A stretch of DNA of 57,578 nt from an uncultured Clostridium sp. Lineage in GTDB: Bacteria > Bacillota > Clostridia > Lachnospirales > Lachnospiraceae. A program made the position numbers and the translations under genes. Positions 1 through 57,578 of the stretch are shown one piece after another; position 1 is the stretch's first letter, and each line of letters starts with the position of its first letter. The stretch lies in assembly GCA_947644195.1 (NCBI GenBank), contig CANRZB010000017.1:1-57578 (forward strand), in the 5' to 3' direction. The notes beneath the pieces were generated by a model that had not been told where the DNA came from, searched no databases, and saw only the letters and a program-made list of their open reading frames with translations.

Positions 1-281
1 AACGGTAGAGTACAGCTTAAGAATTATTGGAGATGATAACTCGGTAAACCTTGTCGGAAATAATTGATAAGGCGAAGGCTTTTGCCTATGATACATGATA
101 CCACTGTCATAATCGTCAGCATTTTTTATCTGAAGGCGGGGGTAAGCCTTCTACTAAAGAATCTGTCGATGGTGTGTGAGGCGTCCACTGGAATCTGTCA
201 AAAATATCCATGAAATAACAACCAGAAATAGAATATCCGTTGTGTTAGCCAAGAGCAAATTTTGCAGTTAGAATAGGAAAA
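1..281. other. No recognisable gene at the window edge
   Basis: No open frame with a ribosome binding site and no family resemblance was found here on either strand. One + strand frame around 122-210 is open for a few dozen codons (it contains the residues KAGVSLLLKNLSMVCEASTG) but lacks a start signal and ends in stops. It could be the decayed tail of a gene lying outside the window. No T-box specifier or antiterminator consensus was seen. Confidence 0.4.
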
Positions 282-319
282 TGATTAATAATTATGCAAA
301 AAAGATGAATAATTATTAG
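282..319 (+). promoter_or_regulatory. Two upstream ARG-box-like sites (ArgR/AhrC)
   Basis: Two sites close to the ArgR/AhrC half-operator consensus TGAATAATTATTCA lie side by side: TTAATAATTATGCA at about 286-299 and TGAATAATTATTAG at 306-319. Their centres are about 20 bp apart, roughly two helical turns, as expected for one ArgR hexamer contacting paired boxes. They lie about 180 bp upstream of the argC promoter, so looping to the promoter-proximal box at 497-510 is possible. The region is AT-rich, which lowers specificity. Confidence 0.55.
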
Positions 320-495
320 TATTATACTTCCGAGAACAATAATGAATCCAACCTGGAAAGAAAAGTTCAGAGCCATTGAAAGAATTTCTAAATTACATAG
401 AAAATGCATAGAATATATATGATTTTTTGGAAATGAAATATGATGTCAAGCATGGCAGGAAATGAGGAACAAATAAGAAAAGTCAAAAATAATAC

Positions 496-524
496 TTGCA
501 TAATTATAAATCATAGAGTATAAT
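496..524 (+). promoter_or_regulatory. argC promoter overlapped by an ARG box
   Basis: A sigma-A promoter is visible: -35 TTGCAT at 496-501, a 17-bp spacer, and -10 TATAAT at 519-524. An ARG-box-like sequence, TGCATAATTATAAA at 497-510, covers the -35 and the start of the spacer, so ArgR bound with arginine would block RNA polymerase. A strong ribosome binding site (AAGGAG, 555-560) precedes argC. Confidence 0.65.
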
Positions 525-570
525 AAGTATTCGTTACTGGCCGAGGAACAGAAAAAGGAGATAAGGAATT

Positions 571-1611
571 ATGATTAAGGCAGGTATCATTGGTTCGACA
601 GGATATGCTGGACAGGAATTGGTAAGGCTTCTGCTGCAACATCCGGAAGCAGAAATCGTTTGGTATGGTTCCCGTTCCTATGTAGATGAAAAATACAGCA
701 GTGTATTTGGCAATATGGTTCAACTTGTGGATGAGAAATGTCTCGGCGAAGACATGGATGCGCTGGCAGCTCAGGCAGACGTGATTTTTACGGCGACTCC
801 GCAGGGGTTATGTGCCTCTCTGGTCAATGAAAATATTTTATCAAAGACAAAAATCATTGATTTGAGTGCAGATTTTCGGATCAAAGACGTAGCAAAGTAT
901 GAGAAATGGTATGGAATTTCCCATCCAACCCCCGACTTTGTCGAAGAAGCCGTTTACGGACTCTGTGAAGTAAACCGGGATGCGGTTCGGGATGCGAGAT
1001 TAATCGCCAATCCGGGATGTTTCCCGACCTGTTCCACATTATCCATCTATCCGTTAGCCAAGGAACATATGATAGATATGGAGACACTGATTATTGATGC
1101 CAAATCCGGGACCTCTGGAGCCGGCAGGGGGGCTAAGGTGCCAAACCTATATTGTGAGGTCAATGAGAGTATCAAAGCATACGGAGTAACGACACATCGA
1201 CATACACCGGAAATTGAAGATCAGCTTTCCTATGCATCGGGAGAGACGGTCACGCTAAATTTCACACCGCATCTGGTTCCTATGAACCGGGGAATCTTGA
1301 CGACTTCTTATGCGAAAATGAAACAACCGTTCCGGGAAGAAGATGTTCGTGCTGTCTATCAGAAATATTACGGACAGGAGTATTTTGTCCGGTTGTTGGA
1401 TCCGGGGGTATTCCCGGAAACCCGCTGGGTAGAGGGCAGCAACTTTGTAGATGTGAATTTCAAGATAGATGAACGGACGGGTCGTATTATTATGTTAGGT
1501 GCCATTGACAATGTGGTAAAAGGCGCTGCAGGACAGGCCGTGCAGAATATGAACCTGATGTTTGGATTAGAGGAAACAACGGGATTACGGATCGTTCCAA
1601 TGTTTCCATAA
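571..1611 (+). CDS. argC: N-acetyl-gamma-glutamyl-phosphate reductase
   Basis: ArgC reduces N-acetylglutamyl-5-phosphate to the semialdehyde with NADPH, the third step of arginine and ornithine synthesis in the cytoplasm. The 346-residue protein starts with the nucleotide-binding motif [14 protein letters not shown] (residues 8-21) and carries the catalytic cysteine in the motif NPGCFPT (Cys150). The C-terminal half holds the usual dimerisation and semialdehyde dehydrogenase fold sequence ([10 protein letters not shown]). Length is normal for the short-form enzyme. The ATG is preceded by a good Shine-Dalgarno. It is the first gene of an argC-argB-argD string, and its promoter carries an ARG box. 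The usual clostridial argJ between argC and argB is missing here. Confidence 0.96.
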
Positions 1612-1658
1612 ACAATAATATGGCGGCGTATTCAGCGCCGGCAGAAATGAGGGAAAGT

Positions 1659-2573
1659 ATGAGTGCAGAAGAACAGGAAAAGTTTATGGATCAGATTACC
1701 GTTAAAGCGGAAACTCTGATTGAAGCGTTACCTTATATCCGGGATTTTAATAATAAAAAAGTGGTGGTCAAATATGGTGGCAGCGCCATGTTAGATAAAA
1801 ATCTGGAGGAGAGCGTGATCAAAGATGTCGCTCTTTTGAAGCTGGTTGGGATGCAGCCGATCATTGTGCATGGCGGTGGCAAAGAAATCAGCCGCTGGAT
1901 TGACAAGGTTGGCAAGGAGACAAAGTTCGTCGAGGGATTTCGTGTGACGGACCAGGAGACCATGGAAATCGCAGAGATGGTTTTGAACCGAGTCAACAAG
2001 AACCTGGTGCAGATGGTTGAGACTTTAGGGGTCAAGGCAATCGGGATCTCCGGCAAAGACGGTGGGATGCTTCATGTGGAGAAGAAAACGCCGAATGGCA
2101 AAGATATCGGATTTGTCGGGGACATCTCCCATGTAGATACCGATGTGGTAGATACGTTGTTAGAGAACGATTATATCCCAATTATTGCTCCGATCGGGAT
2201 GGATGAAGAAGGACAGACCTATAATATCAACGCCGACGATGCAGCCTGTGCGATTGCGGGAGCGATCCATGCGGAAAAACTGGCATTTCTGACCGATGTA
2301 GACGGCGTCTGCATGAACCCGGAAGATAAGTCCACCCTGATCTCTGTTTTAAATCTGATTGAGGCAAACAAATTGATTGAAGGTGGAATCATCAGTGGTG
2401 GTATGCTGCCGAAGGTGAATAACTGTATCCGTGCTGTCAATGCGGGCGTGGGCAGAGTACATATCCTGGACGGGCGCAGGGATCATTGCCTATTGCTGGA
2501 ATTCTTTACCAAGAAAGGTATCGGTACGGCGATCATCGGTGACGATAGCGGACGTTACAGTAATGAACGGTAA
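1659..2573 (+). CDS. argB: Acetylglutamate kinase
   Basis: ArgB phosphorylates N-acetylglutamate with ATP, the second and often arginine-inhibited step of the pathway. The protein shows the amino-acid kinase signatures VVKYGGSAM near the N terminus, [10 protein letters not shown] for acetylglutamate binding, and the nucleotide-binding AFLTDVDGV segment, with [10 protein letters not shown] near the end. The frame is open from an ATG at 1620, but that codon has no ribosome binding site. The ATG at 1659 follows AGGG by about 6 nt and gives a 304-residue protein beginning [10 protein letters not shown], which matches relatives better. It lies 47 nt after argC and is presumably cotranscribed. The extended N-terminal helix is typical of arginine-sensitive hexameric forms, but sensitivity is an inference. 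Confidence 0.95.
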
Positions 2574-2597
2574 GGCATATGGTATATGGGAACGAAG

Positions 2598-2686
2598 TGT
2601 GTATTCGTTTGCAGAGCAAACAAATACACATTGGAAAAATGCAAAGACAGCATTTTCATGGATTGTTTGTGCCGGCTGCGCCGGCA
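2598..2686 (+). other. Two consecutive hairpins between argB and argD
   Basis: The 147-nt gap holds two strong inverted repeats. The first pairs 2598-2612 with 2616-2630 (15 positions, one mismatch, 3-nt loop AGA). The second pairs TGCCGGC (2670-2676) with GCCGGCA (2680-2686) around a TGC loop. Neither is followed by a U-run, so they do not look like rho-independent terminators. They could be mRNA processing or stability elements that set the argB to argD ratio. The reading frame of argD happens to stay open through both. Confidence 0.6.
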
Positions 2687-2720
2687 TGACTGCAAGAGTG
2701 TACCAGAAAGGAGAAGCGGG

Positions 2721-3893
2721 ATGACATTACAGGAAGCAGACCGGTATTTTATACATACCTACAATCGCAAAGTGGTTTTTGACCATGGAGAGGGGATGCA
2801 CCTCTATGATAACCAGGGCAAAAAATATCTGGATATGGGAGCCGGGATTGCGGTATCTGCACTGGGATACAGCAATGAAACATTTAAACAGGGGCTCAAG
2901 GAGCAGATTGACCGTCTGATCCATGTATCCAATCTCTATTATACAGAGCCATCCATCAAAGCAGCACAGCTTTTGTGTGAAGCATCCGGAATGGATCGAG
3001 TATTTTTTACCAACAGTGGCGCAGAGGCCATTGAAGGTGCTTTGAAATTGGCCAGAAAATATGCGTATCAGAAGAATCCCCATAGCAAGGGGGAAATTAT
3101 CGCTATGAACCATTCGTTCCATGGACGGACGATGGGAGCGGTCTCTGTGACTGGTACGGAACATTATCGGGAGCCGTTTGAACCGCTGATCGGTGGGGTA
3201 TCGTTTGCCGATTATAATGATCTGAACAGCGTGAAGGCGTTGATCACAGAAGATACCTGTGCCATTATTTTAGAAACTTTGCAGGGTGAGGGAGGAATTC
3301 ATCCAGCAGAACCAGCTTTTATCCGGGGGGTTCGGGAATTATGTGATGCCCATGATATTGCCCTGATTCTGGACGAGATACAGTGCGGGATGGGCAGAAC
3401 CGGAAAAATGTTTACCTATGAACACTATGGAATCCTGCCGGACATCATGACAACGGCAAAAGCTTTAGGATGCGGTGTACCGGTGGGAGCGTTTGCTGCA
3501 GTAGAAAAATATGCGGAGGCAATGTGTCCGGGAGACCATGGAACTACTTACGGTGGGAATCCTCTGGCGACTGCTGCCGTTTGCAAAGTTTTTGAAATTT
3601 ATGAGAATGAACAGATCCTGGATCGCGTAAACGAGATTGCACCTTACCTGGAAGAACAGTTGCAACGGCTTGCTGAAAAATATCCAGATCAGATTTCCGA
3701 TTGCCGTGGAATGGGTTTGATGCAGGGGATTGAGCTGAAAATTCCGGCAGGGGATGTGATTTCTAAGGCGTTGGAAGCCGGTGTGATACTGATTGGCGCA
3801 GGAAGCCATATTATCCGCTTCGTGCCGCCATTAATTGTGGAGCGGGAGCAGATTGACCGTACCATAGAAATATTAGACCAGATATTCGCATAA
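2721..3893 (+). CDS. argD: Acetylornithine aminotransferase
   Basis: ArgD is a class-III pyridoxal-phosphate aminotransferase converting N-acetylglutamate semialdehyde to N-acetylornithine with glutamate as amino donor. The 390-residue protein shows the cofactor-binding NSGAEAIEGALKLAR (98-112), the LDEIQCGMGRTGK segment (217-229) with the aspartate that contacts the pyridine nitrogen, and the Schiff-base lysine in TTAKALG (Lys247). The frame is open upstream to 2586, but AAAGGAGAA at 2708-2716 sets the start at 2721. It is the third gene of the arginine operon. Some enzymes of this family also work in lysine synthesis. Confidence 0.94.
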   Translation: MTLQEADRYFIHTYNRKVVFDHGEGMHLYDNQGKKYLDMGAGIAVSALGYSNETFKQGLKEQIDRLIHVSNLYYTEPSIKAAQLLCEASGMDRVFFTNSGAEAIEGALKLARKYAYQKNPHSKGEIIAMNHSFHGRTMGAVSVTGTEHYREPFEPLIGGVSFADYNDLNSVKALITEDTCAIILETLQGEGGIHPAEPAFIRGVRELCDAHDIALILDEIQCGMGRTGKMFTYEHYGILPDIMTTAKALGCGVPVGAFAAVEKYAEAMCPGDHGTTYGGNPLATAAVCKVFEIYENEQILDRVNEIAPYLEEQLQRLAEKYPDQISDCRGMGLMQGIELKIPAGDVISKALEAGVILIGAGSHIIRFVPPLIVEREQIDRTIEILDQIFA

Positions 3894-3926
3894 ATCATTG
3901 TTGCGATGGGCATACTTTCTCCTAAC

Positions 3927-3976
3927 ATTATGATATGGTGGCAGGGCCAAAAATTCTCGAAACCCTGCTTCATAAT
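3927..3976 (+). other. Imperfect inverted repeat after argD
   Basis: ATTATGA (3927-3933) and GCAGGG (3941-3946) can pair with TCATAAT (3970-3976) and CCCTGC (3963-3968). The stem has an asymmetric internal loop and no following U-run. It may be a weak end for the arg transcript or an mRNA structure ahead of the next gene. Confidence 0.3.
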
Positions 3977-4004
3977 ATTGGCATAGGCAGAAAGGATGGT
4001 TTCT

Positions 4005-4460
4005 ATGTGGGGAATGATAATCGGACTGGTGTCCGGTTTGTTGATGAGTGTTCAGGGAGTATTTAATGCAGAGGTAACCAAGCAGACCAGCGTCTGGATT
4101 TCGGCATCCTTTGTTCAATTTACGGCACTGATTGTCTGTCTGACTGCCTGGTTTGTCTCTGGCAGGGAGAGCAGCTTCAGTGCCTTGTTTTCGGTAAAAC
4201 CCTGGTATATGTTGTTGGGGGGAACGATCGGAGCGTTTATAACGTATACCGTAATCGTTGCTATGAACCAGCTGGGGCCGGCCAAAGCGACAATGTTTAT
4301 CGTGACGGCACAGCTCATTGTCTCCTACCTGATTTCTCTGTTTGGGATGTTTGGTGTGGAAAAAAATCCGTTCGCCTGGTCCAGGCTGTTCGGGATTCTG
4401 GTAATGATCGGGGGAATCCTGCTCTTTAAATGGCAGGAACTGTTTCCTGCGGGAAAGTAA
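4005..4460 (+). CDS. Small DMT-family membrane transporter (YdcZ/DUF606 type)
   Basis: This is a half-length integral membrane protein of about 151 residues with five predicted hydrophobic segments, matching the EamA-like DUF606/YdcZ family of the drug/metabolite transporter superfamily. Family members act as dimers or pairs and their substrates are mostly unknown. Visible features are the opening GLVSGLLMSVQGVFNAEV segment and the central GGTIGAFITYTVIVAMNQLGPAKA stretch, given here by its ends. An ATG at 3996 sits almost on top of the AAAGG ribosome binding site, so the ATG at 4005 (MWGMIIGL) is the better start. It follows argD in the same direction, but a role in arginine metabolism is only a guess. 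Confidence 0.85.
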   Translation: MWGMIIGLVSGLLMSVQGVFNAEVTKQTSVWISASFVQFTALIVCLTAWFVSGRESSFSALFSVKPWYMLLGGTIGAFITYTVIVAMNQLGPAKATMFIVTAQLIVSYLISLFGMFGVEKNPFAWSRLFGILVMIGGILLFKWQELFPAGK

Positions 4461-4493
4461 AAAAATTAATTTCATTTTTGTGCATTCTTTCTC

Positions 4494-4522
4494 TTGTAAT
4501 CGACATCTGGATTCGCTAAAAT
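4494..4522 (+). promoter_or_regulatory. Promoter of comEA
   Basis: A sigma-A-like promoter has -35 TTGTAA at 4494-4499, a 17-bp spacer and -10 TAAAAT at 4517-4522. The comEA ribosome binding site (GGAGGG, 4581-4586) lies about 60 nt further on. No CIN-box or comK-type site was recognised. Confidence 0.5.
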
Positions 4523-4589
4523 AGGAAACAGGGGTTTTGATTGTAACGCAATGGGACATGACCTGTTATGCAACAGCATAGGAGGGATC

Positions 4590-5222
4590 ATGAAACAGGA
4601 AAAGTGGATCACAGGTATCATTTGTTTACTGGTCATTTTTTGTGCCGGTTGTTTTTATTTGTATCATGGACAGAAAACAACCGGTCAGGACAAACCGTTC
4701 CAGCCAGAAGCGGTGTCGGATGCTTCGGGAGAGCCATCAGACAGGCAGGAACAAAAGACGGGCCAGTCGGAGACACCGGCAGAATATGCCGTATATATCT
4801 GTGGCGCTGTAAAACATCCGGGGGTATACCGTTTTACGGAAGTAGCCAGGGTATGTGATGTCGTAGAGGCGGCTGGCGGCTTTACCCAAAATGCGGCGGA
4901 GGCGTCGGTAAACCAGGCTAGATATATTGCCGATGGGGAGCAGATAGAAATTCTTTCCCGGAAGCAATGGAAGAAAAGCCAGGGGCAGGGGATTGCGTCT
5001 TCCGATCATCCGACAGACGGTCAGGATGACGGGAAGATTAATATTAATACAGCGACAGAGACCGAATTAATGGCTTTATCGGGGGTTGGTCCGTCTAAGG
5101 CCAAAGCAATCATCGAATACCGCACACAGAATGGTACCTTTGCATCGGTTGAAAATATTATGCAGGTACCTGGAATCAAAGAGGGCGTATATGATCAGAT
5201 CAAGGACTCCATTACAGTTTAG
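4590..5222 (+). CDS. comEA: Competence protein ComEA, helix-hairpin-helix DNA receptor
   Basis: ComEA is a membrane-anchored protein that binds double-stranded DNA outside the membrane during natural transformation and hands it to the ComEC channel. The 210-residue protein has an N-terminal membrane helix (about 7-25), a charged Pro/Gln/Ser-rich linker, an SLBB-type segment starting AVYICGAVKHPGVY (67-80), and a C-terminal pair of helix-hairpin-helix motifs (ALSGVGPSKAKAIIEYR and QVPGIKEGVYDQI). The frame is open from 4551, but GGAGGG places the start at 4590. A two-component system and a GerMN gene separate it from comEC. Confidence 0.93.
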   Translation: MKQEKWITGIICLLVIFCAGCFYLYHGQKTTGQDKPFQPEAVSDASGEPSDRQEQKTGQSETPAEYAVYICGAVKHPGVYRFTEVARVCDVVEAAGGFTQNAAEASVNQARYIADGEQIEILSRKQWKKSQGQGIASSDHPTDGQDDGKININTATETELMALSGVGPSKAKAIIEYRTQNGTFASVENIMQVPGIKEGVYDQIKDSITV

Positions 5223-5274
5223 ATAGATGGTGAATCAGTCAGTGGGTTGAGGGAACTGGCAGAAAGAGGAGAAC

Positions 5275-5961
5275 ATGGCAAAGAAAATATTGGTGGTGGA
5301 TGATGAGAAATTAATCGTAAAGGGTATCCGTTTTAGTCTGGAACAGGACGGCATGGAGGTTGACTGCGCCTATGATGGGCAGGAAGCGCTGGATCTGGCC
5401 TCGGCAAACCAATATGATGTGATTTTATTAGACGTGATGTTGCCGGTTTTAACCGGTTTTGAAGTATGTCAGCAGATTCGGGAGTTTTCCGACGTACCGA
5501 TTATCATGCTGACCGCCAAGGGCGAGGATATGGATAAAATCCTCGGTCTGGAATATGGAGCAGACGACTACATTACCAAACCGTTTAATATCTTAGAAGT
5601 AAAAGCGAGAATTAAGGCGATCATGCGTAGAAGTACCAGTAAGCCAGCAGAAGAGAATAAGCAGATCCTGACTTATGATATTCTTCGCGTGGATCTTGAC
5701 AGCAGACGGGGGTATCTGGGAGATCGAGAGGTAAGTTTGACGGCGAAAGAATTTGACCTGTTAGAACTTTTGATGACCCATCCAAACAAAGTATATAGCC
5801 GGGAAGAACTTCTGAATACTGTATGGGGTTATGATTACCCTGGCGATGTGCGTACCGTGGACGTACATATCAGACGGTTACGGGAAAAAATTGAAACCAC
5901 TCCGAGTACACCTCAGTTTATTCATACAAAATGGGGTGTTGGATATTTCTTCCAGCAATAA
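5275..5961 (+). CDS. Response regulator, OmpR/PhoB family
   Basis: This 228-residue DNA-binding regulator has a receiver domain with the phosphoacceptor Asp53 in ILLDVMLP, the conserved Thr80 and Lys102 (ITKPF), and a C-terminal winged-helix domain (RRGYLGDREVSLTAKEFDLLELL, ending with RTVDVHIRRLREKI; segments named only to locate them). It resembles the PhoP/WalR group, but the target genes cannot be told from sequence. The start codon at 5275 follows AGAGGAG. The partner sensor kinase lies 82 nt downstream. Its position between comEA and comEC suggests joint expression with the uptake genes, though cotranscription may simply be historical. Confidence 0.93.
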   Translation: MAKKILVVDDEKLIVKGIRFSLEQDGMEVDCAYDGQEALDLASANQYDVILLDVMLPVLTGFEVCQQIREFSDVPIIMLTAKGEDMDKILGLEYGADDYITKPFNILEVKARIKAIMRRSTSKPAEENKQILTYDILRVDLDSRRGYLGDREVSLTAKEFDLLELLMTHPNKVYSREELLNTVWGYDYPGDVRTVDVHIRRLREKIETTPSTPQFIHTKWGVGYFFQQ

Positions 5962-5974
5962 TGCGGTACTGCGG

Positions 5975-6021
5975 CAAACAGCCGGATAGCGGCTGTCCCG
6001 TGTCCGTATACACGCTGTTTG
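5975..6021 (+). other. Alternative hairpins between response regulator and kinase
   Basis: Two mutually exclusive stems are visible. ACAGCCG (5978-5984) can pair with CGGCTGT (5990-5996), and CAAACAGC (5975-5982) can pair with GCTGTTTG (6014-6021). Overlapping stems that compete can act as attenuators or translation switches, but no U-run follows, so transcription termination is unlikely. Confidence 0.4.
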
Positions 6022-6043
6022 GGATAGGAACGGAGGAGACAGG

Positions 6044-7483
6044 TTGAAAAAGCGTTGGGAAGAATTGCTATATCGTCTGCGCAGTATGCGAGTACAGCTT
6101 TTTCTTGTCCTGCTGATGGTAGGGCTTATTCCTGTTATTCTTTTTTCGAATATCATGATTCATATCTATGATTCTAAGTTGATTTCCCAGAGAACAGATG
6201 AACTACAGTCCTATGGGGCGGTGTTGTCCAATCTGATTCTCTCTTCCGGGTATCTGTCCGGCCGGATTTCCACAGAGGTGGATCAGGAGGCCGAATCCAT
6301 TGCCAATATCTATCAGGGCCGGGTTCTTATTATTGATCAGAACCTGTGCGTGATGAAAGATACGTATGGGTTGGAAGAGGGAAAAACGATGATTACTACC
6401 GAGGTAATCCGCTGTTTCATTGACCACCAAAACAAATATGTCAATGATCTGGGAGAGTACATTCAATTGACGATGCCGGTACTGGATACCGAGAGCGGTA
6501 ACACCATTGGCGTTGTGATACTGACATTTTCCACACAGAGTTTCCATACGGTGTCCCGGGTTATGGAGCGCCGGACACTCCTGCTGATTTTTTCGCTGGC
6601 AATCTGCCTGATCCTCATTGCGGCGTCCTATTCTCTGTATGTCACAAAACCCTTTCATCAGGTAACGGAATCCATTGATGAGATTACGGATGGAGATATG
6701 GATGTGAAGCTAGAAGTTCGCAGTTATTCAGAGCTACGGTTGATTTCTGAATCTTTTAACCAGATGATTGATGTGATCCAGCAGCAAGATGAGGCCAGAC
6801 AGAATTTTGCTTCCAATGTCTCCCACGAGTTAAAGACGCCATTGGCATCAATGAAAGTATTATCGGATTCCCTGCTGTCTCAGGAGGGGATGCCGGAGGA
6901 ACTGTACCGGGAGTTTCTTGTAGATATCACGAATGAAATTGAACGGATGACGAATATCATCAACGATTTGTTGATGATGGTTAAGCTGGACAAGAATTCT
7001 GCGCAGATGCAGATCAGCAATATCAGCATTAATGATTTGATCGAGCAGCTTTTGAAACGTCTGCGCCCGATAGCGGCAGAACGCAATATTGAATTAGTCT
7101 ATGAAAGCTATCGACCGATCATGGCAGATGTGGACGAGGTAAAACTCTCAATTGCATTAAATAACCTCATAGAAAATGCGATCAAATACAATTATGATGA
7201 CGGTTGGGTCCGGGTTACCCTAAATGCGGACCACAAGTTCTTTTATATTAAGATTGAGGATTCTGGAGTCGGCATACCGGAAGATGTCCAGGATAAAATC
7301 TTTGAGCGTTTTTTCCGCGTAGATACGGCCAGATCCAGAGATACCGGTGGGACCGGGCTAGGCTTATCCCTGACCAGAAATACCATTTTGCTGCACAGGG
7401 GTTCGATTAAGTTGTTTAGTAAGGAAAAAGAGGGGTCTACCTTTACGGTGCGGATTCCGTTGAACTATGTTACCAATTCCTAA
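6044..7483 (+). CDS. Membrane sensor histidine kinase
   Basis: This 479-residue kinase is the likely partner of the upstream response regulator. It has a transmembrane helix at about 18-38, an extracellular sensor segment of about 140 residues, a second transmembrane helix at about 178-200, a HAMP linker (201-253), a HisKA dimerisation domain with phosphoacceptor His261 in SHELKTPLASM, and a HATPase domain with N box (NNLIENAIKYN), G1 (DSGVGIPE) and G2 (GGTGLGLSL). The start is a TTG at 6044, directly after GGAGGAG with 5-nt spacing, and no ATG is placed better. The signal sensed is unknown. Confidence 0.93.
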   Translation: MKKRWEELLYRLRSMRVQLFLVLLMVGLIPVILFSNIMIHIYDSKLISQRTDELQSYGAVLSNLILSSGYLSGRISTEVDQEAESIANIYQGRVLIIDQNLCVMKDTYGLEEGKTMITTEVIRCFIDHQNKYVNDLGEYIQLTMPVLDTESGNTIGVVILTFSTQSFHTVSRVMERRTLLLIFSLAICLILIAASYSLYVTKPFHQVTESIDEITDGDMDVKLEVRSYSELRLISESFNQMIDVIQQQDEARQNFASNVSHELKTPLASMKVLSDSLLSQEGMPEELYREFLVDITNEIERMTNIINDLLMMVKLDKNSAQMQISNISINDLIEQLLKRLRPIAAERNIELVYESYRPIMADVDEVKLSIALNNLIENAIKYNYDDGWVRVTLNADHKFFYIKIEDSGVGIPEDVQDKIFERFFRVDTARSRDTGGTGLGLSLTRNTILLHRGSIKLFSKEKEGSTFTVRIPLNYVTNS

Positions 7484-7521
7484 CACATCGGTTTGCCCGC
7501 GTGGCAGGAAAGGAGGGCGAA

Positions 7522-8499
7522 ATGGAAGAACAGTTACAGAAAAAAAGAAAAATCCACATCGTGATTCTATGTGTTCTAGTTGTCGCTGTCCTGGTGGCAA
7601 GTGTGAATATCATCTGGATTCTGAAACATCGGACGCAGGAATACCGTGGATACTATATTTTCTGCGTGGATTCGAACGAAACTAAGGTGCAGTATGAACA
7701 TTATACGCCCAAAAATGATGATACCGAGAAACTGATTCAGGAATTTCTGGATAAAATGCAGAGAGATCCCAAGGATATTTCGATGAAGAAAGCGATTCCT
7801 GATAACGTTTCCGTTGATGAATATACCCTTTCTGATTCCGGGGAATTGACGTTGTACCTGGATTCTGCATATGGAAATTATAGTGGTGTGAATGAAATCT
7901 TGCGCCGTGCTTCTATTGTAAAAACACTCTGCCAGATCCCGGATGTGGATTCGGTGCAATTCTATGTGGCTGGACAGCCGTTGACGGACTCCAACTCCAA
8001 TGCGATTGGATTCATGACGGCAGATACTTTTATTGATAATACCGGAGGAGAAGCCGTTTATCAGCAAAGTGCTGTCTTAAATATCTATTTTGCCTCCGAA
8101 GATGGGGAATCTCTGAAAATGGTTCCTGTCCGCATCATTTACGATGCCACCATTCCTTTAGAGCAGATGACGATAGAACAATTGATCAAAGGACCGGATT
8201 CCATTAAGGGAATTGATCAGAAAAATATTTTGCCAACCATACCAGACGGCACAGTACTAAATAGTGTAACTGTCAAGGAACATACCTGCTATGTTGATTT
8301 TTCCAAGGAATTTTTGAAGAAACGTGATGATATTCTGCCGGAAGTTGCGGTTTACTCTGTAGTGAATACCTTGACAGAGCTTGCAACAGTGAATAAAGTG
8401 CAGTTTAGTATTGATGGTGAACAGGTACTTCTGTATAACGATGTGATTAATTTCGGCGAAGTCTTTGAACGGAATCTGGATCTGGTAGTAGAGGAATAA
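7522..8499 (+). CDS. GerMN-domain lipid-anchored or membrane protein
   Basis: The 325-residue protein starts with a charged tail and one membrane helix (about 13-35), followed by two GerMN domains. The second is clear from MTIEQLIKGPDSI, then a PDGT...VDFSKEF pattern and NTLTELATVNKVQFSIDGEQV near the end. GerMN domains occur in the spore-germination protein GerM and in proteins transcribed with two-component sensors such as LpqB. A GTG at 7501 would lengthen the protein, but AAAGGAGGG at 7509-7517 sets the start at ATG 7522. It follows the kinase by 38 nt. By analogy with LpqB next to MtrB it may modulate the sensor, which is an inference. Confidence 0.82.
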   Translation: MEEQLQKKRKIHIVILCVLVVAVLVASVNIIWILKHRTQEYRGYYIFCVDSNETKVQYEHYTPKNDDTEKLIQEFLDKMQRDPKDISMKKAIPDNVSVDEYTLSDSGELTLYLDSAYGNYSGVNEILRRASIVKTLCQIPDVDSVQFYVAGQPLTDSNSNAIGFMTADTFIDNTGGEAVYQQSAVLNIYFASEDGESLKMVPVRIIYDATIPLEQMTIEQLIKGPDSIKGIDQKNILPTIPDGTVLNSVTVKEHTCYVDFSKEFLKKRDDILPEVAVYSVVNTLTELATVNKVQFSIDGEQVLLYNDVINFGEVFERNLDLVVEE

Positions 8500-8549
8500 T
8501 TATTTTTAAAAATTATAAAACGAAAGGAGTTGGTTCTATAAAACGACCT

Positions 8550-10823
8550 ATGGTGTGGGTCTGCTTGGTTTGTATTCTATTATTTGCCCTGTATCGTCTG
8601 TGTTATGGGGAACAGGATGACAAACGGTACTATATCTACGGGGATGCACTGGGTTCGGATGGATGTAACGTCAGGGTCCAGGGAACGGCAGACCGCATCG
8701 AACAAAAGAAAGCATCCTGTTATCTCTATCTTCGTGACATTTCCGTCACAAGCAATTTTCCCAAAATCAACCATACGTATCTTCCACGATGCATCGTATC
8801 CTGTTCGGAGACACCCAATATTTTGCCCGGGTATCAAATTAGTGCAGAAGGGAAATTATGTGAATTTGAATCTGCCACCAACCCCGGACAATTTGACGCC
8901 AGGGTCTATTACCGGGAACAGGGATACTTCTATATTGTATATGAAAAGAGTTTTACCGTTGTGTCTGCTCGGGCAGACCGTTACCGTACCGTATTGTTTC
9001 AATTAAAACAACATCTGCAGTCTGTGATTCAGTCCTCTCTGCCTTCTAAACAGGCCGGGATCGTCCAGACTATGCTTCTGGGTGATAAGTCTGCTCTGGA
9101 TTTGGATATCAGACAACTCTACCAGCAGAATGGTATCGGTCATCTATTGGCGATCAGCGGACTTCATATTACCATCCTGTGTATGGCATTTTATCAATTC
9201 CTGTTAATTCTGCGCCTTCCACGTGTGGCGGCGGTACCTCTTACCCTTGCTGTGCTTTGGAGCTATGGAGAATTAACCGGATTTAGTATATCTGCCAGCC
9301 GTGCGATCCTAATGATGTGTCTGTATCTGTTTGCGGGGCTGGTCGGACGCAGCTATGATCTGTTGTCTGCTATGGCGTGCAGTGCACTTTTGATCCTGGT
9401 GCAGAACCCCTTTGCCATTACTTCCTGCAGTTTTCTGCTATCTTATGCCGCCATCCTGGGAGTAGGGGTGGTACACCCGGCGTTACAGGAATGTTTTCTG
9501 GGAGGAGAACAAGAGCGGCGCAGCCGAAAACGCCGCTTGCATAGGATGGAACGGGAGAGAAGATCGTCTGGATGTTTTGCTTTGCTGCGCTGGAAAATAA
9601 CGTCCCTGCGTGAGGTTCTGCTGCAAAGTTTACTTGTCAACCTTTCGATTCAGATTACAACGCTACCGGTACTTTTATCTTTCTACTATGAAGTACCTAC
9701 CTACGGTATTCTGCTGAATCTTCTGGTACTGCCCCTGGCTTCCCTGTTGGTTATTCTGGCGGCAGTGGCTTCTTTGGCAGGATTATTTTTGCCATGGGTG
9801 GCAACCTTTCTCTTTGGGACGGTTTCCCTGATTCTGTCCTGGTATGAATTATTGTGTACCCTGTTTCTAAAGTTACCCATGCCGATTACCCTGCTGGGAA
9901 AACCTTCTGATGCCAAATTATTTCTTTATCTCTTTTGTGCGGTAATCGGAGTTTGGGTCTGGTGGAAACGCCATGCCAGAACATTACCTCTGATTCTTTG
10001 GAGCATTGGGACGATATTTCTTCTTATGCCACCGTTAGTTCCGGCTCTTAGCATAACTTTTCTGGATGTAGGACAAGGCGATGGAATTCTCATACATACC
10101 CCCGATCAAACTACCATACTCATTGACGGAGGAAGCAGCAGTGAAAAGAAGGTAGGAGAGTACCGCATTAAACCCTATTTGAAATATCACGGAATTGGCA
10201 AGATTGATTATATGATTGTGAGTCATGCCGATGAAGACCATATTTCGGGACAGAAGGAATTACTGCAACATAGTGGATTACCGGGAGAAATCCAGATCGG
10301 GCAGATTTTGTTGCCGGAACCGGCAGAACAATATCAGAGGGAGGAAGGATACCAGAACATGCTCTCTCTGGCGCAGAAAGCAGGGATTCCCGTCGGCATG
10401 ATCCACAGTGGAGACCGTCAGATACGGTCAGATCTGGAACTGCGGTGTCTGCATCCTGATCCGGGATTTGACGGCGGTTCTGCCAATGCCTATTCTACTT
10501 CTCTACAGCTTTCCTGGCGGGGAATCCGTTTCCTGCTGTGCGGAGATCTTGAAAAAACGGGAGAAGATGTGGTAAAGAATAGGTTATCCGGGCGGTATGA
10601 TGTGCTGAAAGTTTCGCATCACGGCTCGAAAAATTCTACTACCGGGGAGTTTCTGCTACAGGTATCTCCTGCCCTGTCCGTCATTTCCTGCGGCAGAAAT
10701 AATCGTTACGGACATCCCCACAAGGAACTGTTGGAGCGCTTGGATCAGGCGGGGTCACGGGTGTTAAGAACCGACACCCAGGGGGCGGTTAAACTGGTTT
10801 TTTCTATGGACTTGATTCCCTGA
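8550..10823 (+). CDS. comEC: ComEC/Rec2 DNA-uptake channel with metallo-beta-lactamase domain
   Basis: ComEC forms the membrane channel through which single-stranded DNA enters the cytoplasm during transformation. The 757-residue protein has an N-terminal OB-like DUF4131 segment, a multi-helix Competence domain containing GIGHLLAISGLHIT, and a C-terminal metallo-beta-lactamase domain with HADEDH (559-564) and VSHHGSKNST. A basic cytoplasmic loop (rich in Arg near 315-335) lies between membrane helices. The first ATG in frame is at 8550, but it sits 20 nt from AAAGGAG (8523-8529). An in-frame ATA at 8538 is 8 nt from that site and would give a start of MKRPMVWV. A rare AUA start is therefore possible. 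Confidence 0.93.
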   Translation: MVWVCLVCILLFALYRLCYGEQDDKRYYIYGDALGSDGCNVRVQGTADRIEQKKASCYLYLRDISVTSNFPKINHTYLPRCIVSCSETPNILPGYQISAEGKLCEFESATNPGQFDARVYYREQGYFYIVYEKSFTVVSARADRYRTVLFQLKQHLQSVIQSSLPSKQAGIVQTMLLGDKSALDLDIRQLYQQNGIGHLLAISGLHITILCMAFYQFLLILRLPRVAAVPLTLAVLWSYGELTGFSISASRAILMMCLYLFAGLVGRSYDLLSAMACSALLILVQNPFAITSCSFLLSYAAILGVGVVHPALQECFLGGEQERRSRKRRLHRMERERRSSGCFALLRWKITSLREVLLQSLLVNLSIQITTLPVLLSFYYEVPTYGILLNLLVLPLASLLVILAAVASLAGLFLPWVATFLFGTVSLILSWYELLCTLFLKLPMPITLLGKPSDAKLFLYLFCAVIGVWVWWKRHARTLPLILWSIGTIFLLMPPLVPALSITFLDVGQGDGILIHTPDQTTILIDGGSSSEKKVGEYRIKPYLKYHGIGKIDYMIVSHADEDHISGQKELLQHSGLPGEIQIGQILLPEPAEQYQREEGYQNMLSLAQKAGIPVGMIHSGDRQIRSDLELRCLHPDPGFDGGSANAYSTSLQLSWRGIRFLLCGDLEKTGEDVVKNRLSGRYDVLKVSHHGSKNSTTGEFLLQVSPALSVISCGRNNRYGHPHKELLERLDQAGSRVLRTDTQGAVKLVFSMDLIP

Positions 10824-10875
10824 GATATGTTAAAATGGTTGCATTATAGATCGGAAATAGGAGGAGTAGACTGCA

Positions 10876-12939
10876 ATGAAAAACAAAACCCAACCCCTTA
10901 AACATAGGATGAGCCTGCGTCAGAAATTGCTTTTCCTGATGGTTCCCGTTATTATATTGTGCTATGTGATTACCTATATGGTCACGATGCGTCAAACCAG
11001 AACATTATTAAAACAGGATGCAGAAAAAATCATGGAGAACGCATCCGCTTCTGTGAATTACAAAGTTTCCACTGATTTGATGCAGACCTATGGCATCTTA
11101 GAAAATGTGCGGTCTTCTATTCAGAATTCCTGTCATTCCCCTGCTGAGATCAAGAATTATCTCTTTAGTGTGGCAGACGCTTATCCAGACCGGGTTCCGG
11201 CAGGAATATACTGTGGACTGACCAATGGAACATACCTGGATAAGGTCTGGACTCCCGACGGAGATTGGGTTATGGAAGAACGGCCCTGGTATCAGGAAGG
11301 GTTACATAGTGATGAAATAACCTATGGCGAAATGTATCTGGACGCCAACACGAACGAGTATATCATTTCGGTATTTTGTAATCTCAGGGATGATGCCGGG
11401 GAAGTTATTGGTGTACTCTGCGCCGATGTTCAGTTAGAGAAATCCGATCAAATTCTGCGGGAAACGAAGCTCTACCAAAAGGGATATGTCTATGCAATAG
11501 ACACAGAAGCGGGGATTGTCATGAGTAACTCTGCCCAGGAGGAGCAAAATGGCCAGATGATTTCGGAAATATCCGGTTCACTTAATCATAAAATAGCTTC
11601 TTTGCTGGATGCAGAAACCTATGGGAAAACAATACAGTTTGACGGGAAATACCTCTTATTAAATCCCATTCCCAATACAAACTTTGTGACAGTTTGTGTC
11701 GTAGACAAACAAGATGTGGAGTCGGATATGAAAGCTCTGCAGACGGGTACTTTGACGACAAATTTTATCGGCCTGCTCTTGATCTGCGCTGCCATCTATC
11801 TTATTTTGTGGGTATTGCTGCGACCGATCCATTCGATTACAGCGTTAATTGACCGGATGCATGCACTGGATCTGACGGGACGTGCGGAAACCAAAGCACA
11901 GGATGAGTTCGGGGTTATGTCGGGCAAAATGAACCAATTCATTGATAATCTTTCGGATGTCGTTGGAAAAGTAAAGGATACCGTTGCTGACGTGGATCTC
12001 CGTGCCGATTCCAATGCAAATATGGCTGACAGTATGAACCAGTTGGCTGAGAAGCAGAATGAGTCCATCGAAATGCTGCAGATGACAATGGCGAAAATGT
12101 CCGGGGCGATCAGTCAGATTGCAGATGGAGCAGGAAATTTGAATCTGGATATCCAGGAGACGAATGAGGCATCCTCCCATGCAGAAGATATCATGAAGGC
12201 TACGATTCAATTTATCCAGAACGGGCAGACGGAAATGAAGAAAATGAGCCAGACGATGAATGATATCACGAAACTGTCATCGGATCTCCGGGAATCTGTT
12301 TCCAATCTTCAAGGCGGTCTGGCGGGGATTAATGATATGGTATCGGTAATCAATGATATTGCGGATCAGACCAACCTATTATCGCTCAATGCATCTATTG
12401 AAGCCGCCAGAGCAGGGGAAGCCGGCAAAGGATTTGCCGTTGTCGCAGAAGAAATCCGAAAATTGTCGGAGGATTGTGCGGTTGCCGTCGTGGACATTAT
12501 AGAAAAAACGAACAGTATGAATCAGATGATGGAACAAGTGCAGCGTATGTCGGAAGGAAACTTGGCACAGGTGGAAAACGGCAATGTGGTGGTGGAGAAT
12601 ACCAGTGCTTCTTTCCAAAAAATTCAGGATAGTATTGGAGAAATCGAACAGGCCATTCATCATGTCAATCATTCGGTTGTGCTGATTGAAGGAATTACGG
12701 CAGATATGGCAGTCAATACACAGGAACAGACGGCAAGCACAGAAAATGTACTGACGCATTGCGAGCAGATCCTGGAAATCGCTAGACAATTTCACGAACA
12801 GGGACAGGAGATGGCACATTCGAGCCAGGAATTACGGGAACTGTCTGAGCATTTGGATCAGACCATTACGCAGTTCCATACGGATGCTTCTAGTTCAGAC
12901 AGCGCAGTGAGTACGCACAGATACAGTACAGAAAGCTGA
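10876..12939 (+). CDS. Methyl-accepting chemotaxis protein with Cache sensor
   Basis: The 687-residue chemoreceptor has a membrane helix at about 18-37, a large extracellular dCache-type ligand domain (WYQEGL and [19 protein letters not shown] fall in it), a second membrane helix at about 294-315, a HAMP domain, and a long cytoplasmic signalling coiled coil. The conserved hairpin tip is [20 protein letters not shown] followed by [19 protein letters not shown] at about 489-528. It would report ligand binding to CheA/CheW, neither of which is in the window. AGGAGGAG lies 9 nt before the ATG. The ligand is unknown; dCache domains often bind amino acids or amines. Confidence 0.92.
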
Positions 12940-12984
12940 GATTCTCTTAAATGCCAGGCGCAACCTAAGTGGGCAAAATTTTTC

Positions 12985-13013
12985 ATGACAAACAAAGTGC
13001 TTTGTGATACAAT
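12985..13013 (+). promoter_or_regulatory. Promoter of the purM-purN-purD-glyA run
   Basis: A sigma-A-like promoter has -35 ATGACA at 12985-12990, a 17-bp spacer and -10 TACAAT at 13008-13013. It leaves a leader of about 100 nt before purM. Confidence 0.5.
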
Positions 13014-13043
13014 AAAACTGATTTGGTTTGCGAACCGGATCAG

Positions 13044-13105
13044 AACGGTTTGGCCGATGGGACAAACCGTTTTAACAGAACTTCTGCAGGATACCTATTG
13101 CAGAA
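13044..13105 (+). promoter_or_regulatory. Structured purM leader (two hairpins)
   Basis: AACGGTTTG (13044-13052) pairs with CAAACCGTT (13063-13071) and is followed by a short T-run, giving a weak terminator-like hairpin. TTCTGCA (13082-13088) pairs with TGCAGAA (13099-13105) just before the AATGGAGG ribosome binding site. A transcription attenuator plus ribosome-site control is plausible. The conserved core of the purine riboswitch was not found, so the effector is unknown. Confidence 0.45.
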
Positions 13106-13122
13106 TATAATGGAGGAAAAAC

Positions 13123-14151
13123 ATGGATTACAAAAATGCAGGCGTTGACATCGAAGCCGGATACAAAGCGGTAGAACTCATGAAGAAACACATTGCTGGC
13201 ACGATGCGCAATGAGGTTTTGACAGATATTGGCGGCTTTTCTGGTGCTTTTTCGATCGATGCATGTAAGACAATGGAGGAGCCTACCTTGGTGTCCGGGA
13301 CGGATGGTGTAGGTACTAAGCTGAAACTGGCATTTGAGATGGACAAGCATGATACCATCGGTATTGACTGTGTTGCCATGTGTGTCAATGATATTGCCTG
13401 TGCCGGCGGGGAACCATTATTCTTTCTGGATTATATCGCATGCGGTAAGAATGAGCCGGAAAAAATTGCTTCCATCGTATCTGGTGTGGCAGAGGGCTGC
13501 AAGCAGTCCGGTGCAGCGTTGATTGGTGGGGAAACTGCTGAGATGCCGGGATTCTATCCGGTGGATGAGTATGATTTGGCTGGATTTGCCGTGGGCATTG
13601 TGGACCGCAAGCGAATGATTACTGGCAAGTCAGTAAAACCCGGCGATGTGTTAGTTGGCATTGCTTCTTCTGGAATTCACAGCAACGGATATTCCCTGGT
13701 TCGGAAAGTGTTTGAAATCAGTCGGAAAAATCTTGACCGCAGGTTGGAATCCCTGGGGGGACAGTCTCTTGGAGAAACTCTTCTGACACCTACCGTCATC
13801 TATGTGAAGGCGTTGCGGACGATCCGTGAGGGCGGCGTTACCATAAAGGGATGCAGTCACATTACGGGTGGTGGTTTCTATGAGAATATTCCGCGTATGC
13901 TTCCAGAGGGAACTGGCGCTCAGATCCGCACGGATAGCTATGAAATACCACCGGTTTTTGCAATGTTGCAGCAGGAAGGCAAGATTGCCCGTGATATGAT
14001 GTACAATACCTATAACATGGGAATCGGCATGATTCTTGCGGTAGATGCAGCAGACGCAGACCAGACGGTAGCACTCATAGAGAAATCCGGTCAGAAAGGT
14101 TATCTCGTGGGAGAAGTTGTTTCCGGCGAGAAAGAAGTGACTTTACTGTAA
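13123..14151 (+). CDS. purM: Phosphoribosylformylglycinamidine cyclo-ligase (AIR synthetase)
   Basis: PurM closes the imidazole ring to give AIR from FGAM with ATP, step five of purine synthesis. The 342-residue protein starts [20 protein letters not shown] and shows the ATP-binding segments [13 protein letters not shown] and [12 protein letters not shown], the [15 protein letters not shown] motif, and [13 protein letters not shown] in the C-terminal half, all typical of the AIRS family. Length is normal. It heads a purM-purN-purD run that lacks purF, purL, purC, purE and purH, so those genes must lie elsewhere. Confidence 0.96.
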
Positions 14152-14154
14152 TCG

Positions 14155-14184
14155 TTTATTTGTGTCGAGAACGTCACAAATAAA
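14155..14184 (+). other. Hairpin between purM and purN
   Basis: TTTATTTGTG (14155-14164) pairs perfectly with CACAAATAAA (14175-14184) around a 10-nt loop. It lies directly after the purM stop codon. No U-run follows, so it is more likely an mRNA stabiliser or processing site than a terminator. It lies inside what looks like a single transcription unit. Confidence 0.5.
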
Positions 14185-14263
14185 TAGAAACTGTGGGGAA
14201 GATGGTAATGACAGATTTTCCTGCGGTTGTTGAGAGGGAATCGTTCTCGGAATGGAGAGTACA

Positions 14264-14905
14264 ATGCAGAAAATAGCAGTCTGTGTATCAGGGGGTGGAA
14301 CCAACCTACAGGCGGTGATCGATGCGGTACAGAATGGGATCATACATAATACGGAAATCGCTGTTGTGATCAGTAATAAACCGGACGCCTATGCATTGAA
14401 GCGGGCAGAGAAAGCCGGAATTCCGTCGAAGTATATCGGGCCCAAAGAATTTTCTGATCGGCAGGCATTTGGCAGCGCCATGGTTGCTGTTTTAGAGGAG
14501 TATCAGGTTGATCTGGTGGTGTTAGCCGGATATCTGGTAATCATCCCGGAACAGATGATTTCAGCCTACCGCAACCGAATCATTAACATTCATCCGTCCT
14601 TGATTCCAGCACATTGCGGAATGGGATACTATGGATTAAAAGTACATGAGAGCGTGCTGGCGACAGGCAATAAAGTGACTGGTGCCACCGTACATTTTGT
14701 GGATGAAGAAGCCGATCATGGACCGATTTTGCTACAAAAAGCGGTGGAAGTCTGTGAAGGAGATACGGCGGAAATCCTGCAGCGCAGGGTAATGGAACAG
14801 GCGGAATGGCAGATTTTACCCCGCGCCATTGAATTAATTGGGGCGGGAAAGGTAACCATTGTAGATGGAATTGCCCATATACAGGATACGGCAGGGAACA
14901 GATAG
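14264..14905 (+). CDS. purN: Phosphoribosylglycinamide formyltransferase
   Basis: PurN transfers the formyl group of 10-formyl-tetrahydrofolate to GAR, step three of purine synthesis. The protein has the GAR-phosphate binding VSGGGTNLQA near the N terminus, the catalytic NIHPSLIPAHCG motif (Asn and His), and the KVTGATVHFVDEEAD segment ending in the catalytic aspartate. An upstream ATG at 14252 is in frame, but GGAGAG lies just before the ATG at 14264, and starting there gives the standard MQKIAVCVSGGG opening (213 residues). It sits between purM and purD; glyA downstream supplies the one-carbon units. Confidence 0.95.
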   Translation: MQKIAVCVSGGGTNLQAVIDAVQNGIIHNTEIAVVISNKPDAYALKRAEKAGIPSKYIGPKEFSDRQAFGSAMVAVLEEYQVDLVVLAGYLVIIPEQMISAYRNRIINIHPSLIPAHCGMGYYGLKVHESVLATGNKVTGATVHFVDEEADHGPILLQKAVEVCEGDTAEILQRRVMEQAEWQILPRAIELIGAGKVTIVDGIAHIQDTAGNR

Positions 14906-14932
14906 GCCGTGACTACGGCAATGGAGGATAGT

Positions 14933-16207
14933 ATGAAAGTATTAATTGTAGGAAGTGGCGGACGGGAACATGCGATCGCCTGGAGTGTTTCACAGAGCAG
15001 GAAAGTGGATAAGATTTACTGCGCACCAGGGAATGGTGGGATCCGTGAAATCGCAGAATGTGTCGATATTGGTGCTATGGAGTTTGAAAAACTGGCCGAT
15101 TTTGCACAGCAGCAGGAAATTGACTTGACGATCATTGGCATGGATGATCCTTTGGTGGGTGGCGTAGTTGACGTCTTTGAGGAACGGGGGCTGCGCGTCT
15201 TTGGACCTCGCAAAAATGCAGCAATCATTGAAGGATCCAAGAGTTTTTCTAAGGATCTGATGAAAAAATATCAGATTCCAACCTGCCATTATGAGACGTT
15301 CCATTCTCCGGAAGAAGCGTTAATCTATCTGGAAAGCTGTGAGTATCCGGTCGTCCTTAAAGCAGATGGGCTGGCCCTCGGAAAAGGCGTTCTGATCTGT
15401 CAGACGCAGCAGGAGGCAGAAGCGGGCATTGCAACCCTGATGTTGGACAAACAGTTTGGAGATGCCGGAAATACGGTAGTCATTGAGGACTTTATGACGG
15501 GGCGGGAGGCTTCTGTCTTGTGTTTCTGTGATGGAACCCATATTGCACCGATGACTAGCGCCCAGGATCATAAACGGGCAAAGGATGGAGACCAGGGATT
15601 GAATACCGGCGGAATGGGAACCTTTTCGCCAAGTCCATTCTACACACCGGAGATTCAGGCAATTTGTGAGGAGCAGATCTATCAGCCGACCATGGACGCC
15701 ATGAAAGCAGAGGGGAGAGATTTTGTAGGAATCCTGTTTGTCGGTCTGATGATGACGGAGGATGGCCCCAAAGTGCTGGAATATAATGCACGTTTTGGAG
15801 ATCCGGAAGCGCAGGTTGTCCTGCCAAGGATGAAAAATGATATCATTGATGTCATCGACGCCTGTATTGATGGGAAACTGGATCAGATTACCCTGGAATT
15901 TGAAGACAACGCTGCCGTTTGTGTGGTACTGGCTTCAGACGGATATCCAGAGCATTATGAGAAAGGGAAAACAATTACATTCTCCAGGGATTTCTCCAGC
16001 CAGGACGGATATTATGTATTCCATGCAGGGACGAAAATCGAAGAAGGGGAACTGGTTACCAGCGGAGGCCGTGTGATTGGGGTGACTGCGAAGGGGAAGA
16101 CTTTACAGCAGGCCAGAGAAAATGCATACCGCGCCACCGAGTGGGTTTCCTTTGAAAATAAATATATGAGAAATGACATTGGAAAAGCAATTGACGAAGC
16201 GGAATAG
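14933..16207 (+). CDS. purD: Phosphoribosylamine-glycine ligase
   Basis: PurD joins phosphoribosylamine and glycine with ATP to make GAR, step two of purine synthesis. The 424-residue protein opens MKVLIVGSGGREHAIAW, typical of GARS N domains, and has the ATP-grasp core (YPVVLKADGLALGKGV, EASVLCFCDG, and LEYNARFGDPEAQVVLPRM for metal binding). A GTG at 14909 is in frame, but GGAGG at 14923-14927 sets the start at 14933. It follows purN by 27 nt. Its substrate glycine is made by the next gene, glyA. Confidence 0.96.
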   Translation: MKVLIVGSGGREHAIAWSVSQSRKVDKIYCAPGNGGIREIAECVDIGAMEFEKLADFAQQQEIDLTIIGMDDPLVGGVVDVFEERGLRVFGPRKNAAIIEGSKSFSKDLMKKYQIPTCHYETFHSPEEALIYLESCEYPVVLKADGLALGKGVLICQTQQEAEAGIATLMLDKQFGDAGNTVVIEDFMTGREASVLCFCDGTHIAPMTSAQDHKRAKDGDQGLNTGGMGTFSPSPFYTPEIQAICEEQIYQPTMDAMKAEGRDFVGILFVGLMMTEDGPKVLEYNARFGDPEAQVVLPRMKNDIIDVIDACIDGKLDQITLEFEDNAAVCVVLASDGYPEHYEKGKTITFSRDFSSQDGYYVFHAGTKIEEGELVTSGGRVIGVTAKGKTLQQARENAYRATEWVSFENKYMRNDIGKAIDEAE

Positions 16208-16230
16208 TAAGAAAAGAAATGAGGTAGAAT

Positions 16231-17475
16231 ATGTATTCATTTGAAGAAGTAGAGCGTTTTGACCCGGAAGTAGCAGCAGCGATGGCGGATGAGACCAATC
16301 GCCAGAGAGATAATATTGAGCTGATTGCTTCAGAAAACTTAGTGAGTAAAGCTGTGATGGCTGCGATGGGGAGTACCCTGACGAATAAATATGCAGAGGG
16401 ATACCCTGGAAAGAGATATTACGGCGGTTGTGAATATGTGGATGTTGTGGAGGATTTGGCGAGAGACCGTGCCATGGAACTGTTTCAGTGTACCTATGCA
16501 AATGTACAGCCTCATTCCGGTGCGCAGGCAAATATGACAGTATTCTTCGCTCTGATGGAGCCGGGAGATACCTACATGGGAATGAACCTTGACCACGGCG
16601 GACATCTGACCCATGGAAGTCCGGTAAATATGTCTGGTAAATATTTTCATTGTGTTCCTTATGGCGTCAATGATGATGGTTTTATTGATTATGATGAGGT
16701 AGAGCGCATTGCTAAGGAGTGCAAACCAAAGGTGATTATTGCCGGAGCGAGCGCCTATGCACGTAAAATAGATTTTAAGCGGTTCCGTGAGATTGCGGAT
16801 GCCGTAGGTGCCTATTTGATGGTAGATATGGCTCATATTGCCGGTCTGGTAGCTGCGGGTGTGCATGAGAGTCCAATTCCTTATGCCCATGTAACGACAA
16901 CGACGACGCACAAAACCCTTCGTGGGCCTCGTGGCGGTATGATTCTGTCCAGTGAAGAATTTGCCAAAGAGATCAATTTTAATAAGGCATTGTTCCCTGG
17001 AATCCAGGGAGGTCCATTGATGCATGTGATCGCGTCCAAGGCAGTGTGCTTCAAGGAGGCGTTGGATCCAAGTTTCCGGGAATATGGACAGAATATTATT
17101 AAAAACGCACAGAGCCTGTGCAAAGGACTGCAAAACCGGGGAATCAAAATTGTCTCTGGAGGCACTGACAATCATCTGATGTTGGTTGATCTGGCAGATA
17201 AGGGATTGACGGGTAAAGAGGTAGAGAAATGGCTGGATGCAGCACATATTACTTGCAATAAGAATACCATACCAAATGATCCGCAGTCGCCGTTTGTAAC
17301 CAGCGGAATCCGTCTGGGAACCGCCGCAGTGACCAGCCGTGGATTCCAGGAGGCAGATCTGGATCAGGTAGCGGAAGCGATTGCGATGATTATTGAGGAT
17401 CCGGAAGGAAATCAAAAGAAAGCAGCGGAGATTGTGAAAGGATTAACAGATCGCTATCCTTTGTATGAAGCATAG
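16231..17475 (+). CDS. glyA: Serine hydroxymethyltransferase
   Basis: GlyA interconverts serine and glycine with transfer of a methylene group to tetrahydrofolate, using pyridoxal phosphate. The 414-residue protein shows the lysine that binds the cofactor in [15 protein letters not shown] (Lys228), the N-terminal [20 protein letters not shown], and [21 protein letters not shown], all hallmark SHMT segments. It starts 23 nt after purD behind a GAGG site. Its products, glycine and methylene-THF, feed PurD and PurN directly, so the four genes form a compact purine and one-carbon unit. Confidence 0.97.
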
Positions 17476-17544
17476 ATTAGGAATGGTCCGACAGGGATTC
17501 CTTTCCTGGTCGCATGATTAAATTGGGATTTATGTAGAAGGTAT

Positions 17545-17573
17545 TAGTACAGCCAATGGGAATTACTGTACTA
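17545..17573 (+). promoter_or_regulatory. Perfect inverted repeat before the zinc-finger gene
   Basis: TAGTACAG (17545-17552) and CTGTACTA (17566-17573) form a perfect 8-bp inverted repeat, 24 bp upstream of the next start codon. It could be an operator or an mRNA hairpin next to the ribosome binding site. No clear -35/-10 pair was assigned. Confidence 0.4.
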
Positions 17574-17597
17574 GGAAAAAAGAAATGAGGTGTAACT

Positions 17598-18506
17598 ATG
17601 AGCAACCCTTTTGACAAAGAGTCTTTATCACAACGGGAAAAAGATATCCTGGAGGATGGAGGCTGGCAGTGTTCCTTTTGCGCAACGGTTAATGCAAGCT
17701 ACATAACGACTTGTTCCTGTAGCCATAACCGGGATGACAGTTACGAAAATCTCCATGGACGTTATGTTCCACGGGAGGATGAGGAATGGTCGGAAGCTGG
17801 AATTACAGTAGAAGGTCCGGCAGAAACGATACAGACCCCGACGCCGGCGGTCCAATCGGAACCTCCATTCCAGCCGGCTGCAAGCGAATCGGTCTTGGAA
17901 AAGGCGACAGTGGAACCAACCGTTGCGATGGCCTCCGTGCCGGAGCCGACTGCAATGCCGGATACTCCGCAGCCGAAACCGACCGTTTCCAATACAGACC
18001 GGCCGATCGAAGAATATACGGAGTATGAACAGGGTATCCTAAAGGATGGAGGCTGGGAATGTGCTTTTTGTTCCCGGATCAATGCCAACTATATTACAAC
18101 CTGTGCCTGCGGACATAGTACGGATGATAGTTATCTGAAAAGACGTGGAAGATATGTGGATCCGAATGGGGAGGAACCAGAAACAGAGGAGGATTTGTCT
18201 TCTGCTCAGCCATCTGCAACTGCCGTTTCTCCTGCTCCACCAGCAGAGAAATCAGGAGCTGAGAGAATTGCAGAGATCGAACAGGAATTACAGAAAAATG
18301 ATACTCCAACGGCTAGGCTTCGGGCAATCCGTAAGTTTAAGGATTTGAACAAAAAAGGATTTATGTCTGCCGAGGAATTGAATCGGAGAATGGATGAACT
18401 GATGGGATTTGATGAGGATGAGGAGCCATCAGAGCATCCGGCGGAAGATACGACAGCAGCTACAGCAGATCACAGCACACAGGAAGAAGAGTTGGAGTTA
18501 TTGTAA
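17598..18506 (+). CDS. Unknown protein with two RanBP2-like zinc fingers
   Basis: No named family was recognised for this 302-residue, acidic, probably cytoplasmic protein. Two copies of a module of about 47 residues occur at about 12-58 and 142-188. Each has the order Trp-x-Cys-x2-Cys-x3-Asn-x6-Cys-x-Cys (W23, C25, C28, N32, C39, C41; W153, C155, C158, N162, C169, C171) and ends in a DDSY...GRYV tail. That is the RanBP2 zinc-finger pattern except for a shorter last Cys pair. A Pro/Thr/Glu-rich linker joins them. Residues 221-270 are helical and end DLNKKGFMSAEELNRRMDEL, much like a SHOCT domain. A role in RNA, DNA or protein binding is a guess. The two modules clearly arose by duplication. 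Confidence 0.75.
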   Translation: MSNPFDKESLSQREKDILEDGGWQCSFCATVNASYITTCSCSHNRDDSYENLHGRYVPREDEEWSEAGITVEGPAETIQTPTPAVQSEPPFQPAASESVLEKATVEPTVAMASVPEPTAMPDTPQPKPTVSNTDRPIEEYTEYEQGILKDGGWECAFCSRINANYITTCACGHSTDDSYLKRRGRYVDPNGEEPETEEDLSSAQPSATAVSPAPPAEKSGAERIAEIEQELQKNDTPTARLRAIRKFKDLNKKGFMSAEELNRRMDELMGFDEDEEPSEHPAEDTTAATADHSTQEEELELL

Positions 18507-18548
18507 AAGCTGAGTTGCCGGACAGGGTAACGGAACGGAGTGATTTTT

Positions 18549-18689
18549 ATGTATTTGGAAGTCAATGTAAGCAAAATAGTAAAATATGTTTGTCTGGCAG
18601 GTGTTTCGATTGTCGCTGTGATTTTTGGCGAAAAGGCATTGCGGGAATATATGCGGATGAAACAGCGGGAGGACTGTAAAAACAATTAA
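18549..18689 (+). CDS. Small single-pass membrane protein, 46 residues
   Basis: A short frame starts at ATG 18549, 10 nt after a GGAG ribosome binding site, and ends 3 nt before the topB start. The product begins MYLEVNVSKIVKYVCLAGVS, has one hydrophobic helix at about 12-28, and ends in a basic/acidic tail (KALREYMRMKQREDCKNN). The tight fit between the zinc-finger gene and topB and the good membrane helix support it as real. The function is unknown. It could work with the upstream zinc-finger protein. Confidence 0.5.
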   Translation: MYLEVNVSKIVKYVCLAGVSIVAVIFGEKALREYMRMKQREDCKNN

Positions 18690-18692
18690 TTT

Positions 18693-20879
18693 ATGAGCAA
18701 GAAATTATTTATCGCTGAAAAACCAAGTGTGGCAAAGGAATTTGCCAAAACACTTGGGGTTTCTGGCAACGCAGGACAGGGTTATTTGGAATCCGGCGAC
18801 TATATTGTAACCTGGTGTGTGGGGCATTTGGTTACGATGAGTTATCCGGATGTCTATGACGAGACACTGAAGAAATGGTCTCTTCAGACCCTGCCTTTTT
18901 TGCCGGAAAAATTTCTATATGAATTAATTCCCGATGTCCGGAAACAGTTTCAGATTGTGTCCGGGCTGCTGAACCGTGAGGATGTGCAGACCATCTATGT
19001 CTGTACGGACTCGGGGCGGGAGGGGGAATATATCTACCGTCTGGTGGATCAGATGGCCGCTGTACCGGACACCAAGGAGAAACGCCGTGTGTGGATTGAT
19101 TCGCAGACCGAAGAGGAAATCCGGCGTGGAATCCTGGAGGCAAAACCTCTGTCGGAATATGATAATCTGTCTTCTTCCGCCTATCTCCGGGCAAAAGAAG
19201 ATTATCTCATGGGAATTAATTTCTCCCGTGTTCTGACTCTGAAATACGGGCGTACCGTGATGAATTATCTGAATAACGGAAAATGGTCTGCGATCTCGGT
19301 AGGACGCGTGATGACCTGTGTTCTGGGGATGGTGGTGCGCCGGGAGCGGGAGATCCGGGAGTTTGTAAAAACACCATTTTATCGGATTCTAGGTTCCTTT
19401 GCCTACCAGGGACAGACGTTTGAGGGAGAATGGCGCAGCGTTTCTGGCTCCCGTTACTTTGAATCCCGGCTGCTTTATAAAGAAAATGGGTTTCGAAACC
19501 GACCCGATGCAGAGGAATTATGCGGAGATCTTACCTATGAACCGATGACTGCTGTCGTACATAAAGTAGAAAAAAAGAAGGAAAAGAAAAATCCCCCTCT
19601 ACTCTTTAATCTGGCAGAACTACAGAATATTTGTTCTAAGCTCTTTAAAATTAGTCCCGATGAAACCTTGAAAATCGTCCAGGAACTGTATGAGAAAAAA
19701 CTGGTCACTTATCCCCGTACCGACGCCCGGGTTCTTTCTACAGCTGTAGCAAAAGAGATTCATAAGAATATTGCCGGGTTGCGAAATTATCCTTTGCTGC
19801 AAACCTATGCCAAGACAATTTTGCAGGAGGGAAAACAGAAGGGGATTGCCAAGACGCGGTATGTCAATGATAAACAGATTACCGATCATTATGCGATTAT
19901 TCCAACCGGACAGGGGTTGGGAGCTCTGCAAAGTCTTAGCCTGACAGCAGCCCGTGTCTATGAAGTGATTGCCAGACGATTCCTCTGTATTTTCTACCCA
20001 CCGGCAGAATACCAGAAGTTCCAGGTTGTTGCCTGTCGTACTTTGCCGGAGAAGAAGATAATGCAGACGACAGAGAAAACAAAGGAACAAGTGGGGGAAC
20101 TGAGAGCGGAATCTACGGGAGCCGTTGGGGGGGAATCTTCTCTCTCAGGAACGGAACAACAATCGGTAGAAGCCAGAGAGATGCAAAAGATCCTGCCGGA
20201 AAGCAAGGAATCTTTTTTTGCCGGATTTAAGATACTCATAAACCAGGGCTATCTGGAATTGGCTACGGCATCCTTTGCGCGCAAAAAGGCGGGAAAGCAA
20301 GAGAATGAAGATGCCAGGAATGAGGACGTACAGGAGAGCTTTGATCAGGATCTCATACAGAGTATCAGCCGGTTGAAAAAAGGGGCTACCATTGACCTGC
20401 AAAAGTTGGAGATCAAAGAGGGAGAGACTTCGCCGCCGAAACGTTATAATTCCGGTTCCATGATACTGGCAATGGAAAATGCGGGCCAGTTGATTGAGGA
20501 TGAAGACCTGCGATCTCAGATTAAGGGCAGCGGAATTGGAACCAGTGCAACCAGGGCGGAAATCTTAAGCAAACTCGTCAAGATCAAGTATCTGAAGCTG
20601 AACAAGAAAACGCAGGTGATCACTCCAGAGTTATTGGGGGAAATGGTCTATGATGTGGTCAATGGATCCATCCGTTCCCTGCTCAATCCTGAATTGACAG
20701 CAAGCTGGGAATTAGGTTTGACGCAGGTGGCAGACGGAACGATTACGGAAGACGAGTATATGGAAAAGCTGTCGGGATTTATTTCTAGACGGGTGGATTA
20801 TGTCAAACAGACCTCCTATGAAACGACGTTTCGCCAGTGCTTTGATGCCGCTGCACCGTATTATAAGAATGCCAAATGA
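18693..20879 (+). CDS. topB: DNA topoisomerase III (type IA)
   Basis: TopB is a type IA enzyme that passes single strands and resolves replication or recombination intermediates. The 728-residue protein has an N-terminal TOPRIM domain (FIAEKPSVAKEFAK; TDSGREGEYIYR at 105-116) and the catalytic tyrosine in VTYPRTDARVLS (Tyr340). The TOPRIM acidic motif reads Asp-Ser-Gly-Arg-Glu instead of the classic Asp-x-Asp-x-Glu, a variant seen in some TopB/TraE-type enzymes. A low-complexity Glu/Ser/Thr-rich insert of about 45 residues lies near 455-500. No C-terminal zinc fingers were seen. The ribosome binding site is weak, so translation may be coupled to the small gene before it. Confidence 0.93.
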   Translation: MSKKLFIAEKPSVAKEFAKTLGVSGNAGQGYLESGDYIVTWCVGHLVTMSYPDVYDETLKKWSLQTLPFLPEKFLYELIPDVRKQFQIVSGLLNREDVQTIYVCTDSGREGEYIYRLVDQMAAVPDTKEKRRVWIDSQTEEEIRRGILEAKPLSEYDNLSSSAYLRAKEDYLMGINFSRVLTLKYGRTVMNYLNNGKWSAISVGRVMTCVLGMVVRREREIREFVKTPFYRILGSFAYQGQTFEGEWRSVSGSRYFESRLLYKENGFRNRPDAEELCGDLTYEPMTAVVHKVEKKKEKKNPPLLFNLAELQNICSKLFKISPDETLKIVQELYEKKLVTYPRTDARVLSTAVAKEIHKNIAGLRNYPLLQTYAKTILQEGKQKGIAKTRYVNDKQITDHYAIIPTGQGLGALQSLSLTAARVYEVIARRFLCIFYPPAEYQKFQVVACRTLPEKKIMQTTEKTKEQVGELRAESTGAVGGESSLSGTEQQSVEAREMQKILPESKESFFAGFKILINQGYLELATASFARKKAGKQENEDARNEDVQESFDQDLIQSISRLKKGATIDLQKLEIKEGETSPPKRYNSGSMILAMENAGQLIEDEDLRSQIKGSGIGTSATRAEILSKLVKIKYLKLNKKTQVITPELLGEMVYDVVNGSIRSLLNPELTASWELGLTQVADGTITEDEYMEKLSGFISRRVDYVKQTSYETTFRQCFDAAAPYYKNAK

Positions 20880-20896
20880 GATTAAATACGAGGAGA

Positions 20897-20928
20897 TACA
20901 TAATGAATAATTTCTTAATCATTATGTA
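20897..20928 (+). promoter_or_regulatory. Perfect inverted repeat after topB
   Basis: TACATAATGA (20897-20906) pairs perfectly with TCATTATGTA (20919-20928) around a 12-nt AT-rich loop. It lies between the topB stop and the ribosome binding site of the next small gene. It could be an operator or an intergenic RNA hairpin. Confidence 0.45.
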
Positions 20929-20942
20929 AGGGAGAAATAAAA

Positions 20943-21185
20943 ATGAAAAAAGATATTGTATGGATCGTGATATCTTGGCTGTTGCCAATTATGGTGACGG
21001 TTATTATGGTATTTGGAATAGTATTTTTTTGTTTGAAGGTAGGCTTAGAATCTGAGATGTTTACTTCTCTCGCTATCATCTTTATAGTTTGGGCAATTAT
21101 TATTACATTTAGAAGTATGTTTTGGATATCTAAAAAAATGAATGAAAAAAATATCCATGATAACATGGAAGATCCTCAATCATAA
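20943..21185 (+). CDS. Small membrane protein of unknown function, 80 residues
   Basis: The protein has two hydrophobic segments (about 6-31 and 41-62) separated by a short loop and a charged C-terminal tail (KKMNEKNIHDNMEDPQS). An AGGGAGAA ribosome binding site precedes the ATG by about 7 nt. No family was recognised. Its codons are more AT-rich than those of topB before it, which may mark a recent insertion. The predicted topology puts both ends on the same side of the membrane. Confidence 0.6.
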   Translation: MKKDIVWIVISWLLPIMVTVIMVFGIVFFCLKVGLESEMFTSLAIIFIVWAIIITFRSMFWISKKMNEKNIHDNMEDPQS

Positions 21186-21266
21186 AAATAGATGGATAAA
21201 GGAGATAGGCGGCTAGTAGTTGAAAGTATCAAGGGAACCCTACACTTATATTTTAGGAGGTTTATT

Positions 21267-21938
21267 ATGTATGATGCATTGAAAAATAAGAACTTGTTTA
21301 ATATGGATGAAACCATTGCCTATGAGATCTTCACAGACATTGATTATCCCTGGGAGATTCTGCCGTTAATCGGCGATTTTACCAAAAAACTGGGGGAAAG
21401 CCTGCCCGCAGAAGAATATACCAAGCAGGGCGACGATATCTGGATTGCAAACAGTGCTGATGTTGCCCCGACGGCATCTATTACCGGACCTTGTATTATT
21501 GGAAAAAATACCGAGGTGCGCCCCGGCGCATTTATCCGGGGAAAGGTAATTGTTGGGGAGAATTGCGTGGTGGGCAATTCTACCGAGCTAAAGAATGTGA
21601 TTTTATTTAATAATGTACAAGTGCCGCATTATAATTATGTGGGCGATTCCATTTTGGGATACAAATCCCATATGGGCGCAGGGTCCATTACTTCCAATGT
21701 AAAGTCGGATAAAACTAAGGTTACGATTAATTACCAGGGAGAAAAATTGCAGACCGGGTTGAAGAAAATGGGGGCGATGCTTGGCAATTATGTGGAAGTG
21801 GGATGCAACAGTGTCCTGAATCCGGGCACAGTCATCGGTGTGAATACTAATATTTATCCGCTGTCGAGCGTCCGGGGGTATATTCCGAAGAGCAGTATTT
21901 TTAAGAAACAGACAAATATTGTGTCCAAGGAGCTGTAG
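21267..21938 (+). CDS. Left-handed beta-helix (hexapeptide) protein, GlmU-like
   Basis: This 223-residue protein has a helical N-terminal part (about 1-65) and then hexapeptide repeats that form a left-handed beta-helix (ADVAPTASITGPCIIGKNTE onward, ending GVNTNIYPLSSVRGYIPK). Relatives are usually annotated as UDP-N-acetylglucosamine pyrophosphorylase or acyltransferase from their likeness to the GlmU C-terminal domain, but no nucleotidyltransferase domain is present, so only an acyltransferase or binding role is reasonable. The frame is open from 21192, but AGGAGG at 21256-21261 sets the start at 21267 (MYDALKNKNLF). No functional partner is apparent nearby. Confidence 0.8.
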   Translation: MYDALKNKNLFNMDETIAYEIFTDIDYPWEILPLIGDFTKKLGESLPAEEYTKQGDDIWIANSADVAPTASITGPCIIGKNTEVRPGAFIRGKVIVGENCVVGNSTELKNVILFNNVQVPHYNYVGDSILGYKSHMGAGSITSNVKSDKTKVTINYQGEKLQTGLKKMGAMLGNYVEVGCNSVLNPGTVIGVNTNIYPLSSVRGYIPKSSIFKKQTNIVSKEL

Positions 21939-22125
21939 AGTGATGCATGATAAGATAATCCCTTTCTGGAATTGCATGGAATAAGAGCAGGAAAACTTTT
22001 TGGAAAAGTTATGAATCAAAATAGTTACAAACAATTTGAAGGCAGCCTTCAGGAATGATTTTGTGTGAGTTTTTGTCAAAAAACGGTAGACGGAATGAGG
22101 AAATTGTGCGAAAATAGGAACAGGA

Positions 22126-22146
22126 CTGTGGAATTTTTTTCCACAG
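22126..22146 (+). other. Hairpin in the leader of the Fe-S scaffold gene
   Basis: CTGTGGAA (22126-22133) pairs with TTCCACAG (22139-22146) around a T5 loop. It stands about 50 nt before the start of the next gene, in a 255-nt intergenic stretch that otherwise shows only a GAAGGC/GCCTTC stem near 22040. It may be a terminator-like or regulatory structure. Confidence 0.4.
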
Positions 22147-22193
22147 ATAAAAATTTCTCATTGAGAAAAAAGCAAATCGAAAGGAGCATGAAC

Positions 22194-22901
22194 ATGATTT
22201 ATTCACAGGAAGTAGAAAACATGTGCCCAGTTGCTCAGGGTGTGCACCATGGTGCTGCCCCAATCCCAGAGGAGGCAAAATGGGTTCAGGCAAAAGAAGT
22301 AAAAGATATCTCTGGTTTTACACATGGTGTAGGCTGGTGTGCGCCACAGCAGGGGGCCTGCAAGATGTCACTTAACGTTAAAGAGGGAATTATCCAGGAA
22401 GCGCTGGTAGAGACCATCGGATGTTCCGGTATGACCCATTCTGCTGCGATGGCATCTGAGATTCTTCCGGGCTTAACTGTGATGGAAGCATTGAATACTG
22501 ACCTCGTTTGTGATGCGATCAATACGGCAATGAGAGAGTTATTCCTGCAGATTGTTTATGGACGTTCCCAGAGCGCTTTTTCTGAGGATGGTTTGGCCAT
22601 TGGTGCCGGTCTGGAAGACCTTGGAAAGGGACTGCGTTCTCAGGTAGGTACGATGTACGGTACCTTAAAGAAGGGTCCTCGTTACTTAGAAATGGCAGAG
22701 GGTTATGTCACAGCGATCGCACTGGACGACGAAGATATGATTATTGGTTACAAGTTCGTTAGCCTTGGTAAAATGACAGACTTCATCAAAAAGGGCGATG
22801 ATCCGAATACTGCCTGGGAAAAGGCTTCCGGTCAGTACGGCCGTGTGGATGATGCAGTGAAACTCATTGATCCGAGAACCGATGAAGAGATCGCAAAATA
22901 G
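22194..22901 (+). CDS. Iron-sulfur cluster assembly scaffold-type protein
   Basis: This 235-residue protein resembles the NifU/IscU-like scaffold family that, in anaerobic Firmicutes, is found beside a GGGtGRT protein. The segment GWCAPQQGACKMSLNVKEGI followed by VETIGCSGMTHSAAM contains cysteines 49, 57 and 77, and Cys106 follows, a pattern that could hold a cluster or a metal. An earlier in-frame ATG (22188) lies only 1 nt from AAAGGAG, so the start at 22194 is preferred. The partner gene begins 21 nt downstream, which indicates one transcript. The actual client enzymes are not known. Confidence 0.85.
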   Translation: MIYSQEVENMCPVAQGVHHGAAPIPEEAKWVQAKEVKDISGFTHGVGWCAPQQGACKMSLNVKEGIIQEALVETIGCSGMTHSAAMASEILPGLTVMEALNTDLVCDAINTAMRELFLQIVYGRSQSAFSEDGLAIGAGLEDLGKGLRSQVGTMYGTLKKGPRYLEMAEGYVTAIALDDEDMIIGYKFVSLGKMTDFIKKGDDPNTAWEKASGQYGRVDDAVKLIDPRTDEEIAK

Positions 22902-22922
22902 AGAAAAGGAGGCAAACGAATC

Positions 22923-23933
22923 ATGGCATTATTTGAATCATATGAGAGAAGAATTGACCAGATCAACAAAGTCTTGAATAGCTATGGAATTTCTTCGATT
23001 GAAGAAGCAGAAAAGATTACGAAAGATGCTGGTTTAAATGTATACGATCAGATCAAGGGAATTCAGCCGATCTGTTTTGAAAATGCTTGCTGGGCATATA
23101 CGGTAGGTGCTGCCATCGCAATCAAGAAGAACTGCCGCCGTGCAGCGGATGCAGCAGCAGCAATCGGGGAGGGACTGCAGTCTTTCTGTATTCCAGGCTC
23201 TGTAGCTGATACCCGTAAGGTAGGTTTAGGACATGGTAACTTAGGTAAGATGCTTTTAGAAGAAGAGACCAAATGTTTTGCATTTCTGGCAGGACATGAG
23301 TCATTCGCTGCCGCAGAAGGTGCCATTGGTATTGCAGAGAAAGCAAATAAGGTACGTAAAGAGCCTCTGCGAGTTATTTTGAATGGTTTGGGAAAAGATG
23401 CTGCACAAATTATTTCCCGTATCAACGGATTTACCTTTGTAGAGACTGAATTTGATCCATATACCAATGAAGTAAAAGAAGTATTCCGCAAATCTTATTC
23501 CGAGGGACTTCGTTCAAAAGTAAACTGCTACGGTGCAAATTCCGTTCCAGAAGGTGTTGCAATCATGCACAAAGAGGGCGTAGATGTGTCCATTACCGGT
23601 AATTCTACCAATCCGACACGTTTCCAGCATCCAGTGGCAGGTACATACAAGAAAGAGTGCTTGGAGCAGGGTAAGAAATACTTCTCCGTAGCATCCGGCG
23701 GTGGCACGGGACGTACCCTGCACCCGGATAATATGGCCGCAGGTCCTGCTTCCTATGGTATGACGGATACTCTGGGACGTATGCATAGCGATGCACAGTT
23801 CGCAGGTTCTTCTTCTGTTCCAGCTCATGTAGAAATGATGGGTCTAATCGGTGCCGGCAATAACCCAATGGTTGGTATGACGGTAGCAGTAGCTGTCTCC
23901 GTACAGGAAGCAGCGGACGCAAATCGTTTCTAA
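22923..23933 (+). CDS. GGGtGRT family protein
   Basis: The family is named for the motif GGGTGRT, present here at residues 259-265 within SVASGGGTGRTLHPDN. The 336-residue soluble protein has no signal peptide or membrane helix. It contains several glycine-rich loops (GLGHGNLGKMLL, AAEGAIGIAEKA, MGLIGAGNNPMVGMT) that look like ligand- or nucleotide-binding turns. It is regularly encoded next to the Fe-S scaffold-type gene, as here, but to my knowledge the biochemical role is undefined. Strong AGGAGG and an early ATG fit high expression. A joint role in building or inserting a cluster is inferred from the pairing only. Confidence 0.88.
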   Translation: MALFESYERRIDQINKVLNSYGISSIEEAEKITKDAGLNVYDQIKGIQPICFENACWAYTVGAAIAIKKNCRRAADAAAAIGEGLQSFCIPGSVADTRKVGLGHGNLGKMLLEEETKCFAFLAGHESFAAAEGAIGIAEKANKVRKEPLRVILNGLGKDAAQIISRINGFTFVETEFDPYTNEVKEVFRKSYSEGLRSKVNCYGANSVPEGVAIMHKEGVDVSITGNSTNPTRFQHPVAGTYKKECLEQGKKYFSVASGGGTGRTLHPDNMAAGPASYGMTDTLGRMHSDAQFAGSSSVPAHVEMMGLIGAGNNPMVGMTVAVAVSVQEAADANRF

Positions 23934-24009
23934 GGAAACGAGGGGAAGTTCTAAAAACATTGAAATAACGTAGTTTAAAAGTGATTAGGAGTGGCTAAAT
24001 ATTGGTCAC

Positions 24010-24054
24010 TCCTACACTATTTCTACACTACTCCTACACCCGTATTCCTACACT
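24010..24054 (+). repeat. Iteron-like TCCTACACT direct repeats
   Basis: Four copies of a 9-nt motif occur in the same direction: TCCTACACT (24010-24018), TTCTACACT (24021-24029), TCCTACACC (24032-24040) and TCCTACACT (24046-24054). The spacing of starts is 11, 11 and 14 nt, close to one helical turn. Just upstream, TAGGAGTG (23986-23993) and CACTCCTA (24007-24014) form an inverted repeat. The set could be a binding array for the antitoxin-toxin complex or for a recombinase. Confidence 0.6.
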
Positions 24055-24115
24055 TGCCGAAAAATAAGATGACATTGCTTTTAAAACAGAAATGGATATT
24101 TCTTTGAGATTGTGG
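24043..24115 (+). repeat. Left copy of the repeat flanking the toxin-antitoxin pair
   Basis: This copy starts with TATTCCTACACTTGCCGAAA (24043-24062) and ends with GATATTTCTTTGAGATTGTG plus a G (24095-24115). The same two blocks, the first identical over 20 nt and the second differing at two positions, recur at 24717-24793 with nearly the same spacing. The copies bracket the antitoxin and toxin genes. Confidence 0.7.
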
Positions 24116-24154
24116 TAATATATGATTATCAGAATTTTGGAAAGGGTGATGAAC

Positions 24155-24313
24155 ATGGCATTAGCAGAGGCTGTAAAAACAGTAGAACCTACTTATACAA
24201 TTGATGATTCCATGAATGTCTTGTTAGGGAAACTTGATGAAGCCATTGACGATATGGAAAATGGCAGAGTTCAGACGATTGATGAGGCATGGGATGAAAT
24301 TGACAGAGTATAG
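24155..24313 (+). CDS. Small antitoxin of a RelE/ParE-type module
   Basis: The 52-residue acidic protein begins MALAEAVKTVEPTYTIDDSM and ends in MENGRVQTIDEAWDEIDRV. Upstream ATGs at 24122 and 24149 are in frame, but AAAGGG at 24141-24146 fits the ATG at 24155 best. Its gene lies 9 nt before the toxin gene, the standard antitoxin-first order. No helix-turn-helix or ribbon-helix-helix is evident, so DNA binding, if any, may use only the short N-terminal segment. The acidic C-terminal helix is the likely toxin-wrapping part. Confidence 0.7.
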   Translation: MALAEAVKTVEPTYTIDDSMNVLLGKLDEAIDDMENGRVQTIDEAWDEIDRV

Positions 24314-24322
24314 GGAGTACAA

Positions 24323-24649
24323 ATGGCAAAACGATATAGAGTGGTAATAGCACAGAGTGGAAAAATGGATGTCATGAATAAGAAGCGGTATATCATTGAA
24401 AATTTTAAATACCGTGATTATGCTCAGAACTTTTCCGCTAAGATAAAGAAAGCCGCACAGGGATTGGACACACTGCCAACTACGGGAGTTCAATACCGGG
24501 GATATGATATCTATATGAAACCAAATAGTAACCACTTACTATTTTATACGGTAGATGAAGAAAAGATGGTAGTAACTGTGCTTCGTGTATTGCAGGATGG
24601 CATGGATTGGGAGTACATAATTAAGCATTGGATTGAACGTAACGTATAA
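24323..24649 (+). CDS. RelE/ParE family toxin
   Basis: This 108-residue basic protein matches the RelE/ParE fold in its order of elements: an N-terminal RYRVVIAQSG strand, a helical pair with IIENFKYRDYAQNFSAKIKK, then the strands GYDIYMKPNSNHLLFYTVDE and KMVVTVLRVLQDGMDWEYII. RelE members cut mRNA on the ribosome and ParE members poison gyrase; which applies cannot be read from sequence. The ATG follows GGGAGT with proper spacing and the gene overlaps the antitoxin translation region closely. The pair sits between two copies of a repeat, as a cassette would. Confidence 0.82.
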   Translation: MAKRYRVVIAQSGKMDVMNKKRYIIENFKYRDYAQNFSAKIKKAAQGLDTLPTTGVQYRGYDIYMKPNSNHLLFYTVDEEKMVVTVLRVLQDGMDWEYIIKHWIERNV

Positions 24650-24716
24650 ATGCAAATTGTTTAGAAAGAGCAGAACAATGTATTAAGAAGTCCTTAAGTG
24701 TAGGTTATTCCTTGAT

Positions 24717-24793
24717 TATTCCTACACTTGCCGAAATGGAGTTTCTAATAAAAATGTATTTTTATTATATAAGATATTTCTTTTGGATTGTGG
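24717..24793 (+). repeat. Right copy of the repeat flanking the toxin-antitoxin pair
   Basis: This is the second copy of the repeat at 24043-24115, with blocks at 24717-24736 and 24773-24793. AAGTGTAGG at 24696-24704 forms an inverted repeat with CCTACACTT at 24721-24729. It carries only one iteron-like TCCTACACT in direct orientation. Confidence 0.65.
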
Positions 24794-24817
24794 AAAAATA
24801 AAATTCTAACGAATTTA

Positions 24818-24979
24818 TTAGCAAGCTGATTCGCAACATTGTGATCTAAATAACATATATAAGAAAGGATGCGACGAAAAATTTGATAAAGTATACATAA
24901 GCGACATGGAGGCAGGGATACAGACCCTGCCTTTTTTGGATGAAAATTATGAGGAGATTTTCTTACAAAGTATTTCTTG
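24818..24979 (+). pseudogene. Possible coding remnant upstream of the PadR unit
   Basis: Between the stop TAG near 24818 and a TGA at 24977-24979 one frame stays open for about 52 codons and reads protein-like, for example KVYISDMEAGIQTLPFLDEN. It has no start codon with a ribosome binding site, and a rho-independent terminator lies in the middle. It could be the 3-prime end of a lost gene. No family was recognised. The rest of the 24650-25091 gap holds the repeat at 24717 and the PadR promoter. Confidence 0.25.
24911..24937 (+). terminator. Rho-independent terminator
   Basis: GGCAGGG (24911-24917) and CCCTGCC (24925-24931) form a 7-bp GC-rich stem with a 7-nt loop, followed directly by T6 (24932-24937). 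It would end transcripts from the toxin-antitoxin unit and insulate the PadR promoter. Confidence 0.85.
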
Positions 24980-25020
24980 ACTTATATATCAGACTGATAT
25001 ATAATGAAAATCAATCTGAT
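24977..25020 (+). promoter_or_regulatory. padR promoter with two operator copies
   Basis: The sigma-A promoter has -35 TTGACT (24977-24982), a 17-bp spacer and -10 TATAAT (25000-25005). A perfect palindrome with arms TATATATCAG (24983-24992) and CTGATATATA (24994-25003) fills the spacer and enters the -10. Its core ATCAGACTGAT recurs as ATCAATCTGAT at 25010-25020, 22 bp away centre to centre. This is a good candidate for PadR autorepression with two dimers on one face of the helix. Confidence 0.75.
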
Positions 25021-25091
25021 ACAATGACGTGATAGATTAGCCAAACACATTTTGTACTATGGAATATGTAAATGAAGACGAGGAAAATGAA

Positions 25092-25640
25092 ATGGCAAAT
25101 GAGAAGAAGATTGATTGTGTGATTTTAGGTTTGTTAAGCCATGAAGAACTGACAGGATATGAAATAAAAAAGAGAATGGATACCGTTCTAAAATATTTTT
25201 GGAGTGCAAGTTATGGAAGTATATACCCAGCATTGTCTGACTTAGTTAGCCGTGGATTAGCAACAAAGAGAGAAGATACAGAAAATAAAAGAAACAAACT
25301 GATTTATACCATTACGGATCATGGACGGGACTACTTGAAGGAATGGTTGACATTACCTGTTGTAAAAGATGAACTCCGTTATGAAACCCTGCTTAAATTG
25401 TTTTTTGGATGGGAACAGGGCACAGAACAGGCGATATTTCATATAAAAACATTTGAGGAAAAAATCAAAAAAGAGCTGCCATATCTTTTAAGGACAGAAA
25501 AGGATTTGAAAGATTGTCTGGATGATGATATTGCTCATAAATACTATTTACTCACGGTTGAATTTGGAATAAAAACTTACCGCACTTATTTAGAATGGTG
25601 CGAAGAGGCAAAAGAATTTTTGATGAATAAAGGGGAATAG
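25092..25640 (+). CDS. PadR family transcriptional regulator
   Basis: The 182-residue protein has the PadR winged helix at its N terminus (DCVILGLLSHEELTGYEIKK, with ASYGSIYPALSDLVSRGLAT) and a helical C-terminal dimerisation part (about 95-180) as in the longer PadR subfamily. PadR proteins repress transport or detoxification genes until a ligand binds. The frame is open from 25059, but the start at 25092 (MANEKKIDCVIL) fits the family and the AGGA site. The next gene, a membrane protein 4 nt on, is the likely target together with padR itself. Confidence 0.9.
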   Translation: MANEKKIDCVILGLLSHEELTGYEIKKRMDTVLKYFWSASYGSIYPALSDLVSRGLATKREDTENKRNKLIYTITDHGRDYLKEWLTLPVVKDELRYETLLKLFFGWEQGTEQAIFHIKTFEEKIKKELPYLLRTEKDLKDCLDDDIAHKYYLLTVEFGIKTYRTYLEWCEEAKEFLMNKGE

Positions 25641-25644
25641 ATAA

Positions 25645-26142
25645 GTGATTGGACATTTTGGATTTTCATATATTGGGTTGATATTTTTGCTTCTGTTATT
25701 CGTTCCCAATATCATTTGGACAAGAAAAAAGCCAAACGGATACACTTCTCAAAACGAAAATAAAGTGTTTCTATTTTTTGAAAGAACAGGTGAAATGTTA
25801 ACTACAATATGTACTCTAATTTTTGATGATTTTAATTTACATCATTGGTCAAATTGGACCTGGTGGCTAATTGTAGCTTTTGTGTTAATGGCAATGTATG
25901 AATTATGGTGGATACGTTATTTTCAGAGCGAGCAAAAACTTTCAGATTTTTATAGCAGTTTCTTAGGGGTTCCTCTTGCCGGAGCGACGTTGCCCGTAAT
26001 TTCATTTTTTCTACTTGGCATATATGGAAAAGTGATATGGCTTCTCATTGCTACGGTAATTTTAGGAGTTGGACATATTGGAATACATATACAACATAGT
26101 AAAGAGATTTCATTGGAAGCGGGAGAAAAGTTCCCTCTGTGA
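25645..26142 (+). CDS. Multi-pass membrane protein of unknown function in the padR operon
   Basis: The 165-residue protein has about four hydrophobic segments (residues 6-25, 68-90, 108-126, 129-148) and a His/Trp-rich loop (NLHHWSNWTWW). The start is a GTG at 25645, which overlaps the padR ribosome-coupling region just 4 nt after the stop. No family could be named with confidence. Being transcribed with a PadR regulator, it may help export or resist a membrane-active compound, which is an inference from context. Confidence 0.65.
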   Translation: MIGHFGFSYIGLIFLLLLFVPNIIWTRKKPNGYTSQNENKVFLFFERTGEMLTTICTLIFDDFNLHHWSNWTWWLIVAFVLMAMYELWWIRYFQSEQKLSDFYSSFLGVPLAGATLPVISFFLLGIYGKVIWLLIATVILGVGHIGIHIQHSKEISLEAGEKFPL

Positions 26143-26193
26143 GAGTTTTGAGGAGAATAAAAAGGCAGATTTCACGGTTTATCGAAGAACATG

Positions 26194-26244
26194 ATTGACA
26201 GCAGGAATCATTCTGTATATAATTAAACCGTCAGTTTAATTATA
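26194..26244 (+). promoter_or_regulatory. Promoter and operator of the first tetR gene
   Basis: The promoter has -35 TTGACA (26194-26199), a 17-bp spacer and -10 TATAAT (26217-26222). A perfect inverted repeat with 12-bp arms, ATATAATTAAAC (26216-26227) and GTTTAATTATAT (26233-26244), covers the -10 and the start site around a 5-bp centre. This layout fits TetR autorepression. Confidence 0.8.
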
Positions 26245-26257
26245 TCGGGAGGAATCT

Positions 26258-26905
26258 ATGGGACGGAGAAAGAAAGAGCCGAAGAGCGTGCACAGGGAAA
26301 ACATCGCATCTGCGGCTTCCATGCTGTTTATGAAAAAAGGGATTGCCTCAACTTCTATGGACGATATCGCAAAAGCAGCCGGATACAGCAAAGCAACGTT
26401 ATATGTGTATTTTGAGAACAAAGAGGAGATTGTTCGTGTTTTAGTATGGAATAGTATGAAGAAACTATCCGACTACCTATCTTCTGCACTGGTACAGCAG
26501 GAAACTACCAGAGCCAAATATGATTGCATCTGCTGTGGACTGGTCCGTTACCAAGAAGAATTTCCTTTTTATTTTAACATGGTGTTGGATCACATCAATA
26601 TAGATTTTGAAAGCCATGGTGATCTGCCAGAAGAAAAACAAACCTATCAAATGGGGGAAGACATCAATGAAAAAATAAAAGAATTCTTAATCTCTGGCAT
26701 GAAAAAAGGCGATTTACGCAATGATTTGGATATGCTACCTACCATTTTTAGCTTTTGGGGTATGCTTTCCGGTATGATTCAACTTGCTGCAAACAAAGAA
26801 GAATACATTAATTGTTCCATGGGATTATCGAAAAAAGCGTTTTTGGAGTATGGATTTTCTATGTTATACGATTCGATTGCAACGGGGAGAGATGATGATG
26901 AATGA
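26258..26905 (+). CDS. TetR/AcrR family regulator
   Basis: The 215-residue regulator has the N-terminal TetR helix-turn-helix (IASAASMLFMKKGIASTSMD, then DDIAKAAGYSKATLYVYFEN at about 37-56) and a ligand-binding helical C-terminal domain. It should repress its own operon from the palindrome at 26216-26244. GGGAGGA precedes the ATG. The flavin reductase gene overlaps its end by 8 nt, so the two are cotranslated. The inducing ligand is probably a substrate of that reductase, which is inferred. Confidence 0.92.
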   Translation: MGRRKKEPKSVHRENIASAASMLFMKKGIASTSMDDIAKAAGYSKATLYVYFENKEEIVRVLVWNSMKKLSDYLSSALVQQETTRAKYDCICCGLVRYQEEFPFYFNMVLDHINIDFESHGDLPEEKQTYQMGEDINEKIKEFLISGMKKGDLRNDLDMLPTIFSFWGMLSGMIQLAANKEEYINCSMGLSKKAFLEYGFSMLYDSIATGRDDDE

Positions 26906-27467
26906 AAAAAATGTGCTTGCGATTTTAGGAAGCCCTCATAAAAATGGAATGACGGCAGCCATGTTGGATAGGGCGGTCCGAACAGCAGAGCAGGCAGGCT
27001 ATCATGTGACAAAAATCAATCTATATGATAAGGAACTTTCTTTCTGCACCGGTTGCTGGGCTTGCATGAATACGCAAGTTTGTGTGCAAAAAGATGACAT
27101 CCAGGAAATAGTAGATCTATTGCGAAAGAGTCAGCTTGTTATTTTGGCTGCTCCGGTGTATTGGGCAAATGTTCCTGCTCCGGTCAAAAATTTGTTTGAT
27201 CGATTATTAGGAACTGCAATGGAAGAAACAAATACATTTCCCAAACCGCGATTGCAGGGGAAACGGTATCTGCTTTTGACTTCTTGTAACACGCCGGCTC
27301 CTTTTTCCTGGATATTTGGACAGAGCAGAGGGGCAATCCGCAACATGGACGAAATTTTTAAGACAGCGGGAATGAAACCAATTGGTAAAGTGGTATGTGC
27401 AAATGCAAAGAATAGAACAGAACTTCCGAAACAGGTAGCAAAAAAGATTGAAAGATGTCTCAAATAA
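26898..27467 (+). CDS. Flavodoxin-fold NAD(P)H-dependent oxidoreductase
   Basis: The 189-residue protein belongs to the FMN_red group of flavin reductases that reduce quinones, nitro- or azo-compounds. It shows the FMN phosphate loop LGSPHKNGMT, the FCTGCWACMNTQVC segment with paired cysteines, and the APVYWANVPAPVKNLFDR motif. Three ATGs are adjacent; the third (26898) lies 6 nt from GGGGAGAG and is preferred. It overlaps tetR by 8 nt. A detoxifying role under TetR control is the likeliest reading. Confidence 0.88.
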   Translation: MNEKNVLAILGSPHKNGMTAAMLDRAVRTAEQAGYHVTKINLYDKELSFCTGCWACMNTQVCVQKDDIQEIVDLLRKSQLVILAAPVYWANVPAPVKNLFDRLLGTAMEETNTFPKPRLQGKRYLLLTSCNTPAPFSWIFGQSRGAIRNMDEIFKTAGMKPIGKVVCANAKNRTELPKQVAKKIERCLK

Positions 27468-27493
27468 AGGATTTGGCGCAATGAAGATTAGGT

Positions 27494-27540
27494 CAACCAG
27501 CCGTGGAATCCCGCAAATTCTACAGTTGGTTCCTTTTTTT
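27494..27540 (+). terminator. Probable terminator of the tetR-reductase operon
   Basis: GTGGAAT (27503-27509) pairs with ATTCTAC (27517-27523), with one G-U, and AACCA (27495-27499) pairs with TGGTT near 27527-27531. A T7 run follows at 27534-27540. The internal loop lowers strength, but position 27 nt after the reductase stop supports it. Confidence 0.55.
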
Positions 27541-27581
27541 CATTGTTCTGGTAATGTATGATGGCAGCAAGGAGGTACGAA

Positions 27582-28052
27582 ATGGATCAAGAAAAAATAG
27601 GAAAATTTATTTCTCTGTGTCGGAAGGAGAAAAACCTGACACAAGTGCAGCTTGCAGAAAAATTGAATATTACCAATCGAGCCGTATCTAAATGGGAAAC
27701 CGGAAAGAGTTGTCCAGATGTCTCTCTTATGCTGGAATTATGTGATATTTTGGGTATTACCGTGAATGAACTGCTCTCTGGAGAAAGGATTACTATGGAA
27801 CATTATCAGGAGAAAGCGGAGGAAAATCTGATGGAATTTCAGTATCGGCAAGAGAATGCAAAAAAGTGGCTAACGAGAATTCAATTAATCTGGTTGGCAA
27901 TCGCATTGCTTCTTATTCCTGTGCATTTTGCAATTAACTATTATTATCCGGAAAATCAGGGGACGGGAGTGGGGCTTCTATTGATTGTCATTGGTCTCAT
28001 TCTATTTGGTTCTTATTTTGCAAAATTTTTTGAAATCAGGCTCAAGCAATAA
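27582..28052 (+). CDS. XRE-family regulator with membrane-bound C terminus
   Basis: The 156-residue protein carries an N-terminal Cro/CI helix-turn-helix (RKEKNLTQVQLAEKLNITNR, then AVSKWETGKSCPDVSLMLEL) and two hydrophobic helices at about 108-127 and 133-152. Such membrane-tethered XRE proteins are common in Firmicutes and may sense the envelope. The frame is open from 27558, but AAGGAGG lies just before the ATG at 27582. It stands alone between the reductase operon and a convergent MFS gene. Confidence 0.85.
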   Translation: MDQEKIGKFISLCRKEKNLTQVQLAEKLNITNRAVSKWETGKSCPDVSLMLELCDILGITVNELLSGERITMEHYQEKAEENLMEFQYRQENAKKWLTRIQLIWLAIALLLIPVHFAINYYYPENQGTGVGLLLIVIGLILFGSYFAKFFEIRLKQ

Positions 28053-28067
28053 TTTAAGTTTTTTTGG

Positions 28068-28107
28068 TACAAACGGGAATGAGAAATCAGTGTCATTCCC
28101 GTTTGTA
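28068..28107. other. Strong hairpin between convergent genes
   Basis: A 15-bp perfect stem pairs 28068-28082 with 28093-28107 around a 10-nt loop. It overlaps the stop codon of the MFS gene on the - strand. Neither strand shows a proper U-run after the stem, so efficient intrinsic termination is uncertain. It may protect both transcript ends. Confidence 0.6.
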
Positions 28108-29352
28108 TATTCTATCCTGCTCGTTTTCCAATGATTGAAAGAATCTTGTGGAACATAGTCCGATGGCGCCGATGATCAAACTGGTGGGAAGGAACACTAG
28201 GGATACCCTATTGTGAAATTGATCCAAGAAAAAGCCATACACAATCTGTCCAATTGGTTGGACACATAAGGAAAGTGCAGAGGAATATGCCATAATTTTT
28301 CCAAGGTAATGTTCTGGGGTTCTCTGTTGTATGAGAGAAACCGCAAAAATTGAAAAAATACTGATGGCAGCCTGCATACCACTAAATGAGAGTATGGTAA
28401 TTATATATTTAAATAGAGGGTGTAGGGGAAATAGGAAAGCAATGCCGGTCGGTATGAGAAAGATCCCCAGGGAAGCGAGAAGAAATGACAATCTATGTAT
28501 TTTGAATTTCTCTGCCATCAGTCCTGCAGCAACACTTCCTATTATTGTTGCTATCGCTAAAACACTTTCTGCAGCACCATAATATTTTGCGTTTAGCCCC
28601 AGAATGGTACGCACCAGATAGGGCAAACCGACCATGAGAACACCCAGGACAAAAAAACGGGAAAGTGCCGTTAAAATCAACATATTTCGGATACTAACCT
28701 GTTCTTTCATCATGTACCGCATACTGGACTGAACATCTTGTTTGATCATGGACCATAGATTTCCCTGGCGTTGCACATGGTTTTCTTTTAACTGGATGAA
28801 ACATTCCAGTAAGGCAGTCAAAAAGAAACAAAGGATACTTGCAGCCATAACGGGTTTCAGACCAAACATGGCATAGAATACGCCGCCTAACATGGGGGCG
28901 ATCAGATAGGAGAGGGAAGCCACTTGGTTTACGACTGCATTTCCTTTCATGATATTATCGCCCTGTAACATCGTTGGAATACAAGCCTGGACGGTAGGTG
29001 TCTCAAAGGCGCCTAACACGGAAAGCAGGATCATAAGTATACTGATCACAGCGAGATCATTTTTTGCAGACATAGAAAGCACTGCGCAAAATACGGAAAT
29101 ACCCGTTAACGTATCTAATGTGACCATAATATTTCGTTTGCTTATCCGATCGGCAAGGATTCCTCCCAGTGGAGACAGGAGAATGGTAGGGATGGTTGCG
29201 GCAGACAATATTCCTGCAAAGATAGTGGCAGAACCGGTTTTTTCCAATACATACATAGACAGGGCAAGCTTTAAGATGAAATTTCCAAACAGAGACGTGA
29301 GCTGGCCTAAAATGAGAAGCAGGAAATTTCTGGTAAACAATGTTTGTGTCAT
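28093..29352 (-). CDS. MFS transporter, multidrug-efflux type
   Basis: The 419-residue protein has about 12 membrane helices. After the first pair of helices comes the MFS loop motif GGILADRISKRN, and the N terminus (FTRNFLLLILGQLTSLFGNF) is like macrolide/multidrug exporters of the MefA/DHA3 group. It would export a small toxic compound by proton antiport. It is the second gene of a - strand operon, 14 nt after a tetR gene whose product probably controls it. The substrate is unknown. Confidence 0.9.
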   Translation of the reverse strand: MTQTLFTRNFLLLILGQLTSLFGNFILKLALSMYVLEKTGSATIFAGILSAATIPTILLSPLGGILADRISKRNIMVTLDTLTGISVFCAVLSMSAKNDLAVISILMILLSVLGAFETPTVQACIPTMLQGDNIMKGNAVVNQVASLSYLIAPMLGGVFYAMFGLKPVMAASILCFFLTALLECFIQLKENHVQRQGNLWSMIKQDVQSSMRYMMKEQVSIRNMLILTALSRFFVLGVLMVGLPYLVRTILGLNAKYYGAAESVLAIATIIGSVAAGLMAEKFKIHRLSFLLASLGIFLIPTGIAFLFPLHPLFKYIITILSFSGMQAAISIFSIFAVSLIQQRTPEHYLGKIMAYSSALSLCVQPIGQIVYGFFLDQFHNRVSLVFLPTSLIIGAIGLCSTRFFQSLENEQDRIYKRE

Positions 29353-29366
29353 GGCGTATCTCCTCC

Positions 29367-30008
29367 TTATTTTGAAAGATCCGAAATTACTGTTTCGGTA
29401 AAAGATGTAATTTCATCATCAAAAATTGGTAATCCCATATGCGTCAGAACTTCTACGACAAAATGATATTTATGTTGCAGTTCTTCCTCCGTGGCAGGGA
29501 ATACAGATGGAATGAGCCAAAAATTTATTAGTGGAAGAAGTTCGGCCAGTTCCCTGGCATATTCCGTTTGAATAGAACCGTCCTGTTTCCCCTCCTCAAT
29601 GAGTTCTAACCATAGAGGTGTCAGGATTCGTCGGTTTTCTCGAATCGCCGATGCTAAAATATGCGGATCTCTTAGAATGGAGACTGCCTGTGCATTGATT
29701 TGATTCCGCTCTGCATCGGATTGATTCTGTTGCAGTAATGCCTTGATTTTTTGTAAACCGTTTAGATCCTTCCGTTCCCGGATGGTCTCAAAAGGGTTGT
29801 TCTCAAAAAACAGTTGATTTCCTAAAGCATACATTACCTCTTCTTTGCTCTGGAAAAAGCGGTAAAACATCCCTTTTGCTCCGCCTGCCAGATGCATAAT
29901 ATCCAAAATGGAAGTTTCCTCGTAGCCTTGGGAGATAAATAATTCCTGTGCAGCGTTAAGAATCTCTCGTTTCCATTCTTCCGGTGTTTTTTTAACAGGT
30001 CTTGCCAT
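29367..30008 (-). CDS. TetR family regulator of the MFS exporter
   Basis: The 213-residue protein has the TetR DNA-binding domain (ILNAAQELFISQGYEETSIL, then DIMHLAGGAKGMFYRFFQSK) and a helical ligand domain with a C terminus typical of the subgroup. It is the first gene of the operon with the MFS exporter. Its promoter carries a 12-bp-arm palindrome at 30027-30051, directly over the transcription start, so autorepression is likely. The start codon follows AAGGAGAG. Confidence 0.92.
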   Translation of the reverse strand: MARPVKKTPEEWKREILNAAQELFISQGYEETSILDIMHLAGGAKGMFYRFFQSKEEVMYALGNQLFFENNPFETIRERKDLNGLQKIKALLQQNQSDAERNQINAQAVSILRDPHILASAIRENRRILTPLWLELIEEGKQDGSIQTEYARELAELLPLINFWLIPSVFPATEEELQHKYHFVVEVLTHMGLPIFDDEITSFTETVISDLSK

Positions 30009-30026
30009 TAGAATCCTCTCCTTACT

Positions 30027-30080
30027 AGTTATTGACCTAAGGTCAATAACTATTGTACTAACTTTTTCAGAAGATTACAA
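30027..30080 (-). promoter_or_regulatory. Promoter and operator of tetR-MFS
   Basis: Read on the - strand, -35 TTGTAA (30080-30075), a 17-bp spacer and -10 TACAAT (30057-30052) form a sigma-A promoter. A perfect palindrome with 12-bp arms (AGTTATTGACCT, 30027-30038; AGGTCAATAACT, 30040-30051) and a 1-bp centre starts just after the -10, so a bound dimer would cover the start site. Confidence 0.8.
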
Positions 30081-30147
30081 GAACTTTTTTAAAAAAGATA
30101 GTAGAAATTGATTGTGAAAAAACATGGAACAAAGACCATCGCAGAAG

Positions 30148-30426
30148 TTACCGTGGTTTCATGATCCAACGGTTGTCATAGGGAAAAAAGGTCAGATTAA
30201 TTTCTGTCAGATGTCCATCCAGAGCAGCGGTACATTCATACCGGATCATTCGAGTCATTTTCTCACAAAAATGAACAGAGTGAATTCGGATGACTTGATC
30301 GGCATATTGGAAGTAGAGTGGCTGCACACCGCCTTTGGTACTGAAGGAGGCGATCACAGGTACGATATAATTTGGATCCTGATCCAGGTTGGTATCCGGA
30401 TCTGTCGGTGGGGCATAAAATGACAT
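30148..30426 (-). CDS. Small conserved-looking hypothetical protein
   Basis: The 92-residue protein begins MSFYAPPTDPDTNLDQDPNY and has a beta-rich look (VPVIASFSTKGGVQPLYFQY ... FCEKMTRMIRYECTA ... EINLTFFPYDNRWIM). AGGAGG lies 8 nt before the ATG at 30426, which is better than any start in the longer frame reaching 30615. Similar short proteins occur in clostridia without a known role. No membrane helix or signal peptide is seen. Confidence 0.6.
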   Translation of the reverse strand: MSFYAPPTDPDTNLDQDPNYIVPVIASFSTKGGVQPLYFQYADQVIRIHSVHFCEKMTRMIRYECTAALDGHLTEINLTFFPYDNRWIMKPR

Positions 30427-31017
30427 GAAAATTTCCTCCTTTCTGAAGTTCGAGACCAGTAAGTGATTCGCAGTTTGACTTACCGTATCTTCGTTATAAA
30501 TATCAATGTAATGGCAAATGATTGTCACATCATAAAACAAAATGAGTCTGTGATAATTGGTATTATAAAAACAAATGTTCGATATATCAATGCTCAAAAT
30601 CTGGAAATCAGGCATGAAAAAATCGACAGTTGTTAGAAAAACTGCCGATTGGTCTTAAGAACTGGTCATTTGGATTTTGGAGAGATATGGGTGGCATTTA
30701 CGTTTCCACATCTGGAGTATCGTTTTCCTGACAACGAAAAGTACACGGAAATCAATTAAAATGGATTTCCATGCTTAAAATGTAATTAAACTTGCACCTG
30801 AAATTCATTTCATGATATGATAGCATTATTATGAAAGTGAAAGAGAGATCAAGGTTTTAATCAATATCATGGATGTCTCTCAAAAAATGGAAAGGAGAAG
30901 AAATAAACACAAGATTTGCTCATATAAAAGCAAATGTTTCAAACTTACAACTCACATTAGAAACAAGTTAATATCCAAGTTAATATTAAGGGCAAACAAA
31001 TCGAAAGGGGTTATTGC
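30427..31017. other. 591-nt intergenic region with hairpins, no clear gene
   Basis: The stretch is AT-rich. It contains an imperfect stem at about 30627-30653 (ATCG, CAGTT / AACTG, CGAT), and a perfect 7-bp stem ATTTGCT/AGCAAAT at 30914-30935. One 44-codon frame (ATG 30887) overlaps the next start codon as ATGA, but its AAAGGAG lies inside the frame and its product is a featureless basic peptide, so it is not called as a gene. The promoter of the lipoprotein gene lies at 30792-30821. Confidence 0.45.
30792..30821 (+). promoter_or_regulatory. Likely promoter of the lipoprotein gene
   Basis: -35 TTGCAC (30792-30797), an 18-bp spacer and -10 TATGAT (30816-30821). It implies a leader of about 190 nt, unusually long for this window and able to fold. 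Confidence 0.4.
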
Positions 31018-32043
31018 ATGAAAAAAAGCAGAACAGTAGTTTTAGGATTATTATGTATTATGACATTTATTTTAGTAGGTTGTGTGCGTATTGAATCCTC
31101 GTTTGTTGTCAATCAGGACAATACGGTTACCGTTGGTGTGGAACAGGCATATCATAAAGGAAAAACAGATGCCAGACTGAGTGAAGAGGAAGGGGTGGGA
31201 CCACAGGAAATCGAAGAAATGATGTCAGATTTTGAGGTAAAAACCATCCAGGGAGAAGAATATTATAGCATACAGGAAAGTCAGGTATTGACAGAGCAGG
31301 AATTAAAAGAAAATTATCCCAATTACATTATTAACAAAGACAAATTTTATGCCTATGCTGCAACAGAAGAGGAGCCCGCAGCAGGAGAGGATATTATTTC
31401 TTCTCTGATGGAAATGGGATTATCCCCAGAAGATTTAGAGCATCTCGCCATTCGGATCAAATTGCCATCTGAAGTGGTAAAGACAAATGGTATCTTACAA
31501 GAGGATAAACAGACCGTGGTATGGGATTTGACATCCAGACTTTTCTCAGAAACAGATAATACGGATCAGGAATTATATGCTTATACCGCAAATGATCCCG
31601 GAGATCCTGCGGCAGATCGTCTGACCGTAGAAAAGCAGACTGCGGACCCTTTTGCCAGCTATCATCCAGGAAATCAATCTCCAGTTCCTAGTACCGTTCC
31701 GTCTGTACAACCGACGGAAAAACCAGTGTTACCTTCATCAACGCCACCGGCGCAAAAAAATAAAGTAACACCGGACAAGGGAAAGAAAGCAGACCGCCAG
31801 CCACCGGTTATCAAAGGGGTCAAGAAGAATAAGAGTTATAAGAAACCTGTGACAATCTATGTAAAAGATAATAAGAAAATAAAAAAGGTTACATTAAATG
31901 GAAAAAAGGTAATGTTAAAGAAGATTTCCCAAGGAAAATATCAAGGATATTATAAATTTGTTGTTAAGAAAAAGGGAAGTTATAAAGTTAGTGCTTTTGA
32001 TACTTCTGGAAATAAGAAAACAATAAAATTTCGGGTAAAATAG
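31018..32043 (+). CDS. Lipoprotein with LppM-like N part and basic Ig-like C-terminal domain
   Basis: The 341-residue protein has a signal peptide ending in a lipobox (LVGC, Cys22), so it should be anchored outside the membrane. The mature N part (RIESSFVVNQDNTVTVGVEQ) recalls LppM-type domains. A Pro/Ser/Thr-rich linker (about 217-255) leads to a very basic C-terminal domain (from about 258) with the pattern of bacterial Ig-like repeats (PPVIKGVKKN, then VTIYVKDN and YKVSAFDTSGNKK). The lysine-rich end may bind teichoic acids or peptidoglycan, which is an inference. Function unknown. A strong terminator follows. Confidence 0.75.
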   Translation: MKKSRTVVLGLLCIMTFILVGCVRIESSFVVNQDNTVTVGVEQAYHKGKTDARLSEEEGVGPQEIEEMMSDFEVKTIQGEEYYSIQESQVLTEQELKENYPNYIINKDKFYAYAATEEEPAAGEDIISSLMEMGLSPEDLEHLAIRIKLPSEVVKTNGILQEDKQTVVWDLTSRLFSETDNTDQELYAYTANDPGDPAADRLTVEKQTADPFASYHPGNQSPVPSTVPSVQPTEKPVLPSSTPPAQKNKVTPDKGKKADRQPPVIKGVKKNKSYKKPVTIYVKDNKKIKKVTLNGKKVMLKKISQGKYQGYYKFVVKKKGSYKVSAFDTSGNKKTIKFRVK

Positions 32044-32066
32044 TAGGAAACGTTGTTATGGCAGCG

Positions 32067-32129
32067 GCCGCTTTATGAAAGTAGATGTATCGTGTAAAAC
32101 GATTTAACTTTCATAAAGCGGCTTTTTTT
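32067..32129 (+). terminator. Strong rho-independent terminator
   Basis: A 16-bp perfect stem pairs 32067-32082 with 32107-32122, has an inner ATCGT/ACGAT stem in the loop, and is followed by T7 (32123-32129). It ends the lipoprotein transcript. Confidence 0.93.
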
Positions 32130-32160
32130 GAAAAAAAAACGAAAATTTGTTCGACTCCTA

Positions 32161-32209
32161 TTGACAAACATCTGTTCGTGATGTATGATAGTTGTAGAAC
32201 AAGTGTTCC
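32161..32209 (+). promoter_or_regulatory. Promoter with two LexA-box-like sites
   Basis: -35 TTGACA (32161-32166), a 17-bp spacer and -10 TATGAT (32184-32189). AGAACAAGTGTTCC (32196-32209) matches 13 of 14 positions of the Gram-positive SOS box CGAACRNRYGTTYC, and CAAACATCTGTTCG (32165-32178) matches 11. The first box fills the spacer and the second covers the start site, which is how LexA represses SOS genes. Confidence 0.8.
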
Positions 32210-32240
32210 GAACGTATATTTTGCATAGGAGGAGACAGCT

Positions 32241-32570
32241 ATGATGAAAAGAACCCTATCCCTACCCCAAATTTTAGTTTTTTCCTTTCTGTTGATTTTG
32301 CTTTTATTTGCTCTAATAAAAAGCCCTTTGTTTGCGTTTTCCCATGCACAGGCAGCGATTGACGAAAGCAGGATTCAGTATCTATCAGTACCGATTGTTG
32401 CGGAGGATACTTTGTCTGGCATAGCGTTAGAATATTATTCTGATGAATTCGGATCTATGGATCAATATATTTCAAAAATCAAAGAATATAATTCTCTGAC
32501 TTCAGATGCGATTTATGCAGGGAATTATTTGATTATTCCTATTTATGCAGCATCTGACGATGTATCATAG
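32241..32570 (+). CDS. YneA-like SOS cell-division inhibitor (LysM protein)
   Basis: The 109-residue protein has an N-terminal membrane helix (about 12-32) and an extracytoplasmic LysM-type segment (VPIVAEDTLSGIALEYYSDE, then IYAGNYLIIPIYA). This architecture, with LexA-like boxes in the promoter, matches YneA, which delays septum formation during DNA damage in Bacillus. AGGAGGAGA precedes the ATG. Unlike in Bacillus it is not next to lexA. The gene symbol is withheld because homology was judged by architecture, not by alignment. Confidence 0.8.
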   Translation: MMKRTLSLPQILVFSFLLILLLFALIKSPLFAFSHAQAAIDESRIQYLSVPIVAEDTLSGIALEYYSDEFGSMDQYISKIKEYNSLTSDAIYAGNYLIIPIYAASDDVS

Positions 32571-32602
32571 TGATAAAAAACCACTAAAATTATAAAAAGA
32601 GA

Positions 32603-32636
32603 AACGATGTCGGATTGACTAGCCGAACATTTGCGA
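32603..32636 (+). pseudogene. Fragment duplicated from the amidase gene
   Basis: This 34-nt stretch matches 34411-34444 in the downstream amidase gene at 31 of 34 positions, in the same orientation. It lies in the 307-nt gap between the LysM gene and the amidase gene, outside any real frame. It looks like a leftover of a second amidase copy or a duplication by recombination. Nothing else in the gap (32571-32877) was recognised except the amidase promoter. Confidence 0.6.
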
Positions 32637-32805
32637 TCATGATGGAAGCTGATGCAATGAACCATTTTGCATTTCAAAAAGATTTCGTTTTTAGAATATT
32701 TCTGCGAAATCTCATTTCTGACAAATAAGGATCGTTTTATAAAAACATTTCTAATCCTATTGGAAAAACATTCCGGTTACCTGATGATTTTATTCGAATT
32801 TTGCC

Positions 32806-32834
32806 TTGTTTTTGGACGAACTCATTGTTATGAT
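32806..32834 (+). promoter_or_regulatory. Possible promoter of the amidase gene
   Basis: -35 TTGTTT (32806-32811), a 17-bp spacer and -10 TATGAT (32829-32834), about 40 nt before the start codon. Confidence 0.4.
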
Positions 32835-32877
32835 AGATATTGTTTGATGATACTATATGACAAGGGAGTTGTTTTCA

Positions 32878-34680
32878 ATGAACATAAGAAAAAGCCATTC
32901 GGTAATTGTAACATTCGTTTCTCTGTTTCTTCTTTTAGCAGGTTGTTTCTCTCTGCTGTGGGCGATTCCAGCCAGGTATGCTCAGGCGGCAGATCTGTCT
33001 AGCCTACCGAGATCTATTTCGATACGGGAAGAAAATCACAAAACATCATATAAGCTCAAATCTGTTCCTGAAATCACGTACAATGGAGCAAAAGTTTCTC
33101 CTTCCTTTCCGCTGATGCAGATAGATCAGGTATGGATGGCAGCGGGAGAGCAGTTCTTCCGAGATCAATTAGGATTTGGTTACTTGTTTGATCAAGAGAA
33201 AAAACAGATTACGATGAAGAATCCAGCATTGGATATGACCATGGTATTTACCGTGGGATCTTCTCAGGCTCAATTTAATGGGGAATCTCTGTCACTGGAT
33301 TATCCGGTGGTAAAAGCAAAGGATGTAGAAACCGGTACCACAGCTTATTTGCTTCCCCTGCAGAATATTTTGAAAAAGAGTGGGATGATTTTACAAATTT
33401 CCGGTTCTCAACTATCCATTACGGATGATTTGATTTTTCATAAAGTAGTGCTTCTCGATGAGTCTTTAGATACCAGTAAATATAACAATGTCTTAGAAGG
33501 TCTTTATGTCAAAAAAACAAAAGTAGATGGGGAGCGGATGGTGCACTTTACTACCATTCATACATTGTCAGATAAGCAGGTAACGTTCCAGGAATTAAAC
33601 GGCACGCTGGCAGTACAGATTACCTTTCCTAAGACGAAAAATCTATTAGGTGAGTGGACACAGAAATTTTCTGGAGGAGCTGTAACTCAGTTGGATATCC
33701 GGGAAGATGCATCCTGCAATACCATAGTTACGCTTCAATATGGTATGAAATATATTTATACCAAAAAGTTTTCTGGAAGCTCTTTGACAACCACATTTAC
33801 CATCGCCAAATTTGATTTACGCATACCATTACCGGAAAAAGCTTCTTTTTCTAAGGTAAGTGCTACCGATCAATATTGGAATAACCGGTTTTTGATCATT
33901 ATTCCAGGAAACCATGTCTCTTTCTACAAATCGAATACTCCGATTAAAAATCATTCACAAATTAAAAGTGTGAAAGTAGCTAAAACGGCGGAGGGCAACA
34001 CGAAAATCACAGTAACGACCAAAAAACTACAGGGATATCGTCTGCATGCAGAGACAAGCAATCGTTATTTTACCGTAGACATCGGGTCACCAAAGTCCAT
34101 CTACAAAAATATTGTGATGTTAGATGCTGGACATGGTGGCAAAGATAAGGGAGCTACAAAGAATGGTCTAAAAGAGAAGAAACTCAATTATACGATACTG
34201 TATACCAAAGCAAAAAAGTACTTTGAGGGACAGGATTCTAATGTAAAGGCATACTGGACCAGGCATACCGACAAATTTATCAATTTGTATCAAAGGCCAA
34301 AATATTCTGCCCAGTATCATGCAGATCTCTTTGTCAGCCTTCATATGAATTCCGGTAAAAGTTCTGCAAATGGGACAGAGGTATATTATTCCAGAAATAA
34401 TAACAAGAAAAACGGTGCCGGATTGACCAGCCGAACATTTGCGAAAAAGATGTTATCTACGATTACGACAGATCTTGGAACCAGCAGACGCGGAGTCAAA
34501 CAGGCAGGTTTCGTTGTAATAAAACATAATACCGTACCTTCTGTGCTGGTTGAACTCGGATTTGTCAGCAGTAAGAAAGACAGCAGAAACCTTAGGAAAT
34601 CCTCCTATCAGACGAGAGCGGCGAAATCAATTTACCGGGGTATCTCCAATGTCTTTCGTTCCTATCCAACAAAACGTTGA
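32878..34680 (+). CDS. N-acetylmuramoyl-L-alanine amidase
   Basis: This 600-residue secreted protein should cut the amide bond between muramic acid and the stem peptide. An N-terminal hydrophobic signal segment (about 9-30) ends near an Ala-Gln-Ala site. A region like a copper-amine-oxidase N domain (about 45-160) and a stretch similar to AMIN domains come next. The C-terminal Amidase_3 catalytic domain runs from IVMLDAGHGGKDKGA through SLHMNS to VLVELGF, containing the zinc ligands and catalytic glutamate. ATG 32857 is in frame, but AAGGGAG fits ATG 32878. It meets the recombinase gene tail to tail. Confidence 0.92.
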   Translation: MNIRKSHSVIVTFVSLFLLLAGCFSLLWAIPARYAQAADLSSLPRSISIREENHKTSYKLKSVPEITYNGAKVSPSFPLMQIDQVWMAAGEQFFRDQLGFGYLFDQEKKQITMKNPALDMTMVFTVGSSQAQFNGESLSLDYPVVKAKDVETGTTAYLLPLQNILKKSGMILQISGSQLSITDDLIFHKVVLLDESLDTSKYNNVLEGLYVKKTKVDGERMVHFTTIHTLSDKQVTFQELNGTLAVQITFPKTKNLLGEWTQKFSGGAVTQLDIREDASCNTIVTLQYGMKYIYTKKFSGSSLTTTFTIAKFDLRIPLPEKASFSKVSATDQYWNNRFLIIIPGNHVSFYKSNTPIKNHSQIKSVKVAKTAEGNTKITVTTKKLQGYRLHAETSNRYFTVDIGSPKSIYKNIVMLDAGHGGKDKGATKNGLKEKKLNYTILYTKAKKYFEGQDSNVKAYWTRHTDKFINLYQRPKYSAQYHADLFVSLHMNSGKSSANGTEVYYSRNNNKKNGAGLTSRTFAKKMLSTITTDLGTSRRGVKQAGFVVIKHNTVPSVLVELGFVSSKKDSRNLRKSSYQTRAAKSIYRGISNVFRSYPTKR

Positions 34681-34688
34681 TGCAAACA

Positions 34689-35747
34689 TTAGTGTTTGAT
34701 ATACTTTGGTGCCAGCCTGCGGCGGCTCTCAGACATATTGGCGTAGACTTTCGTGGTATTCATGGAACTGTGTCCGAGTGCTTCCGCAGTCAAATAGAGA
34801 TCACCCGAATTTTCGTATAATTCCGTTGCATAGGAAGCACGTAACTTATGTGCTGTAATTTTCTTCAAAGGAATGGCTTCTTCTGCATATTTTTTAACCA
34901 TATTTTCAATTGATTTAACGCCTAACCGTTTCTTCTGCATGGAATAAAAAAGCGGAGAGTCATCCTCTGCCTTTTCCGCCAAAGGAGCACGTTCTATTTC
35001 AATATATTCCTGCAAAGCGGTTTCCACATCCTCATTAAAGTATAAGTTCTGAACCTTTCCTCCTTTACGGGTTACAATAATGGAGCGTCTGCGGAAATCC
35101 ACGTCCTTAATATTTAAACCGACACATTCAGAAACACGAATACCTGTACCTAAAATTAATGTGATAATAGCAATATCACGGTATTTTGTTTTTTTATAAT
35201 ACGCTAATTTATGTGGGTTCTCTTTCTCTAACACTTTTTCATAATTAGAAACATAGGTTAAAAAGTCTCGAATTTCTTCGGAATCCATGAAAATAATATC
35301 TTTTTTATGGTGTTTTGGCATTAAAACCGCTTCCGCTGGATTATACTTTACCTGAGGATATTCCTTATGGCTGACATAATATTTATACACACTGCGTAGA
35401 CAGGAAAGTTTGCGAGAAAGCCCGGATTCCCGGTTTTGCCGTACCATGGATCGGTCATCCTGGTAAAGAGTTGCGTATTCCAGATATTCCTCAATATCGG
35501 AGGCTTCCATGCTGGCGAACTGATCTAATGTAATTTCAGCAATCGCCTTTCCATGAAGTTCAGGATTAGAATGTTGAAGAAACTCCATGAAGTTTTTAAG
35601 ATCCGTTGCATAGGCATAACGGGTTCTAGCTTCGGTGCGCGGAGCAATGGCGCGAAAATAATCCTGTAGAAATTTGGGAAGCTCCTCTAAAACATCACGG
35701 GTCATATTTACATACTTCATAGAACTGTCTAAATGGTAGTTTGACAT
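34689..35747 (-). CDS. XerC/XerD-like tyrosine recombinase
   Basis: The 352-residue enzyme has an N-terminal SAM-like core-binding domain (about 20-128) and a catalytic domain with the full tyrosine recombinase set: Arg204 (GTGIRVSE), His300 and Arg303 (HKLR), His326 (GHSS) and nucleophile Tyr335 (KVYAN). The length is longer than classic XerC/D and like a Firmicute family used for dimer resolution or as a stand-alone integrase. No attachment sites or other mobile genes are adjacent, so a housekeeping Xer role is possible. It has its own promoter (35892-35920) and a GAAAGGG ribosome site. Confidence 0.9.
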   Translation of the reverse strand: MSNYHLDSSMKYVNMTRDVLEELPKFLQDYFRAIAPRTEARTRYAYATDLKNFMEFLQHSNPELHGKAIAEITLDQFASMEASDIEEYLEYATLYQDDRSMVRQNRESGLSRKLSCLRSVYKYYVSHKEYPQVKYNPAEAVLMPKHHKKDIIFMDSEEIRDFLTYVSNYEKVLEKENPHKLAYYKKTKYRDIAIITLILGTGIRVSECVGLNIKDVDFRRRSIIVTRKGGKVQNLYFNEDVETALQEYIEIERAPLAEKAEDDSPLFYSMQKKRLGVKSIENMVKKYAEEAIPLKKITAHKLRASYATELYENSGDLYLTAEALGHSSMNTTKVYANMSESRRRLAPKYIKH

Positions 35748-35851
35748 ATTTTTTCCCTTTCTATATGCAGTTGAAATGTAATCAGATTATTTGGTTCATG
35801 TAGAGATAATAGGCTCAAAATGGGGAGTTTACCTACTCTGGAACACCTACT

Positions 35852-35893
35852 ATTCAACTTTTCTATAAATCAACATTTAACGAATAGTTGAAT
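35852..35893 (-). other. Inverted repeat in the recombinase leader
   Basis: ATTCAACT (35852-35859) pairs with AGTTGAAT (35886-35893). On the - strand the first-transcribed arm overlaps the -10 of the promoter at 35892-35920, so it may be an operator rather than an RNA hairpin. Confidence 0.4.
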
Positions 35894-35920
35894 TTTACCA
35901 TATTACTCTTCTTCTGTCAA
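35892..35920 (-). promoter_or_regulatory. Promoter of the recombinase gene
   Basis: Read on the - strand: -35 TTGACA (35920-35915), 17-bp spacer, -10 TAAAAT (35897-35892). The leader of about 140 nt before the start codon is long. Confidence 0.7.
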
Positions 35921-35960
35921 ATGGTTATATCTAATACAGTAAAGACAAAATGTTACGCAT

Positions 35961-36422
35961 TTATTCTGTAATTTCCACGATTTTCTCCATAACATAATTT
36001 TTCAGAAGAATTCCTTGTCGTTCTACCAGTTGTTCTTTCACTATCCGATAGCCCCTTTTTTCGAAGAAAGGTTTTGCTGTTATGGATGCCTGTGTTGTTA
36101 TTTTACCTTGTACAGTTTGTTCTAGCTGATGACAAATGGCAGAAGCAACTCCCATTCTTTGAAAATCTTTATGAACGTACAGACGATCTAGATATCCTGT
36201 TTGATCAATATCGCCAAAACCTATTATAGTATGATGTTCCAGTGCAACATAAGTATAATGTTTCAGAAATGATTGATTCCAATATTCTTCATCGACAGAT
36301 CTTGTTGCCCATACATCCAACTGTTCTTTCGTATAGTCCAGATTACAGATGGCATGAACGGTATTGTAAAACAATTCTGCCATTTGTTTGCAGTCTTGTG
36401 GTTGATATGTTCGAAGTAACAT
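35961..36422 (-). CDS. GNAT family N-acetyltransferase
   Basis: The 153-residue protein has the GNAT acetyl-CoA fold: an N-terminal MLLRTYQPQDCKQMAELFYN, the strand IIGFGDIDQTGYLDRLYVHK, and motif A QRMGVASAICHQLEQ, followed by ITTQASITAKPFFEKRGYRI. It transfers an acetyl group from acetyl-CoA to an unknown amine, protein or antibiotic. It begins 8 nt after the stop of the BlaI-type repressor gene and should share its transcript. That linkage suggests an inducible function. Confidence 0.88.
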   Translation of the reverse strand: MLLRTYQPQDCKQMAELFYNTVHAICNLDYTKEQLDVWATRSVDEEYWNQSFLKHYTYVALEHHTIIGFGDIDQTGYLDRLYVHKDFQRMGVASAICHQLEQTVQGKITTQASITAKPFFEKRGYRIVKEQLVERQGILLKNYVMEKIVEITE

Positions 36423-36430
36423 GGGTTCTA

Positions 36431-36799
36431 TTATCTCTTTTTGGGGTTGATCAGCAGAAACTTTAAATTCATAATATCGCTGTCTGTAAGTTTTTGATTC
36501 ACTAAATATTCTGAAATAAAATTTGACATCGAACCATTGTATAATTTATCAATCAATGCTTTTGTCTCAATTTCCTGCACTTTTTTCTTGGAAATATTGG
36601 CCCGACAAATGAAGCCCGGATCCTCACGGGTAATCGCACCTTTCTCAATCAGACGTTTGATGACGGTATAGGTAGTATTTTTCTCCCAACCAATATATTC
36701 TTTAATAATTTTTGATATATCTTTTGCTGCCAGAGCCTTGTTTGACCATAGCAACTCCATTACATTTAGTTCACCTTCATGTAGCCGTATCTCTTTCAT
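36431..36799 (-). CDS. BlaI/MecI/CopY family transcriptional repressor
   Basis: The 122-residue protein has the BlaI winged helix (LHEGELNVMELLWSNKALAA, with KNTTYTVIKRLIEKGAITRE) and a C-terminal dimerisation part. BlaI repressors are usually inactivated by a BlaR1-type protease, but none lies beside this gene. Three ATGs are possible (36811, 36802, 36799); GGGG in front of the last two favours 36799. A TACAnnTGTA site at 36992-37001 lies upstream of its promoter. It is cotranscribed with the GNAT gene. Confidence 0.85.
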   Translation of the reverse strand: MKEIRLHEGELNVMELLWSNKALAAKDISKIIKEYIGWEKNTTYTVIKRLIEKGAITREDPGFICRANISKKKVQEIETKALIDKLYNGSMSNFISEYLVNQKLTDSDIMNLKFLLINPKKR

Positions 36800-36935
36800 C
36801 ATTTTCCCCATTTCTGCATTATGAGAATGTTCTAATCCCCGTTCCTCTCATAGTCGATTAAAAATACCATTCCTTGGATTAATTCTTTGATATATAATTT
36901 GTCAAATTTGTAATACCAAGCACAATCATATCTGT

Positions 36936-36964
36936 ATTCTACATGCGGAGACAGGTGTCGTCAA
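36936..36964 (-). promoter_or_regulatory. Promoter of the blaI-type repressor gene
   Basis: Read on the - strand: -35 TTGACG (36964-36959), 17-bp spacer, -10 TAGAAT (36941-36936). Confidence 0.6.
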
Positions 36965-36991
36965 TAGGAAAAATGCACAATTTACGGGCTC

Positions 36992-37001
36992 TACAATTGT
37001 A
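36992..37001 (-). promoter_or_regulatory. Candidate BlaI/CopY-type operator
   Basis: The palindrome TACAATTGTA matches the TACAnnTGTA core recognised by the BlaI/MecI/CopY family. It is about 28 bp upstream of the -35 of the repressor gene and just downstream of the rluD-type stop codon. A site overlapping the promoter would be more typical, so the assignment is tentative. Confidence 0.45.
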
Positions 37002-37012
37002 TAACTTTTGTT

Positions 37013-38014
37013 CTACTGCTGTAGATCGGACAGCATTTGTACGAAATATTGTGGTAATGGCGCATCAAACTCTATATATTGATTGGTCGTTGGATGCACA
37101 AATCCCAATGTTTTTGCATGTAAGGTCTGACCAGTTAAATTCCAGGGACAAATTGTCCGCGACAATTTTGAGGGACCGTAAACTTGATCTCCCAATATAG
37201 GATGCCCAATTCCAGCCATATGCACACGGATCTGATGGGTCCGTCCCGTTTCCAGCCGACATTCAATATAATTAAGTTGATGGTTAAGCGGATTCAGTAC
37301 CTGATAATGGGTCACTGCACGTTTTCCATTTTTCACATTCATAGCCATTTTTTTCCGATCAGCAGGATGGCGTCCGATGGTACTTTCTATCGTGCCCTGT
37401 GGCTGGCTCAAGTGATGCAGCACAATGGCCTGATATGTTCTAGTAATGCTATGTTCCTTTAACTGTGCAGCAATCTTTTGATGAGCCTGGTCATTTTTAC
37501 ATGCTACAATTGCCCCAGTGGTATCCTGATCAATTCTGTGCACGATTCCCGGGCGCATGACACCATTAATGCCAGACAGAGAATCTTTGCAATGATACAA
37601 TAAAGCATTGACCACCGTTCCGGAAAAATGTCCCGGTGCCGGGTGAACTACCATTTGTTTTGGCTTATTGATGACAATAATATCGTTATCTTCATATAAG
37701 ATATCCAGCGGAATATTCTCTGGCAGAATGTCAGGTTCTACCGGAGGTTTTACATGAAGCTCAATTCGATCTCCAGGACAAGTTTTATACCCTGTTTTTA
37801 CTGTTTTCTGATTGACCGTTACCTCCCCATCCCGAATATATTTTTGGATGGCAGACCGGGACCATTCTGATAATTGTTCCGATAAATATTTATCAATCCG
37901 TTTGCCCGCATCCTTTTCTTCCGTAATTTGATAGGTCAGATCATGATCTGAAAAACTGCCTTCCACAGCGACTGTTTCCTTATCTCCTACGACTTGATTT
38001 TTTTCTGCGTCCAT
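37013..38014 (-). CDS. Pseudouridine synthase, RluA/RluD family
   Basis: This enzyme isomerises uridine to pseudouridine in 23S rRNA or tRNA. The 333-residue protein has an N-terminal S4 RNA-binding domain (GKRIDKYLSEQLSEWSRSAI, about 37-56) and the RluA catalytic domain with HRIDQDTTG, which contains the catalytic aspartate, followed by the RLETGRTHQIRVHM motif. In most relatives the first motif reads HRLDKDTSG. An extra acidic tail of about 30 residues precedes the S4 domain. It is downstream of lspA in the same direction, the common rluD-lspA pairing. Confidence 0.94.
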   Translation of the reverse strand: MDAEKNQVVGDKETVAVEGSFSDHDLTYQITEEKDAGKRIDKYLSEQLSEWSRSAIQKYIRDGEVTVNQKTVKTGYKTCPGDRIELHVKPPVEPDILPENIPLDILYEDNDIIVINKPKQMVVHPAPGHFSGTVVNALLYHCKDSLSGINGVMRPGIVHRIDQDTTGAIVACKNDQAHQKIAAQLKEHSITRTYQAIVLHHLSQPQGTIESTIGRHPADRKKMAMNVKNGKRAVTHYQVLNPLNHQLNYIECRLETGRTHQIRVHMAGIGHPILGDQVYGPSKLSRTICPWNLTGQTLHAKTLGFVHPTTNQYIEFDAPLPQYFVQMLSDLQQ

Positions 38015-38078
38015 TAGATCCTCCCTATGACGGAAACTTTTTTATATTTTTAATGTTTCCACCAGGCTTCCATTCCTG

Positions 38079-38591
38079 TTATTTTTCTTTTGAAGAAGTA
38101 CGATCCATAAAAGCAAAGTCATCTTCCCGATAATAAAACAAAAGTAAAAACAAAGCTAAGCTAACACCAATCACAACATAACAATCCGCTACGTTAAAAA
38201 TAGGAAAATCAATCAGAGAAAAATAGAAAAAATCAATTACATAAGAATGAAAAATACGGTCGATCAGATTACCAACCGCTCCCGAAAGCAATAACACTAA
38301 CACGGCAAGAATAGGAAGATAACGGTTTTGCAATGGAATTTTATAATACAATAATATCAGGAATAAAAAAATGAGTCCGGTAAAAATCAAAAGTAGCATC
38401 CGCTGTTCCTGTAGAATTCCAAAAGCAGCCCCATGATTTTCCAGATATTCCAGCCGAAAAATACCAGGCAGGATCTCAATACCGCTGGAGTGTTTTAAAT
38501 GATTCATTGCCAAATACTTGGTAAATTGATCGAAGCCAGCCAAGAAAAGAACGCCAAAGATCCCAACGATATATTTTTTCAACTGTCGCAC
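38079..38591 (-). CDS. lspA: Lipoprotein signal peptidase (signal peptidase II)
   Basis: LspA removes signal peptides from prolipoproteins after diacylglyceryl transfer. The 170-residue protein has four membrane helices and the aspartic peptidase motifs GNLIDRIFHSYVIDFF and FNVADCYVVIG, which carry the two catalytic aspartates. The N-terminal YLENHGAAFGIL segment is also standard. Its clients in the window include the lipoproteins at 31018 and 46524. It precedes the pseudouridine synthase gene by 64 nt, as in many Firmicutes. Confidence 0.96.
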   Translation of the reverse strand: MRQLKKYIVGIFGVLFLAGFDQFTKYLAMNHLKHSSGIEILPGIFRLEYLENHGAAFGILQEQRMLLLIFTGLIFLFLILLYYKIPLQNRYLPILAVLVLLLSGAVGNLIDRIFHSYVIDFFYFSLIDFPIFNVADCYVVIGVSLALFLLLFYYREDDFAFMDRTSSKEK

Positions 38592-38713
38592 ATCCTTTCC
38601 CTAACCTTCCCATGGAATCAATTTCCCAGACCATTTATGACCTTTGCCACCGTGATACAAGCAGTATCCTTGCTCGATTCTGATGCAATGATCCAGTATT
38701 AACGTCTGGATTT

Positions 38714-39802
38714 CTACCGCAGCACGGCATCGAGTGCCAGCAGAAGTTCCTGATCCGTCACATCATCTTTCATGATGGCATGTCCCATGCTTTCTAACAA
38801 GATAAAGCGGATTTGTCCGCCATTCATTTTTTTATCATTTTTCGAAATACGCAGAATTTCTTCTGCCTGCAGACCGGATACCTCTACCGGTAGTTGTAGA
38901 GCCCGCAGAGAGGCAAGAATCTGATCATACTCGTTCTGTTTGAGATATCCTCTCTGTAAGGATAAATAGGCCGCTGCCACCATGCCAACCGCAACACATG
39001 CTCCATGTAACATTTGGAAATCCATTTGTTTTTCAATGGCATGTCCCAGAGTATGGCCAAAATTTAACAGGGCTCTCTTTCCTTTTTCCGTAGGATCTTC
39101 CTCTACCACCTGCCGTTTGATCTCGCAGCTGCCGGATACGACAGCTTCTAAAGCATCCAATTCTCTGCGTTTCAGGGCATCAAGATTTGTTTTAATCAAC
39201 CCAAAATACTGCATGTCCTGGATTAGCCCATGTTTCAAAATCTCTCCAAATCCACTAAAATACTGTTCTTCCGTCAGAGATTGCAAGGTTGCAAGATTCA
39301 TATATACTGCGGACGGTTGATGAAAAGCACCGATCATATTCTTGTAGCCACGGAAATCAACGCCAGTCTTTCCGCCAATGCTGCTGTCCACCATTGCCAA
39401 TAAAGAAGTCGGTAACTGCACAACCCGAATTCCACGCAGATAGGTAGCCGCCGCATATCCCGTCATATCTCCCACTACTCCACCGCCAAGTGCCAGCAAA
39501 ACATCCTTCCGGTCAAAATGAGCTTTGATTAATTCCTCATAGAGATCTTCAATGATACCCAGTGTTTTGGATTGTTCTCCTGCCGGAAACGTAAATGTCA
39601 TGACATGGGATGCTGATTTCTTCGCAATATCCATAACCTCTGCTGCATAGAGAGGCGCCACATGGCTGTCTGTCACGATACAGATTTTATGATTCTGGAG
39701 ATCTAGTCCTGCTAATACAGCGTCCAGGCCAGAATAATCTTTTTCAATCGAGATACCATACAACGGAATACCTTGCTCATGTACGGTTACTAATTTACTC
39801 AT
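38714..39802 (-). CDS. aroB: 3-dehydroquinate synthase
   Basis: AroB makes dehydroquinate from DAHP, step two of the shikimate pathway. The 362-residue protein shows the NAD- and zinc-binding sequence (FPAGEQSKT, LALGGGVVGDMTGYAAATYL, PTSLLAMVDSSIGGKTGVD and the GFGEILKHG and NFGHTLGHAIE metal-ligand segments). The frame is open from 39859, but AAGGAG 8 nt before the ATG at 39802 (MSKLVTVHEQ) sets the start. No other aro genes are nearby. It lies 69 nt after the divIVA gene on the same strand. Confidence 0.96.
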   Translation of the reverse strand: MSKLVTVHEQGIPLYGISIEKDYSGLDAVLAGLDLQNHKICIVTDSHVAPLYAAEVMDIAKKSASHVMTFTFPAGEQSKTLGIIEDLYEELIKAHFDRKDVLLALGGGVVGDMTGYAAATYLRGIRVVQLPTSLLAMVDSSIGGKTGVDFRGYKNMIGAFHQPSAVYMNLATLQSLTEEQYFSGFGEILKHGLIQDMQYFGLIKTNLDALKRRELDALEAVVSGSCEIKRQVVEEDPTEKGKRALLNFGHTLGHAIEKQMDFQMLHGACVAVGMVAAAYLSLQRGYLKQNEYDQILASLRALQLPVEVSGLQAEEILRISKNDKKMNGGQIRFILLESMGHAIMKDDVTDQELLLALDAVLR

Positions 39803-39871
39803 TTGCTCGCTCCTTCTAGTTTGATTTTCTGCCTGACGCTGTCTGTTATTGTATTCCATAAAATTCGGTTG

Positions 39872-42286
39872 TTATTCTGGATCAATAAAATTAAACGGAT
39901 TAATATTTAACATTGCATCATTTGCATTGGTTGGCTGTTTTTCTGGTTGCTTCACTGGTTCTTCACTGACCGGGGACTCAAACATTGCTGCAGGATCTAG
40001 AAAAGCATCGGTAATGATCCCATTCTCAGAAGGTGCTGGTTCCACGAATTCTTTGCTGGCAGCTGTCTGTAACTCTTCTGGAATTTCTTTGATCGGAGAA
40101 TCCAAAAAGTTAGACATATCCATCATAGGGTTAGCAGCACTTGGTTCCGTACTGGATGGCTCTCCTCCAAGGATTCCGTTGGAGGAGGTTGGCGCTGTTT
40201 CAGCCATTGGTGTTTCCATCATGGGGATATCCATGACTGGCATAGCAGGCTCCCCTTGTATATTATTTTGAGGCATATTAAAATTCAGGGAAGCATCCAC
40301 ATTCCGCGGTCCCGTTGTTTGAATTTCTTCTGGAATTTCAAAACCGGTTGTAACAGGGGAATTCTGTGGTCCCGTTGTCTGCAGGTCTTCCGGCGTTTCA
40401 AAACCAAGCGGAAGACTCATCCCCTGTGGATCTGTATTCTGTAAATCATCCGGCATCTCAAAACCGATTGGAATATGGATTCCCTGTGGCTCCGTGGTTT
40501 GCAAATCATCTGGTGATTCAAAGCTAATTGGAATATTGGTTCCCTGTGGTTCTGCCGAAATATCCGTCGGTGATTCAAAGCTCAGAGGAATATTCATCCC
40601 CTGTGACTCTGCTGAAATATCCGTCGGTGATTCAAAGTTTAGAGGAATATTCATCCCCTGTGGTTCTGCCGAAATATCCGTCGGTGATTCAAAGTTTAGA
40701 GGAATATTCATCCCCTGTGACTCTGCTGAAATATCCGTCGGTGATTCAAAGCTCAGAGGAATATTCATCCCCTGCGGTTCTGCCGGAATCTCCGTCGGAG
40801 ATTCCAAGTTCAAAGGAATATTCATTCCTTGCGGTTCCGCCGATATATCTGTTGGTGTATCAAAATTCAGGGGAATATTCATCTCCTGGGGCTCAGAAGA
40901 CATCCCAAAATCTACAGCAATACTGTTATCGGAAGATTCTGTTGGCATAGTAACGACAGGCTGTGCGGAATCCGGTACTGCTGCACCAAGATCAAGAAAT
41001 GGATTCGCAGGAGTTACAACAGGACTCTCTGGAGATAGTGGTTCTACTGCGGACTGCTCCGTTGTTCCAGGTACATTGATCTCTGATTCTGGTGCCAATT
41101 CAATCACATCGGGATCCGTGAAGGAAGGCTGTATGGATGCAGAAGGTTCTACGGCTTGTGCTGCGGTTTCGTCAGCTGGAGTGGATGCAGAAATGGCTAC
41201 TGGCTCCACAAGCGGTTTTGCTTCGGGCTGTACGGCAGAATCGTCTGCCTGTATTTCCTCCACTGCACCATTTAAAAGAGATTCCGTATTTACTAAGATA
41301 TCAATAGATTCTGCCCCCACATTCAAATCAGGCGGGGAGTCTAAAGACATACTCACTTCAATTTCTTCTCCAATCGCTGTACCGATATTGATATCAATGG
41401 AAGGTGCTGTGCTGCTGTCAATTTTTAAATCCTGTAGTACAGCCGCAGATCCCTCTTCCTTATCCTCAGCAGGCAGATCGGTAAACGGCCCCATATTAGA
41501 TGAAATCGGAATGGCAATGGAATTGCTCAGGTCGTCAAAGGTTACATCCAATTTCTTCGGTGCTTCTGCAACGGGTTCCACAGATACTTTCGGTTGTGGT
41601 TTTGGTGTCGGCTTTGAGGATGGGATTGGCTCTGCTTCAGAAGTATTTTCTACCGGTGGTTCTTCAAATGGTGCCGGAGAACCGATGTTGATAGGAATGA
41701 CACCCGGATTATCCAGGATATTATCAGCACTTGGCGCTTCTTTCATCAACTCATCTAATTCCGGTACAAAAATAGAAAAACTGTCGCTTTCCAGCATTTC
41801 AATCTGTGCTTCTGCCAGTTTCTTGAATTGTAGGCGATAGTTTTCATAACTCTGTACTAATTTACGTACATGATTTCTTGTTTCCTCTAATTCACGGTTT
41901 GCCTTGGCGCGGGTCACTTCTGCCTGTGCCTGTGCCTCAGCGCGCAGTGCATCTATCTCCGCCTTGGTTTCCCTGGTTAACGCTTCCGCTTTTGCAGAAG
42001 CCTCCGTCAAAACGGAATCCGCCTGTGATTTAGCGGCTTCCTGCGTTTCGGTAGAGGTTTTCTCTGCCAGAAGTAATGCTTTCTGCAGAGTTCCTTCCAT
42101 CTTTTTATAATACTGGATTCCCTCGCTCAGCGAAGTAATTTTTTCTTTTAATACTCGGTTTTCATTATATAATTCTTCATAGCTGGCGATAACTTCCTCA
42201 ATAAAATCATCAATATCTTTCTTGTCATATCCCCCAATTTTAGCTGGTTTTAACTGTCGATTATGAATGTCAATTGGTGTCAGCAT
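39872..42286 (-). CDS. Very long DivIVA-domain protein with tandem repeat tail
   Basis: The first 170 or so residues are a DivIVA/GpsB-type domain: MLTPIDIHNRQLKPAKIGGY binds curved membrane, and a long coiled coil follows (to about 165, rich in Glu/Ala/Lys). The remaining 630 residues are unusual: an acidic Pro/Ser/Thr/Glu-rich region, then tandem repeats with the core PQGMNIPLNFESPTDI, then a C-terminal stretch ending FNFIDPE. Typical DivIVA is 160-250 residues, so this 804-residue protein is several times longer. The frame is open to 42424, but AGGAGGTATGGAG precedes ATG 42286. The context (ylmH, sepF, yggS) is the classic divIVA locus. Confidence 0.88.
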   Translation of the reverse strand: MLTPIDIHNRQLKPAKIGGYDKKDIDDFIEEVIASYEELYNENRVLKEKITSLSEGIQYYKKMEGTLQKALLLAEKTSTETQEAAKSQADSVLTEASAKAEALTRETKAEIDALRAEAQAQAEVTRAKANRELEETRNHVRKLVQSYENYRLQFKKLAEAQIEMLESDSFSIFVPELDELMKEAPSADNILDNPGVIPINIGSPAPFEEPPVENTSEAEPIPSSKPTPKPQPKVSVEPVAEAPKKLDVTFDDLSNSIAIPISSNMGPFTDLPAEDKEEGSAAVLQDLKIDSSTAPSIDINIGTAIGEEIEVSMSLDSPPDLNVGAESIDILVNTESLLNGAVEEIQADDSAVQPEAKPLVEPVAISASTPADETAAQAVEPSASIQPSFTDPDVIELAPESEINVPGTTEQSAVEPLSPESPVVTPANPFLDLGAAVPDSAQPVVTMPTESSDNSIAVDFGMSSEPQEMNIPLNFDTPTDISAEPQGMNIPLNLESPTEIPAEPQGMNIPLSFESPTDISAESQGMNIPLNFESPTDISAEPQGMNIPLNFESPTDISAESQGMNIPLSFESPTDISAEPQGTNIPISFESPDDLQTTEPQGIHIPIGFEMPDDLQNTDPQGMSLPLGFETPEDLQTTGPQNSPVTTGFEIPEEIQTTGPRNVDASLNFNMPQNNIQGEPAMPVMDIPMMETPMAETAPTSSNGILGGEPSSTEPSAANPMMDMSNFLDSPIKEIPEELQTAASKEFVEPAPSENGIITDAFLDPAAMFESPVSEEPVKQPEKQPTNANDAMLNINPFNFIDPE
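40271..40900 (-). repeat. Tandem 57-bp and 60-bp repeats coding the DivIVA tail
   Basis: Seven in-frame units of 57 bp (19 residues, consensus SAEPQGMNIPLNFESPTDI) cover 40502-40900, followed by three 60-bp units and a partial unit (20 residues, QTTEPQGIHIPIGFEMPDDL type) over 40271-40501. The 57-bp units are nearly identical, which shows recent unequal crossing-over, while the 60-bp units have diverged. The copy number should vary between strains. Confidence 0.9.
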
Positions 42287-42299
42287 AACTCCATACCTC

Positions 42300-43109
42300 C
42301 TATATGTATTGTTTAACGATAATTGGAAACCGTCCTTTTTTTGAAACGCCACCTGTATAGCAGAAAAGGTATTTTCCATGACCTCGAATGGATAGGATAT
42401 CCCCATTTTGTAAAAGCTTAGCATTTTCCGTACAACATCTGCCGTTCAGGAAGACATTTCCCTCCCGGATTAATTGTAACCCCTGTGTCCTGGATGTACG
42501 GACAGCTACGGATAATATGGCATCCATGCGTAAGGAGGAAACACTGCCAGAAATCTCTTTATATTCCGGCGTCCAGTGCAACGACCTGGCATCCTCTTCC
42601 CTGGCTGCTACTGTGGTATGGCGGATTCTATTTAATTCTAATAATAGTTTTGCTTTATTTTGCTTACAAAAAACATAGGCTGTTACTGTTTTTAGCTGAC
42701 CGGCGCCCTCCTGCCGGACGACGATATCGCCGATCTGATCCCGTTCCAATCCCAAACCCATCACGGTCCCCAAATAATCCCGATGAGTCAGGTCTTCGCT
42801 AAATTTACGATGGACTGGATCTATTCGGATACAGCAAATGGGAATGGATTCCGGATCCGGCTGCGGAAAATCCGGTTGTGGAAGAAAACAGACAATAGTT
42901 CGTTCTGCCTCTGGATAACCACCATAGAAATAAACCGGATATTGCTCTGACCGCAGGGAAGGAAACTGTTCTGCCACTGCCTGGAACACAAGATCCCGCT
43001 CTGCTAATCCAATGAAATCACTGTAGAGCGGAATTCCTTTCTGATATGCCATACGGCATAAATCACGGAAATGTTTCACCGTCATTTGTTCCTCTTTGGA
43101 GCGCTGCAT
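42300..43109 (-). CDS. ylmH: YlmH family RNA-binding S4 protein
   Basis: The 269-residue protein has an N-terminal alpha/beta part (YPVYFYGGYPEAERTIVCFL, then DYLGTVMGLGLERDQIGDI) and a C-terminal S4 RNA-binding domain (RMDAILSVAVRTSRTQGLQL, followed by FLNGRCCTENAKLL). YlmH in Bacillus is encoded between sepF and divIVA and has been linked to ribosome rescue. Start 43109 has GAGGT about 7 nt upstream; ATG 43085 with GAGGAAC is an alternative. The gene ends 13 nt before the DivIVA start, so both are on one transcript. Confidence 0.9.
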   Translation of the reverse strand: MQRSKEEQMTVKHFRDLCRMAYQKGIPLYSDFIGLAERDLVFQAVAEQFPSLRSEQYPVYFYGGYPEAERTIVCFLPQPDFPQPDPESIPICCIRIDPVHRKFSEDLTHRDYLGTVMGLGLERDQIGDIVVRQEGAGQLKTVTAYVFCKQNKAKLLLELNRIRHTTVAAREEDARSLHWTPEYKEISGSVSSLRMDAILSVAVRTSRTQGLQLIREGNVFLNGRCCTENAKLLQNGDILSIRGHGKYLFCYTGGVSKKGRFPIIVKQYI

Positions 43110-43129
43110 CTGTTTTACCTCAAATTATG

Positions 43130-43705
43130 TTAAAATTCCCTGTTTAATGTAGGGATATTAAATCCTTCACTCTCTGCCATGCTCTTGATGTAATCCCCGG
43201 AGATATCAATGCTCTGTGGCGAGAATACAAAGATATAACGGGAAACCTGGCGCATATTTCCGGAGATGGAGAAGATACAGCCTGAAATAAAATCCATAAT
43301 ACGCTGTGCTTCCATGATATCAATCCCCTCCAGGTTTACAATCACAGGAAGTCCTTCTAACAGAACTTCACACACCTTTTGAGATTCTCCAAAATTAGCA
43401 GGTTTTACAATACATACCTCGGAACCATTTGGAGCGGTTCGGATTGGAACCACTTTATTGGAAGAAGTACGAAATGAGGTTCGTTTCGGAGCCGCAGGTG
43501 CTTCTTCTTCATAGGAGCGGAACGTATCTTCCTTGACAGCCCGTTTTTGTTCCCTACGGGCTTCTTTTTCCATGCGGCGTTCTTCCCTTTGACGATTTTT
43601 ATCTTCTTCGATATCATCATAATCATCGTAGAAGTCATCATCATAGTCTTCTTCTCCCGGAGCGAGCTTTAACCACCCTAACATCTTGTCCACTGCGTTT
43701 GCCAT
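43130..43705 (-). CDS. sepF: Cell division protein SepF
   Basis: SepF anchors FtsZ to the membrane and helps form the septum. The 191-residue protein begins MANAVDKMLGWLKLAPGEED (amphipathic membrane-binding start), has a long acidic and then basic linker (about 20-75), and a C-terminal SepF domain with PANFGESQKVCEVLLEG, VIVNLEGIDIMEAQRIMDFI and YIFVFSPQSIDIS. AGGAGG precedes the ATG. It is the gene after yggS in the order seen in most Gram-positive division loci. Confidence 0.95.
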   Translation of the reverse strand: MANAVDKMLGWLKLAPGEEDYDDDFYDDYDDIEEDKNRQREERRMEKEARREQKRAVKEDTFRSYEEEAPAAPKRTSFRTSSNKVVPIRTAPNGSEVCIVKPANFGESQKVCEVLLEGLPVIVNLEGIDIMEAQRIMDFISGCIFSISGNMRQVSRYIFVFSPQSIDISGDYIKSMAESEGFNIPTLNREF

Positions 43706-43782
43706 TTTTTAACCTCCTCGATGTGTAATACCACATCTGATTGCTATGTTACCAAGTCTAAAAAACCGGACTGGCCGATTCC

Positions 43783-44475
43783 TTAAACCGAATAGTTTCT
43801 TTCTCCAAAAATACCGGTTCCCACCCGGACATGGGTAGCCCCCTCTTCGACTGCCACTTCATAATCCCCGGTCATTCCCATAGAAAGAACACTCATATCA
43901 ATATTATCAATGTTTTTCCCGGCAATGTCAACTGACAATTTTTTTAATTGGCAAAAAATGCCACGATTCTGTTCGGGATCTTCTACATAAGGGGCGATGG
44001 TCATCAATCCACAGACATGAATATGGGAAAGATTTGACATCTGTCGGAGCAATGCTTCCGTATCCTCGGGTCTAATCCCAAATTTTGAGGTTTCCTGCGC
44101 AACATTAACTTCTACCAGAACTTCAGAAACCACCTTTTTCTTTGCACTTTCCCGGTCGATCGCCTCTGCCAGATGCAGGGAATCCACAGAATGGATCAAT
44201 GCTGCCCTGCCCACGACATATTTTACCTTGTTCGTCTGCAGATGGCCGATGAAATGCCAGGTCAGATCCCCTGGAAGTGTTTCATATTTTTCCTTCATCT
44301 CCTGGGCTTTATTTTCCCCAAATTCCTGTTTCCCGGCCTCTATCGCTTCCTGTATCATAGAAACGGGTTTCGTTTTACTGACGGCAATCAGAGTAACCTC
44401 TTTGGGATCTCTTCCGCTGCGTCTGCATGCCGCTTCTATCCTTGCTTGTACCTCGATGAGATTTTCCTTTACCAT
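43783..44475 (-). CDS. PLP homeostasis protein YggS/PROSC family
   Basis: This single-domain alanine-racemase-fold protein binds pyridoxal phosphate without known enzymatic activity and balances the cellular cofactor pool. The 230-residue sequence has the lysine motif LIAVSKTKP, the FGENKAQEM segment, LTWHFIGHLQTNK, and SMGMTGDYEVAVEEGATHVR near the C terminus, with the RVGTGIFGERN ending. Length is normal. It is the first or second gene of the yggS-sepF-ylmH-divIVA group. An HlyD-like gene precedes it. Confidence 0.95.
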   Translation of the reverse strand: MVKENLIEVQARIEAACRRSGRDPKEVTLIAVSKTKPVSMIQEAIEAGKQEFGENKAQEMKEKYETLPGDLTWHFIGHLQTNKVKYVVGRAALIHSVDSLHLAEAIDRESAKKKVVSEVLVEVNVAQETSKFGIRPEDTEALLRQMSNLSHIHVCGLMTIAPYVEDPEQNRGIFCQLKKLSVDIAGKNIDNIDMSVLSMGMTGDYEVAVEEGATHVRVGTGIFGERNYSV

Positions 44476-44548
44476 AACATCCTTTCCTTTCTAATCGCAA
44501 GAACTCACAAGGAGAATCAATCCTTAAGGGTTCAACACATTGATATCA

Positions 44549-45967
44549 CTAATATAATATATCATTTTCCTTTACCATATCTGGATTTAAGATAATATGA
44601 TCATAGGTTTCTAACCCATACTGTGTATCATTCTCTACAATAGTATATTCTTCATTTTCATATAATTTATCAATAATGTGGAAGACGCAATACCCGTCAT
44701 TACAGACATAGACTCCCTCCAATTCCGCCATGGTATTCAATTCAAACAGAGTATCCGAGCTAACCTCTGTACCAACCGGCACCAGTGTGGTTCCTGGCTG
44801 AAATAAAGCGGCATCAATATAAGCGTTCTCATTTGAGTCGATATAGTAGATTTCTGTTTTCTGAAAACGCTCCTCCGGTTTGCCGTCTTCATCATAGGTT
44901 CGAATGAAAACACCGGTACCTCCACCGCCTTCTTCACTTCCCTGTGTAAGGAAACTGCGGGGAAAGGCATAGCATTTCTTCTTAAAAATAGAGGTATTTG
45001 GAATTTTTAAGCCTTTTGCATGATTGAACTCAAACCGGACATCAATAAACCGGGTATTCAGATAGCGGATCATGTATTTATCAAAATCCAGTTTCGCATA
45101 GGACTGATTTTGTGCCGAATAAACGGAACAAGGGACCGTCATCTGCAAGTCGTCTTTTTTCAAACGGACGGTCATCGTATTTTTTCCATTGAACTTTTCC
45201 AGCTGCCTGCTTGACAACGGAATCACGATCGACCAATTCTCGCTTTCAATCAGGCGGTAAACACCAGTACCCGCCTCCACTTTCTCTGAGGTGCGTAATT
45301 GTTTCCAATTGTCATGGGGATTTTGAAACAGCTCTGGCGTTACCGTTTCCGGCGTCAAATCTTCCATTTGGTCTGAACTTAACGACAGGATTCCCGCTGT
45401 TTTTGCCTTCTTTACCTGAAAAGCGGTTTGGGCTTTGCCCTCTTGATCCATAATCTGATCGAGGCGGTCCGACAGACTCAAATGAGACATTTCCATCAGC
45501 GTATTGTCCAAATCATAACGGAAATCCTGGATTTCACTGTACTTCGAAAGATCAAAATCCTGACGAAAATCCGAAATACTGTTACGAATTCTTCGGTTAT
45601 CTTCCTCAGACAAGGTAATCTCTCCGTTATCCAGGGCCGCCAGCTGCTCAGAAATCGTACCGGACTCGTCCAGGGAATAGACATTAGTTCGAGCTCCTAC
45701 TTTGGAACCATCTCCCACATAGTAGTTGACGTAACCGGCAGTATCGGTAGTTACCAGCGTTTCGTCCCGAATGATCACACCCCGGATCGTCTCATCGTCT
45801 GCAATCTGATTTTCTGTTACTTCATAGATGGACACGTGTTCCTTGGTAATGGTCTGGATAAAAATCACTAGGAGATAGACCGCAAACAAAAACAGAAGAA
45901 TTCCCAGTCTCACTGAGTGTTTTCTTTTCATTCTGACGACTTTTTGTTTTTCGCCCCGTCTGCCCAT
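44549..45967 (-). CDS. HlyD-like membrane protein of the division locus
   Basis: The 472-residue protein has a basic N terminus, one membrane helix (about 22-44), and an extracytoplasmic part with a biotinyl-lipoyl-like domain start (VIIRDETLVTTDTAGYVNYY, then VGDGSKVGARTNVYSL). Such HlyD-like single-pass proteins are commonly found ahead of yggS and sepF in Lachnospiraceae. No ABC or MFS partner is adjacent, so export is not established. The frame is open from 46009, but AGGAGG fits ATG 45967. The role may be in septal wall control, which is inferred from context. Confidence 0.75.
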   Translation of the reverse strand: MGRRGEKQKVVRMKRKHSVRLGILLFLFAVYLLVIFIQTITKEHVSIYEVTENQIADDETIRGVIIRDETLVTTDTAGYVNYYVGDGSKVGARTNVYSLDESGTISEQLAALDNGEITLSEEDNRRIRNSISDFRQDFDLSKYSEIQDFRYDLDNTLMEMSHLSLSDRLDQIMDQEGKAQTAFQVKKAKTAGILSLSSDQMEDLTPETVTPELFQNPHDNWKQLRTSEKVEAGTGVYRLIESENWSIVIPLSSRQLEKFNGKNTMTVRLKKDDLQMTVPCSVYSAQNQSYAKLDFDKYMIRYLNTRFIDVRFEFNHAKGLKIPNTSIFKKKCYAFPRSFLTQGSEEGGGGTGVFIRTYDEDGKPEERFQKTEIYYIDSNENAYIDAALFQPGTTLVPVGTEVSSDTLFELNTMAELEGVYVCNDGYCVFHIIDKLYENEEYTIVENDTQYGLETYDHIILNPDMVKENDILY

Positions 45968-46186
45968 GACTGTGCCTCCTGTGTTCCCAATCATTGATTT
46001 CAAATACATTTCATTATAATCCTTTTTCCATGTTTTGTCCAGAAATTATGTTTCTTGTGTTCCTCCTTGTGAAGGCTGTGACAGTCTTTCATTGAAATTG
46101 TGAAAAGAGGGAATAATTGTCTTAGATCAGGACATACTGAATCTATGGAATCCTAATTTAATATTAATATCATAAGGAGGAAAAGC

Positions 46187-46387
46187 ATGAAAACATTAGA
46201 TTATATTTTATTGACACTGGTTATTGTCGGTGCCATAAACTGGGGACTGATTGGTTTTCTGCAATTTGATCTGGTGCGTGTCGTTTTTGGGGATATGAGC
46301 CTGTTTTCCCGTATTATTTATGCGGCCGTTGGAATTGGCGGTCTGTATGCAATCAGTTACTATGGCAGAATCCGCTCTCAGTCCTAA
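46187..46387 (+). CDS. DUF378 family small membrane protein (YuzA-like)
   Basis: The 66-residue protein has two membrane helices with the family pattern LLTLVIVGAINWGLIGFLQF in the first and IIYAAVGIGGLYAISYYGRI in the second. DUF378 proteins such as YuzA of Bacillus have no known function. AAGGAGGAAAAGC precedes the ATG. It is the only + strand gene in the last 23 kb and faces the dacF gene tail to tail, with a structured element in between. Confidence 0.9.
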   Translation: MKTLDYILLTLVIVGAINWGLIGFLQFDLVRVVFGDMSLFSRIIYAAVGIGGLYAISYYGRIRSQS

Positions 46388-46410
46388 CAAAGAAACGAAA
46401 TCAACAAATT

Positions 46411-46526
46411 AAAAAAGGGGTCGCTGGCAAAACACTTCTTCTGCAGCTGTTTGTTTTCCAAACAAACCTGCCACAAGTCAATCCTCCCGGAAGATGTTTT
46501 GTCTCCTGCGATACCCTTATTTTTTA
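46411..46526. terminator. Long structured element between convergent genes, bidirectional terminator or ncRNA
   Basis: An outer stem pairs A6-GGGG-TCGC (46411-46424) with GCGA-TACCC-TTA-T6 (46508-46525). Inside, CAAAACACTTC (about 46428-46438) pairs with GAAG-A-TGTTTTG (about 46490-46501) with one bulge, and GCAG, GTTTGTTT pair with AAACAAAC, CTGC around 46443-46471. An unpaired side of about 18 nt stays open. Both strands end with a T-run after the stem, so it can terminate both transcripts, but it is far longer than an ordinary terminator. The dacF stop codon lies at its right edge. Confidence 0.65.
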
Positions 46527-47624
46527 ATCTCTACTATCATTTTCGGGAATGTATTCCAGTAGTTTATTCATTTGCAGATACAGACTTTCCGCCCCTTCTG
46601 CATGTAATACCACTGAAATAAAGTCCTGGCCCACCTTGTCTTTGGAGTACAGGATCAGACAGGATCCTGCGGCATTGGTCGTACCCGTTTTACCACCGAT
46701 CACTTTTATTCCATTGGGTGCGGCAGCTCTGCCGTTTACATAGCGGTCTGTGGTCTGAAACGTCTTTTCGGCGCTTTTACCATCTGACGTTTTATACTTC
46801 AGTTTGTAGGAGGAGCGGCCTATAATGTCTAGAAACAGATCATATTGCAACAACTCATGGAAAATCAGATACAGATCATAGGCAGTCGTGTAGTGTTGCT
46901 CATCGTGCAGCCCATGGGAATTCACAAAATGACTTCCCGATGCTCCCAGCTCTCTCATTTCCTGGTTCATCATCTCCGCAAATGCTTCTTCGCTGCCTGC
47001 CACGTGTTCTGCAATGGCGATCCCTGCATCGTTGCCGGAATAAACCAGAAAGCAATACAACAGGCGTTTTAGTTTGATCCGATCCCCTTCCTGAAATCCA
47101 CAGAGGGTAGCCCCATATTCCGTAATATTTGCCGCTTTATGGCTAACCGTGACAGTATCCTCCAGATTGGCATTTTTTAATGCCACGAGCGCTGTTACTG
47201 TCTTGGTAATACTGGCAGGATACATTTTCTTGTAAATATTCCGGGAAAACAGCATTTCATCGGTCGTATCATTGACGATCAGGGAAGCTCCCGCTGTCAT
47301 TACACTGTTGCTGTTTTTGGCGGACTGTTTTTTTTTCGGAATGACACAGACATCCTGTGATAAATAGTCCAAAGAAAAATATGGTTGCGGTACCTGATCG
47401 GCTGTCTGCGCTGTTGCTTCTCCATCTTCCTCAGAAGGATCAGCTGTTTCAGCGTCTTCCACCACCGGTTCTTTCTCCAGGGAAGCTCTCGCTACAGGCA
47501 GAGAGGGACGGTATTCCATCAAACTGCTTTGTTTGGAACCGCATCCGGTCAAAAGAATGGCAGTTAGAAGAAGCAGCGCTACTCCCCGCTTTCCCTGTTC
47601 TATGTTTTTTTTATTGCTATGCAT
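46524..47624 (-). CDS. dacF: D-alanyl-D-alanine carboxypeptidase, lipoprotein form
   Basis: This penicillin-binding protein trims the terminal D-alanine from stem peptides. It has a lipobox (LLTGC, Cys28), an acidic linker, and a peptidase S11 domain with the active-site motifs SITK (Ser138, Lys141), SGN (196-198) and KTG (Lys312). Lipid anchoring instead of the usual C-terminal amphipathic helix is notable. The frame could start at TTG 47630, but ATG 47624 is better spaced from GAGGGG. It is the last gene of the mre-min-rodA-mgsA string. The gene symbol is by family likeness. Confidence 0.88.
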   Translation of the reverse strand: MHSNKKNIEQGKRGVALLLLTAILLTGCGSKQSSLMEYRPSLPVARASLEKEPVVEDAETADPSEEDGEATAQTADQVPQPYFSLDYLSQDVCVIPKKKQSAKNSNSVMTAGASLIVNDTTDEMLFSRNIYKKMYPASITKTVTALVALKNANLEDTVTVSHKAANITEYGATLCGFQEGDRIKLKRLLYCFLVYSGNDAGIAIAEHVAGSEEAFAEMMNQEMRELGASGSHFVNSHGLHDEQHYTTAYDLYLIFHELLQYDLFLDIIGRSSYKLKYKTSDGKSAEKTFQTTDRYVNGRAAAPNGIKVIGGKTGTTNAAGSCLILYSKDKVGQDFISVVLHAEGAESLYLQMNKLLEYIPENDSRD

Positions 47625-47630
47625 AACCAA

Positions 47631-48035
47631 TTACCCCTCATTTTTCAATGCTTCTCTCCATTCCAGATCACCGCGGTCCAATGCCTTAATCAGCAGCTCG
47701 GCGGTAGCCAGGTTGGTAGCGAATGGAATATTGTACGTATCACAGAGATGGATGACATTATTGACATCCGGCTCATGTGACTTTGGCGATAATGGATCCC
47801 GCAGGAAGATCACCATATCAATTTCATTATGTTCAATCTGGGATGCCAACTGCTGTTCGCCGCCCAAATGGCCTGCCAGATATTTGTGAATCGTCAGATT
47901 TGTCACTTCTTCAATCAAACGTCCAGTTGTTCCTGTCGCATAGATATCATGCTTGCTGAGAATTCCCCGATAGGCAATGCTGAAATTCTGCATTAGAATT
48001 TTCTTGGCATCATGTGCAATTAAACCTATATTCAT
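47631..48035 (-). CDS. mgsA: Methylglyoxal synthase
   Basis: MgsA turns dihydroxyacetone phosphate into methylglyoxal and phosphate, a bypass of lower glycolysis under sugar-phosphate stress. The 134-residue protein has the signatures IGLIAHDAKK, YATGTTGRLI, and FLRDPLSPKSHEPDV followed by the FATNLATAE stretch. The position matching catalytic Asp71 of the E. coli enzyme is glutamate here (Glu60 in GHLGGEQQ). Family members of this clostridial type are often found with the rodA and min genes, as here. Confidence 0.93.
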   Translation of the reverse strand: MNIGLIAHDAKKILMQNFSIAYRGILSKHDIYATGTTGRLIEEVTNLTIHKYLAGHLGGEQQLASQIEHNEIDMVIFLRDPLSPKSHEPDVNNVIHLCDTYNIPFATNLATAELLIKALDRGDLEWREALKNEG

Positions 48036-48101
48036 TTTTGTTCACCCCTTATTTATTTTTGTCTTATCCCATGTTATAACAGAACCTTCTCCAAAATTCC
48101 A

Positions 48102-49328
48102 TTATAATTCTAAATCCATATCAATATCCCGTTCCGCATCGCTGCCATAGACATTACGCATGGAAAATCCACCCTTGCTCGACCTGGCGGGTTGTATGGC
48201 TATATTCATGATCAGCCCGATACCAATCATCGACGAAAGCATCGAGCTTAATCCATTGCTCAGGAATGGCAGCGGTAGACCCGTATTCGGGAAGATTAAG
48301 GTTGCCACACTGATATTGGTAAAAATCTGGAACATAAACATGGAGGCTACGCCGACCGCAATCATTTTCCCCATATAATCCTGCGATTTACGCGCTACTA
48401 TAATGCATTTGAATATGACCAGTGCCAGGAGAGCTAAGATCAGGCAACATCCCAGGAACCCAAATTCCTCTCCAATGACTGACCAGATAAAATCACTCTC
48501 ACGGACTCCGACATTGGTATAATCTCTGGCAGAACCGCTGGAACCGCCGTCCTGTAAATATTTACCGTATAGTTTTCCTGAGGCGATGGCCCGGATGGAA
48601 CGGTTCTGCTGATAATTCCACCGTTCATTCACATCCGTTTCAGGATGCAGCCATGCCATGATTCGAAGGTAATGATAATCCTCTGGATTACGGAAAATCA
48701 AATTTCCGGGCTGCTGGATATACCAAAATCCGACCAATCCGATCGGAATCCCCAGTAATATTATTGGCACCAGAACCCGATAGGAAATTCCGGCAATAAA
48801 GATCATACAAACCAGAATGAAAACAGAAACCAATGCCGAAGATAAATCCGGCTGTTTGGCAATGAGTACGACCGGAATTATCGTAACCAGTACCATAGGA
48901 ATCATATATCGGATATATCGGTTCTTGCTCTGATTTTTGGCAAACATGGTCGCTAACGTCAAAATCAGGATGATCTTCATGAGTTCGCTGGGCTGAAAGG
49001 TAATGCCTGCCAGCTGGATCCAACGCGCCGCCTTGGTGGAATTGGTTACTCCAATCGGGGAATAGGTTGCTGCAGTCAAAGCAATTCCCAGACAATAGTA
49101 AACGGCGACAAAACGACAGATAAAATGATAATCCATCAGAGAGAGAAAGACGATAATGACTAACCCCATAGCCATCCCGACAATCTGACTTTTCATATAA
49201 GCCATCCCTTTGTCCTCCCCGCCTGCCAGATACAGAGAAAACGCACTAATCAAGCACAAAAGTATCACAATGCACAGCAGGGAAACATTATATTGTCTCC
49301 AATCATATTGTTTTATACGGTTTAACAT
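48102..49328 (-). CDS. rodA: Rod-shape SEDS glycosyltransferase RodA
   Basis: The 408-residue protein has about 10 membrane helices and the SEDS family signatures (FITF-type QPSELMKIILILTLATM near 110-130, PDLSSALVSVFILVCMIF, and GLPLPFLSNGLSSMLSSMIG). SEDS proteins polymerise lipid II; RodA works with the class B PBP2 encoded in the same string. FtsW or SpoVE are alternatives, but location with mre, PBP2 and min genes supports RodA. It lies 41 nt after minE. Confidence 0.93.
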   Translation of the reverse strand: MLNRIKQYDWRQYNVSLLCIVILLCLISAFSLYLAGGEDKGMAYMKSQIVGMAMGLVIIVFLSLMDYHFICRFVAVYYCLGIALTAATYSPIGVTNSTKAARWIQLAGITFQPSELMKIILILTLATMFAKNQSKNRYIRYMIPMVLVTIIPVVLIAKQPDLSSALVSVFILVCMIFIAGISYRVLVPIILLGIPIGLVGFWYIQQPGNLIFRNPEDYHYLRIMAWLHPETDVNERWNYQQNRSIRAIASGKLYGKYLQDGGSSGSARDYTNVGVRESDFIWSVIGEEFGFLGCCLILALLALVIFKCIIVARKSQDYMGKMIAVGVASMFMFQIFTNISVATLIFPNTGLPLPFLSNGLSSMLSSMIGIGLIMNIAIQPARSSKGGFSMRNVYGSDAERDIDMDLEL

Positions 49329-49369
49329 TCTCCCAACTTCCTTACCGGATCAGTTTTGGAAATTTCCGC

Positions 49370-49645
49370 TTACTTTCGGAAATTCCGGGATCCTTTGATC
49401 GGAATATTTGCCAATACGACATTGGCGGTTTCCGAATCTAATTCTGCCTTGGTCATCTTGATGTCCAGGCGGTCAGTATCTATATCGACATACTTCGATA
49501 TTACGTCAATAATATCATTCTTCATCTGTTCCATTAGCTCAGGCGAACAAACAGCGCGATCAGAAGTAATCGCCACTTTTAATCGGTTCTTCGCAATGTC
49601 ACTGCTATTCTCGGAATTTTTGAAAAAGTTTGAAAATATACTCAT
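49370..49645 (-). CDS. minE: Cell division topological specificity factor MinE
   Basis: MinE stimulates MinD ATPase and drives pole-to-pole oscillation, so that the division inhibitor MinC is low at midcell. The 91-residue protein has an N-terminal amphipathic membrane-binding and MinD-interacting segment (SIFSNFFKNSENSSDIAKNR, then LKVAITSDRA) and a C-terminal dimerisation domain ending TANVVLANIPIKGSRNFRK. It follows minD by 12 nt. Confidence 0.95.
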   Translation of the reverse strand: MSIFSNFFKNSENSSDIAKNRLKVAITSDRAVCSPELMEQMKNDIIDVISKYVDIDTDRLDIKMTKAELDSETANVVLANIPIKGSRNFRK

Positions 49646-49657
49646 AATAATCCTCTC

Positions 49658-50446
49658 TTATTTCTTAAACATTGCTTTCAACTTCTGGAAGAAACCTCTG
49701 GTTGCCTCTAAATCCAAATACGGTACTTCTTCACCTAAGATTCGTTTACAGATATTCATGTATGCCTGTCCCGCCATACTGTCCGAACCTACTAACGGTT
49801 CGCCCTGGTTCGTAGAAATGACAATCTGTTCATCGTCCGGCACGACACCGATCAAATCGACGGCAAGAATCTCAACAACGTCATCACTGGACATCATATT
49901 TCCATCCTTTACCATATCGGTGCGCAGACGATTGACGATCAGATGGGTAGAGGCAATCTCGTTTGCCTCTAACAGACCAATGATGCGGTCAGCATCACGC
50001 ACGGCAGATACTTCCGGCGTGGTTACGACCAGTGCACGGTCGGCACCTGCAATAGCATTCTTGAATCCCTGCTCAATGCCTGCCGGACAATCCATCAGTA
50101 TGTAATCAAATTCTTCTCTCAATTCATCGGCGAGTTTTTTCATCTGCTCTGGAGAAACCGAAGTCTTGTCTTTTGTCTGTGCAGACGGAAGCAGATAAAG
50201 GTTCGGATACCGCTTGTCCTTAATCAGAGCCTGCTTAATTCTGCAATTGTTTTCTACGACATCCACCAAATTATATACAATTCGATTTTCCAACCCCATT
50301 ACAACATCCAGATTGCGCAATCCGATATCCGTATCGATTAAAACAACCTTTTTGCCCAACTGTGCCAATCCAGTACCAACATTGGCCGTGGTAGTCGTTT
50401 TACCGACACCACCTTTACCGGATGTAATTACAATGACTTCTCCCAT
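49658..50446 (-). CDS. minD: Septum site-determining ATPase MinD
   Basis: MinD is a membrane-associating ATPase that recruits MinC. The 262-residue protein opens MGEVIVITSGKGGVGKTTTT, the deviant Walker A of the MinD/ParA family, and shows DTDIGLRNLDVVMGLENR, MDCPAGIEQGF and a C-terminal amphipathic targeting helix (GFFQKLKAMFKK). A GGAGGA ribosome site precedes the ATG. It is separated from minC by 239 nt and has a likely promoter of its own. Confidence 0.97.
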   Translation of the reverse strand: MGEVIVITSGKGGVGKTTTTANVGTGLAQLGKKVVLIDTDIGLRNLDVVMGLENRIVYNLVDVVENNCRIKQALIKDKRYPNLYLLPSAQTKDKTSVSPEQMKKLADELREEFDYILMDCPAGIEQGFKNAIAGADRALVVTTPEVSAVRDADRIIGLLEANEIASTHLIVNRLRTDMVKDGNMMSSDDVVEILAVDLIGVVPDDEQIVISTNQGEPLVGSDSMAGQAYMNICKRILGEEVPYLDLEATRGFFQKLKAMFKK

Positions 50447-50685
50447 GATACGATTCCTCCTGTTACATCTTTCATGCGTTATATATATTTGTATTGCTCC
50501 TTACCTTGCAATCCCTTAGGTAGCAGAGACAACGAGTAAACCAATCTTCCATATTGTACCAAAAATAGAGCGGGAAATCTATACTAAATTTTCTTAAGTT
50601 TCCGCAATTTACAGCGATCCGTCCACAGATTGATCCAATGCGTTTCGTTGCTCCTGCCCGAAATGCATGCTCTGGAACAAGTTGG
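50447..50685 (-). promoter_or_regulatory. minC-minD gap with an extended -10 promoter
   Basis: On the - strand TTGGTACAAT (TACAAT at 50558-50553) has the TG extension of an extended -10 promoter, while no good -35 is visible at the right distance. It would let minD and minE be transcribed apart from minC. No gene was found in the 239-nt gap. Confidence 0.4.
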
Positions 50686-51351
50686 TTACAAGCGGATCTC
50701 CCCCATGACGTCCTTATCCAGCGGCTCAATATAGATATTACCGCTATCCCAATAGGCAATTTTCGTTTCTTTGACCTTCTTTTTCTGGGGATGGTCCGGG
50801 GAGCGGGCAATGGTATCGGCAATTCGGATTTGAACCGGGTCCATATCCAGGGCTACGACAAAAGCGTCCACATTGCCATCTGCTCCGGCATACACATTCC
50901 CGCGCAGTGCCCCCAGAATAATGACGTTTCCTTTGGAAATAACCCGTGCTCCTGCTTTGACATCCCCGATAATAATAATGCTGGTTTCCACATCCAACAC
51001 CTGTCCCGACCGCAGATTCCCCTTAAAAAACTGGCCGGTATTGTAATCGGTTTCCATCAGCTTCTGCTCCATTGTTTTTTGAAAAACTTCTTCTAATTTG
51101 GAATCTTCTTCTAAAATACAGATGATAGATAACTTACAATTTTCCTGAATCACAGAAACCAGTTCGATTTTTTGGTCATCCGTCAATTCCTTGCCCTGAA
51201 AAGCAATGGCTTTTTCTGCTTCTCCCAGAAAATCGGCAGACTTCTTGAACTTTTCCGCCACCCCATTTTTTAACTCCTCATAAGGGGCAGACTCGTCCAA
51301 AACCAGGATAATTCCTGATTTCGTCCCCTTAATCACTACCTTCTCTTTCAT
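50686..51351 (-). CDS. minC: Septum site-determining inhibitor MinC
   Basis: MinC blocks FtsZ polymerisation away from midcell. The 221-residue protein has an N-terminal MinC_N domain (MKEKVVIKGTKSGIILVLDE, then FQGKELTDDQKIELV) and a C-terminal right-handed beta-helix domain with GNLRSGQVLDVETSIIIIGD and RGNVYAGADGNVDAFVVALD, which binds MinD. The two are joined near 95-110. It ends 239 nt before minD and starts 15 nt after the PBP2 gene. Confidence 0.94.
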   Translation of the reverse strand: MKEKVVIKGTKSGIILVLDESAPYEELKNGVAEKFKKSADFLGEAEKAIAFQGKELTDDQKIELVSVIQENCKLSIICILEEDSKLEEVFQKTMEQKLMETDYNTGQFFKGNLRSGQVLDVETSIIIIGDVKAGARVISKGNVIILGALRGNVYAGADGNVDAFVVALDMDPVQIRIADTIARSPDHPQKKKVKETKIAYWDSGNIYIEPLDKDVMGEIRL

Positions 51352-51366
51352 TGCTTCCTCCTATCT

Positions 51367-54225
51367 TTAGTCCGTATGCGTTGCATCGGATTCCGGCATC
51401 TTAATCTTACCAGATACCTTTTTATGATTTTTACTGAAATAATATTTATATACATCTCTGGTGGTCTGCGCTGCATTGTGGGAGGTAAATCCATTCGGTA
51501 TGGCGCAGGTAACAGAAATTTCCGGTTGGTTATACGGCGCATAGGAGATAAAGTAGGCATGGTTGGCATGCAGTTTGCTCTGCTGTGCTGTACCGGTTTT
51601 GCCGGCAACCTTGACTTTTAACCCGGAAAACATGGAGTGCAGGGAACTGCCACCACTGTTCACTACCCGGTACATTCCCTCATGAACGGCATTCCAGGTG
51701 GAATCAGCTATTTTTACCTTGTTACGAACCTTTGCCTTGTTCGCCAGTATTACTTTGCCATCCACATCCTTGATCTGATCAATTAATGTCAGATTATAGC
51801 AGCGGCCATTGTTGGCTACTGTGGATAAATAACGCGACAGCTGGATTGGCGTATAGGCATGGGAACCTTGTCCAATCGCTGATCGAATCGAGTCAATCTC
51901 AGAGAATTTAGGCTGTGCTTCCGGTATTTCGACCCCTGATTTATCGGTCAAGCCAAACATCTCCGTGTACTTTTTGAGCCGGGACAATCCCCTGGCGTTA
52001 TTGACCGAACCTTTTACCATACCGCTGAGTTTATCTCCTACCTCGAAGAAGAAATAGTTACAGGAACCTTCGATGGCACCGGTAACAGAGACTCTTCCAT
52101 GCCCCGAGCGGTTCCAGCAGTGCGGCTGGGGATTGATCTTCGTATACGTTACGTTGTCATGAATCGTTGCATTAGGCGTTATCACACCTTCTTCTAACCC
52201 GGCCACTGCAGAGACAATCTTATAGGTAGACCCGGGTGCCAGTTTTTGCTGGGTCGGACGGCTCAACAACGGCGAGGAGGTGTTTTGTGTCAGATAGGAA
52301 TAAAAATATTCCGAATCAACCTGATTCGCCATTTTGTTATTGTCATAACTCGGATAGCTAACCATCGCCTTCACATCTCCGGTATTGACGTCCGTAACGA
52401 TCAGGGAGCCGGAACAAGGATCTAACCCTAACTGTCCCGGTGTGATATCCAGGTTGCGGATCTTCTTGGTCAGGAAATCATACGGATCCGTCATCCCCAG
52501 TTTGACATTACGGTATTCTTTGGCATTATACTTGATGTCTCCCTGATCAAACAACAGTAGACAGCAGTCTTTCCCTGACAGTTCATAATGGTAAATCAAA
52601 TAACTGTACACCATCTTCCGGAACGTTGGATCGTCATCCAGAATCGTACTAAATCCATAATCTACCAGCTTTTCATAGATTTCCTCTGTGCTGAAATAGG
52701 ATTCTCCAATACTAAGGACACTGAGATCCACCCAGTTTTGGGAAATCGCATATTGCAGATATTTGCTCAAAGAAATTTTCCCATTTTGATAATCCAAATA
52801 GGTCGCATCAGCGGTGTCAATGTCTCCTGTCAGGATAATGCCTTCATTTTTCATAACTGTATAAAAATAAGTCACAAAATCCGCCATATCCTCAGAGAGG
52901 TCTTTGGATGTCGTATTGCTGTCTGCGGCGAGATATCTCCGCATTTTCCGCGTTATCCCCTTTGCCTTTTCCTTATATTTTTTGTAGGTTCTCTTTTCAA
53001 GTGCAGACGCATCGGGATCTGTAAAACGGGATACATCAATCACGTTATTCTGTATCAGTGCATTGTACACGTCATAAATAGGAATCCGAATCCGTTCTGC
53101 AGAGGTTCCGCGGGATCCTGCACTGGGACTGTTGTTGATCTTTGACAGAAGGATACCAGCGATATGTTCCTCCAAAAGATGGTAACATTCCTCCTGCAAA
53201 TCAGCGTCGATCGTCAGATACAGATCGTTTCCAGCTACCGGTTCCGTCTGTCCAACCACATCGATAACATGGCCGGATCCCTCATTGATCCGTAAGGTTT
53301 CATTTCCCTTCTGTCCCCGAAGATATTTTTCAAAACTGCTCTCCACACCAGAGATACCAATCTGATCGGATGTGGTATAGTCGGTTTGAGGATCCTGGGT
53401 TTCCAATTCTTCTAATTTTTCTTGTGTAACACCTCCTGTATAGCCTAAAATATGGGCAAAATAAACACTGTCGTTATAGACACGTGTCGTATCTTCTGTG
53501 ATATCTATTCCAGGCAGATCGGCGCTGTTTTCCTTGATTGCTGCAACCGTTTCATCGCTGACATCAGCTGCCAGGGTAATCGGCTGATATTCTTTGTAAC
53601 GAATCATAAACATGGCATAACGGACTGACATGATCTGTAGTGCCGTATCCTCATCATATTCATCCCCGATCTTGAATTTTGGGCTGTTGACCCCGGTATC
53701 ATAGCGCAGAAAATGAAATAAATCCTCCGCCGTGATATCCCGTTGCTCCTGTGTCAGTTTTTCCAAAGATTTCGCAGAAAAAGCTTCTTTTTTGAACCGG
53801 AGCAGGGAATCCCCTTTCAGATTATAGGTAAATTTCCCTTTCTTATTTTTTTCAATGTAGAATTCCACGGATAACTTCTCACCGTGTCGCTGTAAAATCT
53901 GCAACAGGCGATAAATCATGTCGTTGGTCTCTTCCGAGGTCAATGCTTTCGTCTGGTCGTTTACCTCCAGGGAAACATTATTTGACAATTCATTGTATGC
54001 CAATAATTTGCCGTTACAATCATAGATATTTCCACGAGTCGCCTTGATTTTGCGGGTATAGGTACTCTTTTTGATTGATTGCTGGGAATAAGTTTCCCCC
54101 TCTACGATTTGTAATTGGAACAATCGGTTTACCAGTATCGCAAAGAGCAGAACGTATACCACAGAAAGCGGCAGAAGTCTAGAATGAAAGAACCCCTGCA
54201 ACGTCTCTTTGATGGTATTCCACAT
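51367..54225 (-). CDS. Class B penicillin-binding protein 2 (elongation type)
   Basis: PBP2 cross-links side-wall peptidoglycan with RodA. The 952-residue protein has a membrane helix at about 18-40, an N-terminal dimerisation domain (TRKIKATRGNIYDCNGKLLA), and a transpeptidase domain with catalytic Ser666 in APGSTYKIV, SCN, and KTG in AGKTGTAQQ. Between the two lies an insertion of roughly 250-300 residues (about 360-640) that E. coli PBP2 lacks. The frame opens at 54246, but GAGGT fits ATG 54225. It follows mreD by 17 nt. Equivalent to mrdA/pbpA, symbol withheld. Confidence 0.92.
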   Translation of the reverse strand: MWNTIKETLQGFFHSRLLPLSVVYVLLFAILVNRLFQLQIVEGETYSQQSIKKSTYTRKIKATRGNIYDCNGKLLAYNELSNNVSLEVNDQTKALTSEETNDMIYRLLQILQRHGEKLSVEFYIEKNKKGKFTYNLKGDSLLRFKKEAFSAKSLEKLTQEQRDITAEDLFHFLRYDTGVNSPKFKIGDEYDEDTALQIMSVRYAMFMIRYKEYQPITLAADVSDETVAAIKENSADLPGIDITEDTTRVYNDSVYFAHILGYTGGVTQEKLEELETQDPQTDYTTSDQIGISGVESSFEKYLRGQKGNETLRINEGSGHVIDVVGQTEPVAGNDLYLTIDADLQEECYHLLEEHIAGILLSKINNSPSAGSRGTSAERIRIPIYDVYNALIQNNVIDVSRFTDPDASALEKRTYKKYKEKAKGITRKMRRYLAADSNTTSKDLSEDMADFVTYFYTVMKNEGIILTGDIDTADATYLDYQNGKISLSKYLQYAISQNWVDLSVLSIGESYFSTEEIYEKLVDYGFSTILDDDPTFRKMVYSYLIYHYELSGKDCCLLLFDQGDIKYNAKEYRNVKLGMTDPYDFLTKKIRNLDITPGQLGLDPCSGSLIVTDVNTGDVKAMVSYPSYDNNKMANQVDSEYFYSYLTQNTSSPLLSRPTQQKLAPGSTYKIVSAVAGLEEGVITPNATIHDNVTYTKINPQPHCWNRSGHGRVSVTGAIEGSCNYFFFEVGDKLSGMVKGSVNNARGLSRLKKYTEMFGLTDKSGVEIPEAQPKFSEIDSIRSAIGQGSHAYTPIQLSRYLSTVANNGRCYNLTLIDQIKDVDGKVILANKAKVRNKVKIADSTWNAVHEGMYRVVNSGGSSLHSMFSGLKVKVAGKTGTAQQSKLHANHAYFISYAPYNQPEISVTCAIPNGFTSHNAAQTTRDVYKYYFSKNHKKVSGKIKMPESDATHTD

Positions 54226-54242
54226 AGATCTACCTCTCTTTC

Positions 54243-54773
54243 TCAATCCTCAAATGGTTTCTTGGCCTTCAGCGGAACTTCCACCGGAGGGTCAATCCAA
54301 CCGTCAATCTTTCGAATCAGCAGGTACAGGACGCTTCCGACCAGTGCGGTATAAATCATTTCCGGCATCATGATATTCCTGCAATAAGATAAAAAATGCA
54401 ATCTGCCACGCAACAGGAAATTGCAGATATAATACAAAACACTATAGACCAAATCACTTGCAATGATGGATGCGAACGGAACCACATAATCTTCCTTAAT
54501 ATATATTTTATTGGCGCTTCCATTTCCATAGCCGATAAATACAAAGATCAAAATACTGATTCCCACCACAGAACTATAGAGCAAATCCAGCAGCATGCCG
54601 CATACTCCGCCGATGAAGATTCCCATTTTCCTACCATACATCAAACCAGATATTGCAGTTACCACCAGTATCATATTTGGCAAGACATTGGCAATTTTCA
54701 AATATTGGAACAGGGTGGTCTGTAACAGGAAACAGGCCACGAGCAACAGGAACATACTAATATAATGCTTCAC
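54243..54773 (-). CDS. mreD: Rod-shape-determining protein MreD
   Basis: MreD is a small multi-pass membrane partner of MreC and RodA. The 176-residue protein has about five membrane helices and the usual opening (ISMFLLLVACFLLQTTLFQY) and a PNMILVVTAISGLMYGRKMG segment. Sequence conservation in this family is weak, so the call rests on size, topology and position between mreC and PBP2. It overlaps mreC by 4 nt. Confidence 0.92.
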   Translation of the reverse strand: MKHYISMFLLLVACFLLQTTLFQYLKIANVLPNMILVVTAISGLMYGRKMGIFIGGVCGMLLDLLYSSVVGISILIFVFIGYGNGSANKIYIKEDYVVPFASIIASDLVYSVLYYICNFLLRGRLHFLSYCRNIMMPEMIYTALVGSVLYLLIRKIDGWIDPPVEVPLKAKKPFED

Positions 54774-55636
54774 TCCAACATCTCCTTTAATTCTTTGGAA
54801 TTTTTAACCTCTGTAATGACTAATACCATATCCAGACCGCTAAAATCGGCGGCTGGTGTCAGATATCCTGTCTGCGTCAGATTAGAAGAATCCATTTTCA
54901 TATCCTTGGCATAACCAATCAATATCCCCGGCAGGTATTTGTCACTGATTTGCGAGGTAACAACCTCGTAACCGTCTTCTACCTGCGCTTTGCTGGAAAC
55001 CCCAGATACCTGAATGACGCCCTCATTCATCAATTGCAAATCTCCGCTCACAACACAGCTGTCATCGGTTTTCAAAAAGGAACCGTAGACATTGCTGTCA
55101 TCATCAATAATAGAACGGACAATGGCATAAGATTTGCTGACCTTAGTAACGATACCAACCAGGCCGTCACCTGCCATAACGTTCATATCTACTGCAATTC
55201 CATCCTCAGATCCCTTGTCTATCGTAAAGGTATTGAACCAGTTATCGGGGTTACTGCTGATAACCCTGGCGGCCACTTTGGGATAAGAATTATACTGTTC
55301 ATCCAGATCATATAATTCCCGGAAATTCTTTAATTCATATTTATCCTGTTGCAGCAGTTTATTTTCCACAGACAATTCATCTAATTTCTTTTGCAGATTT
55401 TTATTCTGCCGAACCAGTTTTTTGACGGTGGTCACGTATTCCATTTGATCAGACAGCTTGGATCCGATGGAATTGATCCCTTTCTGCATTGGTGTTATCA
55501 CACTTCCTACCGCAGAACGGATGGGTGTCATTTTTTCTTCAAAGCGGAAAGATACGATGATCATTACAATACAAATTACCGCAATAAATATCAATATATA
55601 TTTGGGATCTATGGTAATCTTCGTTCTTTTACGCAT
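54770..55636 (-). CDS. mreC: Rod-shape-determining protein MreC
   Basis: MreC links the MreB filament to the wall synthesis enzymes outside the membrane. The 288-residue protein has one membrane helix (about 12-30), a coiled coil (about 67-105, VRQNKNLQKKLDELSVENKL), and two beta-barrel subdomains with VISSNPDNWFNTFTIDKGSE and AVDMNVMAGDGLVGIVTKVS. The MreB-like gene is 119 nt upstream and mreD overlaps its stop. Confidence 0.95.
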   Translation of the reverse strand: MRKRTKITIDPKYILIFIAVICIVMIIVSFRFEEKMTPIRSAVGSVITPMQKGINSIGSKLSDQMEYVTTVKKLVRQNKNLQKKLDELSVENKLLQQDKYELKNFRELYDLDEQYNSYPKVAARVISSNPDNWFNTFTIDKGSEDGIAVDMNVMAGDGLVGIVTKVSKSYAIVRSIIDDDSNVYGSFLKTDDSCVVSGDLQLMNEGVIQVSGVSSKAQVEDGYEVVTSQISDKYLPGILIGYAKDMKMDSSNLTQTGYLTPAADFSGLDMVLVITEVKNSKELKEMLE

Positions 55637-55755
55637 CTTCTATCTCCATTCTTTCTCACCAGGACGGCAATTCCGTCTCTGTCCTATCATCTCTGGACCC
55701 AGGCTCTTTCATACAAGAAGCCGGTTCTAATGTCTTTCCCTGCCGGTATTCGGTA

Positions 55756-56763
55756 CTAACGGATCGTCACAGCATATCTTGCAGCCAGCTTGGGATGTTC
55801 CGATAAATACCCCAGCCCCTGCACTACTGTTTCCTGCGGCTTGGCTACCAGATTCACCCGAATCCCGGATGTCTGCTGGATTAACTGGTCAATCCCAGCA
55901 ATCTGTGAGGATCCACCGATTAAATATATCCCTTTCTGTCTGATTTCGGTAGAAATCTCAGGCGGGATATGTTCAATCACGGACTGGATGGAAGTGGCAA
56001 TCTGAAGAAACACGTTTTCAACCAGAGGAAAGATCTCCTGACTATGTATCTCCCTCTCGTCTGGCAGGCCACGTAGTACATTTCTGCCGATTGCCCGATA
56101 TGACTTATCGGACGGTTCCGCAGAGATAATTTCTCTCTTAATCTGCTCTGCCGTTCGGTTGCCAATGACAAAATTATGCTTTTTACGCATGTAGTCTCGG
56201 ATACAATTGTCAAAATAGTTTCCACCATAGGGAAGCAGTTTCGTTACCACAATACCACCCTGGGACAGAATCGTCAATTCTGTCGTGTCTGCGCCCAGAT
56301 CCACGATACAAATCCCCTGGGCCGACTCGAGATCCATTCCCAGACCATATACTGCTGCAACTGGTTTATCAATCAGACATACCTTTCGAGGTTTGGAATT
56401 CCCATCGGTAACGATCTGCGAATACGCCTGTTTTTCTACCTCTGTAATATCTGCCGGTACCGCAATATAATATTCCTGATGCTTCTGTTTCTTTTTGCCG
56501 GTAACGTTTTCATTCATAAAATTCCAAAGTGCAATCATGTCCTGCAGATGGGCAATCACTCCGTGATGTAATGGAAAGGAAACATGGATGCTGGGCGGCT
56601 GCTTTTCATACATCTCATAAGCAGTTTCCCCGATCGCTATCGGACGTTTCTCCTTTCCAACGGTGGAGACTACATTCCGTTCTGATAAAATAATGCCCTG
56701 TCCTTTTTTATATATCTTAATGGTACTGGTACCAAAATCAATACCATAGGTTTTATGTGCCAT
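55756..56763 (-). CDS. MreB-like actin-family protein
   Basis: The 335-residue protein has the actin-fold ATP-binding parts: phosphate-1 GIDFGTSTIKIY, phosphate-2 CIVDLGADTTELTIL, and adenosine YLIGGSSQIAGI. It sits before mreC, so it should guide side-wall synthesis. Its sequence is rather unlike canonical MreB, with a shorter linker and an unusual LIDKPVAAVYGLGMDL segment in place of IEEPMAAAIGAGL. Some clostridia have several MreB paralogues, so this may not be the main one. Confidence 0.85.
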   Translation of the reverse strand: MAHKTYGIDFGTSTIKIYKKGQGIILSERNVVSTVGKEKRPIAIGETAYEMYEKQPPSIHVSFPLHHGVIAHLQDMIALWNFMNENVTGKKKQKHQEYYIAVPADITEVEKQAYSQIVTDGNSKPRKVCLIDKPVAAVYGLGMDLESAQGICIVDLGADTTELTILSQGGIVVTKLLPYGGNYFDNCIRDYMRKKHNFVIGNRTAEQIKREIISAEPSDKSYRAIGRNVLRGLPDEREIHSQEIFPLVENVFLQIATSIQSVIEHIPPEISTEIRQKGIYLIGGSSQIAGIDQLIQQTSGIRVNLVAKPQETVVQGLGYLSEHPKLAARYAVTIR

Positions 56764-56783
56764 AACATGCTCTCCTTCCCGAT

Positions 56784-57494
56784 TTATCCACCATGTTGCT
56801 CCAGATAGCCGTTTTCCTGCATGCTTTCGTATCGGTTGTCCCCAATGATAATATGGTCAATCAGAGGAATTCCAATTAGCAAACCCGTTTCTGCCAGCCG
56901 TCTGGTCAAGGTAATATCTTCTCTGCTGGGGGTGGGATCCCCAGAAGGATGGTTATGTAATAATAGGATACTCACAGCCTTATATTTTAATGCATTGTAA
57001 AAGATTTCCCTGGGGGCAGCCATAGAAGCATTAAAAGAACCATTTGATATGATTACTTCCCGGTTGACGGCATTTCTGCTATCGAGGACCAGTAACCGAA
57101 CCTGCTCTGTCTCTGCAAATCTCATTCCAGGCATATAGGCAGCTGCGACTTCTTTGGGATCCGCACAGATCATACCGTTGACGCCCAGGGAAGAACGCAT
57201 CATCCGCTTCGTAATTTCCGTCAGACATTGCAGCTGAATGGCTTTGACTCTGCCGATCCCGTGAATTTCCTGAAGCTGTTCCAAGGACATATGAAAAAGA
57301 CCAGCTATGTTCCTGCCCGGTATACGCATCAGTACCTGTCTGGCAAGCTCCGTAGAGCAAGCACCGCCACTGCCTGTTCGGATCATGACTGCCAGCAGTT
57401 CTGCGTCGGATAACACAGATGGTCCAAATTCCTCACACTTTTCATAAGGTCTCTCTGAAACAGGTAACTCTTTCATTGTCGTATTTTGATTCAT
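56784..57494 (-). CDS. radC: RadC family JAB-domain protein
   Basis: RadC-family proteins carry a MPN/JAB metalloprotease-like domain; a role in DNA repair is disputed. The 236-residue protein has an N-terminal helix-hairpin-helix region (IHGIGRVKAIQLQ) and the JAMM motif LLHNHPSGDPTPSREDITL with His-x-His-x10-Asp metal ligands. The frame reaches 57563, but GGAGGA lies just before ATG 57494 (MNQNTTMKELP). It begins the mre-min string, as in many Firmicutes. Confidence 0.93.
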   Translation of the reverse strand: MNQNTTMKELPVSERPYEKCEEFGPSVLSDAELLAVMIRTGSGGACSTELARQVLMRIPGRNIAGLFHMSLEQLQEIHGIGRVKAIQLQCLTEITKRMMRSSLGVNGMICADPKEVAAAYMPGMRFAETEQVRLLVLDSRNAVNREVIISNGSFNASMAAPREIFYNALKYKAVSILLLHNHPSGDPTPSREDITLTRRLAETGLLIGIPLIDHIIIGDNRYESMQENGYLEQHGG

Positions 57495-57578
57495 GCTCTC
57501 CTCCGTCCTTCGACTGAGGAGCCCCCCGAATACATACATGGTTATGTTACCATATTTCCCCATATTTGTATAGGACAG

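Follow-up and report, generated by a model that had tools for sequence, protein, structure and literature searches.

Zinc fingers of the RanBP2 type (PF00641) share a consensus whose first part is W-x-C-x(2,4)-C-x3-N-x6-C (PMC7154859), and in a finger of ZRANB2 the residues named as RNA contacts are D4, N14, W17, R19, R20, and N24 (PMC6384913). Passages of one paper deal with eukaryotic fingers of this type (PMC7641849), and in two others the term occurs only in the reference list (PMC1949818) or PF00641 appears only as a co-occurring domain (PMC4506424); among the papers listed by searches of an open-access library, one of which listed 10 of 32,140 papers, none was by its listing devoted to a bacterial finger like the one described here. 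The combination of SHOCT domains with zinc ribbons is already in print (PMC3581485, PMC11237479), eight proteins with the ribbon PF12773 and SHOCT having been reported (PMC3581485). When SHOCT was tested directly for a role in oligomerization, the result was negative (PMC3581485), and SHOCT-like domains are predicted to serve as inner-leaflet anchors and as assemblers of membrane-associated complexes (PMC11237479).

The gene considered here is carried on a stretch of 57,578 nucleotides from an uncultured Clostridium sp. (the window). Its product, which has a pI of 4.35 and a net charge of −35 and is devoid of a hydrophobic segment, appears to join two RanBP2-like modules to a SHOCT-type tail. 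The features of the gene are as follows.

17598..18506, + strand: whole gene, ATG start, 302 aa, acidic; two finger modules and a helical tail
17619..17780, + strand: module 1, finger with conserved flanks (aa 8-61)
17664..17720, + strand: finger motif 1, W-x-C-x2-C-x3-N-x6-C-x-C (aa 23-41)
17787..18005, + strand: acidic linker, fast evolving and predicted to be disordered (aa 64-136)
18009..18161, + strand: module 2, helix, finger, and helix (aa 138-188)
18054..18110, + strand: finger motif 2 (aa 153-171)
18240..18413, + strand: SHOCT-type helical tail with three predicted helices (aa 215-272)
18414..18503, + strand: acidic C-terminal tail, net charge −12 (aa 273-302)

As a preliminary description of this DNA had stated, the motif is present in exact form in both modules, each time within a repeat unit of about 54 residues, and the two copies hold all eight cysteines of the protein. 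None of 200,000 shuffled versions of the protein contained even one copy. A profile of 13 relatives, from which the window's own two modules had been left out, recovered both modules in a six-frame search of the window (53.8 and 62.3 bits; protein E value 5e-34) and matched no other frame of the window below an E value of 0.8. The acidic linker, previously put at about 80 residues, holds up if measured between whole modules (73 residues, net charge −7, no cysteine) but not from the end of motif 1 to the start of motif 2, which are 111 residues apart.

Structure prediction had been proposed as a check on the likeness of the modules to RanBP2-type fingers, and its outcome for module 2 supported the resemblance. 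An AF2 model of module 2 (a 60-residue stretch, aa 133-192; pLDDT 91.2) consists of a helix (residues 10-17), the finger, and a second helix (43-50), with the four cysteines inside a compact fold. Among the best 11 rows of a Foldseek search of this model against the PDB, ten were fingers of RanBP2 or Nup153, from entries titled as complexes with the protein Ran, and one was a chain of a RYBP complex. Similarly, 21 of 22 rows of the VIA structure matches were of the RanBP2/NZF type, four RYBP-complex rows among them. In a model of the full-length protein, built on a four-row alignment, 235 of the 302 residues, including nearly all of the linker (aa 64-136), fell below a pLDDT of 50, and only the tail was modeled with confidence.

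Both window modules have the W-x-C-x2-C-x3-N-x6-C spacing of PF00641, and module 2 is predicted to resemble its fold, but they differ from it in that the second knuckle is C-x-C, one residue shorter than C-x2-C, in that GGW replaces GDW, and in being bacterial and framed by flanking helices. In six modules from three genomes, invariant positions extend from an E located six residues ahead of DGGW, across the finger, and as far as G-x-Y. PF00641 gave no match to the window protein at an E value of 1 (cut-off 27 bits) and listed one of 15 modules (E value 0.022); its one match in the window genome was a C-x2-C ribbon elsewhere (23.4 bits). Indeed, no Pfam model exceeded its cut-off on the finger in the proteins and modules scanned here. 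On the basis of the model, we consider that the finger probably represents a new bacterial version of the RanBP2-like fold, one with a C-x-C knuckle.

The presence of a SHOCT-like tail, also proposed earlier, was supported in an orthologue from the genome G010 (locus L004), where the PF09851 score of 28.6 bits lay above the cut-off of 27, whereas the window protein itself was not listed by this model at an E value of 1. The two tails align co-linearly, and the full-length model places three helices in the window tail (220-233, 237-252, and 258-272) at a pLDDT of about 90, as compared to the helix pair described for SHOCT (PMC3581485). As in the published zinc ribbon–SHOCT proteins, the domain scored in the orthologue lies C-terminal to the zinc modules, but the finger is of another kind and is present twice, with a long linker between the copies.

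Comparison with the G010 orthologue indicated where selection has acted. Identity is 95% over aa 1-63 and 94% over aa 137-188, as against 47% and 52% in the linkers (which also contain indels), 56% over the SHOCT region (aa 221-272), and 43% in the C-terminal tail. Likewise, dN is 0.027 for module 1 and 0.037 for module 2, whereas it is 0.34–0.64 elsewhere (dS being greater than 1 or not computable). Thus, the finger modules are the part of the protein most strongly held by selection. The protein from a third genome, G011, also has two modules, and window module 2 agrees with the second of these at 33 of 54 residues, as against 28 of 54 for window module 1, and hence the pair looks old. The G011 protein (L005/L159) passes into a long Ala-Pro-Gln repeat and leaves the end of its contig.

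We collected 67 distinct related domains from loci found by profile or protein searches, seeds included. The W is present in 66 of them and the N in 65, counts that rest on a profile itself favoring W and N; an aromatic residue is common three positions after the N (Y in 31 domains, F in 10). The preliminary description had looked to relatives to bear out the cysteines: the motif cysteines are kept with a C-x-C second knuckle in 49 of the 67 domains, but 14 have C-x2-C, which restores the full RanBP2 spacing, and four are of other form or cut. Three of the 49 (L018, L187, and L211) have both knuckles shortened to C-x-C. The two knuckle forms can be neighbors in a single protein: one viral contig (L086) encodes a protein with three consecutive fingers, of which one is C-x-C and two are C-x2-C. 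A 1,439-aa open frame (L196) contains four tandem fingers, all with W and N and with C-x2-C. Seven C-x2-C relatives passed no Pfam cut-off when scanned, PF00641 giving 18.4–26.0 bits in five and no match in two, and ribbon models scoring alike.

The finger is no isolated case. In the genus, nine of 28 genomes matched at an E value of 1e-4 or better, three of them (G000, G010, and G011) with the two-finger form and the other six with membrane forms. At an E value of 0.001, with C-x2-C forms among the matches, profile A1 matched 11 of 150 genomes of the family, and a wider profile, A3, matched 52 of 397 genomes of the family and 29 of 391 of the class, with at most 17 candidates scored per genome in the A3 searches. 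Across the phylum, A1 matched two of 299 genomes, namely, the window genome and one with a weak match containing an internal stop. In viral contigs a DNA form of the pattern found 71 stretches, 59 of them in open frame, and 31 of these 59 matched A1 below 1e-5. A control pattern with the Asn moved by one codon found 28 stretches, nine in open frame and none below 1e-5; because A1 was built from Asn-bearing sequences, the E-value comparison favors the real pattern, whereas the open-frame figure does not share this bias. The protein as a whole had no match in phage or plasmid records.

Among 37 distinct C-x-C finger proteins, selected by pattern and including the window protein, 28 have a hydrophobic segment by a crude measure, eight have two or more fingers, and 11 have a SHOCT-like tail by a pattern that missed the tails of the window protein and its orthologue. 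Ten proteins from this family or a related one (L006, L008, L009, L011, L015, L017, L025, L178, L185, and L200) combine a membrane segment and one finger with a SHOCT-like tail; finger and tail are of the same kind as in the window protein, which differs in having two fingers and no hydrophobic segment. A second protein of the window genome (C27:24764) pairs a hydrophobic segment with a single finger-like end in which H replaces N. In another design, three proteins (L027, L028, and L044) have at the N-terminus a Dabb domain, scored at 27.9, 42.4, and 50.1 bits against a cut-off of 25, followed by long low-complexity, disordered-looking stretches and two or three fingers. These have fingers of the same kind and long linkers like those of the window protein, but they begin with Dabb and show no SHOCT match; PF00641 scored at most 19.5 bits on the Dabb relatives (cut-off 27). 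At the loci of all three Dabb multi-finger proteins (L164, L165, and L166) a gene that by eye is dUTPase-like lies upstream, adjoining or one gene away.

In the window the gene has the serine hydroxymethyltransferase gene glyA (16231-17475) on one side and the topoisomerase III gene topB (18693-20879) on the other. A glyA gene lies ahead of the two-finger gene in each of the three genomes that carry it (those of G010 and G011 being named by eye), and the order purM–purN–purD–glyA is common to the window and G011 (by eye in the latter). At 15 of the other 19 topB loci in the genus, the gene upstream is a putative hydE (by eye). The neighbors are housekeeping genes and reveal little about function. 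Directly before topB, positions 18549-18689 (+ strand) encode a protein of 46 aa that has a single hydrophobic segment and the pattern N-V-x-x-I-V-K-Y. The pattern finds this protein at 16 of the 21 topB loci in the genus, also where the genes farther upstream differ, and a similar stretch is present at L144, one of the five loci that it missed. Between glyA and the finger gene lies a perfect inverted repeat (17545-17573; 8-nucleotide arms, 13 nucleotides between); the corresponding gap at the orthologue's locus L019 has a perfect one of different sequence (935-974; 13-nucleotide arms, 14 between).

What might the fingers bind? The main rival to the interpretation we favor, though an unlikely one, is that the two fingers read single-stranded RNA or DNA in the manner of ZRANB2, FUS, and RBM5, with the tail adding affinity. 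Fingers of RBM5 (2lk0) and ZRANB2 (2k1p) stand at rows 1 and 17 of the VIA matches, a pair of fingers on a flexible linker suits nucleic acid binding, two Dabb relatives (L027 and L028) have Asn/Gly-rich, disordered-looking regions beside their fingers, and Com of phage Mu, itself a small zinc protein, is an mRNA binder (PMC6483171). The preliminary description had taken the conserved W and N to be exactly the positions that contact ligand, but in the letters of ZRANB2 finger 2 they map to residues other than the six named contacts. None of the six is kept in either window module or in any of 15 A1 rows; of 21 A3 rows, one keeps one contact and another keeps two. Moreover, the net charge of −35, with −3 in each finger region, argues against a nucleic acid ligand. 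Ubiquitin-binding NZF fingers carry a T-F pair after the second cysteine, a position occupied by A-T in module 1 and S-R in module 2, so the NZF pair is absent from the window protein.

It is rather improbable that the modules are ordinary bacterial zinc ribbons of the PF13240 or PF12773 kind, serving as generic accessory ribbons and merely resembling RanBP2. PF13240 has the same C-x2-C-x10-C spacing as the window finger, with C-x2-C at its end. The seven C-x2-C relatives score alike on ribbon models and PF00641 (all below cut-off), and hhalign gave 94.0% for A1 against eleven bacterial ribbons and 87.7% against four RanBP2-type rows, one of them a consensus made for this analysis; the corresponding values for A3 were 93.9% and 93.4%, and the RanBP2-type rows themselves gave 92.8% against the ribbons. 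This comparison leans toward ribbons because of where the ribbon rows came from: nine from the window genome and two from G214, one of these an A1 match. The near-constant W and N of the collected domains (seeds included, under a profile favoring both) speak against ribbons, as do the structure matches to the RanBP2/NZF type; by eye only one of the eleven ribbon rows has the W two residues before the first cysteine. A redox or zinc sensor, in which the CxxC/CxC site would free zinc upon oxidation or zinc loss and so change shape or partners, seems distinctly improbable. The zinc site of Hsp33, which pairs CxC with CxxC, is comparable in principle, the C-x-C knuckle prevails in the collected domains, the host group is probably anaerobic, judging from its relatives, and in one set of relatives the fingers are linked to a Dabb "stress responsive" domain. 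However, the 14 domains with C-x2-C indicate that the family can do without C-x-C, the four cysteines sit within a compact modeled fold, no redox gene was seen among the adjoining genes, and Dabb is a family label rather than a tested function. Finally, eight cysteines confined to two modules, together with acidic tails, could suit a zinc store or metallochaperone holding zinc for transfer, but this is highly improbable given conservation over 52–63 residues per module, far past the cysteines.

We favor instead, at a likelihood just short of even, the interpretation that the gene encodes a soluble acidic adaptor whose RanBP2-like modules grip a protein partner and whose SHOCT tail provides docking. 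Each module would be a small Cys4 unit of RanBP2-like fold with two short framing helices; zinc binding is suggested by the four-cysteine pattern and the fold. Through their conserved surface the modules, whose ligand is probably protein rather than RNA, may grip one protein partner or two similar ones, and the disordered acidic linkers could allow the pair of grips to engage sites spaced at different intervals. The tail would attach the adaptor to another complex, probably close to the membrane's inner face, a location suggested by the membrane segments that most of the collected relatives themselves carry. A bivalent protein adaptor fits the conserved modules on drifting linkers, the docking-type tail, and the relatives with membrane segments.

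A broader and doubtful, though not negligible, proposition is that Clostridia and viruses use a zinc domain of RanBP2 fold, mostly short-knuckled and so far without a Pfam model above cut-off in these scans, as a general recognition module, from which the eukaryotic fingers could stem or with which they could share an origin. If so, at least two protein designs (finger–finger–SHOCT and Dabb–disordered–fingers) would string copies of the finger along disordered linkers, much as happens with RanBP2 fingers in eukaryotes, and the C-x2-C relatives would form a bridge between the bacterial and viral fingers and those of eukaryotes. RanBP2-type fingers, studied in eukaryotes as readers of Ran, ubiquitin, or RNA, appear to have counterparts across many Clostridia as well as in viral contigs, and this offers a handle on two questions, the targets to which SHOCT attaches and the origin of RanBP2-type fingers, both of which could be addressed on one soluble protein of 302 aa.
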